From assembly GCA_903831455.1 (NCBI GenBank), contig CAIKXV010000246.1:1-41267 (forward strand): a DNA stretch of 41,267 nt, in the 5' to 3' direction. Positions 1-41,267 of the stretch are shown in pieces; within the stretch, counting starts at the first letter, position 1; each line of letters opens with the position of its first letter. The notes under the pieces were generated by a model, which saw nothing but the letters and a program-made list of their open reading frames with translations, was not told the DNA's origin and did not search any database. The position numbers were made by a program, and so were the translations under genes. The DNA comes from an uncultured Pseudomonadota bacterium (lineage in GTDB: Bacteria > Pseudomonadota > Gammaproteobacteria > Burkholderiales > CAIKXV01).

Positions 1-185
1 CCATCGGCCTAGCCGAACTCACCTTCCGCACCCGCGAGATGGGCGAGTACACGTTCCGCTTCTTCGAGGCGTTCACCGCGGCCACGCTGATCTACGTGAC
101 CCTCGCGCTCGCCGCCAACCGGGTGATGGCGCTGGTCGAGCGGCGCACCGCGGTGCCGGGCTTCATCGTCGGCGGGGGGCGCTAG
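1..185 (+). CDS. gltJ: Amino-acid ABC transporter permease, C-terminal fragment (GltJ-like)
   Basis: This is the last 60 codons of an inner-membrane permease that runs in from beyond the left edge, read in the frame starting at base 3 and ending at TAG 183-185. The visible end has a conserved stretch (GEYTFRFFEAFTAATLIYV), a final hydrophobic segment and a basic C-terminus with VPGFI. This matches what I know of GltJ, one of two permeases of the glutamate/aspartate importer. Only 3 bases separate its stop from the next permease, so the two are co-transcribed. The binding protein (gltI) would be expected upstream, outside the window. The polar amino-acid permease family is clear; glutamate/aspartate specificity rests on the neighbours. 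Confidence 0.8.
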   Translation, partial: IGLAELTFRTREMGEYTFRFFEAFTAATLIYVTLALAANRVMALVERRTAVPGFIVGGGR

Positions 186-188
186 CCG

Positions 189-872
189 ATGGACTTCGAC
201 TTCGCGGCCATCCACGGCGCGCTGCCCTTCCTCTGGAAGGGCATGCTCTACACGATCGAGCTCACGCTGTACGCGGCCATCGGCGGCCTGTTCTTCGGCA
301 CCCTGCTCGCCCTCGCGCGCCTGTCGCCGTGGCGCGCGCTCAGCCTGGCCGCGGCGGGCTACGTGAACCTGATGCGCTCGATCCCGCTGGTGCTGGTGAT
401 CTTCTGGTTCTTCTTCCTCGTGCCGGTGATCCTGCAGGTGGCCATGGGCCACGAACGCCCGCCGATGATCGGCGCCGAACGCACCGCGATCATCACCTTC
501 ATCATGTTCGAGGCGGCCTATTTCTGCGAAATCATGCGTGCGGGCATCCAGTCCATACCCCGCGGCCAGGTGCATGCCGCCCAGGCGCTGGGCCTCACGT
601 ACTCGCAGTGCATGCGGCTGGTGGTGCTGCCGCAGGCCTTCCGCAACATGCTGCCGGTGCTGCTCACCCAGACCATCATCCTGTTCCAGGACACCTCGCT
701 GGTCTACGTGATCTCGGCCACCGACTTCGTCGGCGCCGCGGCCAAGATCGCGCAGCGCGACGGCCGGCTGGTGGAGATGTACCTGTTCGTGGCCGCCGTC
801 TACTTCGTGATCTGCTTCACGCTGTCCGCGCTCGTGCGGCGGCTGCAGCGGCGGATCGCGGTGATCCGCTGA
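189..872 (+). CDS. gltK: Glutamate/aspartate-type ABC transporter permease GltK
   Basis: This 227-residue inner-membrane permease of the polar amino-acid (HisMQ/GltJK) family should form the translocation channel with GltJ. It has about five hydrophobic segments. The [19 protein letters not shown] stretch, the [16 protein letters not shown] cytoplasmic loop that docks onto the ATPase, and [16 protein letters not shown] near the C-terminus all resemble E. coli GltK closely. Length is normal for the family. The ATG lies 3 bases after the gltJ stop, and the ATPase gene follows 52 bases later, giving a gltJ-gltK-gltL order. Substrate is inferred from similarity; glutamine or another acidic amino acid cannot be excluded. 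Confidence 0.87.
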
Positions 873-924
873 GGCGGCTGGTCGAGTGTCGCGACCGCCC
901 GCCGACGACTTCCGGAAGAGCCCC

Positions 925-1653
925 ATGATCGAGATCGAGAACGTGAGCAAGTGGTACGGCAGCTTCCGCGTGCTGACCGACTGCAGCACGCGCGTGGCCC
1001 GCGGCGAGGTGGTCGTGGTCTGCGGCCCCTCGGGCTCGGGCAAGTCGACGCTGATCAAGTGCGTGAACGCACTCGAACCCTTCCAGCAGGGACAGATCCG
1101 CCTCGACGGCACGCCGGTGCGCGATCCGGGCACCGACCTGCCGCGGCTGCGGGCGAAGGTCGGCATGGTGTTCCAGCATTTCGAACTGTTCCCGCATCTG
1201 TCGATCACCCGCAACCTCACGCTCGCGCAGGAGAAGGTGCTGGGGCGCCCCGCCGACGAGGCGCGCGAGCGCGGGCTGCGCCTGCTCGAGCGGGTCGGGC
1301 TGTCGGCCCATCGCGACAAGTTCCCGGGGCAGCTCTCGGGTGGCCAGCAGCAGCGGGTGGCCATCGCACGCGCGCTGTCCATGGATCCGGTGGCCATGCT
1401 GTTCGACGAGCCGACCTCGGCGCTGGACCCGGAGATGATCAACGAGGTGCTGGACGTGATGGTCGAACTCGCCCACGAGGGCATGACGATGATGGTCGTC
1501 ACCCACGAGATGGGTTTCGCCCGCAAGGTCGCCGACCGCGTGATCTTCATGGACGAGGGGCGCATCGTCGAGGACGCGGGCACCGAGGAGTTCTTCGGCA
1601 GCCCGCGCTCGGAGCGCGCGCAGCACTTCCTCGCGCGCATCCTGCACCACTGA
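925..1653 (+). CDS. gltL: Amino-acid ABC transporter ATP-binding protein GltL
   Basis: This 242-residue cytoplasmic ATPase energises the GltJK permease. It shows Walker [10 protein letters not shown] (residues 34-42), the Q-loop region [12 protein letters not shown], the ABC signature LSGGQQQR, Walker [12 protein letters not shown] and the switch histidine in VVTHEM. The ATG at 925 is preferred over an in-frame GTG at 886, because GGAAGAG (914-920) sits just upstream and the family normally begins with an M-I-E-type strand. It is the last gene of the gltJKL operon. An imperfect hairpin follows about 10 bases after the stop. Family assignment is firm; substrate is inferred from the operon. Confidence 0.88.
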
Positions 1654-2028
1654 CGCCGACAGGGCGGGGACGGGCGCGGCCATCGTCGCCTCGTCCGTCC
1701 TCCGCCGCGGGCCTTGCCGGTCGTCGCCAGGCCCGGCGCAAGCCCGGGCCCGACGCCCGCCGTCGCCGCCCGCGCAGCACGCGCGGTGCGCGCCTGCCCG
1801 TGCCCCGCCGCGCCCGCCGCAGGCGCCATCGGCCAGGCCTTGCCGCGCGCGGTCCGGCGGGCGGCGATCCCTCGGGCGGGACCGGCGGGTCGCGGCAGGC
1901 GGTCAACGCACCCCGTGCCCGACGCGTTTCGCGCATAATCCGCCGCCGCTTCCCGGCCGCTCGGCGCCGGGGCGGCGCCCAGGCGCCGGCCGCCTCCGGC
2001 CGCCCCGCTCGCCTCCGGGAGCCCCTCG
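1654..2028. other. Intergenic region between gltL and the fused spermidine-synthase-like gene
   Basis: This 375-base stretch has no credible gene; reading frames through it are Arg/Pro/Ala-rich shadow frames. It holds the imperfect hairpin at 1663-1706 and a CATAAT hexamer (1934-1939) that could be a -10 element for the gene at 2029, but no good -35 lies 16-18 bases upstream. A GCCGG/CCGGC hairpin (1985-2000, 6-base loop) sits in the presumed leader, and GGAG at 2018-2021 serves as ribosome-binding site for 2029. Confidence 0.4.
1663..1706 (+). terminator. Imperfect hairpin after gltL, possible terminator
   Basis: GGCGGGGACGG (1663-1673) can pair with CCGTCC-T-CCGCC (1695-1706), giving an 11-bp stem with one bulged T and a 21-base loop, starting 10 bases after the gltL stop. 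There is no T-run, so if it terminates it is not a classic intrinsic terminator. GC-rich genomes produce such stems by chance. Confidence 0.3.
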
Positions 2029-4098
2029 ATGTCCGCTCAATCCCCCGCCGCCACCGCGGCCGCGATCCTGCCCTACGCGCTCACCATCTTCGTGAGCGCG
2101 TTCCTGCTGTTCCTGGTGCAGCCGATCATCGCCAAGCAGATCCTCCCCTGGTTCGGCGGCTCCTCGGCGGTCTGGACGACCTGCCTGGTGTTCTTCCAGA
2201 GCACCCTGCTCGCGGGCTATGCCTATGCGGACATCACGCGCCGGCTGGGACAGCGGCGACAGGCGATCCTGCATGTCGCCCTGATGGTGATCTCGCTGGC
2301 CTCCCTGCCCATCCTCGCCTCCGAGGCCTGGAAACCCTCCGGCGACGAGGAGCCGATCGGCCGCATCCTGCTGCTGCTCACGCTCACCATCGGCCTTCCC
2401 TATTTCCTGCTGTCCACCACCACCCCGCTGCTGCAGACCTGGTACTGGCAGCGCTTCCGCTCCGGCGTGCCCTACCGCCTGTTCGCGTTGTCGAACTTCG
2501 CCTCGCTGCTCGCGCTGCTCGGCTTCCCGGTGCTGTTCGAGCCCTGGCTGGACCTCTCGCAACTGGGGTGGGGCTGGTCGGCGATCTACGGGGGGTTCGT
2601 GGCGGTGTGCGCGGCCACCGCGTGGCTGTCGCTGCGCGCGGTCCGCGACAACGCCGGTGCCGACGACGCCCGGGAGCCTGCAGCCGCGGGCGGCGAGGCC
2701 GGCGCCAGCGCCGCACCCTCGCTCGCGCTGCAGTTCCAGTGGCTGGCGCTGTCGGCGATGGGTTCGGTGATGCTGCTGGCCATCAGCAACCACATCACCC
2801 AGAACATCGCCAGCGTGCCCTTCATGTGGGTGGTGCCGCTGTCGCTCTACCTGATCACCTTCATCCTGTGCTTCGACCATCCGCGCTGGTACGTACGCGG
2901 GCTGTACATCGGATTGCTGGTGCCCCTGCTGCCGCTGATGGCCTGGAAGATCCCCTCGCTCTCGCTGTCGGTGGCCGCGCCCCTCTACCTGGTCGGGCTG
3001 TTCGTCTCGTGCATGTTCTGCCACGGCGAGATGGCCCGCCTCAAGCCCGATCCCCGGCACCTCACGCGCTTCTACCTGATGATGTCGGTGGGCGGCGCCC
3101 TGGGCGCGGTGCTCATCGCGATCGTCGCGCCCCTCACGCTCGAGGGCTATTTCGAACTCAATATCTCGCTGGTCGCCCTGGCGCTGCTGGTGATGATGCA
3201 GATGAGCGGGGCGCTCCCGCTCGCCGTGGGGCTGGGCGTGGTCTTCGGCACCGCGTGGTACTCCACCAAGGGCGTGCTCGAGTACTCCGGCGACATGCGC
3301 GTGATGGAGCGCGACTTCTACGGCGTGGTGCGCATCCGCGACCGCGAGCACGACGACGTCACCTACCGGGCGATGCTCCACGGCAGCATCATCCACGGCG
3401 GGCAGTTGCTGGGCGAGCGGTTCCGTGGAGTGCCCAGCGACTACTTCAGCGCGACCTCCGGCTACGGGCGCATGTTCGCCGCGCTGGACGAGATCGATCC
3501 CGGCGAGCGCAAGGTCGGGGTGATCGGCCTGGGCGCCGGCGTGGTCGCCGCCTACGGCCGGCGCGGCGACGAGATGGTGTTCTACGAGATCAGCCCCAAG
3601 GTCATCGAGATCGAGCGGCGCGAATTCACCTTCCTGCGCGACACCCCGGCGAAGACCTCGGTCATCATCGGCGACGGTCGCCTGTCGCTCGAGCGCGAGG
3701 CGCCCCGCGGCTACAAGGTCCTCGGCATCGACGCCTTCTCCGGCGATTCCATCCCGATGCACCTGATCACGCGCGAGGCCATGGCGCTCTACGTGCGGCA
3801 CCTCGCACCCGATGGCGTGATCATGTTCCAGGCGACCAATCGCTACATCGACCTGATGCCGGTGATCAAGCGGCTGGCCGCCGAATTCGGCTTCGAGGCG
3901 GTGCTGGTCTCCGACAACCCGGGCGATCTTCGCGGCGCGGCCTACTGGAACTCGTCCACCGACCAGGTGATCGTCACCCGCAACAAGGCGCTGCTCGCCC
4001 ATCCGCGGCTGGCCGAGGCGGCCCAGGCGATCGCCGACCGCCCCGAACTGCCGACGTTCACCGACTCGCACCACAACCTGTTCCGCATCCTGAAGTAG
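2029..4098 (+). CDS. Membrane protein fused to a spermidine-synthase-like methyltransferase-fold domain
   Basis: This 689-residue protein has two parts. The first roughly 440 residues hold many hydrophobic segments, including FVSAFLLFLVQPIIAKQILP, a start typical of the fused MFS/spermidine synthase family. The last roughly 200 residues are cytoplasmic, with a nucleotide-binding turn VIGLGAGVVAAYG near residue 500, an acidic strand end YEIS, and the DAFSGDSIPMHL segment typical of SpeE-like domains. The fold is well supported; the reaction is not, since polyamine transfer has not been shown for most fused members. A GGAG 7 bases before the ATG supports the start. It appears monocistronic, with hairpins after the stop and an opposite-strand gene beyond. 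Confidence 0.8.
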   Translation: MSAQSPAATAAAILPYALTIFVSAFLLFLVQPIIAKQILPWFGGSSAVWTTCLVFFQSTLLAGYAYADITRRLGQRRQAILHVALMVISLASLPILASEAWKPSGDEEPIGRILLLLTLTIGLPYFLLSTTTPLLQTWYWQRFRSGVPYRLFALSNFASLLALLGFPVLFEPWLDLSQLGWGWSAIYGGFVAVCAATAWLSLRAVRDNAGADDAREPAAAGGEAGASAAPSLALQFQWLALSAMGSVMLLAISNHITQNIASVPFMWVVPLSLYLITFILCFDHPRWYVRGLYIGLLVPLLPLMAWKIPSLSLSVAAPLYLVGLFVSCMFCHGEMARLKPDPRHLTRFYLMMSVGGALGAVLIAIVAPLTLEGYFELNISLVALALLVMMQMSGALPLAVGLGVVFGTAWYSTKGVLEYSGDMRVMERDFYGVVRIRDREHDDVTYRAMLHGSIIHGGQLLGERFRGVPSDYFSATSGYGRMFAALDEIDPGERKVGVIGLGAGVVAAYGRRGDEMVFYEISPKVIEIERREFTFLRDTPAKTSVIIGDGRLSLEREAPRGYKVLGIDAFSGDSIPMHLITREAMALYVRHLAPDGVIMFQATNRYIDLMPVIKRLAAEFGFEAVLVSDNPGDLRGAAYWNSSTDQVIVTRNKALLAHPRLAEAAQAIADRPELPTFTDSHHNLFRILK

Positions 4099-4148
4099 TG
4101 CTCGCGCGCGCGTCGGCGGCGCGGCAATGCGCCCCGCGCCGCTCGACT

Positions 4149-4169
4149 CGCCGGTCGGGAGGACCGGCG
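4149..4169 (+). terminator. Hairpin after the fused spermidine-synthase-like gene
   Basis: CGCCGGTC (4149-4156) and GACCGGCG (4162-4169) form a perfect 8-bp stem with a 5-base loop, 50 bases past the stop of the upstream gene and inside the convergent gap. There is no T-run. It is a plausible terminator-like structure, unproven. Confidence 0.35.
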
Positions 4170-4268
4170 CCGCCGACGTGGGGCGAGGCGCGGGCGAGGC
4201 GCGGCCGAGGCGGGCGCCACGCATCCGCCAGCCTGCGAACTGCTCCGGGGGCACACCGGACCCGGTAC

Positions 4269-4306
4269 CCCGGGCAGGCTCGCGGGCCACGCGCGGGCTG
4301 CCCGGG
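4269..4306. terminator. Inverted repeat between convergent genes
   Basis: CCCGGGCAG (4269-4277) pairs perfectly with CTGCCCGGG (4298-4306) across a GC-rich 20-base loop, 47 bases from the argE-like stop on the minus strand. The position between two converging genes suggests a bidirectional terminator, but there are no T-runs on either side. Confidence 0.35.
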
Positions 4307-4352
4307 ACGCGCCGCGCCCTCGCGAATGGCGGCGGCCGACCGCACCGCCCCG

Positions 4353-5537
4353 TCAGGCGGCGAGCCGCACTCCGAGGTCGTCGATGAACCGCTCGCAGCG
4401 GGCCACCTGTTCCAGCGACACCCATTCGTCGGGCTTGTGCGCCTGCTCGATCGATCCCGGACCGCAGATGACCGACGGGATGCCCACCTCCTGGAACAAC
4501 CCGGCCTCGGTGCCGTAGGACACGCGCCCGGTGTCGGAGAGACCGGAGAGCGAGCGCGCGAGTCCCACCACCGGGTCGCCGTCCGGCGCATCGAGGCCGG
4601 GGATGGACGACAGCGTCTCCCAGGCGAAGCCGGCCGCCGGATGCACCCGGCGCATCTCGGGCAGCAGCACCTCCTCGGCGTAGCGCCGGACTTCCTCGAA
4701 CAGCGCGTCCGGATCGGCCCCGGGCAGGTAGCGGAACTCGAAGTCGAACACGCACTCGTGGGGCACGATGTTGAGCTGGGTGCCGCCCCGGATGACGCCG
4801 GTGTGCACCGTGGTGTGCGGCACGTCGAAATCCTGGGCGTACGGGCCCTGGTCGCGGAAGCGTCGCTGCATCGCCTTGAGGAAGGCGACCACCTCGCAGG
4901 CAGCCTCCACCGCGTTGACGCCCTGCGGCGCGTAGGCGGAGTGCATCGCGTGGCCCTGCACGCGACAGCGCCACGAGTGCTTGCCCTTGTGCGCCACGAC
5001 CGGTCGCATCAGCGTGGGCTCGCCGACGATGCAGGCGGTCGGCCGTACCCCGGCGGCGACGATATCGGCGATCAGCCGCCTTACCCCGATGCAGCCGATC
5101 TCCTCGTCGTAGGAGAAGGCCAGGTGCAGCGGGCTGCGCAGCCCGCGATCGAGGATCCCGGGCAACCGTGCGAGCACCACGGCCACGAAGCTCTTCATGT
5201 CGGAGGTGCCGCGCCCGTACAGCCGGCCGTCGCGCTCGAGCAGTCGGAACGGATCGTGGGTCCAGGGCTGCCCCTCGACCGGTACCACGTCGGTGTGCCC
5301 CGACAGCACGAGTCCGCCGGATCCCCCGGGCCCGACGGTCGCGAACAGGTTGGCCTTGCGTCGGTCGTCGTCATGGGTGAGGCGGATGCGATCGACGCCC
5401 AGCGCCCGCAGCCGGTCGCGGATGTCGTGGATCAGGTCGAGGTTGGAATCCCGGCTGGTGGTGGGACAGGCGACCAGTCGATCGATCATCGCCACGGTCT
5501 CGGGCGAGGGTCTGGAGGGGATGGGATCGGGGCTCAT
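4353..5537 (-). CDS. argE: Acetylornithine deacetylase (ArgE), M20 metallopeptidase family
   Basis: This 394-residue cytoplasmic zinc-dependent amidohydrolase probably removes the acetyl group from N-acetylornithine in arginine synthesis. It shows the M20 metal and catalytic motifs: SGHTDVVPV (His81, Asp83), GRGTSDMK (Asp113), YDEEIGC (Glu145-Glu146), CIVGEPT, YGTEAG and a late histidine in EQAHKPDEW. Length fits ArgE (about 380). The chosen ATG at 5537 gives a family-like N-terminus; ATG 5555 is possible, and neither has a strong Shine-Dalgarno. The gene stands alone, with a sigma70-like promoter at 5652-5681. Succinyl-diaminopimelate desuccinylase and other M20 deacylases are alternatives, but the GRGTSDMK and YGTEAG motifs favour ArgE. 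Confidence 0.82.
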   Translation of the reverse strand: MSPDPIPSRPSPETVAMIDRLVACPTTSRDSNLDLIHDIRDRLRALGVDRIRLTHDDDRRKANLFATVGPGGSGGLVLSGHTDVVPVEGQPWTHDPFRLLERDGRLYGRGTSDMKSFVAVVLARLPGILDRGLRSPLHLAFSYDEEIGCIGVRRLIADIVAAGVRPTACIVGEPTLMRPVVAHKGKHSWRCRVQGHAMHSAYAPQGVNAVEAACEVVAFLKAMQRRFRDQGPYAQDFDVPHTTVHTGVIRGGTQLNIVPHECVFDFEFRYLPGADPDALFEEVRRYAEEVLLPEMRRVHPAAGFAWETLSSIPGLDAPDGDPVVGLARSLSGLSDTGRVSYGTEAGLFQEVGIPSVICGPGSIEQAHKPDEWVSLEQVARCERFIDDLGVRLAA

Positions 5538-6119
5538 CGGAGACTCGTGCGGCATGGCGCGGGCCATGCGGTCGGTGGGGGCCTTCCGGCGCGAGACCGT
5601 CGCGACCGGGAGGCTCGGCGCCGCGGACGCAACGCGGCAGGCGCCCAGGCCAGCATAGGGGGCTGCCATCGAGGGTGTCAAACCGGCGGCGAAGGCACCC
5701 CCCCGGTGTTCCGGTATGCTGGCCCGACCGTCGATGAACATGCGTGATGATGCCCACCGTCGAGCACTCCCGCCGCGCAGGCCCCGCCCCGTCGGAGCGA
5801 CCGGCCACCCGATCGGCGGATCCGCACGCCCGCCGATCCCCGGCTTGCATCGACGAGCCGCGCTGCCACGCATCCATCCGCGCATCGCGCACGCCGGTCG
5901 GGCCGATCGGGTCGGTCGCCGCTTCGATCCCGGCCATCGGCACGACCCCGCGGCATCGTCCGCGACCCGACCTGCCGGTGCGCAAGGCTGTCCTGCTCGC
6001 CCCGGGCGTCCACGCAGCCCTCCGCGCAGCGGCACGGCCACCCGTACCGTGACCGGGACGGCGACAGGCCCGCACGCGGCCCCGCGCAGCCGCGGCCGCG
6101 ACGACCGCGCGAGGCGGTC
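5538..6119. other. Divergent intergenic region argE / peptide ABC transporter
   Basis: This 582-base region lies between divergently transcribed units. It holds the minus-strand promoter at 5652-5681 and a mirrored copy of its -10 segment, TATGCTGGCC at 5715-5724, facing the transporter but without a recognisable -35. From 5725 to 6119 both strands stay open in several frames. The translations are Arg/Pro/Ala-rich without motifs or secretion signals, so I see no gene. In particular there is no solute-binding protein, which would normally precede a dpp-type operon. Confidence 0.5.
5652..5681 (-). promoter_or_regulatory. Sigma70-type promoter for the argE-like gene
   Basis: On the minus strand, TTGACA (5681-5676) is followed after 18 bases by TATGCT (5657-5652). 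The -35 is a perfect consensus and the -10 keeps the key T, A and final T. Transcription would start near 5645 and give a leader of about 108 bases before the ATG at 5537. Confidence 0.6.
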
Positions 6120-7097
6120 GTGACCGGCGTGCTGCTGCGTCGGCTGCTGCAGAGCGTGCTCGTGCTGTTCGCGATGTCGCTGCTGGTGTTCGTCGGGGTC
6201 TACGCGATCGGCAATCCGGTCGACATCCTGGTCAACCCGAACGCCGACCAGCAGGACATCGCGCGCGCGATCGCCGAACTCGGCCTGGATCGACCGCTGC
6301 ACGAGCAGTACCTGCGATTCCTCGCCGGCGCACTGTCCGGCGATCTCGGCCGCTCGTTCGCGACCGGGGCGCCGGCGATGGAGTTGATCCTCGAGCGCAT
6401 GCCCGCCACGCTGGAACTCGCCTGCGTGTCGATGCTGATCGCCGTCGTGCTGGGCATACCCCTCGGCCTGCTCGCCGGCCTGCGCCCCAAGAGCCGCGCC
6501 GCGCGCGCGATCATGGCCGGCTCGATCGTCGGCTTCAGCCTCCCCACCTTCTGGGTCGGACTGATGCTGATCATGGTGTTCTCGGTATGGCTGGGCTGGC
6601 TGCCACCGACCGGTCGCGGCGACACGGTACCCCTCCTCGGGATCGAGGTGTCCTTCCTCACGCCGGACGGACTCGCGCACCTCGCGCTGCCGGCGATCAA
6701 CCTCGCGCTGTTCAACCTCGCGCTGCTGGTGCGGCTCGTCCGCGCCGGGACCCGCGAGGCGCTGGCGCAGGACTACGTGCGCTATGCGCGCGCGAAGGGC
6801 CTGCCCGAGTCGCGGGTGATCGGGGTGCACGTGCTCAAGAACATCATGGTGCCGGTGGTGACCGTGGCCGGGCTCGAGCTCGGCTCGGTGATCGCCTTCG
6901 CCGTGGTCACCGAGACCCTCTTCGCCTGGCCGGGCATGGGCAAACTGCTGATCGACTCGATCAACCAGCTCGACCGCCCGGTGATCGTGGCCTACGTGCT
7001 GCTGGTGGTCCTGATGTTCGTGCTGATCAACCTCGCGGTCGACCTCGTCTATTCGCTGCTCGACCCCCGGGTCCGCCGAGGCGGGGCCCGCGCATGA
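6120..7097 (+). CDS. Dipeptide/oligopeptide-type ABC transporter permease (DppB-like)
   Basis: This 325-residue inner-membrane permease of the DppB/OppB family has the typical N-terminal segment (LLRRLLQSVLVLFAMSLLVF), the LGLDRPLHEQYLRFL loop with GDLGRSF, and the docking loop ARAKGLPESRVIGVHVLKN. It has about six membrane segments. The start is GTG with GAGG five bases upstream. The stop overlaps the next gene's ATG (ATGA), so it is translationally coupled. It is the first gene of a permease-permease-ATPase-ATPase operon. The family imports di- and oligopeptides, glutathione, nickel or glycosides; nothing here fixes the substrate. No binding protein is encoded nearby. Confidence 0.85.
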   Translation: MTGVLLRRLLQSVLVLFAMSLLVFVGVYAIGNPVDILVNPNADQQDIARAIAELGLDRPLHEQYLRFLAGALSGDLGRSFATGAPAMELILERMPATLELACVSMLIAVVLGIPLGLLAGLRPKSRAARAIMAGSIVGFSLPTFWVGLMLIMVFSVWLGWLPPTGRGDTVPLLGIEVSFLTPDGLAHLALPAINLALFNLALLVRLVRAGTREALAQDYVRYARAKGLPESRVIGVHVLKNIMVPVVTVAGLELGSVIAFAVVTETLFAWPGMGKLLIDSINQLDRPVIVAYVLLVVLMFVLINLAVDLVYSLLDPRVRRGGARA

Positions 7098-7975
7098 GCG
7101 CGCGCACGACCGCCTGGCGCGAGACGGCCGCCGACTTCGCCGGCAGCCGGGGAGCACTCGCCGCCGCGATCACCTTCGCGATCGTCGTGGCCGCGGCGGT
7201 GTTCGCGCCGTGGCTGTCGCCCCAGAACCCCTACGATCTCGCCCAGCTCGACATCCTCGACTCCAAGCTCCCGCCGGGCTCGCCCTCGTCGGCAGGCTTC
7301 ACCTTCCTGCTGGGCTCGGACGAACAGGGACGGGACATGTGGAGCGCCATGCTCCATGGCCTGCGCATCAGCCTCGGCGTGGGCGTGGCCTCTACCGCCC
7401 TTGCGCTCACGCTGGGCACTGCAGCCGGACTGGCGGCCGCCTGGCGCGGGGGCTGGGTCGACGCGCTGCTCATGCGCGTGGTCGACCTGCAGCTGTCGTT
7501 CCCGGCGATCCTGGTCGCACTCGTGCTGCTCGCGGTGCTCGGCCAGGGCATCGACAAGGTGGTGGTCGCCCTGGTCACCGTCCAGTGGGCCTACTACGCA
7601 CGCACGGTGCGCGCGAGTGCGCTGGTGGAGGTCCAGCGCGGCTACATCGAGGCCGCCCGCTGCCTTGCGCTGCCGGGGCTGCGCATCGTGCTGCGACACC
7701 TGCTGCCCAACTGCCTGCCCCCGCTGATGGTGGTGGCCACGGTGCAGGTCGCGCATGCGATCGCGCTGGAGGCCACGCTGTCCTTCCTGGGCCTGGGCAT
7801 GCCGGCCACCTCGCCCTCGCTCGGCCTGCTCATCGCCAACGGCCACGCCCACCTGCTGTCCGGCAAGTACTGGATCAGCGTCTATCCGGGCATCGCGCTG
7901 CTCGTGACCCTTGTGGCCATCAACCTCGCCGGGGACCGGCTGCGCGACGTGCTCGATCCGCGGGGCACGCCATGA
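7094..7975 (+). CDS. Dipeptide/oligopeptide-type ABC transporter permease (DppC-like)
   Basis: This 293-residue second permease is of the DppC/OppC family. It has an N-terminal membrane anchor (AAAITFAIVVAAAVFAPWL), the LGSDEQGRDMWSAMLHGLRISL motif diagnostic of this family (LGTDxxGRD), the docking loop EAARCLALPGLRIVLRHLLPN, and LSFLGLGMPATSPSLG near the end. The ATG at 7094 sits within the stop of the preceding permease (ATGA), and its own stop overlaps the next ATG in the same way. It pairs with the upstream permease to form the channel. Function is solid at family level; substrate is unknown. Confidence 0.87.
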   Translation: MSARTTAWRETAADFAGSRGALAAAITFAIVVAAAVFAPWLSPQNPYDLAQLDILDSKLPPGSPSSAGFTFLLGSDEQGRDMWSAMLHGLRISLGVGVASTALALTLGTAAGLAAAWRGGWVDALLMRVVDLQLSFPAILVALVLLAVLGQGIDKVVVALVTVQWAYYARTVRASALVEVQRGYIEAARCLALPGLRIVLRHLLPNCLPPLMVVATVQVAHAIALEATLSFLGLGMPATSPSLGLLIANGHAHLLSGKYWISVYPGIALLVTLVAINLAGDRLRDVLDPRGTP

Positions 7976-8988
7976 GCCGATCCACGCCCGAGGCTGCGAT
8001 AGACCCCCGGCCGCTGCTCGAGATCGACGGGTTGCGGACCTGGTTCGCCACCCGCGCCGGCACGCTGCGTGCGGTGGACGGGGTCGATCTCTCGATCGGC
8101 CGCGGCGAAGTGGTCGGGCTGGTCGGGGAGTCGGGCAGCGGCAAGAGTGTCACCGGCTATTCGATCATGGGGCTGGTCGAACCACCGGGCCACCCCGCGG
8201 GCGGCTCGATCCGCTTCGACGGGCAGGAGCTGGTCGGCATGGAGGCCCGGGCGCTGCGCGCGCTGCGAGGGCGGCGCATCGCGATGGTGTTCCAGGACCC
8301 GATGCTCACCCTCAACCCGGTGCTGCGCATCGACACCCAGATGGTCGAGGCGATCCGCGCCCACGAGCCGATCGCCGGCAGCCGCGCCTTCGAGCGCTGC
8401 GTCGAAGCGCTGGAGGCGGTGGGCATCGCGGCGGCACGCCAGCGGCTCGCAGCCTATCCGCACGAACTGTCCGGCGGCATGCGCCAGCGGATCGCCATCG
8501 CGATCGCGCTGCTGAACAACCCCGAACTGCTGATCGCGGACGAGCCGACCACGGCGCTCGACGTGACCCTCCAGGGCCAGATCCTCGCCCTCGTGCAGTC
8601 GCTCGTGCGCCGCCGGGGTACCGCACTGCTGTGGATCACCCACGACCTGTCGGTGGTGGCCGGCCTCGCCGACCGGGTATGCGTGATGTATGCCGGGAGG
8701 ATCGTCGAGTCCGGTCCGGTGGACGCGGTACTCGACTCGCCCCTGCACCCGTACACCCGCGGCCTGATCGCCTCGGTGCCCACGGCGGCCGGCGCAGGGC
8801 GCCGGCTGCCGCAACTGCGCGGCCACGCGCCGACGCCGATGGAGTTGCCGCCGGGCTGCGCGTTCCGCCCGCGCTGCGACCGCGCGACACCCGAATGCGC
8901 CCGGATGCCCGAACTGCTGCCCGCCTCCGGGTCCGACCGGCAGGTGCGCTGCCATCATCCGCTGCCCGCCGGGGCGCCCGCGCCATGA
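7972..8988 (+). CDS. Peptide-type ABC transporter ATP-binding protein (DppD-like)
   Basis: This 338-residue ATPase has Walker A GESGSGKS (residues 52-59), Q-loop MVFQDPMLTLNPV, signature LSGGMRQR, Walker B LLIADEPTTALD and switch region WITHDLSVV. Its C-terminal extension contains the cysteine-bearing GCAFRPRCDRATPEC segment typical of oligopeptide/dipeptide transporter ATPases. The ATG overlaps the upstream stop (ATGA), and the stop overlaps the next ATG, so expression is tightly coupled. It should form a heterodimer with the next gene product on the cytoplasmic face of the two permeases. Confidence 0.88.
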   Translation: MSRSTPEAAIDPRPLLEIDGLRTWFATRAGTLRAVDGVDLSIGRGEVVGLVGESGSGKSVTGYSIMGLVEPPGHPAGGSIRFDGQELVGMEARALRALRGRRIAMVFQDPMLTLNPVLRIDTQMVEAIRAHEPIAGSRAFERCVEALEAVGIAAARQRLAAYPHELSGGMRQRIAIAIALLNNPELLIADEPTTALDVTLQGQILALVQSLVRRRGTALLWITHDLSVVAGLADRVCVMYAGRIVESGPVDAVLDSPLHPYTRGLIASVPTAAGAGRRLPQLRGHAPTPMELPPGCAFRPRCDRATPECARMPELLPASGSDRQVRCHHPLPAGAPAP

Positions 8989-10019
8989 GTGTCCCCGCGA
9001 CCACCGGCATCCCCGGGCTCGCGGGCACGAATCCGCCCACGCTGCTCGAATTGCGGGGCATCGTGCAGCGGTTCGGTGCGCCCCCCGGCCGCCTGGCGCA
9101 GCGGCTCGGCCTCGCACGGGCACCGCACGCGGTCCTGGCCGTGGACCGCGTCGACCTCGACATCGCACGCGCCGAGGTGGTGGGGTTGGCCGGGGAGTCG
9201 GGCTGCGGGAAGTCCACGCTCGCCCGGATCGCGGCCGGCACGCTTCGGCCGAGCGAGGGCACGAGGCGCTGGAACGGGCGCGACATCGCCGCGCTGGAGG
9301 GTTCGGAGCGCATCGTCGCGGAGCTCGCGATCCAGCTCGTGTTCCAGGACGCGCACGCCGCGCTCGATCCGCGCATGCGGGTGATCGACCAGCTGTGCGA
9401 GGCGCCGGTCGCCCACCGCCGGGTGGATGCGTCCGTCGCCGGCGCACTCGGCGAGCGCCTGCTGGACGAGGTCGGGCTCGACCCCGCGCTCGGTCGCCGC
9501 TACCCGCACCAGCTCTCCGGCGGGCAGCGCAGCCGCGTGGTGATCGCCCGCGCGCTCGCGGTCGATCCGCAGCTGCTGGTGTGCGACGAGCCGGTGGCCG
9601 CGCTGGACGTCTCCGTGCAGGCCCAGGTGCTCAACCTGTTCATGGGCCTGCGGGAGGCGCGCGGGCTCTCCTACCTGTTCATCAGCCATGACCTCGCGGT
9701 GATCCGCCATCTGGCCGATCGAGTGGCGATCATGTATCTGGGGCAACTGGTCGAGACCGCCCCGGTGCGCGAACTCTTCGCCCGCCCCGCGCACCCCTAC
9801 ACCCGCGTGCTCCTGGCCGAGATCCCCGACCTCGCGCGGCGGCGGCGCACCTACGGCGGGGCCGCCGGCGAGATCCCCTCGCCGCTGGCCCCGCCACCGG
9901 GTTGCCGCTTCCATCCGCGCTGCCCGTCGGCCACCGAGCGCTGCCGCGTCGAACCCCCGCGGCTGCGCAACGTCGCGCCGGGCCACCTCGCCGCCTGCCA
10001 CCTGCACGACGCCGCCTGA
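8985..10019 (+). CDS. Peptide-type ABC transporter ATP-binding protein (DppF-like)
   Basis: This 344-residue second ATPase has Walker A GESGCGKS (residues 70-77), Q-loop LVFQDAHAALDPRM, signature LSGGQRSR (a slight variant of LSGGQ-QR), Walker B LLVCDEPVAALD and FISHDLAVI, plus the C-terminal GCRFHPRCPSATERC extension. The first 20 residues are extra and poorly conserved. The Q-loop has Ala-His-Ala in place of the usual Tyr-Ser-Ser or similar. It is the last gene of the four-gene operon. The 114-base gap to the dehydratase gene contains an operator-like palindrome, so the two may be separately regulated. Confidence 0.86.
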   Translation: MSVPATTGIPGLAGTNPPTLLELRGIVQRFGAPPGRLAQRLGLARAPHAVLAVDRVDLDIARAEVVGLAGESGCGKSTLARIAAGTLRPSEGTRRWNGRDIAALEGSERIVAELAIQLVFQDAHAALDPRMRVIDQLCEAPVAHRRVDASVAGALGERLLDEVGLDPALGRRYPHQLSGGQRSRVVIARALAVDPQLLVCDEPVAALDVSVQAQVLNLFMGLREARGLSYLFISHDLAVIRHLADRVAIMYLGQLVETAPVRELFARPAHPYTRVLLAEIPDLARRRRTYGGAAGEIPSPLAPPPGCRFHPRCPSATERCRVEPPRLRNVAPGHLAACHLHDAA

Positions 10020-10061
10020 GCGCACCCGCGCGAGGGGCGTGCTAGAGTCGCAGGCTGCCGA

Positions 10062-10077
10062 CTTTGTCCGGACAAAG
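10062..10077. promoter_or_regulatory. Perfect 16-bp palindromic operator candidate
   Basis: CTTTGTCCGGACAAAG is a perfect inverted repeat without spacer, 56 bases before the ATG of the UxaA-family dehydratase. Palindromes with TTGTC/GACAA arms are typical of GntR-family (FadR/FCD subgroup) operators that control sugar-acid catabolism. The link to a GntR regulator is inference, and no such gene is in the window. A possible TAGAGT -10 (10043-10048) lies just upstream, so a bound repressor would block the start of transcription. Confidence 0.6.
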
Positions 10078-10133
10078 CAACCCACCGACCGGCACGCACG
10101 TCGCGGGCCGATCGATCGCATCCGAGGATAGCC

Positions 10134-11678
10134 ATGATCGAACTGCTCGACCGCCCCGCCTCAGGCCCCGCGATCCGCCTGCATGCCGACGACAACGTGC
10201 TCATCGCGCGCACCGTGATCGAACTGGGCGCGAAGTTGCCCGACGGCGTCGTGAGCCGCAGCCAGGTGCCCGCCGGCCACAAGATCGCCGCCCGCGCGAT
10301 CGCGCGCGACGAACCGATCCGCAAGTACAACGTGACCATCGGCTTTGCCAGCACCGATATCCCGGCCGGCACCTACGTGCACTCGCACAACATGGAGTTC
10401 CGCGAGTTCCAGCGCGACTACGCGCACGCCCAGGACTACCGGCCGGTACAGATGGTCCCCGAGGCCGAGCGCGCCAGCTTCATGGGCATCGTTCGTGCCA
10501 ACGGCCAGGTCGCCACGCGCAACTACATCGGCGTGCTCTCCACGGTGAACTGTTCGGCCACGGTCGTGCACAAGGTCGCCGAGTACTTCACCCCGGAGCG
10601 GCTGGCCGAGTATCCGAACGTCGACGGCGTGGTGGCCTTCGCCCACGGCACCGGTTGCGGCATGGAACTCACCGGCGAGCCGATGGACCTGCTCCGCCGC
10701 ACAATGGCCGGCTATGCCACCCACGCCAACCTCGCCGGCGCGCTCATCATCGGCCTGGGCTGCGAACGCAACCAGGTCAGCAAGCTGCTGGCCGCGCAAG
10801 GGCTGGCCGAGGGCTCGCGGCTTCGCAGCTTCGTGATGCAGGACGAAGGCGGCACGACCAAGACGGTCGCCGCCGGTATCGCCGCGGTGAAGGAGATGCT
10901 GCCCGAGGCCAATCGCGTGACCCGCACCCGCGTGCCCGCCAGCCACATCACGGTCGGCCTGCAGTGCGGCGGCTCGGACGGGTTCTCCTCGATCACCGCC
11001 AATCCGGCGCTGGGCGCCGCCGTGGACCTGCTGGTTCGCCACGGCGGCACGGCCATCCTCTCGGAGACTCCCGAGATCTACGGCGTCGAGCACACGCTGA
11101 CCCGCCGCGCGCGCTCGCGCGAAGTGGGCGAGAAGCTCATCGAGCGCATCCGCTGGTGGAAGGAGGAGTACACCGTCGGACGCGACACCCAGATCAACGG
11201 CGTGGTGAGCCCTGGCAACCAGAGCGGCGGACTCGCCAACATCTTCGAGAAGTCGCTCGGCTCGTCGATGAAGGGCGGCACCGGGCCCCTGATGGAGGTC
11301 TACCGGTATGCCGAGCCGGTGACGCAGAAGGGCTTCGTCTTCATGGATACCCCGGGCTTCGATCCGGTCTCCGCCACCGGCCAGATCGCGGGCGGAGCCA
11401 ACCTGATCGCCTTCACCACCGGGCGCGGCTCGATGTTCGGCGCCAAGCCTTCGCCGTCGATCAAGCTCGCCACCAACACCCCGATGTACAACCGCCTCAC
11501 CGAGGACATGGACATCAACTGCGGCGGCATCCTCGATGGCACCCACACCCTCGCGCAGATGGGGCAGGAGATCTTCGACCACTTCCTGCGCGTGGCCTCG
11601 GGCGAGAGGACCCGCAGCGAGCTGCTGGGCCTGGGCGACCACGAGTTCATCCCGTGGAACATCGGCGTCACCGGCTGA
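10134..11678 (+). CDS. UxaA/GarD-family sugar-acid dehydratase (altronate/galactarate dehydratase-like)
   Basis: This 514-residue cytoplasmic enzyme has a small N-terminal SAF-type domain (about residues 14-90, starting RLHADDNVLIA) followed by the UxaA catalytic domain. Recognisable segments include STVNCSATVVHKVAEYF (136-152), the cysteine motif AHGTGCGM (170-177), GLGCERNQ and QCGGSDGFSSITANPALG. The family dehydrates altronate or galactarate using iron or another metal. The full-length fusion, rather than split subunits, resembles GarD and UxaA. The ATG has GAGGA 5 bases upstream. The next gene is a Bug receptor, suggesting that the imported acid is the substrate. The exact sugar acid is unknown. 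Confidence 0.83.
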   Translation: MIELLDRPASGPAIRLHADDNVLIARTVIELGAKLPDGVVSRSQVPAGHKIAARAIARDEPIRKYNVTIGFASTDIPAGTYVHSHNMEFREFQRDYAHAQDYRPVQMVPEAERASFMGIVRANGQVATRNYIGVLSTVNCSATVVHKVAEYFTPERLAEYPNVDGVVAFAHGTGCGMELTGEPMDLLRRTMAGYATHANLAGALIIGLGCERNQVSKLLAAQGLAEGSRLRSFVMQDEGGTTKTVAAGIAAVKEMLPEANRVTRTRVPASHITVGLQCGGSDGFSSITANPALGAAVDLLVRHGGTAILSETPEIYGVEHTLTRRARSREVGEKLIERIRWWKEEYTVGRDTQINGVVSPGNQSGGLANIFEKSLGSSMKGGTGPLMEVYRYAEPVTQKGFVFMDTPGFDPVSATGQIAGGANLIAFTTGRGSMFGAKPSPSIKLATNTPMYNRLTEDMDINCGGILDGTHTLAQMGQEIFDHFLRVASGERTRSELLGLGDHEFIPWNIGVTG

Positions 11679-11835
11679 GCGGGCACGCCCGTGCCAGCGG
11701 GCGCATTGCCCGTCGGCGCGGGTTGCTGATAAGCTGAAACGACAATAACAACACCCTGCCGTGGCGACGCTGGCCCCCGCGCGAGCGTCCGACCGCGAAG
11801 TCAGGGGTTTCCCGCATATCCCGGAGGATCGCGCG

Positions 11836-12822
11836 ATGCGCATCGTTGCCGCCCTGTCGCCGCTGCTGGTCGCAGCCTTGTCGTTCCTGACCGTCCTGCC
11901 GCCCCTCGCACAGGCCCAGGGTCCCGCATTCCCGGTCCGGCCGCTGCGCCTGGTCTTGCCCTTCCCGCCGGGCGGCCCGACCGACATGCTCGGCCGGGCG
12001 CTGGCCGCGCGACTGGGCGAGCAGTTCGGCCAGCCCGTCACCGTCGACAATCGTCCTGGTGCCGGCGGCAACCTCGGGCTCGAACTCACCTCGAAGGCGC
12101 CCGCGGACGGCTACACGATGGTGCTGTCCTCGCCGCTGATCTCGATCAGCCCTTCGCTCTACTCGAAGCTCAACTACGACCCGTTCAAGGATCTCGCCCC
12201 GGTATCGCTGGTCGCGGTCATCCAGAACATCCTCGTCGTGCACCCGTCGGTACCCGCGCGCACGCTGCCCGAACTCATCAAGTACGCGCGGGCTAACCCG
12301 GGCAAGCTCAACTACAGCTCCGGGGGCGTAGGCACCACCGGCCATCTCGCCGCCGAACTGCTCAACAGCCTGATGAAGATCCGCACCGTGCACGTGCCCT
12401 ACAAGGGCTCCGCGCAGGCGATGGTCGGCCTCATCTCCGGCGAGACCGACATGCTGATCATGGCCGCACCGGTGGCCGGCCCGCACGTGAAGGCCGGCAA
12501 GCTGCGCGGCATCGCCACGCTCTCGGAGCGGCGGGCGCCCGCAGCCCCCGGCGTGCCCACCGCGCAGGAGAGCGGCATCCAGGGCTTCGAGGTGCCGATC
12601 TGGTACGGCGTGCTCGCGCCCACCGGCGTGCCGCGCGAGATCATCGCCCGCCTGAATGCCGAGATCGTGAAGGCCATGGCCTCGCCCGACATGCGCGACA
12701 AGCTGTCCTCGGCCGGCATCGAGCCGCAGACGATGTCGCCCGAGCAGTTCGGGGAGTTCATCCGCAGCGAAGCCGTCCGCTACGGCCGCGTGATCCGCGA
12801 GGCGGGCATCAAGGGCGAGTGA
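11836..12822 (+). CDS. Bug-family (TctC-type) periplasmic solute receptor 1
   Basis: This 328-residue secreted binding protein has a signal peptide ending near residue 27 (LPPLAQA-QG). The Bug fold begins AFPVRPLRLVLPFPPGGPTD, with the ligand-region Asp50, followed by VDNRPGAGG, ADGYT and VPYKGSAQAMVGLISGE. Bug proteins bind carboxylated compounds in the periplasm, some for tripartite tricarboxylate transporters, others with no known membrane partner. ATG 11836 is chosen over 11761 because GGAGGA (11823-11828) lies 7 bases upstream and the signal peptide then starts properly. It lies between the UxaA-type dehydratase and a lyase of the PEP-mutase family, which suggests a hydroxy- or sugar-acid ligand. 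No TctA/TctB genes are present. Confidence 0.87.
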   Translation: MRIVAALSPLLVAALSFLTVLPPLAQAQGPAFPVRPLRLVLPFPPGGPTDMLGRALAARLGEQFGQPVTVDNRPGAGGNLGLELTSKAPADGYTMVLSSPLISISPSLYSKLNYDPFKDLAPVSLVAVIQNILVVHPSVPARTLPELIKYARANPGKLNYSSGGVGTTGHLAAELLNSLMKIRTVHVPYKGSAQAMVGLISGETDMLIMAAPVAGPHVKAGKLRGIATLSERRAPAAPGVPTAQESGIQGFEVPIWYGVLAPTGVPREIIARLNAEIVKAMASPDMRDKLSSAGIEPQTMSPEQFGEFIRSEAVRYGRVIREAGIKGE

Positions 12823-12905
12823 TTCACGCGATCCCCCGCGCCGCGCCCCGTCCCCTCCCCGACCCGGCCTCCGCCGCCCGACCCCTTCCCTCAGCAGGAC
12901 TCGAC

Positions 12906-13805
12906 ATGACCCAGGACACGCGTGCCACCGCCACCATCCGCGACCTCCTCGCCAGGGAGAAGCCGCTGGTGCTGCCCGGCGCCCATGATGCGCTCTCCGC
13001 GCGACTCATACAGCAGGCGGGTTTCCGCGGTTTCTTCATCGGCGGCTTCCAGACCGCCGGCGCGCGCTACGGCCTGCCCGACATCGGCCTGTGCCAGCTG
13101 GGCGAGTTCTCCGCGGCCTTCCGCGACATGGTCAATGCCTGCGACATCCCGGTCCTGGTCGACGCCGACAATGGCTACGGCGACGTCAAGAACTGCGTGC
13201 ATCTGCTCCACACCTACGAGCGCATGGGCATCTCGGCGATGTTCATCGAGGACCAGGTCGCGCCCAAGCGCTGCGGCCACATGGCGGGCAAGCGGGTGGT
13301 GCCGGCCTCGGAAATGGAGGCGAAACTGCGCGCGATGAGTGCCAATCGCCTCGATCCGCGCACCTTCATCGTCGCGCGCACCGACGCGCGCGCCATCCAT
13401 GGCATGGACGAGGCGCTGCGTCGTGCCGAGCGCTACGTGCGCGCCGGCGCCGATGGCGTGTTCATCGAGTCCATGCTCGACGAGGAGGAGATGGCGCGCG
13501 CGGTGCGCGAGATCGACACCGTGCACGTCGCCAACATGCTGGAGGGCGGCCTCTCCCCGATCGTCCCGCCCCAGGTGCTGGGCCAGATGGGCTACGGGAT
13601 CGCGCTCTACGGCATCACGCTGCTGCTGCGCATCGTCAAGACGATGCAGGCCGCGCTCGCCGACCTGCGCAGCGGCGAGATGCGCCTGGTCGGCACCGGC
13701 GCGAACTTCGACGACTACCTGAAGGTCGTCGGGATCGACCAGTGGCGGGCGATCGAGGACACCTACGGCGAGGCGCACCCCGACCGGGCGATGAGCGGCC
13801 ACTGA
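12906..13805 (+). CDS. Isocitrate lyase/PEP mutase superfamily C-C lyase
   Basis: This 299-residue TIM-barrel enzyme shows the superfamily motifs DADNGYG (residues 86-92, Mg2+ site), IEDQ (114-117) and KRCGH (121-125) with the catalytic cysteine found in true lyases such as 2-methylisocitrate and 2,3-dimethylmalate lyase. Length fits that group. It probably splits a substituted malate or citrate-like acid; oxaloacetate decarboxylase activity is an alternative but would not need the Cys. ATG 12906 is preferred over an upstream in-frame start at 12819 because AGGA lies 6 bases before it and the extra 29 residues are Pro/Ala/Arg-rich. It follows the Bug gene by 83 bases and is probably co-transcribed. 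Confidence 0.82.
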   Translation: MTQDTRATATIRDLLAREKPLVLPGAHDALSARLIQQAGFRGFFIGGFQTAGARYGLPDIGLCQLGEFSAAFRDMVNACDIPVLVDADNGYGDVKNCVHLLHTYERMGISAMFIEDQVAPKRCGHMAGKRVVPASEMEAKLRAMSANRLDPRTFIVARTDARAIHGMDEALRRAERYVRAGADGVFIESMLDEEEMARAVREIDTVHVANMLEGGLSPIVPPQVLGQMGYGIALYGITLLLRIVKTMQAALADLRSGEMRLVGTGANFDDYLKVVGIDQWRAIEDTYGEAHPDRAMSGH

Positions 13806-13890
13806 TGCGGGCCTGTACGGTCGGGCTGCAACGCGTGCGGCCTGTGCCGCCGATCGCCCCGCAGGCCCACCCACGCACGAGGCCACGCGC

Positions 13891-14901
13891 ATGATCCGCG
13901 CGGCGGTGATCGGGCTGGGCCGATGGGGGCGCAACCATGTCCGCGCCGCGCAGGCGGCGGGCGTCGCGCCCTGCGCGGCGCTGCGCTTCACGCGCGCGGT
14001 GGTCCGCGATCCGGCGAAATCGGCCGACTACGCGTCCACGCACGGACTCGCGCTCGGCACGAACCTGGACGAGGTGCTGGCCGACCCGGCGATCGATGCG
14101 GTCGTGCTCGCCACGCCCAACTCCCAGCACGCGGCACAGATCGAGGCCTGCGCCCGCGCGGGCAAGTCGGTGCTGAGCGAAAAGCCCCTGGCGCTGACGC
14201 TCGACTCGGCGCGAGGCGCGCTGGCGGCCTGCGAGCGCGCGGGCGTGGTGCTGGCCGTCGGCCACGACAAGCGGCTCTGGCCGTCGATGCAGTCGCTGGC
14301 CGAGATCGTCGCCTCGGGCGACCTCGGCACGCTGCTGCATGTCGAGGGGCATTTCAGCAACGAGAACGCGCGCAACTTCCACACCAGCTGGCGCGAGGAT
14401 CCCGCCGAGGCACCGGGCGCCAGCCTCACCGGAACCGGCATCCACGTCCTCGATGCGATGATCCGGATGCTCGGACCGGTCGATCGCGTGCGCGTGCTGC
14501 ATCGGGTGCTGCCCACGCCCGGCGGCGAGGGGCCATCGCCCGATGCCCTCACCGCCACGGTCGAGTTCGCCGGGGGCTGCACCGGCGTGCTGTGCGGAGT
14601 GCGTCCCACGCCGTTGTTCTGGCGGGTGCATGTGTTCGGGACCCGCGGATCCGCGGAGGCGATCGGAGACAACGAGCTGGTCGTTCGCGCCAGCGGACAG
14701 CCGCCCCGGCGCAGGGTCTTCGATCGCGTCGATGCGCTACGCCTCCAGCTCGAGGCCTTCGCCGTGGCCGTGGACCGTCGCGCGGAAGGGTCCGGCGCGT
14801 GGCCGGTGGCCCCCGGCGAACTGCTGGGCACGGTCGCGGGCGCCGAGGCCGTGTTCGCAGCGCTGCGCAGCGGCGAGACGATCGCGGCGGCCCGCCCCTG
14901 A
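13891..14901 (+). CDS. Gfo/Idh/MocA-family NAD(P)-dependent oxidoreductase
   Basis: This 336-residue cytoplasmic dehydrogenase has an N-terminal Rossmann domain: AVIGLGRWGRNH with glycines at 8-13, then LATPNSQHA and the family's EKP motif at 97-99. A C-terminal alpha/beta domain carries GTGIHVLDAMIRML with the catalytic-region histidine. Members oxidise sugars, inositols or their derivatives. ATG 13891 has GAGG 8 bases upstream. It lies 85 bases after the lyase gene on the same strand. The nearby dehydratases and lyase suggest a sugar-acid route, but the substrate cannot be named. The variable stretch around residues 20-40 is a few residues longer than usual. Confidence 0.82.
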   Translation: MIRAAVIGLGRWGRNHVRAAQAAGVAPCAALRFTRAVVRDPAKSADYASTHGLALGTNLDEVLADPAIDAVVLATPNSQHAAQIEACARAGKSVLSEKPLALTLDSARGALAACERAGVVLAVGHDKRLWPSMQSLAEIVASGDLGTLLHVEGHFSNENARNFHTSWREDPAEAPGASLTGTGIHVLDAMIRMLGPVDRVRVLHRVLPTPGGEGPSPDALTATVEFAGGCTGVLCGVRPTPLFWRVHVFGTRGSAEAIGDNELVVRASGQPPRRRVFDRVDALRLQLEAFAVAVDRRAEGSGAWPVAPGELLGTVAGAEAVFAALRSGETIAAARP

Positions 14902-15246
14902 TGCCCGGTCGAACCGGATACGCACGGATGTTCCTCCGACATCGGTCCGCACCGCGCGCGGGCCCATCGGTCCGCATCGGACGGCCGTGATCCGGCACTC
15001 GCCCTTCCACCGGTTCGCGCTGGGTACATCGGCCTTGCGGAGGCGGACTTATCGGGCCACGATCGTCGCGGGCCCGGCCCCGATGTCGGCGTGCACGCGC
15101 GCACTCCAGCGCGCGCTCGCGTGGTTGCGACCGGCCACAGCGTGGCGGCCGTCCGGTCAGCTGGCGACCGTGCGGCCGGGATCGATGCGCGGCGACGTCC
15201 GCGCGACAGGCGGCTGCGACACGCAGCCCTGCAGGGAGAGGATGCA
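14902..15246. other. Intergenic region before the flavin monooxygenase
   Basis: No gene is credible in these 345 bases. A segment ATCGGTCCGCA occurs twice (about 14941-14951 and 14967-14977). The second copy forms part of a small dyad GTCCG-cat-CGGAC (14970-14982), which could be a weak regulator site. The end carries a strong GGGAGAGG Shine-Dalgarno for the gene at 15247. No convincing -35/-10 pair was seen. Confidence 0.35.
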
Positions 15247-16476
15247 ATGAGTCGTGGCAGCGTGATGGTGATCGGAGGCTCGCTGGGCGGGCTGTTTGCA
15301 GCGAACCTGCTGCGTGCGCACGGATGGGACGTGCACGTCTACGAGCGAGTGGCCGACGATCTCGCCACCCGGGGCGCGGGCATCGGCACGCACCCTGAAC
15401 TGTTCCAGGTGATGCGCCGCCTGGGCATCACCGTCGACGAGTCGATCGGCGTGTCGGTCGAGCGCCGGCTGTGCCTCGCCCGCGACGGATCGCTCGTGCT
15501 CGAGACGCACCAGCCGCAGACGATGAGCGCCTGGGCGCGCATCTACCGGCTGCTGCGCGCGCAACTCCCCGATGCCTGCTACTACCCCGGCATCGCGCTC
15601 GAGACCGTCGAGGATCGTGGCGGCTCGGTGCTCGCCCGCTTCTCCGATGGCAGCGCACGCGAGGCCGACCTGCTGGTGGGCGCCGATGGCATCCGCTCGA
15701 CCGTGCGCTCGCTGTGGCGCCCCGACTCGGTGCCCCGCTACGCGGGCTACATCGCCTGGCGCGGGGTGCTCGAGGAGTCGGCGATGCCGCCCGACCTGCA
15801 CGAGGCGATGATGGCCAACTACGTGTTCGGCCTGCCCCCGGGCGAGATGATGCTGTGCTACCCGGTACCCGGTCGAGACGACGACGTGCGTCCCGGCCAC
15901 CGCGGCTACAACTTCGTCTGGTACCGGCCGACCGACGAGGCGACCACGCTGCGCGAACTGTGCACCGATTCGACAGGCCATTGCCACGGGACCTCGATCG
16001 CGCCCCCGCTGATCCGCCCCGAAGTCACCCGCGGCATCCGGCAGACCGCGCGCGACCTGCTGGCCCCGAACATCGCCCAGGTGGTCGAACTCACGGTGCA
16101 GCCGTTCTTCCAGGCGATCAACGACCTCGAGTCCTCGTGCATGGGCACCGGGCGGGTGGCGCTGCTGGGCGACGCGGCCTTCGTGGCCCGCCCGCACATC
16201 GGCGCGGGCGTCACGAAGGCCGCGCTCGACGCGCAGTGCCTCGCCGACGAACTCGAGGCCACCGGCGGCGACGTGCCCGCGGCGCTCACCCGCTACGACA
16301 TCCAGCGACGTCGCTTCGGCCACACCGTGGTCGAACGCGCCCGGTGGGTCGGGGGCTACATCGAGACCCGGGGTCGCCCGGAACTCGCCCGGGGCCGCGC
16401 GATGATGCCCGAGACCCCGGAGAGCGCACTGCGCGAGGTCGGCGCGCCGCTGGTGAAGATCGCCGGTCTGAACTGA
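15247..16476 (+). CDS. FAD-dependent aromatic/heterocycle monooxygenase (2,6-dihydroxypyridine hydroxylase-like)
   Basis: This 409-residue flavoprotein is of the PHBH class. It has an N-terminal FAD-binding fold VIGGSLGGLFAANLLR with Glu33 for the ribose, the ARIYRLLRAQLP segment, VGADGIRSTVR (DG motif) and LLGDAAFVARPHIGAGVTKA (GD motif), the last typical of the 2,6-dihydroxypyridine 3-monooxygenase branch. It would hydroxylate a phenol-like or N-heterocyclic ring using NAD(P)H and O2. ATG 15247 is set by GGGAGAGG just upstream; the ATG at 15242 is followed immediately by a stop. The SDR gene follows 76 bases later. The substrate is unproven, and no ring-cleavage gene is present. Confidence 0.82.
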   Translation: MSRGSVMVIGGSLGGLFAANLLRAHGWDVHVYERVADDLATRGAGIGTHPELFQVMRRLGITVDESIGVSVERRLCLARDGSLVLETHQPQTMSAWARIYRLLRAQLPDACYYPGIALETVEDRGGSVLARFSDGSAREADLLVGADGIRSTVRSLWRPDSVPRYAGYIAWRGVLEESAMPPDLHEAMMANYVFGLPPGEMMLCYPVPGRDDDVRPGHRGYNFVWYRPTDEATTLRELCTDSTGHCHGTSIAPPLIRPEVTRGIRQTARDLLAPNIAQVVELTVQPFFQAINDLESSCMGTGRVALLGDAAFVARPHIGAGVTKAALDAQCLADELEATGGDVPAALTRYDIQRRRFGHTVVERARWVGGYIETRGRPELARGRAMMPETPESALREVGAPLVKIAGLN

Positions 16477-16506
16477 CCGCCCCGCGCCCGACCGGGTGGC
16501 CGCCCA

Positions 16507-16521
16507 CGGTACACTGCGCGC
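16507..16521 (+). promoter_or_regulatory. Putative -10 promoter segment before the SDR gene
   Basis: CGGTACACTGCGCGC contains a TACACT -10-like hexamer (16510-16515), 37 bases before the ATG at 16553. No good -35 is visible. The identical 15 bases occur in the matching orientation before the nitroreductase gene (21241-21227, minus strand), which supports a promoter role. Confidence 0.35.
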
Positions 16522-16552
16522 ATCGTCGCATGACATCCGCAGGGGACTCACG

Positions 16553-17326
16553 ATGGATCTCGGACTCAAGGGCAAGGTTGCACTGGTCACTGGCGGCAGC
16601 GAAGGCATCGGGCGCGCGACCGCACTGCGTTTCGCGGCCGAAGGGGCGACCGTCGCGCTGTGCGCGCGGCGCGCCGAACCACTCGCGGCCGTCGAGCGTG
16701 AACTCGCCGCGGCCGGGGCGACCGTCTTCGCTTTCCAGGGCGACGCCAACGACGATGCCTCGATGGCCCGGTTCGTCGAGCAGACCCACCAGCGCTTCGG
16801 CCGCATCGACATCCTCGTCAACAACGCCGGTGGCTCCGCGCAGATGCCCTTCGACGACATCGACATGGACCGCTGGCGCGAGGACGTCGAGGTCAAGGTG
16901 TTCACGCCGCTGCGCATGATCCGGCTGGTGCTGCCGCACATGCGCGCGCAAAAGTCCGGCGTGATCATCAACCTCACGATGTCGGCCGCCGCGGCGCCCG
17001 AGGCCAACCAGATGCCCACCGTGGTGAGCCGCCAGGCGGGCGCGAGCCTCGCCAAGGCGCTCTCCAAGGAACTGGGGCCCGCAGGCATCCGCGTCAACGT
17101 GGCCTGCGTCGGCAAGATCAAGACGCCGCAGCAGGAACGCTCGGCGGCGCGCAAGGGTCTTTCGGTGGCAGAACACTACGAACGGACCGCGAAGAACGTT
17201 CCGCTGCGCAGGCTCGGCGAACCGGAGGACCTCGCCAATGCGATCGTCTTCCTGTGCTCCGAGCCGGCGAACTACATCACCGGCACCTGCGTGAACGTCG
17301 ACGGCGGCCTCTCCGGGCTGCTCTGA
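16553..17326 (+). CDS. SDR-fold protein lacking the catalytic tetrad
   Basis: This 257-residue short-chain dehydrogenase/reductase fold protein keeps the NAD(P)-binding turn TGGSEGIG (residues 13-20), NNAGG (90-94) and a C-terminal NVDGGLSG. The catalytic part is altered. Aligning the helix AGASLAKALSKELG places Thr156 and Arg160 where Tyr and Lys of YxxxK belong. Lys115 lies where the helix Asn is expected, and the usual PG after VN is VG. Ser144 may remain. It may be a non-classical dehydrogenase or a nucleotide-binding non-enzyme. ATG 16553 is chosen because AGGGG precedes it and the fold starts there; the 16496 start adds 19 unrelated residues. It follows the flavin monooxygenase. Confidence 0.8.
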   Translation: MDLGLKGKVALVTGGSEGIGRATALRFAAEGATVALCARRAEPLAAVERELAAAGATVFAFQGDANDDASMARFVEQTHQRFGRIDILVNNAGGSAQMPFDDIDMDRWREDVEVKVFTPLRMIRLVLPHMRAQKSGVIINLTMSAAAAPEANQMPTVVSRQAGASLAKALSKELGPAGIRVNVACVGKIKTPQQERSAARKGLSVAEHYERTAKNVPLRRLGEPEDLANAIVFLCSEPANYITGTCVNVDGGLSGLL

Positions 17327-17351
17327 GGACCGCTGCACGCCGCGACAGGCC

Positions 17352-17381
17352 GTGCGCTCGCCGCGCGTGTGGCGAGCGCAC
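17352..17381 (+). terminator. Strong hairpin after the SDR gene
   Basis: GTGCGCTCGCC (17352-17362) pairs perfectly with GGCGAGCGCAC (17371-17381) across an 8-base loop, 25 bases past the SDR stop in the convergent gap. The 11-bp GC-rich stem makes a good terminator candidate, although no T-run follows. Confidence 0.5.
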
Positions 17382-17421
17382 CGAGGCGACCGAACGGCTT
17401 GCGGTCGTGGCACCGAACCCC

Positions 17422-17458
17422 GGGCTCGCGTCCGCGAGCCCATGCCCTCGGGCATGGG
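17422..17458. terminator. Two abutting inverted repeats in the convergent gap
   Basis: GGGCTCGCG/CGCGAGCCC (17422-17430 and 17433-17441) is followed by an overlapping repeat CCCATGCCC/GGGCATGGG (17439-17447 and 17450-17458). They share CCC, so the two hairpins compete. They lie between the converging SDR and ModA-like genes and may act as a bidirectional terminator or as an RNA-stabilising structure. Confidence 0.4.
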
Positions 17459-17540
17459 CGGGGCAGGCTCGCCGCGATCGGCCGTGATCCGGCGACATCC
17501 TGAGCGCTGCGCGGGTTGATCGCTCCGCGCGGCCACCCGC

Positions 17541-18233
17541 TCAGCGGGTGCTCGGTTCCAGCCCGCGGCGCCGGTAGACCTCGGCGGCCTCCGGCGACAC
17601 CATCCAGTCGAGCAGGGCCCGGGCGGCGGCATCGTCCGCCGCCTCGCGGAACAGGCCTCCGCTGTTGCCGAACATCCGCTGCCACGGCTCAGGCAGCGTC
17701 CCGGCGAGAACCACTCCGGGCACCGCCATCAGCTCGGACACCTGCTGGATCCCGAGGAAGGCCTCGCCCGCCACCAGTACCTCGCCCACCAGTCCGCCGG
17801 GCCGCGTGCGGATCTTCGCCCGCAGTTCGTCGGCGAGGCCGAGCGTGCGCAACAGCTCCCCGAAGTACATCCCGCTCGCCCCTTCGGTGGTGTGCGCGAT
17901 GGAGGGCACCGCGCGCAGCGCGGCGATGAAGGCCTCGGGCGTCGAGACGTCGGGCGGTGTGCTGCCCGCCCGCACCCCGATGCCGACGCCCGACCGCGCG
18001 ATCGGTCGCACGCTCGAGGGCTCGAGCAGACCCTGGGCGAGCAGTTCGTCGATCGACCCGCTGCCCAGGAGCACCACCTCGGCGCGCTCGCCGGCAGCGA
18101 TGTCGCGCAGGATCGCCTTGGCCGGGTCGTAGCGTGCCCGTACCGCGTGGCCGGTCGCCCGTTCGAAGGCGGCGTAGAGCTCGGTGGCGGCGCCGCAGAG
18201 GCTGTTGGTGGTGAGCGCGCGCAGGGTAGCCAT
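17541..18233 (-). CDS. ModA-like solute-binding-fold protein without signal peptide
   Basis: This 230-residue protein has the type II periplasmic-binding fold of the molybdate-binding (ModA) family. It starts directly with the first strand (LRALTTNSLCGAATELYAAFERATG), then AAGERAEVVLLGSGSIDELLAQG and TEGASGMYFGELL, and ends with LLDWMVSPEAAEVYRRRGLEP, the usual ModA-type C-terminus. No signal peptide or upstream extension is available: GGAGA lies 8 bases before the ATG, and the preceding sequence encodes no hydrophobic stretch. The product is therefore probably cytoplasmic and may sense or bind a small acid rather than serve transport. No modB/modC lies nearby. It follows the IlvD-type dehydratase on the same strand (236-base gap). 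Confidence 0.75.
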   Translation of the reverse strand: MATLRALTTNSLCGAATELYAAFERATGHAVRARYDPAKAILRDIAAGERAEVVLLGSGSIDELLAQGLLEPSSVRPIARSGVGIGVRAGSTPPDVSTPEAFIAALRAVPSIAHTTEGASGMYFGELLRTLGLADELRAKIRTRPGGLVGEVLVAGEAFLGIQQVSELMAVPGVVLAGTLPEPWQRMFGNSGGLFREAADDAAARALLDWMVSPEAAEVYRRRGLEPSTR

Positions 18234-18469
18234 GATCAGTTCTCCGTGTCAGTGGTCATCGGGCGACTCCGCCCGTACGCAAGATAGAGGACCGCGTGCG
18301 TACCGGATCGACGCGGGGTTCGCTCGCCCGGTCGGCACGGCGCCGTCCCGCGCGCCACCTGCCGGGGAGGCGGGCGTACGGCACCGCCTCGCCACGTACC
18401 GGCTGGCGGCTGGAGCCAGGCGGGCGCCACCCGGGCCACGTGCCGTCGGGGACTCGCGCGCCTGCACGC

Positions 18470-20215
18470 TCAGGTCCGCGGGATCCTGCCGCGGACCGGC
18501 GGACGCATGAAGGCGAAGTCGCCCCCGTGCTCGGCCTGCTCGACCTGCTCGACGTAGAGCCGGCGATAACCCCGCTGGTCCTCGGGTCGTGGCGGCGGCG
18601 GCTGCCAGGCGGCGCGACGTGCGGCGAGCTCCTCGTCGCTCACCAGCAGGTCCAGTCGCCGACCCGCCGTGTCGAGGCGGATGCGATCGCCGGTGCGCAC
18701 CAGCGCAAGGGGTCCCCCGATCGCGGACTCCGGGGAGACGTGCAGCACCACGGTGCCGAAGGCGGTGCCGCTCATGCGTGCGTCGGAGATGCGCACCATG
18801 TCGCGCACGCCCTTGAGCGCGAGCTTCTTCGGGATCGGCAGGTAGCCCGACTCGGGCATCCCGGGCACGCCGCGCAGTCCTGCGTTCTGGAGCACCAGGA
18901 TGTCCTCGGCCGCGACATCGAGATCGGGGTCGTCGATACGCTCGGCCAGGTCGGCCAGCGAGGAGAACACCACCGCGCGCCCCTCGTGCTGCAGCAGGGA
19001 CTGCGAGGCTGCGCACTGCTTGACCACGGCCCCGCCCGGCGCGAGATTGCCGCGGAGGATCGCCATCGCGCCTCCGGCATACACCGGATCGCCGAACGGC
19101 CGCACGACCGTCTGGTCCCAGTCGGGGGCGGCTGCGTCCAGGTTCTCGCCCAGCGTGCGGCCGGTGACGGTCAGCGCATCGAGCGCGAGCATCGGCTTCA
19201 ACTGCCGCAGGATGGTGGTCGCCCCGCCGGCGCGGTAGAGGTCCTCCATGTAGCCCTTTCCGGTGGGCTTGAGGTCGACGAGCACCGGCGTGCGTCGACC
19301 CATCTCGTCGAAACGTTCGAGGTCGACCTCGTAGCCCAGGCGGGCCGCGATCGCGGTGAGGTGGATCAGCGCGTTGGTGGACCCGCCGATGGCCAGCAGC
19401 ATGGTCAGCGCGTTCTCAAGCGCCGCCGGCGTCATCACGCGATCCGGGGTCAGCCCCTCGGCCGCCAGCGCGACCGCGCGCGCACCGGTGGCCTCGGCAT
19501 GACGGATGCGGTCGGCCATCACCGCGGGAATCGCCGCGCCGCCGGGCAGCATCATGCCCATCGCCTCCGCGCAGCAGGCCATCGTGCTGGCGGTGCCCAT
19601 CACCATGCAGGTGCCGGCCGTCGGGCACAGCTTCTCCTCGATCTCGCCGATCTCGCGATCGTCGATCTCGCCTCCGCGGTACCGGCCCCAGAAGCGCCGG
19701 CAGTCGGTGCAGGCGCCAAGCCGCTCGCCCTTGTGGTCGCCGGTGATCATCGGTCCGGTCACCGTCAGCACCGCCGGCACGTTCGCGCTGGCCGCGCCCA
19801 TCAGCAGCGCCGGTACCGTCTTGTCGCAGCCGCCGATCAGCACCACCGCATCCATCGGCTGCGCGCGCACCATCTCCTCGGTGTCCATCGCCATCAGGTT
19901 GCGCAGGTACATGCTGGTCGGGTGCGCGAAGGACTCGTGCAGCGACACCACCGGGAACTGCACGGGCAGCCCACCGGCCATCAGCACCCCCCGCTTCACG
20001 CCCTCGATGATGTCGGGCACGTTGCGATGGCAGGCGTTGTAGCCCGAGAAGGTATCGGTGATGCCGATGATCGGACGGTCGAGCGCATCGTCCGAGTAGC
20101 CCATCGCCTTGATGAAGGCCTTGCGCAGGAACAGCGAGAAGCCCGCGTCGCCGTAGGCGGTGAGCCCGCGCTTCATGCCGGTGCCGGGGGGCATCGAATC
20201 CGGTTTGGCTGCCAT
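18470..20215 (-). CDS. IlvD/Edd-family dehydratase, probably a sugar-acid (arabinonate-type) dehydratase
   Basis: This 581-residue iron-sulfur dehydratase has three cluster-type cysteines, Cys62 (YNACHRN), Cys130 (GGCDKT, with Lys132 for the carbamylated Mg2+ ligand) and Cys203 (AGTCMVMGTAST). From memory these sit at a constant offset from the [2Fe-2S] ligands of L-arabinonate dehydratase. The CTDCRRFWGRYRGGEID segment also looks like the pentonate/hexonate branch rather than biosynthetic IlvD. It would convert an aldonic acid into a 2-keto-3-deoxy acid. ATG 20215 is preferred because GGAGA lies 8 bases upstream; longer in-frame starts only add low-complexity residues. It probably shares an operon with the nitroreductase and the ModA-like gene. 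Confidence 0.84.
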   Translation of the reverse strand: MAAKPDSMPPGTGMKRGLTAYGDAGFSLFLRKAFIKAMGYSDDALDRPIIGITDTFSGYNACHRNVPDIIEGVKRGVLMAGGLPVQFPVVSLHESFAHPTSMYLRNLMAMDTEEMVRAQPMDAVVLIGGCDKTVPALLMGAASANVPAVLTVTGPMITGDHKGERLGACTDCRRFWGRYRGGEIDDREIGEIEEKLCPTAGTCMVMGTASTMACCAEAMGMMLPGGAAIPAVMADRIRHAEATGARAVALAAEGLTPDRVMTPAALENALTMLLAIGGSTNALIHLTAIAARLGYEVDLERFDEMGRRTPVLVDLKPTGKGYMEDLYRAGGATTILRQLKPMLALDALTVTGRTLGENLDAAAPDWDQTVVRPFGDPVYAGGAMAILRGNLAPGGAVVKQCAASQSLLQHEGRAVVFSSLADLAERIDDPDLDVAAEDILVLQNAGLRGVPGMPESGYLPIPKKLALKGVRDMVRISDARMSGTAFGTVVLHVSPESAIGGPLALVRTGDRIRLDTAGRRLDLLVSDEELAARRAAWQPPPPRPEDQRGYRRLYVEQVEQAEHGGDFAFMRPPVRGRIPRT

Positions 20216-20321
20216 CGGGACTGTCTCCAGGAGGGTGGCCGCGCATCGGCGCGGGAGGGAAGCGTGCCGCGCGCGCCCGCAGGCGCCGGACGGCGGACGC
20301 CCGGGGGGAGCGTGCGCGCGG

Positions 20322-21179
20322 TCAGTCGAGCCGGAAGCCTCGCGCGCGGACGAAGGCACCGAAGTCCGCCCGATCGGGCACCGAATACTGCCGGGCCTTG
20401 TCCTCGCTCCAGCCGTAGAAGGCCGCGCGCCCCAGCCGCGACTCGGCGCGCTGGCGCACGTAGGGCTGGCGTTCGTCGCGCCAGCGATCGTACGCATCCA
20501 CGGCCTCGCGCAGGCCCTGCTCGCGATGCCGGTCGACGTGGACGGTGGTCGACAGCGGCAGCCGGGGCGTGATGCGGTTGCCGCGTGCGGGCCAGCCCAC
20601 CGCCATCGCAGCCACCGGGAACACGTGAGCGGGCAGTTCGAGGAAGTCGCTGACCTCGGCCGCGCGGTTGCGTACCGTGCTGAGTGGACAGCAGCCCAGC
20701 CCCGCCGCCTCGGCTGCGGCCACGAACGCCTGCATCGCGATCGCCGCGTCCACCGCGGCGTTGAAGAACCAGTCGAGGTGGTCGTTGGCGAATGCGTGCC
20801 CGCGCCACTCGTGCAGCAGTCGCTGGCGCCGCTGGTTGCCGCAGAACACCAGCAGGCCCGGCGCCTGCGCGATCCACGGATCGGGACCGATCAGCGCGGC
20901 GAGCGTGGCGCGGCGCTGCGGCTCGTCGACGATCACGATGTCCCGGCTCTGCATGTCGCTCTTGGTGGGCGCCGACAGCGCGATCGCGCAGAGCGTGCGC
21001 AGCGTCTCGAGCGGCAACGGCCGGTCCGTCCATGCGCGATGCGCGCAGTGGGAGGCCATCGCGAGGTGCGCAGGTACCGCCACCGAGGCATCGAGCCCCG
21101 CGCCGTCCTGGAAACGTGCCGCCAGCAACCCCGCCAGCCCGGTCGCGGCGGATCCGTCCCCGCCGTGCTGATCGCTCAT
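20322..21179 (-). CDS. Nitroreductase-family FMN protein (NfsA/FRP-like)
   Basis: This 285-residue flavoprotein has HRAWTDRPLPLETL (residues 47-60), the N-terminal FMN/phosphate-binding arginine region, then IALSAPTKSDMQSRDIVIVD. The middle AVDAAIAMQAFVAAAEAAGLGCCPLSTVRN is the dimer/FMN segment, and a long C-terminal tail holds YDRWRDERQPYVRQR. The family reduces nitro-aromatics, quinones or flavins with NAD(P)H. The first 40 residues are variable. ATG 21179 has a very strong GGAGGAAGG Shine-Dalgarno. It heads the minus-strand group that continues with the IlvD/Edd dehydratase (106-base gap) and is divergent from the sulfatase gene. The physiological substrate is unknown. Confidence 0.82.
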   Translation of the reverse strand: MSDQHGGDGSAATGLAGLLAARFQDGAGLDASVAVPAHLAMASHCAHRAWTDRPLPLETLRTLCAIALSAPTKSDMQSRDIVIVDEPQRRATLAALIGPDPWIAQAPGLLVFCGNQRRQRLLHEWRGHAFANDHLDWFFNAAVDAAIAMQAFVAAAEAAGLGCCPLSTVRNRAAEVSDFLELPAHVFPVAAMAVGWPARGNRITPRLPLSTTVHVDRHREQGLREAVDAYDRWRDERQPYVRQRAESRLGRAAFYGWSEDKARQYSVPDRADFGAFVRARGFRLD

Positions 21180-21226
21180 GTCCCTTCCTCCATGCCGGGC
21201 CCACGCGACGCCGAGTGCACGGGCCA

Positions 21227-21241
21227 GCGCGCAGTGTACCG
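21227..21241 (-). promoter_or_regulatory. Putative -10 promoter segment before the nitroreductase gene
   Basis: On the minus strand CGGTACACTGCGCGC includes TACACT (21238-21233), about 54 bases before the ATG at 21179. It is identical over 15 bases to the segment before the SDR gene at 16507. No clear -35 is visible. Confidence 0.35.
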
Positions 21242-21284
21242 CCAGCCCGCGCCGGCACGGTCGGCGGGCCGGCCGGGGCGCGCC

Positions 21285-21322
21285 TATACTTCGCTCGAGC
21301 GTTCGCTTCGTGACGCGAACGC
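21285..21322 (+). promoter_or_regulatory. Putative -10 element and dyad operator before the sulfatase gene
   Basis: TATACT (21285-21290) is a good -10 hexamer, though without a visible -35. Right after the expected start lie the 10-bp palindrome CGCTCGAGCG (21292-21301) and an inverted repeat GCGTTCGC-(8)-GCGAACGC (21299-21306 and 21315-21322). The dyad could be a regulator site or a leader hairpin about 110 bases before the GTG start at 21434. Confidence 0.4.
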
Positions 21323-21433
21323 ACCGCGCGTGGTCGGCCCGCAACCGAGGATTGGCGACCCCGCGAACATGCACGGATGCCCGGCCCGGTCGCGCGAACG
21401 GCGCCTGGCGTCGGGCCACGGAGGAGACACGCG

Positions 21434-22918
21434 GTGCCCGCAACCAACCTGATCGTGATCCTGTCGGATGAGCACAACCCGAAGGTCGCCGGCTTTGCCG
21501 GCCATCCCGTCGCACGCACCCCGAACCTCGACCGGCTCGCCGCCCGGGGCACCCGATTCACCTCGGCCTACACCAACTGCCCGATCTGCGTGCCGGCCCG
21601 GGCGAGCCTCGCCACCGGCCGCTACGTGCACCAGCACCGCTGCTGGGACAACGCGATCGCCTACCGGGGCGAGCCGGCCACCTGGGGACACCGGGCGATG
21701 GACGCCGGACACCGGGTGGTGTCGATCGGCAAGCTGCACTACCAGGATTCCGATCCGCGCCGCAACGGCTTCAGCGAGGAAATCCTTCCGATGCACATCG
21801 TCGGCGGGGTCGGCGACCTGCTCGGCCTGATCCGCGACGAGTTGCCCCGCCGGGTGGGCGCGATGCGCCTCGGCCCCGAGGCCGGCCCCGGGGAATCGGA
21901 CTACACCCGCTACGACCGCGACATCGTGCAGGCGACGCTGCGCTGGCTGCGCGAAGAGGCCCCGCGCCACCGCGACCGGCCCTGGATCCTCTACGTCGGC
22001 TTCGTCGCGCCGCACTTTCCGCTCGTCGCACCGCAGGCGTTCTGGGACCTGTACGAGGGCGTCGACCTGCCGTGGCCGAAGTGCTACGCCGCCGACGAAC
22101 GCCCCCGGCATCCGTTCATCGACCGCCAGCGGCGGTCGATGTGCTTCGACGAAGGCTTCACCGATGCGGCCATGGTGCGCCGGGCGCTGCAGGGCTACCT
22201 GGGGCTGACCAGCTTCATGGACGACAACGTCGGGCAGATCCTCGCCGAGGTCGAGGCCCAGGGCCTGTGGGGCGACACCCATGTGCTCTACAGCTCGGAC
22301 CATGGCGACAACCTCGGCGCCCGCGGGCTGTGGGGCAAGTCGACGATGTACGAGGAGTCGGCCGGCATCCCGATGCTGCTCGCCGGGCCCGGCATCCCGG
22401 CCGCGCGCACGGTCGACGTCCCCGTGAGCCTCGTGGACGTGTTTCCGACCGCGATCGACGCACTGGGGCTGCCCGCGCACCCCGCGGATGCCGACCTGCC
22501 CGGGCACTCGCTGCTCGCGCTCGCGCGCGGTGCGCAGCCCGTGCGCACGGTGCTCTCCGAATACCATGCCGCCGCGGCGCAATCGGGCAGCTACATGATC
22601 CGCCACGGCCGCTACAAGTACATCCACTACGCCGCGTTCCGCGACTTCGTGCCGCCGCCGATGCTCTTCGACCTGCAGGCGGACCCCGAGGAGATGCGCG
22701 ATCTGGCCGCCGATCCCGCGCACGCAGCCGTCCTCGCCGAGTGCGAGCGGCGCCTGCGCGCGCTGCTCGACCCGCAGGCGGTCGACGTCGCGGCCCGCGA
22801 TGACCAGCGGACCGTGATCGACGCGCACGGCGGCACCGAGGCCATCCTCGGCCGCGGCACCTTCCGCTACACCCCGCCGCCGGGCGTGGACGCACGCTAT
22901 TACGCGAAGACGCCCTGA
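21434..22918 (+). CDS. Type I sulfatase / phosphonate-monoester-hydrolase family enzyme
   Basis: This 494-residue hydrolase of the alkaline-phosphatase superfamily has metal-binding SDEHN near residues 11-15, TPNLDRLAARGTRF, and the sulfatase signature CVPAR at 52-56, whose cysteine is oxidised to formylglycine. SSDHGDNLGARGLWGKSTMYEES contributes the second metal-site Asp/His and a catalytic Lys. It cleaves sulfate esters or related phosphonate/phosphate esters. No signal peptide is visible, so it is probably cytoplasmic, as in choline-sulfatase-like enzymes. GTG 21434 is chosen because GGAGGAG (21420-21426) lies 7 bases upstream; the ATG at 21377 gives an unlikely basic leader. A Bug receptor gene follows 81 bases later and may supply substrate. 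Substrate is unknown. Confidence 0.84.
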   Translation: MPATNLIVILSDEHNPKVAGFAGHPVARTPNLDRLAARGTRFTSAYTNCPICVPARASLATGRYVHQHRCWDNAIAYRGEPATWGHRAMDAGHRVVSIGKLHYQDSDPRRNGFSEEILPMHIVGGVGDLLGLIRDELPRRVGAMRLGPEAGPGESDYTRYDRDIVQATLRWLREEAPRHRDRPWILYVGFVAPHFPLVAPQAFWDLYEGVDLPWPKCYAADERPRHPFIDRQRRSMCFDEGFTDAAMVRRALQGYLGLTSFMDDNVGQILAEVEAQGLWGDTHVLYSSDHGDNLGARGLWGKSTMYEESAGIPMLLAGPGIPAARTVDVPVSLVDVFPTAIDALGLPAHPADADLPGHSLLALARGAQPVRTVLSEYHAAAAQSGSYMIRHGRYKYIHYAAFRDFVPPPMLFDLQADPEEMRDLAADPAHAAVLAECERRLRALLDPQAVDVAARDDQRTVIDAHGGTEAILGRGTFRYTPPPGVDARYYAKTP

Positions 22919-22999
22919 CCGAGGCAAGCGCGCTCGCCGTTGGCTGGCGGGCGAGGCAATGCCGGCAGCACCCACCCCCGATCGTCGCGGAGGTCCTGC

Positions 23000-23971
23000 A
23001 TGAACGCGCACCGCCCTGTCCTTCACGCCTGCACCTGCGCCCTGCTCTGCGCGCTCGCCTCGTCGGCGGCCGCGCAGGCGTGGCCGACCCGTCCGATCCG
23101 CTTCGTGATCAACTCCGCCCCCGGGGGCGCGCCCGATCTCATCGGCCGCGCCGTCGCGCAGCGGCTGGCCGAGGCGCTCGGCCAGCAGGTACTGGTGGAC
23201 AACCGGGCGGGGGCCAGCGGCGTGATCGCGACCGAACTCGTCGCGCGCGCCAGCCCCGACGGCTACACGGCGCTGCTGGCAGCAACGACCATCTTCGCGA
23301 TGCTGCCCGCGATGAAGTCCGGGCTACCCTACGACGTTGCGCGCGACTTCGCGCCGGTGATGCTGCTAGCCTCGGCCGCGAACGTGGTCGCGATCAACGC
23401 CGCGCTGCCCGTGAAATCGGTGCCGGAGCTGATCGCGCTCGCCCGCGGCCGGCCGCTGCTCTATGCGTCGGCGGGCAACGGCACGCCGGCGCACCTGGCC
23501 GGGGAGATGATCAATCTCGCCGCCGGGCTGAAGATGACCCATGTGCCGTACAAGGGTGCCGGACCGGCGCTCGCCGACGTGGTCGCCGGACAGGTCCACC
23601 TGATCGTCACCTCGCCGATCGCGGCCCTGCCGCACGCCCAGACCGGACGGGTGAGGCTGCTCGCCACCACCGGCCTGTCCCGCGACCCGCTGCTGCCCGA
23701 CCTGCCGCCGGTCGCGGCCACCCTGCCCGGCTACGAGATCACCCAGTGGTGGGGCATGGCGCTGCCCTCGCGCACGCCGCGACCGATCGTGATGAAGCTC
23801 AATGCCGTGCTGGGCGAGGCGCTGCGCCACCCCGAACTGCGGGAGCGCCTGGTCCAGCAGGGCACCGTACCCGGAGGCGGCTCACCCGAGGAGTTCGCCC
23901 GGTTCATCGCGACCGAGCGCGAACGACTGGGCCGGGTGATCCGGCAGGCGGGGATCAGCCTGGCGGACTGA
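23000..23971 (+). CDS. Bug-family (TctC-type) periplasmic solute receptor 2
   Basis: This 323-residue secreted receptor has a short basic start and a signal peptide ending about residue 25 (ASSAAA-QA). Bug motifs follow: WPTRPIRFVINSAPGGAPD with Asp46, VDNRAGASG, SPDGYT, VPYKGAGPALADVVAGQ. GGAGG lies 6 bases before the ATG, which rules against the longer 22940 start. It follows the sulfatase gene by 81 bases, suggesting that it delivers a sulfate ester or the organic part of one. Its last 17 bases overlap the 3' end of the convergent FAD-oxidase gene. No membrane partner is encoded nearby. Confidence 0.87.
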   Translation: MNAHRPVLHACTCALLCALASSAAAQAWPTRPIRFVINSAPGGAPDLIGRAVAQRLAEALGQQVLVDNRAGASGVIATELVARASPDGYTALLAATTIFAMLPAMKSGLPYDVARDFAPVMLLASAANVVAINAALPVKSVPELIALARGRPLLYASAGNGTPAHLAGEMINLAAGLKMTHVPYKGAGPALADVVAGQVHLIVTSPIAALPHAQTGRVRLLATTGLSRDPLLPDLPPVAATLPGYEITQWWGMALPSRTPRPIVMKLNAVLGEALRHPELRERLVQQGTVPGGGSPEEFARFIATERERLGRVIRQAGISLAD

Positions 23972-25391
23972 CCACCTTGCCGGGATTCATGATGCCGGCC
24001 GGATCGAGCGCCGCCTTCAGCCGCTGCATCACGTCGATCTCGACCGCGCCCTTGTAGTGCGGGAGTTCGTGCACCTTGGCCTGGCCGATGCCGTGCTCGG
24101 CGCTGATCGAGCCGTTGCGCGCGTGCACCAGCGCGTACACGACCTCGTTGACATCGGTGGCCGCGATCGCCTGCGGATCGTCGCGGCGCCGCCCGGGCAC
24201 GTAGCAGTTGTAGTGCAGGTTGCCGTCGCCGAGGTGGCCGAAGCACACGACCCGCGTGCCGGGCCAGCGCGCATCCAGCGCGCGCTCGGCCTCGTCGATG
24301 AATCCCGCGAGGTCGCCCGCCGGCAGCGAGATGTCGTGGCGATAGAGCAGGCCCTCGTTCTTGGAGGCGTCGGGAATCGACTCGCGCATCCGCCATAGTG
24401 CCTGGGCCTGCGCCTGGCTGCCGGGGATCGCCACGTCGCTGACCTCGCCCGCCTCGACCGCCTCGGACAGCGCCGCTTCCACCGCCTCGCGCAGCCCGGG
24501 ACCGGACTGGGTGTCGTCGAGCGCGGTGAGCACGTACCAGGGCGAGGCCTCGGTCAGCGGGTCCCGGGTACCGGGGATATGACGCAGCACGAGTTCGAGG
24601 CTGAAGCGCGAGACGAGTTCGAAGGCGCTCACCCGGCTGCCCACCGCCGACCGGAGCCGCGCGAGGAGATCGAGCGCGGCGGCGGGGGAGGGTACGGCCG
24701 CGAACGCGGTCAGCGACTCGCGCGGCTGCGGGAACAGCTTGAGCACCGCCCCGGTGATCACGCCCAGCGTGCCCTCGGCGCCGATGAACAGCTGCTTGAG
24801 GTCGTAGCCGGTGTTGTCCTTGCGCAGCGCCCGCAGGCCGCCCATCACCCGCCCGTCGGGCAGCACGACCTCCAGCCCCAGCACGAGGTCGCGGGTGTTG
24901 CCGTAGCGAAGCACGTTGATGCCGCCGGCATTCGTGGAGAGGTTGCCGCCGATCTGGCAACTGCCCTCGGCGCCCAGCGACAGGGGGAACAGCCGTCCCG
25001 CCTCGGCGGCTCGCTGCTGGATCACCGACAGCACGCATCCGGCCTCGACGGTGACCGTGTCGTTGAGCAGGTCGATGTCGAGCACGCGGTTCATGCGCGA
25101 GAGCGAGAGCACGATCGACCGGCCACCCGGTGCCGGCGTGGCGGCTCCGCACATCCCGGTGTTGCCCCCCTGCGGGACGATCGCAACCCCTGCCCGGGCG
25201 CAGGCCGCGACCACGGCGGACACCTGGTCGGTGCTGGCGGGCCGCACCACGGCGAGCGCGTCGCCCCGGAAGAAACCCCGCCAGTCGACCAGTGCGGGAG
25301 CGACGTCCTCGCTCGCCGTGGCGAGACCTGCCTCGCCCACGATGCCGCGCAGCGCATCGAGGAATCCGCCCACACCGCCATCCGCACCCAT
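23955..25391 (-). CDS. FAD-linked D-2-hydroxyacid dehydrogenase (GlcD/D-lactate dehydrogenase family)
   Basis: This 478-residue flavoprotein has a PCMH-type FAD domain (residues about 45-225) carrying PQGGNTGMCGAATP (73-86) and EGSCQIGGNLSTNAGG, and a C-terminal FAD-oxidase domain with FGHLGDGNLHYN and SAEHGIGQAK, the metal/FAD and substrate-site signatures. It oxidises a D-2-hydroxyacid such as D-lactate, glycolate or D-2-hydroxyglutarate and passes electrons to a quinone or flavoprotein. ATG 25391 is chosen because AGGAGG lies 7 bases upstream; the longer 25478 frame lacks this. It is the last gene of the G3E-amidohydrolase-SDR-Bug run and could oxidise a hydroxyacid released upstream. It overlaps the convergent Bug gene by 17 bases. 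Confidence 0.85.
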   Translation of the reverse strand: MGADGGVGGFLDALRGIVGEAGLATASEDVAPALVDWRGFFRGDALAVVRPASTDQVSAVVAACARAGVAIVPQGGNTGMCGAATPAPGGRSIVLSLSRMNRVLDIDLLNDTVTVEAGCVLSVIQQRAAEAGRLFPLSLGAEGSCQIGGNLSTNAGGINVLRYGNTRDLVLGLEVVLPDGRVMGGLRALRKDNTGYDLKQLFIGAEGTLGVITGAVLKLFPQPRESLTAFAAVPSPAAALDLLARLRSAVGSRVSAFELVSRFSLELVLRHIPGTRDPLTEASPWYVLTALDDTQSGPGLREAVEAALSEAVEAGEVSDVAIPGSQAQAQALWRMRESIPDASKNEGLLYRHDISLPAGDLAGFIDEAERALDARWPGTRVVCFGHLGDGNLHYNCYVPGRRRDDPQAIAATDVNEVVYALVHARNGSISAEHGIGQAKVHELPHYKGAVEIDVMQRLKAALDPAGIMNPGKVVSPPG

Positions 25392-25500
25392 GCTCGCCCT
25401 CCTGGCCAGGTCGGGCAGCGCCGTGCCGCGACCGTCGGACGCAATGATACCGTGCACCGCGACCCGAGCCGGACGCACCGGCGTGGCGTCCGCCCGGGCG

Positions 25501-26490
25501 TCAGTCAGCCGTGATGCCCGCGGCGCGGATCACCTTGCCGTAGCGGTCGATCTCCGACTGCACGAACACCCGGAAGGCCTGCGAACTGTCGCTGGTCACC
25601 GACAGTACGCCGCTCGCACTCAGGCGCTCGACCGAGTCGGCGTGGCGGGCCGCGGCCCGCGTGACGGTGAACAGGCGGTCGAGCACCGGCTGCGGGGTGC
25701 CCCGCGGCGCGAACATGCCCTGCCACGACCCGATGCGCATGTCGGCGAACCCGGACTCCGGCAGGGTGGGCGTATCGGCGACGGCAGCCACCCGCGACGC
25801 CGACACCACCCCCAGAAGGCGCAGCCTGCCCTGCTTGACGAAGGTGGTCGTCGAGGAGAGCGTCAGGAACGCCACGTGGGTCTCGCCCCCCAGCAGGGAG
25901 GCGACCGCCGGGCCCGCCCCTCCCTTGAACGGCACGTGGGTGAGCTGGGTGCCGGTGGCGCGCATGAACAGTTCCATCTCCAGCCGGTTGGCGCTGCCCG
26001 CGCCAGAGGAGGCGAAATTGAACTGGCCAGGGCGCGATCGCAGCAGGTCGACCAGTTCCTTCACGGTCTGGGCCGGCACCGATGGATGCACCACCAGCGA
26101 GCCTGGGACATCCACCACCTGGGTGATCGGCACGAGATCACGCAACGGCTGGTAGCGGAACTTCGGATACAGCGACGGGTTGATCGCCATCGTGCCCACG
26201 TTGCCCAGCAGCAGCGTGTGCCCGTCCGGCGATGCGCTGGCCGCGACCTCGACACCGATGTTGCCCGCTGCTCCCGAGCGGTTGTCGACCACCACCGACT
26301 GGCCGAGCTCGGCGGCCAGCCGCGGTTGCAGGATGCGTCCGACGAAATCGGATGCGCCCCCGGGCGCGAAGGGCACGACCACCCGTACCGGCCGCGTCGG
26401 GAACGACGCGGCGATCGCCAGCGTGGGCGCGGCCGCGAAGAGGAACAGTGCCGCCGTCACGCGGCGGGCGGCGATGGATTGGCGCTGCAT
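25501..26490 (-). CDS. Bug-family (TctC-type) periplasmic solute receptor 3
   Basis: This 329-residue secreted receptor has a signal peptide ending near residue 28 (APTLAIA-AS), then SFPTRPVRVVVPFAPGGASD with Asp48, VDNRSGAAG, SPDGHT and VPFKGGAGPAVASLLGGE. The last has Phe where the other five copies have Tyr. ATG 26490 is fixed by AGGAGGAG upstream. It lies between the SDR and FAD-oxidase genes of the minus-strand module, with gaps of about 106 and 109 bases, and probably captures that module's substrate. The ligand is unknown, and there is no TctAB partner. Confidence 0.87.
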   Translation of the reverse strand: MQRQSIAARRVTAALFLFAAAPTLAIAASFPTRPVRVVVPFAPGGASDFVGRILQPRLAAELGQSVVVDNRSGAAGNIGVEVAASASPDGHTLLLGNVGTMAINPSLYPKFRYQPLRDLVPITQVVDVPGSLVVHPSVPAQTVKELVDLLRSRPGQFNFASSGAGSANRLEMELFMRATGTQLTHVPFKGGAGPAVASLLGGETHVAFLTLSSTTTFVKQGRLRLLGVVSASRVAAVADTPTLPESGFADMRIGSWQGMFAPRGTPQPVLDRLFTVTRAAARHADSVERLSASGVLSVTSDSSQAFRVFVQSEIDRYGKVIRAAGITAD

Positions 26491-26596
26491 GCGGACTCCT
26501 CCTGTGCGCGCGGACTCGGGGCGCCGCGGATCTGACGTCCGCGGTCGCCCCGTCCCGGCTCCCAGCCTCCTCCTGCAATCGGCAGGCACCGCCGGA

Positions 26597-27352
26597 CTAC
26601 TGACCGCCGGTGCCGGTGACGCTCGTCCCTCCGCACACGAACAGCAACTGCCCGGTGATGAATCCGCTGCGCGGATCGAGCAGGAAGCCTGCCGCGTGCG
26701 CGACATCCTCTGGCGTGCCCACGCGCCCGAGCAGGATCCCGTCGATCACCTGCTGGCGCTGCGCGCTGCCCGGGGGATGCCCACGGTCGAACAGCGCCGA
26801 GCCGACCGGCCCGGGCGCGATCACGTTGACCGTGATGCCGTCGACGCCCGCCTCGATCGCCAGCGTGCGCGTGAAGCCGACCAGGCCGGCCTTGGCCGAG
26901 GAGTAGACCAGGCGGCCGGTCTTGCCCAGCAGCGCGCGCGAGGCGATGTTCACGATGCGCCCGTAGCGCGCCTCGCGCATGCCGGGCAGGAAGGCCTGCA
27001 CCAGCAGCATCGCCGCGGTGATGGTGATGCCCATCACGTGCGCGACGTCCTCGGCGGTGGCCTGCTCCACACGGTCCGGGCGGTTCGCCCCGGCATTGTT
27101 GACGAGGTAGCGCACCGCATGGCGCGAGGCCACCTGCGCGGCTGCCTCGCGCGTGGCTTCGACATCGGCGAGGTCGACCTCCACGTGCGACAGGTGCGGG
27201 TGGCGTATCGCGGGCGCCCGGCGCTGCAGCGCGATCACCGGGTGCCCGCGGTCGAGCATCACCCGGGCGATCGCCTCGCCGATCCCGGCGCTGGCACCGG
27301 TCACGACCGCGGCCTCCTCGGCCGCGATCCGGTCCCCGCCCGCCTGCGTCAC
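26597..27352 (-). CDS. Short-chain dehydrogenase/reductase, classical type
   Basis: This 251-residue NAD(P)-dependent oxidoreductase has TGASAGIG (residues 18-25), NNAG (85-88), catalytic Ser138 (NIAS) and YSSAK with Tyr150 and Lys154, then VNVIAPGPV. These are all the classical features missing from the SDR at 16553. The start is GTG, 16 bases after the amidohydrolase stop; GGCGAGG overlaps the start, so the signal is weak and translation is probably coupled. FabG-like 3-oxoacyl or hydroxyacid/alcohol dehydrogenase activities are possible. In context it may oxidise or reduce the product of the amidohydrolase. Confidence 0.82.
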   Translation of the reverse strand: MTQAGGDRIAAEEAAVVTGASAGIGEAIARVMLDRGHPVIALQRRAPAIRHPHLSHVEVDLADVEATREAAAQVASRHAVRYLVNNAGANRPDRVEQATAEDVAHVMGITITAAMLLVQAFLPGMREARYGRIVNIASRALLGKTGRLVYSSAKAGLVGFTRTLAIEAGVDGITVNVIAPGPVGSALFDRGHPPGSAQRQQVIDGILLGRVGTPEDVAHAAGFLLDPRSGFITGQLLFVCGGTSVTGTGGQ

Positions 27353-27368
27353 CTCGCCGCCCCGCGGA

Positions 27369-28724
27369 TCACAGGTAGTCCATGATCTTCCAGGTGCCCG
27401 GCTCGGCGTTCACCACGTTGCGCGTGTGCCCGGGGCGACGGTCGGCATACACGCGGCCTTCCTTCATCACGAGCTGGATGTTGGGCTTGCTCTGCAGGCA
27501 GCGGATGTCGGCCAGCGGGTCGCCGTTCACGGCCACGATGTCGGCGAGCTTGCCCGCCTCCAGCGTGCCCAGGTCGCGGTCGAGCTTGAGCGCGCGCGCT
27601 GCGTTCCGGGTGCAGGTCTGCAGCGCATGCATGGGCTTCATGCCGAGGTTCACGTAGATCTCGAGCTCGCGGGCGTTGGTGCCCATTTCGGGATCGAAGC
27701 CCATGTCGGTACCCATCGCGATGTTCACGCCGGTGCCGTACATCTTCTGGAAGGTCTCGAAGCAGTTCTGCTGGATGCTCTTCATCTTGTTGATGACGAA
27801 CATCGAGGTGCCCTGCTGGCGACGCAACTCGATCGCGTGGTCGGTGCGGTGCGACAGCGTGGGCGTCACGTACACGCCCACGTCGCAGATCCGGTCGACC
27901 GTCGCATCGTCGTGGAACACCATGTGCTCGAGCGTGTCGGCACCGGCATCCATCGCCATGCGCTGGGCCGCGGGCGTGAAACAGTGCACCGCCGCGAGCT
28001 TGTGGAAGGCGTGCGCCTCGTCCACCACCGCGTCGAGCTCCTCCTGCGTCATGTTGCGGATGTCCGGCTCCTCCTTGTCGGTGCCGCCGCCACCCGACGC
28101 ACAGGTCTTGATGACGTCGCAGCCGGCCAGCAGGTTCGTGCGCGCGAGCTTGCGCAGCTCCCAGGGACCATCGGCCGACTGGAAGCCGACCCGAAGCGCC
28201 GCGCGCGGCTGGATCAGGTCGAGGTGCGAGCCGGTGATCGCGGTGAAGGCCGCCACCATCATGCGCGGCCCTTCCAGGATGCCGGCGTAGAACGCATCGC
28301 GGATCGCGCAGGCCTCGGCCACCAGCAGGCCGCGGCTGCCGGCAAGCCCCATGTCGCGCAGCGTGGTGAAGCCCATGTCGAAGCACAGCTGGGCATGGAA
28401 CACGCCGTACATCTGCTGCAGCTCCGGGGTGATCTCCCACTGCGCGACCCTGAAGTTGTGGAAGGTCAGGCAGTTGAACATCATCGTGTGGATGTGGCAG
28501 TCGATCATGCCGGGGATCAGCGTCGCCCCCCCGCAGTCGATCACCTCGGCGCCCGGCGGCACCGGCAGCGAGGCGCGAGTGCCGATGGCGTGGATGCGCC
28601 GGCCGCGCAACTCGATCACCGGGTCGACGATCGGGTCCGCGCCGGTGCAGTCGATCAGTTTCGCGCCGGTCACGTACACGGTCGGGCCGGTCTCCGCGGC
28701 CGGGGCCGCATGGCTGCTGCTCAT
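27369..28724 (-). CDS. Metal-dependent amidohydrolase (imidazolonepropionase/Xaa-Pro dipeptidase-like)
   Basis: This 451-residue cytoplasmic hydrolase of the amidohydrolase superfamily has a beta-sandwich start (YVTGAKLIDCTGADP), GMIDCHIHT with metal histidines His77 and His79, a candidate carbamylated Lys206 (DVIKTCASGGGG), His247 (AVHCFT), His267 (EHMVFHD) and Asp340 (GTDMGFD). This complete set supports a binuclear-metal enzyme. DVIKTCASGGGGTD is typical of the group that hydrolyses cyclic amides or N-acyl/dipeptide-like substrates. ATG 28724 has GGAGGAGAG upstream and overlaps the stop of the G3E GTPase (ATGA), implying translational coupling with a putative metallochaperone. The SDR starts 16 bases after its stop. 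The exact substrate is unknown. Confidence 0.84.
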   Translation of the reverse strand: MSSSHAAPAAETGPTVYVTGAKLIDCTGADPIVDPVIELRGRRIHAIGTRASLPVPPGAEVIDCGGATLIPGMIDCHIHTMMFNCLTFHNFRVAQWEITPELQQMYGVFHAQLCFDMGFTTLRDMGLAGSRGLLVAEACAIRDAFYAGILEGPRMMVAAFTAITGSHLDLIQPRAALRVGFQSADGPWELRKLARTNLLAGCDVIKTCASGGGGTDKEEPDIRNMTQEELDAVVDEAHAFHKLAAVHCFTPAAQRMAMDAGADTLEHMVFHDDATVDRICDVGVYVTPTLSHRTDHAIELRRQQGTSMFVINKMKSIQQNCFETFQKMYGTGVNIAMGTDMGFDPEMGTNARELEIYVNLGMKPMHALQTCTRNAARALKLDRDLGTLEAGKLADIVAVNGDPLADIRCLQSKPNIQLVMKEGRVYADRRPGHTRNVVNAEPGTWKIMDYL

Positions 28725-29890
28725 CGGGTGCTCTCCTCCAGGGGCCGCGCGCTCGGGGCTGCGGCAGGGCGCCGGAACGTCTCCATGACGCGCCGGAAAT
28801 GCTCGTAGTTCGCGGGATCGAGGGTCATGTTGCGCCGCGCGCGACCCGCTTCGGTCCGGAAGGCCTCGAAGGTGCCCCGGATGTCGACCTCGTCCATGCC
28901 GCGCGCGATGATGACGATGCGGCTGCGGCGATCCTCGTCCGGCCACGCCTCGAGCTCGACCGGCTCGCTCAGCACGCGCTGTACCGCATGGATGGCGACC
29001 GGACGACCTTCGACGTTGACCAGCCCCTTCATCCTGAGCATGCCGGCCGCGCGCACCGAGGCGAACAGGTTCAGCCACAGCACCAGGCCCGGTTGCGTGA
29101 TCTCGCCCTCGTGCACCAGCGACAGCGTGCGGATCGGCCCGCGCTCGTCCGCCCCACCGGATTCGGCCATCCGGGCGAGATCGGCCAGGCGCTCGGACAC
29201 CCCGGCAGGCGCCCCGCTCGTCGCCGACCAGGCTGCAGGCGCCAGCACGCCGCCGGCCTCGGCGCGCCCGTAGGCCGCGGCCAGCACCCGCGCGGCCGGG
29301 TTGAGCACCCGCAGGCGCTCGCGGACCGCCTCGACCGCGGCGTCGCCCGCGAGGTCGGTCTTGCTGATCAGCAGCGTGTCGGCAACGGCCACCTGCTTGG
29401 CCGCCTCCGGATGCTCGTCGAGCTGCTCGAGGCCGCGCACGGCATCGAACACCGTCACCACCGATCGCAGTTCGAAGCGTCGCGAGACCGCCGCATCGGT
29501 GAGCAGCAACTGCACGATGGGTACCGGGTCGGCGAGGCCCGAGGTCTCGATCAGCACGCAGTCGAAGCCCGCGTCGGGGCTGTCGTGCCGGTGCTCGTCC
29601 AGGTCGAGCAGGCGCGCGGCGATCTCGTCCTGCACGTGGCCACAGATGCAGCCGCTGTCGACCAGGCGCACCCGCTTGCGCGGCGCGCTGACCAGCACGT
29701 GGTCGAGGCCGACCTCGCCGTACTCGCCGACGACCACGGCCGCCTGCGACAGCGCGGCATCGCGCAGCAACGCGTTGAGCAGCGTGGTCTTCCCGCTGCC
29801 GAGGAACCCGGTGACCACCCACACGGGCATGCGCGTCGGCGCCGTCCCGTCGAGTCGATCGTGCTGCATCGCCAGTCCGCCGCCTTCCAT
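28721..29890 (-). CDS. G3E-family (CobW/COG0523) GTPase, putative metallochaperone
   Basis: This 389-residue cytoplasmic GTPase has Walker A GFLGSGKTT (residues 28-36), GEYGEVGLDH (55-64), the nucleotide-sensing ETSGLADP (115-122) and SKTD (176-179) for the guanine base. A CobW C-terminal domain (MLRMKGLVNVEGRPVAIHAVQ and RIVIIARGMD) is present. The usual CxCC metal motif is here Cys81-Ile-Cys83-Gly84, so the last cysteine is absent. ATG 29890 is chosen because GGAGG lies 5 bases upstream; GTG 29896 and ATG 29869 are alternatives. It overlaps the amidohydrolase ATG by four bases. The family delivers zinc, cobalt or other metals to enzymes; the coupling suggests the amidohydrolase as client. 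That role is inferred. Confidence 0.84.
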   Translation of the reverse strand: MEGGGLAMQHDRLDGTAPTRMPVWVVTGFLGSGKTTLLNALLRDAALSQAAVVVGEYGEVGLDHVLVSAPRKRVRLVDSGCICGHVQDEIAARLLDLDEHRHDSPDAGFDCVLIETSGLADPVPIVQLLLTDAAVSRRFELRSVVTVFDAVRGLEQLDEHPEAAKQVAVADTLLISKTDLAGDAAVEAVRERLRVLNPAARVLAAAYGRAEAGGVLAPAAWSATSGAPAGVSERLADLARMAESGGADERGPIRTLSLVHEGEITQPGLVLWLNLFASVRAAGMLRMKGLVNVEGRPVAIHAVQRVLSEPVELEAWPDEDRRSRIVIIARGMDEVDIRGTFEAFRTEAGRARRNMTLDPANYEHFRRVMETFRRPAAAPSARPLEESTR

Positions 29891-30136
29891 CCGCACCTCC
29901 GGCCTGCCCCATGGATCGGGGGGGTCAATCGCGCAAGGCTAGCGGGGCGTGATCATGGCGATCAATAATCCGCAGACGATGCATGGTATCGGCACTGCCG
30001 ATGCGCGGGTCGTCCCCCGAACGGTCCCGGCGCCACCGGCCGGTCGGCGGCTCCGCCGGAGCCTGCATGTCGCAGGCGCGCCCTGGCCGCCGCGGTTCGG
30101 TCGTGCCGTCCAACCCTTCCATACTCGAGGCCGACG

Positions 30137-31174
30137 ATGTCGCCGATACCGCCAGCACTGCCCGCCCCCGCTCGCCGCCCGGCTTCCGCCCGGCCGGGCC
30201 GGGCGATCCTGAACGCGGCGCGGGTTGCACCCGCCGTGCTCGCCGCGCTCGCGGCCGTCCTGCCGGGCCCGGTAGCGGCCCAGGCGTTTCCTTCGCGACC
30301 GGTGCGCATGATCGTCGGGTTCCCGCCCGGGGGCGCGACCGATCTGGTCGCGCGCATCCTGCAGCCCCGGCTCGCCGAATCGTTCGGGCAGCCGCTGGTC
30401 ATCGACAACCGCCCCGGGGCCAACGGCGTGATCTCGCTGGAGATCCTCTCGCGCAGCGACGCCGACGGCCACAGCGTGGCCATCGGCCACATCGGCAACC
30501 TCGTGATCAGCCCGGCGCTGCAGAAGGTGCCCTACGACCCGTACCGCAGCTTCGAGCCCATCGGAATGATGGTGTCGCTGCAGAACATCTTCATCGTGCA
30601 TCCTTCGGTCAAGGCGGGCTCGCTGCGCGACCTGGCCGCGCTGGCGCAGGCGAAGCCGGGCGCCCTCAACTACGCCACCTCGGGCGTGGGCAGTCCCGGC
30701 CACCTCGCCACCGTGCTGCTCGAATCGATGGCACGCATCGAGATGACGCACGTGCCCTACAAGGGCGGCGGACCGGCGCTCACCGATCTGGTCGCCGGCC
30801 ACGTGCCGGTGTTCACGGCGGTGATCTCCACCGCGGTGCCCATGGTGCAGGCCGGCAAGGCGCGCGCGCTCGCGGTCACGGGCACGCGTCGCGCCGCCGC
30901 CCTGCCGGACGTGCCCACGGTGGCCGAGGCCGGATACCCGGGCTACGCGGCGACCAACTGGTACGGACTGCTGGCACCCGCCGGCACCCCCCGCGCAGCC
31001 ATCGGCCGCTTCAACCGCGACCTGACGGCCGCCCTCGAGGCCCCGGAAGTCCGCCAGCAGTTGCGCGACCGCGGCATCGATGCCACGCCCGGAGGCCCGG
31101 CGGACTTCACCCGCTTCGTGCGCGAGGAAGAGAAGCGCTGGGGCCCGATCGTGCGCAAGGGCGGTTTCAACTGA
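30137..31174 (+). CDS. Bug-family (TctC-type) periplasmic solute receptor 4
   Basis: This 345-residue receptor has an unusually long n-region (about 28 Pro/Ala/Arg-rich residues) before the hydrophobic core of the signal peptide, which ends near residue 48 (PGPVAA-QA). Bug motifs follow: FPSRPVRMIVGFPPGGATD with Asp69, IDNRPGANG, DADGHS, VPYKGGGPALTDLVAGH. ATG 30137 has GAGG 6 bases upstream; no closer in-frame start fits. It stands alone, divergent from the G3E-GTPase operon (246-base gap) and converging on the amidase-Bug pair. Ligand and membrane partner are unknown. Confidence 0.86.
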   Translation: MSPIPPALPAPARRPASARPGRAILNAARVAPAVLAALAAVLPGPVAAQAFPSRPVRMIVGFPPGGATDLVARILQPRLAESFGQPLVIDNRPGANGVISLEILSRSDADGHSVAIGHIGNLVISPALQKVPYDPYRSFEPIGMMVSLQNIFIVHPSVKAGSLRDLAALAQAKPGALNYATSGVGSPGHLATVLLESMARIEMTHVPYKGGGPALTDLVAGHVPVFTAVISTAVPMVQAGKARALAVTGTRRAAALPDVPTVAEAGYPGYAATNWYGLLAPAGTPRAAIGRFNRDLTAALEAPEVRQQLRDRGIDATPGGPADFTRFVREEEKRWGPIVRKGGFN

Positions 31175-31204
31175 TCCCCGGCGCCCGGCGAGGCGCGGCT
31201 GGCC

Positions 31205-32200
31205 TCACTCCGGCGTGATTCCGGCCTGGCGTACCACCTTCGCCCACAGCGCCACCTCGGTGCGGAGCAACTGGGCGAATCGCTCCGGCGGACCGGGAGC
31301 GGGTTCGGCGCCCTCCCCGGCCAGCCGGTCGCGAGTCTCGGGCGCGGCCAACGCTGCGGCCAGTTCCGCGTTCAGCCGCGTCACCGCAGCCACCGGCGTG
31401 CCGGAGGGGGCGAGCAGGCCGAACCAGGCATTCACCTCGTAGGCCGGAAGCCCCGACTCGCGCAGGGTGGGGACCGCGGGCGCGGCCGCGGCCCGACTCG
31501 CGCCACCGACGGCGATCGCGCGCAGCTTGCCCGACTTGATGAACGGCAACGCCGCCGTGAGGTTGGAGAACATGGTGTCGGCATGTCCCCCGACCACGTC
31601 GGCCAGGGCCGGACCGCTGCCCTTGTAGGGCACGTGCAGCAGGTCCACCTTCGCCTGCGCGCGCAGCAGTTCACCGGCCAGATGCGTGGCGTTGCCGGTG
31701 CCCGCCGATGCGTAGGTGAGTTGCCCGGGCCGCGCACGCGCGAGCGCGATCAGCGATTTCAGGTCGCGCGCGGGCACCGAGGGGTTGGCCACCAGCACGT
31801 ACTGCCCGGTGGTGGCGAGTCCGATCGGGACGAAATCCTTCAGGATGTCGTAGGACAGCCGCGTGTAGAGGCTGGGGTTGATCGTGTGCGCGGGCGTGCC
31901 CATGAACAGCGTGTAGCCGTCGGCCGGCGCCCGCGCGGCCACTTCGGCGCCGAGATTGCCGCCAGCGCCCGCCCGATTGTCGACCACGACAGGCTGCGCA
32001 AGCTGCACGGCCATGCGCTGCGCGAGGATGCGCGCCACGATGTCCACGCCGCTCCCGGGCGAGGAGGCGGCGATCAGGCGCAGGGGCTTGGCCGGGAACG
32101 ACTGGGCCTTCGCCGAGGACACCGCGATGCCTGCCACCACGGCCGCGAGCACGCAGGCGACCGGCGCCGCATGCCGCGGCGATCGCGACCGGCCCGTCAT
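31205..32200 (-). CDS. Bug-family (TctC-type) periplasmic solute receptor 5, coupled to the amidase
   Basis: This 331-residue secreted receptor has a signal peptide ending about residue 32 (IAVSSAKA-QS), then SFPAKPLRLIAASSPGSGVD with Asp53. The usual PPGG is replaced here by SPGSG. VDNRAGAGG, APADGYT and VPYKGSGPALADVVGGH follow. Its ATG overlaps the stop of the upstream amidase gene (ATGA at 32197-32200), so the two are translationally coupled and the receptor probably collects the amidase's amide or ester substrate. The altered PPGG loop next to the ligand pocket suggests a different ligand geometry. No TctAB genes are nearby. Confidence 0.87.
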   Translation of the reverse strand: MTGRSRSPRHAAPVACVLAAVVAGIAVSSAKAQSFPAKPLRLIAASSPGSGVDIVARILAQRMAVQLAQPVVVDNRAGAGGNLGAEVAARAPADGYTLFMGTPAHTINPSLYTRLSYDILKDFVPIGLATTGQYVLVANPSVPARDLKSLIALARARPGQLTYASAGTGNATHLAGELLRAQAKVDLLHVPYKGSGPALADVVGGHADTMFSNLTAALPFIKSGKLRAIAVGGASRAAAAPAVPTLRESGLPAYEVNAWFGLLAPSGTPVAAVTRLNAELAAALAAPETRDRLAGEGAEPAPGPPERFAQLLRTEVALWAKVVRQAGITPE

Positions 32201-34527
32201 GCCCGCGCCAGCGGCCCGAAGGCCGGCGGAGGCACCCGGCGGCGTGATGCCGCCTCGTAGGCCGAGGCCACGCGCAGCGCCACGTCCTCGCGCCCGGGCT
32301 CGCACCGGAACACCAGCGAGAACGGCAGGCCCGGCGCCGGCAGGTCGGTACGACGCGTCGAGCGCACGAACTCGTAGCGAGTACCGTCCTCGGAGAGCCT
32401 GAACTCGGGGTCGTACGCCTCCGTGACGTATCCCGCGGGCACCAGGACTTCGGTGAGACCGGCGTTGGGCCCGTTCTGCGATTCGGGACGCAGGTTCTGC
32501 CAGACGCCGGGCTGGCCCGCTCCGCCGATCTTCGCCGGCGGGAAGGGCGAGTGCAGGCGCACCAGCGCATCGAGCCGGTTCTCGTACATGACCATCATGT
32601 CGACCCGGCGCAGCATCTCGCGCAGCATGATCCGCTCGTTGACACCCTGGCGCTCGCCCAGCGGGTTGCGCATGTCGCGCACCTCCTCCCAGTTGGCGAA
32701 CCACGCGCGCTGATCGTCGCCCCAGAACTTGGTACGCGCGTTGAGCGTCGCGAAATCCACGACCGATTCGCGCTGACCCCGCGCCGACCAGTCGGCCGCT
32801 CGCCGGGTGAGGTACTGGGTCAAGTGATAGCGGAAGCCCATCGCCATCGCCTGCTGCTGGACCGTACCGAGGTCGAGGTTGGCCGGCGGCGCGACGGTAC
32901 CCTCGGCGAGCGCGACGAAATAGTCGATCGGACGCATCGAACCCGAACCGAAGAAGCGGCCGGGCTGGAACTCGGTGCGCTCGATCGCCTCGGCGAATTC
33001 GCGGAACAGCGGCAAGCCGTCGGCGCCCAGCCGGAACAGGAGGTCGGGCATGAACACCGGGACCAGCCGCGCCAGCGCGCGCCGGAAGTCCACGCGCATC
33101 GGCTCGCAGGCCGGGTCCGGCGTCCAGAGCGGATCGGACGACTCCACCAGCGTCGCGCCCAGTCGCGCACCGAGCACCTCGCGGATCTCGCGCGCCGCGG
33201 CGGTGACGATCGGAACCTCGGACAGCGAGCCCGGCGGCACGGTCATCGACTCGCGGATCACGCCCAGTCGCATCCCCGCGAGCGAACCGGGGGCACCCGC
33301 CTCGCCGGCATGGCGGGCGTAGCCTCCGGGCAGCACCGCCGAGCGCGGAATGGTGGTCCACTCGTCGCGCGGGTCGTAGTAGCCCTGCTCGGGGTCCTTC
33401 AGCGCGTCGAGCACCTTCGCGCAGTCGCCGATGCGGCGACACAGGATGCCGGTGCGGTCGACGTAGATGTCCACGCCGATGGCACCGCCATCGAAGCCGA
33501 TCAGCGCCTTGTGCGGCAGGATCAGCGCGGTCGAGTTGTGGTTTGCAGGGCCGCGGCAGGAGGCGCGGGTCTCCTCGCCCAGGCTCGCCATCACCAGGTT
33601 CGCGCCCACCGAGGAGCCCGATCCGGAACTCGAGCCCAGCGACGCCGCGCGCGTGGTGTCGTAGGGGTTGGACGGATTGCCACCCCAGGTGCTGCGCTGG
33701 TAGCCGATGGTCGAGGGCAGCACCTTGCCCGGGGCATGCGGCCCACCCGGATCGTGGGCGCGTCCGTTGTATTCGGTGCAGACCGCCTTCGCGTAGATGA
33801 TCGCGCCCTTGCGTCGCAGCTGGTCGACCAGCACGTGGTCGCGCGCCGGGAAGTCGATGTCGTAGCGGGTGTCCCCGCCACCGGTCGAGCGCATGTCCTT
33901 CGTGTCGAACGGGTCCTTGAACGAGAACACCACGCCGTACATCGGCATCGCGTCGAGATCGGGGTTGCGGCCGTAGCGAGCGTCGAGTTCCGCGGCACGC
34001 TCGAGGGCATCGGGCTGGTGGCGGAACTCGTCGCAGGCCGGTGGCGCACCCGGAGGCAGCGGGCCGAGCGAAGGATGCCGGTCGTAGTCGCCCTTGCAGG
34101 TGACCGACCGCTCGCCGCGGATGTTGAGCGTGGCGAGCGCGTTGATGCCGCTGGCCTGCGGCATGCCGACCACCATCCCGTACTGCTGGGCGACCTCGGG
34201 ATCGGAGGCCGTCGCCTCCATGCGGCCGAACTCGAGCGGTGGACCGCGGTAGCGGTCGAGATCCGGGAGCCACTGCGAGGCGGGCAGCGTGCGGGTCGGG
34301 AACTCGATCGGTGCCCCCGCACGCACCGCGCCGCTCGCGGCCGCGACCTCGGCGCCCTCGGCAGTGACGAGCATGCTCGCGCATCCGTTGTAGGCGCGCG
34401 CGCGCGCGAGGTACTGCCGCACGACCTCGACGCAGGTGGTGCGTCCCTCGCGGATCGCCTGGTGCAGTTCGTCGATGGTGGCCTCTTCGACGTGGAAGGG
34501 GCGTTGGGCTTCGCTGGGTGGAGTCAC
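32197..34527 (-). CDS. Amidase-signature family hydrolase, unusually long
   Basis: This 776-residue amidase-signature enzyme (usual length about 450-550) has a full Ser-cisSer-Lys triad: Lys204 in FSFKD, Ser299 in LGSSSGS and Ser323 in TRASCRGP. The 24-residue spacing between the two serines is the same as in FAAH. The glycine-rich motif is degenerate. The N-terminal part before the lysine is about 115 residues longer than usual, and the C-terminal part (from about residue 480) is also extended. The start is GTG with AGGA 8 bases upstream. No signal peptide is visible, so it should act in the cytoplasm on an imported amide, hydrazide or ester. It is coupled by ATGA to Bug receptor 5. Substrate is unknown. 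Confidence 0.82.
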   Translation of the reverse strand: MTPPSEAQRPFHVEEATIDELHQAIREGRTTCVEVVRQYLARARAYNGCASMLVTAEGAEVAAASGAVRAGAPIEFPTRTLPASQWLPDLDRYRGPPLEFGRMEATASDPEVAQQYGMVVGMPQASGINALATLNIRGERSVTCKGDYDRHPSLGPLPPGAPPACDEFRHQPDALERAAELDARYGRNPDLDAMPMYGVVFSFKDPFDTKDMRSTGGGDTRYDIDFPARDHVLVDQLRRKGAIIYAKAVCTEYNGRAHDPGGPHAPGKVLPSTIGYQRSTWGGNPSNPYDTTRAASLGSSSGSGSSVGANLVMASLGEETRASCRGPANHNSTALILPHKALIGFDGGAIGVDIYVDRTGILCRRIGDCAKVLDALKDPEQGYYDPRDEWTTIPRSAVLPGGYARHAGEAGAPGSLAGMRLGVIRESMTVPPGSLSEVPIVTAAAREIREVLGARLGATLVESSDPLWTPDPACEPMRVDFRRALARLVPVFMPDLLFRLGADGLPLFREFAEAIERTEFQPGRFFGSGSMRPIDYFVALAEGTVAPPANLDLGTVQQQAMAMGFRYHLTQYLTRRAADWSARGQRESVVDFATLNARTKFWGDDQRAWFANWEEVRDMRNPLGERQGVNERIMLREMLRRVDMMVMYENRLDALVRLHSPFPPAKIGGAGQPGVWQNLRPESQNGPNAGLTEVLVPAGYVTEAYDPEFRLSEDGTRYEFVRSTRRTDLPAPGLPFSLVFRCEPGREDVALRVASAYEAASRRRVPPPAFGPLARA

Positions 34528-34580
34528 GGCGGATCCTGTACGACGGCTACGGGAGACCGGAGCTTACCGCCGCGACCGCC

Positions 34581-34590
34581 GTGACGTCAC
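34581..34590. promoter_or_regulatory. Short palindrome in the amidase/Bug divergent region
   Basis: GTGACGTCAC is a perfect 10-bp palindrome in the 136-base gap between the divergent amidase (34527) and Bug (34664) genes. It could be a regulator site shared by both, but a 10-bp palindrome is short enough to arise by chance. A TACTAC -10-like hexamer lies at 34611-34616 without a good -35. Confidence 0.25.
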
Positions 34591-34663
34591 CGGCGCCGCG
34601 CGGGTCGCTGTACTACCATGCCGACGATCCGTCGCCGTGGCGACTTCAATCCGGAGAACCTGG

Positions 34664-35662
34664 ATGCCCACCCCTGCGCCGTCGAACGCACCCCGCCTGC
34701 TCGCAGCGCTGGGACCTGCGCTGCTCGCAACGATCGCCGCGCCGGCTGCCGCGCAGGGGCAGGCGTGGCCCGCGAAGCCGCTGCGACTCATCCAGGGGTT
34801 CCCCGCGGGCAGCACGGTGGACGTGCTCGCCCGACCGGTCGCAGCCCGCCTGTCCGAACAGCTTGGCCAACCGGTCGTGGTGGAAAACCGCGCCGGTGCC
34901 ACCGGCGTGATCGCCAACGAGTTCGTGGCTCGCGCGGCGCCCGACGGCTACACCCTGCTGGCCGCACCCAGCTCCTCGCTCACGAGCACGCCGCACCTCA
35001 ATCCCGCGCTCCCCTACTCGCTGCGTGACTTCACCGCCGTCGCGCAGCTGAGCGCGTTCGCCTACGTGCTCGTCACGCATCCCGGGGTGCCCGTGAAGAC
35101 GGTGCGCGACCTCGTGGCGATCGCCCGCGCGAAGCCGGGCTTCGTGAGCTACGGCTCGACCGGTACCGGCAGCGGCTTCCACCTGGCCGGCGAACTGCTC
35201 GCGCGTCTCGCGAAGCTCGACCTCCTGCACGTGCCCTACAAGGGCGGCCCGCCCGGCATCACCGACCTGCTCGGTGGACGCATCGACTTCATGTTCTACA
35301 GCTACGCGGTGATCCGCCCGCTGATCGACGCGGGCAAGCTGCGCATGGTCGGCACGACGGGCGCGCGCAGGGACCCGGCGATTCCCGCGATACCGACGCT
35401 GGCCGAGTCCGGCGTACCGGGCTACGAGGCCAGCGGCTGGCACGGCATCTTCGTGCCCGCCGCTGTACCGCGCGACATCGTCGAGCGGCTCAATGCGATG
35501 GTCGTTCGCCTCCTCGCCACGCCGGAGATGCGCGAGATCTGGGCGGCCCAGGGCATGGGCATCACCTCGGCCACGCCTGCACAGCTCGCCGATCGGCTGC
35601 GTGCCGACCACGAGTTCTACGGACGCCTGATCCGCGACGCGGGCATCAAGGGCGGCGGCTGA
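34664..35662 (+). CDS. Bug-family (TctC-type) periplasmic solute receptor 6
   Basis: This 332-residue secreted receptor has a signal peptide ending near residue 30 (ATIAAPAAA-QG), then WPAKPLRLIQGFPAGSTVD with Asp53. Here PAGS replaces PPGG. VENRAGATG, APDGYT and VPYKGGPPGITDLLGGR follow. ATG 34664 is fixed by GGAGA 7 bases upstream; the longer 34436 start would overlap the amidase gene antisense. It is divergent from the amidase-Bug pair, with only 136 bases between starts, so shared regulation is plausible. Ligand unknown. Confidence 0.87.
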   Translation: MPTPAPSNAPRLLAALGPALLATIAAPAAAQGQAWPAKPLRLIQGFPAGSTVDVLARPVAARLSEQLGQPVVVENRAGATGVIANEFVARAAPDGYTLLAAPSSSLTSTPHLNPALPYSLRDFTAVAQLSAFAYVLVTHPGVPVKTVRDLVAIARAKPGFVSYGSTGTGSGFHLAGELLARLAKLDLLHVPYKGGPPGITDLLGGRIDFMFYSYAVIRPLIDAGKLRMVGTTGARRDPAIPAIPTLAESGVPGYEASGWHGIFVPAAVPRDIVERLNAMVVRLLATPEMREIWAAQGMGITSATPAQLADRLRADHEFYGRLIRDAGIKGGG

Positions 35663-36164
35663 CCGTACCCGCGCGGACCACTCGCCCGACGCGCACGGGA
35701 CGCCGACCGCCGCCTGCGTTTGCCGATCGGGTCGCACGCTCGAGCACCCGCGCGGACCCCGCCCGCACGAGCGCAGGCGGGCAAGCCCGCTGGGCGCGGA
35801 TCCCTCGCACCTGCGCTCGAGCCCCGGCGGCGCGGGAGAACGCGCAGGTCCACGCGTCGTTGACAATCGCGCCTCGCCTCGGCCCGCGGTGATGCCGCCG
35901 GTCCGTGGGAACCGCCTCGATCGATCGTCCCGGCGCACCTTCCCGGCAGGATCGCTCTCGTGGAACCGTTCCTCGCTCGCGGGTGCCCGTGCATGTGGCT
36001 CGCGCGCGTAACGTGATGCGTGCCCGGACGTTGACGACACCCGATCGCCATCGCGAAAAATATTCTCCCGTTCCTACGATGCGATAACGTCAACGCGCGC
36101 TCGTTCGGGGTCGTTATTCGAGGCAACGCAGGACACCTGCGTCAACCAAGGAGAGGTCCCCGCC
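35663..36164. other. Intergenic region before the secreted Ala/Pro/Lys-rich protein
   Basis: No gene is supported in these 502 bases. A GCCCGC/GCGGGC pairing (35761-35766 with 35777-35782) followed by GCCCGC (35785-35790) could form alternative weak hairpins after the Bug gene. TTGACA at 35860-35865 has no -10 at the right distance. From 36031 the sequence becomes unusually AT-rich for this genome: TTGACG (36031-36036), an A-run with AATATT (36059-36064), and GATAAC (36083-36088). The promoter for the gene at 36165 is probably here, but I cannot assign a clean -35/-10 pair. AAGGAGAGG just before 36165 is a strong Shine-Dalgarno. Confidence 0.4.
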
Positions 36165-36566
36165 ATGAAACGCACCATCCCCGTCCTGATCACCAGTCTG
36201 TTCGTGGCCAGCCACGCGTTCGCCCAGTCCACGACGGCGACCCCGGCCAAGCCCTCGGGCTCCGAGCGTCCCGCGGCGACCGCGGCGGCGCCGGCCAGCG
36301 GCACGAGTGCCGCGAAGCCCGGCACGACCACCACCAGCACGGCTCGCCCCGCGGCCACCCCTGCCGCGCCCGCCGCCGCAGCCAAGCCCGCGGCGCCGTC
36401 CTCGGCGACCAAGCCCGCGGCCGACGCCAAGGGCGGCAACGCGGCTCCGGCCAAGCCCGCGACGGCGGAGACCAGGCCGGCGAAGCCGGCCACCGAGGCC
36501 AAGGGCGGCGCGACTGCACCCGACGGCAAGGGCGGCACGCCGGCAACCGCCCCGGCGAAGAAGTAG
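36165..36566 (+). CDS. Secreted Ala/Pro/Lys/Thr-rich low-complexity protein
   Basis: This 133-residue protein begins with a clear signal peptide (MKRTIPVLITSLFVASHAFA, cut before QS). The mature part is almost only Ala, Pro, Lys, Thr, Ser and Gly. AKP-type units recur (TPAKPSG, AAKPGT, AAKPAAP, ATKPAAD, PAKPATA, PAKPATE) along with KGG repeats. It has no cysteine and would be disordered and basic. AAGGAGAGG gives a strong translation start. The function is unknown; similar tails bind cell-wall, nucleic-acid or metal partners, but that is only analogy. It is monocistronic and followed by a hairpin. Nearby DNA repeats GCCAAGCCCGCG (36381, 36450) reflect the protein repeat. Confidence 0.72.
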   Translation: MKRTIPVLITSLFVASHAFAQSTTATPAKPSGSERPAATAAAPASGTSAAKPGTTTTSTARPAATPAAPAAAAKPAAPSSATKPAADAKGGNAAPAKPATAETRPAKPATEAKGGATAPDGKGGTPATAPAKK

Positions 36567-36610
36567 GTCCTCCCGGCGCACGGGGCTCGCGCGGGTGCGC
36601 GGGCCCCGGT

Positions 36611-36638
36611 GGCCCGGATGCCGCCCGGCATCCGGGCC
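36611..36638. terminator. Perfect 13-bp hairpin between convergent genes
   Basis: GGCCCGGATGCCG (36611-36623) is the exact reverse complement of CGGCATCCGGGCC (36626-36638). In practice an 11-bp stem with a 6-base loop would form. It lies between the ends of the secreted-protein gene and the MFS gene and probably ends transcription from both sides, though T-runs are missing. Confidence 0.5.
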
Positions 36639-36700
36639 ATCGCGCATCCAGCCATCGGGGACGGGCGGGTTCCCCGATGGCACGCGCGGAACCCTTCGTC

Positions 36701-37951
36701 TCAGCCTGCCTCGCGCACGAACAGCAGCGCACCACCGATCCCCAGCAGGCCGACCATCGCGAAGGCCGCCCCATAGCCCCCGCTGGCCGCGTGGACGGCG
36801 AAGAACACCGCGGGCCATACCATCACGCCCGCATAGGTGCAGAACATCGTGCCGGCGGTCGCAGCGGTCGCCATGCCCTCGGGCGCGCGATAGGCGATCT
36901 CGGCCAGGTAGACGCCGTTCCATGCGATCGCCGAGGCGCCGGCGACGAAGGCCAGCAGCAGCACCGTGGCCAGCGGCCACGCGGTGCCCACCTGCGTGAA
37001 GCCGATGGCGCTCAGTCCCATCAGCAGGCTCACCAGCGCCAGCGTCCGCGATGGCGTGAGGCAATTGTCCGCAACCCATCCCCAGCCGAGGCGGCCCAGC
37101 ACGCCACCGATCATCGCCACCGTCATCGCGAGGCCCGCGGTGGCGAGCTCGAACCCACCCTCCCCGACGAGAAACACCACCAGATAGGTGACCACGCACA
37201 TCTGGATGCCGGCGAACACGAAAGACCCGATCGCCAGGCGCCGCAGTGGCGCCGACGCGTACACCAGCCTGAGGGAGGCCAGCGGTGTCCCGGACCCCGG
37301 AGGCGCCCGACCCGCGAGCGCGCGGTCCATGCGCGGACGCAACCACTGGCAGCCGATGGCGATCAGCACGCACGCGGCCGCCACGCACAACGAGGCGATC
37401 CTCCAGCCCGCCCAGGCCACGAGTGCAGGCAGCGCCAGCCCTCCGACGCCTGCGGCCACCGGCACCCCGGTCTGCTTGACGGAAAACCCCAGCGAGCGCA
37501 CATGCGAGGGCAGCGAGGAGATCAGGATGATGGCCGAGGCCGGAGTGACCGGTCCGTACCCCAGGCCCATCAGCGCCGCGCCCAGCAGCACCAGCGGCAT
37601 CGATCCGGTTGCCGCCAGGGCCATGCCCGCGCCGGCCAGCAGCAGGCAGGCCTGGCTCACCCGTACCGCGCCAAAGCGTGCCACCGGACCCGCGCTGCCC
37701 AGCGCTGCGGTCGCCGCGAAGAGATAGACCAGCGAGGTGAAGATGCCGACGGCGGCGGCCGAGACCCCGATCGCCTCATGGGCCGCCGGGGCCAGCACCG
37801 GGGGCGAGAACACGGCGAAGGACACCCCGACCTGCACCGCGAAGGCCACCCCGACGGCGGCCGCCACGCCCACGCCCGCGCCAGGAGGCGCGCGCCTCGC
37901 GCCGTTGCCGCCGGGTTCGGGGCCCGTCTCCATGCGCGGCCCCGCGCTCAT
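36701..37951 (-). CDS. Major facilitator superfamily transporter
   Basis: This 416-residue inner-membrane carrier has about 12 hydrophobic segments in two halves. The first contains VGVAFAVQVGVSFAVFSPPVL and GLGYGPVTPASAIIL; the loop PSHVRSLGFSVKQTGVPVAAGVGGL resembles the CynX/NNP-like MFS branch. The second half starts after a long central loop near residue 220 and has GRLGWGWVADN, a motif-A-like turn. ATG 37951 overlaps the hrpA stop (ATGA), so translation is likely coupled; ATG 37933 is an alternative. Substrate is unknown, probably an organic anion. It ends at a hairpin shared with the convergent secreted-protein gene. Confidence 0.8.
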   Translation of the reverse strand: MSAGPRMETGPEPGGNGARRAPPGAGVGVAAAVGVAFAVQVGVSFAVFSPPVLAPAAHEAIGVSAAAVGIFTSLVYLFAATAALGSAGPVARFGAVRVSQACLLLAGAGMALAATGSMPLVLLGAALMGLGYGPVTPASAIILISSLPSHVRSLGFSVKQTGVPVAAGVGGLALPALVAWAGWRIASLCVAAACVLIAIGCQWLRPRMDRALAGRAPPGSGTPLASLRLVYASAPLRRLAIGSFVFAGIQMCVVTYLVVFLVGEGGFELATAGLAMTVAMIGGVLGRLGWGWVADNCLTPSRTLALVSLLMGLSAIGFTQVGTAWPLATVLLLAFVAGASAIAWNGVYLAEIAYRAPEGMATAATAGTMFCTYAGVMVWPAVFFAVHAASGGYGAAFAMVGLLGIGGALLFVREAG

Positions 37952-40900
37952 GCCGCCAGCGACTCCCAGGCCTTCTCCAGCCGCTTGATCGACACCGGTG
38001 CGGGCGTGCGCAGTTCCTGCGCAAACAGCGACACGCGCAACTCTTCGACCTGCCAGCGCAGGGCCCGAAGGCCCGCGTCGATTCCATCGGCCTCGCGCGC
38101 GGTGAGCCGGGCCTCGAGCCGGCGCCAGAATGCGCCGATCGCCTCCGCGTGGCGGTGGTCGCGCTCGGGGTTGCCCGGGTACTTGTCGAGGCGCAGTTCG
38201 ATCGCCTTCAGGTAGCGGGGGAGATGGGCGAGCTGGTCCCACGGGGTCGTCGACATGAATCCCTTGTACACCAGTCGACCGAGCTGCGCGCGCGCATCGG
38301 CCGCAGGCCGGGCCACGGCCGCGGGAGGCTGGGCGAGCCTCGGCGCCACGCGCAGGTACGCCGCGCCGATGGTCGCGAAACTGCGCAAGGCCGCCTCGGC
38401 CACCGCGGGCAGCCGGGTGCGCAGGCGTGCACATTGGGCCTCCCATGTCCCGGCGGTGCGCGGCAGTTCATCGTCGCCGATGCCCGCGCGATCGACGATC
38501 AGGCCGACCAGGTCCTCGACCCAGTCCTCCGCGCCGCCAACGCTGCGCAGGGCGAGCAGCGCCTCCTTCTGGTCGCGCACCCTCTTCTCGAGCATGCGTA
38601 CCGGCTCGCGATGGGCGAGGCGCAACAGGCGCACGACCGCCGCGCGCGTCGCGCGCTGCGCGGCGGCGGGCGTGTCGAACAGCCGCAGGGCGACGCTGTC
38701 GCCCTGGTCCTCCAGCCCGGGACAGGCCTCGAAGCGCCGTCCGCCTCGACCGACCGCCAGAGTCGCCGGCAGGTCGCCGAAGTCCCACCGCGTGATGCCC
38801 CCGCGCTCGAACCCCTCGTCCGCCGCCGACACCGCGAGCTGCGCGGCCTCGGTGAGCCGCTCGCGCAGAGCCGGGAGATCCCGCCCGCAGGCGAGTTCCT
38901 CGCCCGCCGCATCGACGATGCGGTAATTCATCTGCAGGTGCGCGGGAAGGGTCCGGGAGCACCAGCCGCCCTCTTCGGGCGCGGTCCCCGCCTCGCGCCT
39001 CACGTAGTCGGCGAGGCTCGTACCGAAGGCGCCGCGCCCGCCCGGGCGGCTGTCCGCCCACTCGAGGAACCGCGTCACGTGGTCGGGTACCGGGACCAGC
39101 GCGCGCCGCAGCGCCTTGGGCAGCGCCTTGAAGCAGGCGGCGACCTTCTCGCGCACCAGCCCGGGCACCAGCCAGTCCAGTTGCCCGGGGTCGATCCGGT
39201 TGATCGCGGGCAGCGGAACCCGGACCGTCACCCCGTCGAGCGGGTGCCCCGGCTCGAAGCGGTAGCCCAGCGCGAGCCGCTCGCCCGCCATCTCGATGCG
39301 ATCCGGATAGCGATCGACCGTCACGCGCTCGGCGGCGTGGCGCATCAGGTCCTCGCGGTCCATGAACAGCAGCCGCGGTTCGCGTGCCTCCGCCTCGCGC
39401 CGCCACCGTTCGAACGCGGCCACCCCGTGTACCTCGAGCGGAACGCGCTTCGCGTAGAACTCCGCGATGATCTCCGGGTCGACCAGCACGTCGCGCCGGC
39501 GCGCCTTGTGCTCGAGCGCCTCGACCTCGCGCAGCAGCCGCTCGTTGTGCGCCAGGAAGGCCGGCGGGCGTCCGCTCGGCCGCCACGCGCCGGCGGCCAG
39601 TGCCTCGCGCACGAACAGTCGATGCGCGCCAGCGGGATCGATCCGGCCATACTGCACCGCGCGCCGGGCCACCAGCGTGAGGCCGTACAGCGTGACGCGT
39701 TCCCAGACGACGGCCGTGCCGCGCTCGACGTCCCAGTGCGGATCGAAGTGCTCCCGGCGTACCCGATCGCCGGCCACCCGCTCGACCGTCTCCGGATCGG
39801 TGCGCGCGAGCGTGCGCGCGTAGAGCCGCGTCGTCTCGACGAGTTCGGCGGCGAACACCCAGCGGGGCTGCGCCTTGCGCAGGGCCGAGGACGGATGCGG
39901 CACGAAGCGGATGCCGCGCGCCCCGACGTAGCCCTCGCCCTCGTCGGGTCGAAACCCGACCTGTCCGATGAACCCCGCGAGCAGCGCGCGGTGCAGCACC
40001 TCCGGCGTGGCGGGCGTCTCGTTCACCCGCCAGCCCAGTTCACCCACCGTCGCCGCGAGCTGGGCGTGCACGTCCATCCACTCGCGCAGGCGCCGGGGCG
40101 ACAGGAAACGGGCCTGCATCGCCTCGGCGTGCTTGCGCCGCGACGCACGCTGCGCGAGCGCGTCGGCGTGGAACCGCCACAGCGCGAGCAGCGACAGGAA
40201 ATCCGAGCGCGGATCGGCGAATTCGGCATGGGCGCGATCGGCAGCCTCGGCGCGATCGAACGGACGTTCGCGCGGATCCTGCACCGACAGTGCCGCGCAC
40301 AGGACCATCGCTTCGGCGAGGCAGCCCGACTCGCGCGCGGCGACGAGGATGCGCGCGAGCCGCGGATCGGTGGGAAAGCGCGCGAGCTCGCGGCCCACCG
40401 CCGTCAACGCTCCGGCGGCGTCGAGCGCACCCAGTTCGGAGAGCAGCTGGTAACCATCGGCCACCGCGCGCGGACTCGGAGGATCGATGAACGGGAAGTC
40501 GACGATCTCCGCCAGGCCCAGCGACTTCATGCGCAGGATCACCGCCGCGATCGAGCTGCGCTGGATCTCCGGGTCGGGGTGTTCGGGGCGCGACAGCAGC
40601 TCCGCCTCTTCGTACAGGCGGATGCAGACGCCCGGCCCCAGGCGCCCGCAGCGACCGGCACGCTGGCGCGCCGAGGCCTGCGAGACCGGCTCGACCTGCA
40701 ACTGCTCGACCTTGCTGCGGAAGCTGTAGCGCTTGACCCGCGCGAGCCCGGTGTCGACCACGTAGCCGATGCCGGGAACGGTCAGGGAGGTCTCGGCCAC
40801 GTTGGTGGCGAGCACGATGCGCCGCTGGCCGCCCGATCGGAACACGCGCTCCTGCTCCTCCACCGACAGCCTCGCGTAGAGCGGCAGGATCTCGAAGCCG

Positions 40901-41267
40901 CGCGGATGATGGCGATGCAGCGCCTCGGCCGCCTCGCGGATCTCGCGCTCGCCCGGCATGAACACCAGGATGTCGCCGGCGGCAGGCCCGGCCGCGGGGC
41001 GCTCGCGCGCGAGTTCGTCGACTGCGTCGAGCAGCGCCTGCACGCGCTCCTCGCCCTCATCCGGCTCGCGTGCGCTCGCTGCGGGCCGGGCCACGCCCGA
41101 CGCGGCCCGGGGTACCCCGTCGCGGCCGCTCGCGCTGGCGGCGGGCAACCGCCCTTCTCGAACCGCAGGCGATCGGTACCGCACCTCCACCGGATACAGG
41201 CGACCGGACACTTCGATCACCGGCGCATCGGCGAAGAAGCGCGAGAAGCGCTCGGCGTCGATCGTCG
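37948..41267 (-). CDS. hrpA: ATP-dependent RNA helicase HrpA (5' end outside window)
   Basis: At least 1105 residues of a DEAH-box RNA helicase are visible; the normal protein is about 1300, so the first roughly 200 (the ATP-binding motifs I and II) lie beyond the right edge. The visible part begins TIDAERFSRFFADAPVIEVSGR, just after motif III. Helicase motifs IVa-VI follow, with ATNVAETSLTVPGI (motif V) and QRAGRCGR (motif VI). HA2 and OB-fold regions come next, then the long C-terminal DUF3418-type region (ERVTLYGLTLVARR, RFEPGHPLDGVTVRVPLPAIN), which is diagnostic for HrpA. It processes mRNA or rescues collided ribosomes in other bacteria. It is followed with a four-base overlap by the MFS gene. 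Confidence 0.93.
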   Translation of the reverse strand, partial: TIDAERFSRFFADAPVIEVSGRLYPVEVRYRSPAVREGRLPAASASGRDGVPRAASGVARPAASAREPDEGEERVQALLDAVDELARERPAAGPAAGDILVFMPGEREIREAAEALHRHHPRGFEILPLYARLSVEEQERVFRSGGQRRIVLATNVAETSLTVPGIGYVVDTGLARVKRYSFRSKVEQLQVEPVSQASARQRAGRCGRLGPGVCIRLYEEAELLSRPEHPDPEIQRSSIAAVILRMKSLGLAEIVDFPFIDPPSPRAVADGYQLLSELGALDAAGALTAVGRELARFPTDPRLARILVAARESGCLAEAMVLCAALSVQDPRERPFDRAEAADRAHAEFADPRSDFLSLLALWRFHADALAQRASRRKHAEAMQARFLSPRRLREWMDVHAQLAATVGELGWRVNETPATPEVLHRALLAGFIGQVGFRPDEGEGYVGARGIRFVPHPSSALRKAQPRWVFAAELVETTRLYARTLARTDPETVERVAGDRVRREHFDPHWDVERGTAVVWERVTLYGLTLVARRAVQYGRIDPAGAHRLFVREALAAGAWRPSGRPPAFLAHNERLLREVEALEHKARRRDVLVDPEIIAEFYAKRVPLEVHGVAAFERWRREAEAREPRLLFMDREDLMRHAAERVTVDRYPDRIEMAGERLALGYRFEPGHPLDGVTVRVPLPAINRIDPGQLDWLVPGLVREKVAACFKALPKALRRALVPVPDHVTRFLEWADSRPGGRGAFGTSLADYVRREAGTAPEEGGWCSRTLPAHLQMNYRIVDAAGEELACGRDLPALRERLTEAAQLAVSAADEGFERGGITRWDFGDLPATLAVGRGGRRFEACPGLEDQGDSVALRLFDTPAAAQRATRAAVVRLLRLAHREPVRMLEKRVRDQKEALLALRSVGGAEDWVEDLVGLIVDRAGIGDDELPRTAGTWEAQCARLRTRLPAVAEAALRSFATIGAAYLRVAPRLAQPPAAVARPAADARAQLGRLVYKGFMSTTPWDQLAHLPRYLKAIELRLDKYPGNPERDHRHAEAIGAFWRRLEARLTAREADGIDAGLRALRWQVEELRVSLFAQELRTPAPVSIKRLEKAWESLAA

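Follow-up and report, generated by a model that had tools for sequence, protein, structure and literature searches.

A COG0523-type GTPase linked to a COG1228-type amidohydrolase: a probable metallochaperone and client pair

Most COG0523 GTPases have no known client, and a 2022 review describes gene-cluster analysis as a route to predicting such clients (PMC9164220). In the 41,267-nucleotide stretch of DNA analyzed here (the window), a gene for a GTPase of this kind runs directly into a gene for an amidohydrolase with a predicted binuclear metal site, which raises the question of whether the hydrolase is the client of the GTPase, which would then act as a dedicated metallochaperone or metal insertase. 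We consider that this is probably the case, and the pair would then supply both a concrete candidate client and a candidate docking element.

The gene pair and its products

The source genome consists of 4.1 Mb in 306 contigs and contains five cobW-family matches, including the GTPase of the window. The features of the locus are as follows.

28721..29890, minus strand: G3E/COG0523-type GTPase, 389 aa; GTPase motifs intact; the metal motif reads CxCG-H instead of CxCC; Y-x-x-F helix at the C-terminus
29636..29650, minus strand: codons of C75-I-C-G-H79, the GTPase metal motif that departs from CxCC
28772..28816, minus strand: C-terminal helix specific to the GTPase subfamily, residues 353-367, including Y356-x-x-F359
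28721..28724, minus strand: ATGA overlap between the GTPase stop and the amidohydrolase start, read from the sequence
27369..28724, minus strand: COG1228-type amidohydrolase, 451 aa; complete predicted set of binuclear metal ligands
26597..27352, minus strand: short-chain dehydrogenase (SDR), 16 bases downstream of the hydrolase; homologues in 21 loci
25501..26490, minus strand: Bug/TctC-type solute receptor, next in the same-strand run; start placed by eye
23955..25478, minus strand: FAD-linked oxidase (Pfam), after the receptor in the same-strand run

Residues of the GTPase are numbered with residue 1 at the codon 29870-29872. Both gene starts are plausible, since ribosome-binding sites stand upstream of them: GGAGG lies just 5' of the GTPase start (29890) and GGAGGAG 5' of the hydrolase ATG. 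The window as a whole has multiple Bug/TctC receptor genes (11764-12822, 25501-26490, 30137-31174 and about 31205-32200), and sugar-acid dehydratase genes are also present (GD_AH, 10134-11678; ILVD/EDD, 18470-20497).

The original prediction held that the two genes share ATGA, and the sequence bears this out, with the GTPase TGA at 28721-28723 and the amidohydrolase ATG at 28722-28724. To call the overlap direct evidence of matched expression was too strong. Among about 70 co-directional rows, an ATG overlap was found in the window, in L008/L023 (one genome), L030, L062 and L064, and the intergenic distance in most other co-directional GTPase-hydrolase pairs is 20-180 bases. A second four-base overlap occurs in the window itself, where the genes for a TctC receptor and a PEP-mutase-family protein meet (12819-12822). 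Because the overlap is uncommon in relatives and present at another gene pair of the window, it is weak evidence: real, yet ordinary.

The GTPase contains the domains that mark a COG0523 protein, cobW (PF02492, 143.4 bits) and CobW_C (PF07683, 60.4 bits), and it is nested among COG0523 proteins in the tree. Its GTPase motifs are GFLGSGKT, the Walker B E109-x-x-G112 and SKTD, and their key residues are invariant in 38 aligned rows. The hydrolase matches Amidohydro_1 (PF01979, 140.4 bits), the domain that marks the COG1228/Amidohydro_1 proteins. The full metal ligand set claimed for it was confirmed by alignment with Cc2672 (PDB 3mtw), in which the residues corresponding to His77, His79, Lys206, His247, His267 and Asp340 are identical. 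These six ligands are invariant across 45 relatives except for a Leu in place of His79, the second His of HxH, in one. This Leu was seen in a single genome (L008:1501-2856, on a contig shared with L023), and a sequencing error is possible. The predicted hydrolase fold superimposes on 3mtw with a TM-score of 0.82 by query and 0.91 by target.

Neither protein reaches any named NCBIfam equivalog. The GTPase scored 113.8 against a cut-off of 332.1 for CobW (TIGR02475) and 88.3 against 600 for the zinc metallochaperone ZigA (NF038288), and the hydrolase scored 286.7 bits against 500 for Xaa-Pro dipeptidase (NF051886). Inferring a substrate from neighboring genes was tried and dropped; the gene contexts differ between loci (Bug/TctC receptors, SDR, pgk-pyk-fba, ABC transporter, CoA-transferase), and for this reason no substrate is named.

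Linkage and co-occurrence of the two genes

Of 300 genomes sampled from the order, 13 contain close relatives of the hydrolase. In a search with the window GTPase, the matches fell into two sets separated by a gap between at least 264 bits and at most 235 bits, and the upper set was located in the same 13 genomes; these counts come from related genomes and are not independent samples. In a profile search, 16 matches extended through the C-terminal tail, and all of them came from those 13 genomes; two more ended short of the tail and came from genomes that lack the hydrolase. In the window's genus, both proteins are present in five of 11 genomes and neither in the other six. Since presence and absence of the two proteins covary within three genera (g1, g6 and g82), the match does not reflect shared ancestry only. 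No further close homologue was found in a phylum-wide search of 398 sampled genomes. A correlation of protein distances (r 0.62) was set aside as proof, being confounded by shared descent.

A scan of genome contigs yielded 80 loci, with labels that include Burkholderiales, Polynucleobacter, Rubrivivax, Candidimonas, Rhodospirillales, Afifella and a Pelagibacteraceae bacterium. Five metagenome bins (L024, L032, L038, L046 and L061) are labelled Bordetella parapertussis, and this label looks doubtful. Of the 71 loci with a hydrolase of at least 62% identity, the GTPase is nearby in 64, four are truncated by a contig end on the upstream side and none is nearby in three, so that the GTPase accompanies the hydrolase in 64 of the 67 relatives with enough flank. 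The three loci without it (L071, L077 and L088) belong to genomes with a subfamily GTPase at another place, which in G301 and G302 is the end of a contig.

The order of the two genes is mostly head-to-tail. It is divergent in L015, L016, L017, L019, L076, L078, L079 and L082, and the GTPase is downstream of the hydrolase in L095 and L101. Because the pair persists in all these orders, the linkage outlives rearrangement. About 1 to 4.6 kb separate the genes in L034, L039, L046, L051 and L073. In L038 (2414-5000) a full GTPase is followed by a second, C-terminal GTPase fragment before the hydrolase, as if partly duplicated. A nearby GTPase is less regular in the group with 56-59% hydrolase identity, where none was seen in the fetched flank of L092, L093, L094 (whose flank ends at the contig end), L097, L098 and L102; in L097 a subfamily GTPase is located 5.3 kb off on the same contig. 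At L180 (5067-15863) a subfamily GTPase stands 5.3 kb from a hydrolase paralog (57%), and CoA-transferase, HMG-CoA lyase and MmgE/PrpD-like genes were recognized by eye alongside. The subfamily GTPase of L179 lies in a cluster that does not have this hydrolase close by.

The linked GTPases also belong together by descent. A quick tree search over 113 COG0523 proteins, made without bootstrap and with several long branches in the result, places 68 of the 69 linked GTPases in a single clade (SH-aLRT 93). The only extra member of this clade, from L116, adjoins a 49% paralog of the hydrolase. L100 was excluded as a pair, as its nearby GTPase falls outside the clade. Members of the clade carry a [YF]-x-x-F tail past the CobW_C domain (38 of 38 aligned members, compared with 0 of 43 non-member COG0523 proteins, duplicate copies of members among the comparison rows being counted as members), and AlphaFold predicts residues 353-367 of this tail as a confident helix. 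In a control set of COG0523 loci, this hydrolase occurred within 1.5 kb only beside subfamily members, with one weak 40-residue match as the exception.

Lack of conservation in relatives had been named in advance as an outcome that would refute the pairing. What we found is two identical sets of 13 in 300 genomes, a single clade and a linkage that holds through changes in gene order. Conserved linkage independent of orientation, together with co-occurrence, is the pattern expected of a dedicated pair. The joint retention and loss of the two genes across many bacteria suggests that the GTPase may load metal into the hydrolase, which is the likely client because it is the constant linked metalloenzyme. 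Counted against this reading were the absence of a nearby GTPase from L071, L077 and L088, the L179 cluster, the relatedness of the genomes compared, and the third Cys of CxCC that is missing in the GTPase of the window.

The metal motif and competing explanations

The CxCC motif has been described as present in all COG0523 members (PMC2770081, PMC7895991). The GTPase of the window has C-I-C-G-H at this position. The original identification as a G3E GTPase stands, although the missing CxCC had gone unremarked; the protein is COG0523 by descent and fold, and non-canonical because it lacks this motif. Among the aligned subfamily members, 29 of 38 have CxCC and nine of 38 have CxCG, and CxCC is also present in outsiders where the pattern was read. 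CxCG occurs in 11 of 11 sequences of the window's clade (SH-aLRT 100), where the next residue is His, or Glu in L027 and L028, and there is mostly another His two residues further on. The four closest GTPases have GEYG in place of the usual NEFG. The dN/dS values among the GTPases of the clade are 0.09-0.38, which argues against decay. Columns 26 and 138 of the hydrolase alignment separate the CxCG clade from the remainder, and this may be plain descent.

These substitutions could mean that the role of the GTPase has changed in the window's clade, where it would work without metal, helping the hydrolase to fold or controlling its quality in a GTP-dependent manner. Three Cys ligands have been inferred for cobalt-bound CobW (PMC7895991), and the replacement of CxCC by CxC-G-[HE] throughout the clade, with GEYG in the four closest proteins, fits such a change. 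However, both C75 and C77 are retained, as are the GTPase motifs, the adjacent His and the one usually found two residues on could serve as ligands, and purifying selection persists, so we regard a metal-free role as decidedly unlikely. A different possibility is that the true client is another metalloenzyme encoded in the same catabolic cluster, the GTPase and the hydrolase being linked only as members of one pathway. Transport and catabolic genes surround many of the pairs, and CoA-transferase, acyl-CoA dehydrogenase or MmgE/PrpD-like genes flank the subfamily GTPase in L179 and L180. Of 81 loci, 52 have Bug/TctC receptors; the corresponding counts for pgk, pyk, fba and SDR genes are 21-35. 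No neighbor is as constant as the GTPase, which is present in nearly all loci with room for it, and among the products shared by the loci only the hydrolase is a plain metalloenzyme; another client is therefore unlikely. The pgk, pyk and fba-like genes stand near the pair in about 27-35 loci (many of L032-L096) and form a conserved glycolysis neighborhood.

Two explanations would leave the hydrolase out altogether. A large COG0523 subgroup is tied to zinc limitation (PMC2770081), and a general zinc-stress protein might be located here by happenstance. This is very improbable for a distinct clade with strict co-occurrence with one hydrolase; moreover, the GTPase scores below the NCBIfam cut-offs of all named COG0523 models matched. 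A crude pattern for one Zur-like palindrome found no match in the window. That the two genes are linked by chance or hitch-hiking and are functionally unrelated could be argued from the relatedness of many of the genomes and from the fact that four-base overlaps are common. Given the survey, in which presence and absence match inside one genus and linkage survives changes of order, it is unlikely, and we assign it very little weight.

A dedicated metallochaperone and its client therefore remains our preferred explanation. By analogy with CobW, the nitrile hydratase activator and ZNG1, the GTPase most likely delivers or inserts metal, with metal binding, GTP hydrolysis and docking predicted from the family. 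With GTP and a divalent metal bound at its CxC switch region, the GTPase would attach to the freshly synthesized amidohydrolase, for which the subfamily-specific C-terminal [YF]-x-x-F helix is a possible docking element. GTP hydrolysis would then allow the GTPase to load or check the binuclear metal site of the hydrolase. More tentatively, the subfamily as a whole may have one amidohydrolase client, and the window's clade may have rebuilt CxCC as CxC-G-H-x-H, with a change in the metal selected or in the chemistry of its delivery, the client and the private docking helix being retained; this is a possible account and not the favored one. The natural contrast between CxCC and CxCG could be used to test the influence of the metal site on which metal is chosen. 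Members of the pair are available in isolates, namely Polynucleobacter sp. UK-Mo-2m-Kol15 (L057) and Afifella pfennigii DSM 17143 (L095), the latter with a more distant hydrolase (59%).

Comparison with known systems

Haas 2009 distinguished 15 COG0523 subgroups, with the neighborhoods detailed in a figure and the supplement, and the subfamily may already be drawn there or in Edmonds 2021. No COG0523-amidohydrolase pair was found described in the open-licence papers searched. With this reservation about the two sources, our best reading is that the subfamily appears undescribed in the open literature.

The nearest solved relatives of the hydrolase are Cc2672 (3mtw) and the COG1228 prolidases, at about 31% identity or less. 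Cc2672, the Sgx9260-type prolidases, ochratoxinase and ADH3, all of COG1228, have the fold and the six metal ligands in common with the window hydrolase. We know of no partner GTPase for any of these four. Some relatives of the hydrolase have been produced in active form in other hosts with no partner GTPase, which speaks against a dedicated chaperone.

For the GTPase, the best solved match is E. coli YjiA (PDB 1nij, 4ixm), a COG0523 protein with the same two-domain architecture and GTPase motifs at an identity of about 25%. YjiA has CxCC and Glu37 where the window GTPase has CxCG and Val, and it ends where the window GTPase continues into the tail helix. CobW has the same COG0523 fold, and as a chaperone it has a defined target, cobalt for vitamin B12; it is inferred to use three Cys (PMC7895991), whereas the window GTPase has CxCG. 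The clients of the nitrile hydratase activator (Nha3) and of ZNG1 are other enzymes, and the window GTPase is not placed in either subfamily, but Nha3 and ZNG1-METAP1 represent COG0523 proteins with one named client each (PMC2770081, PMC13339975).
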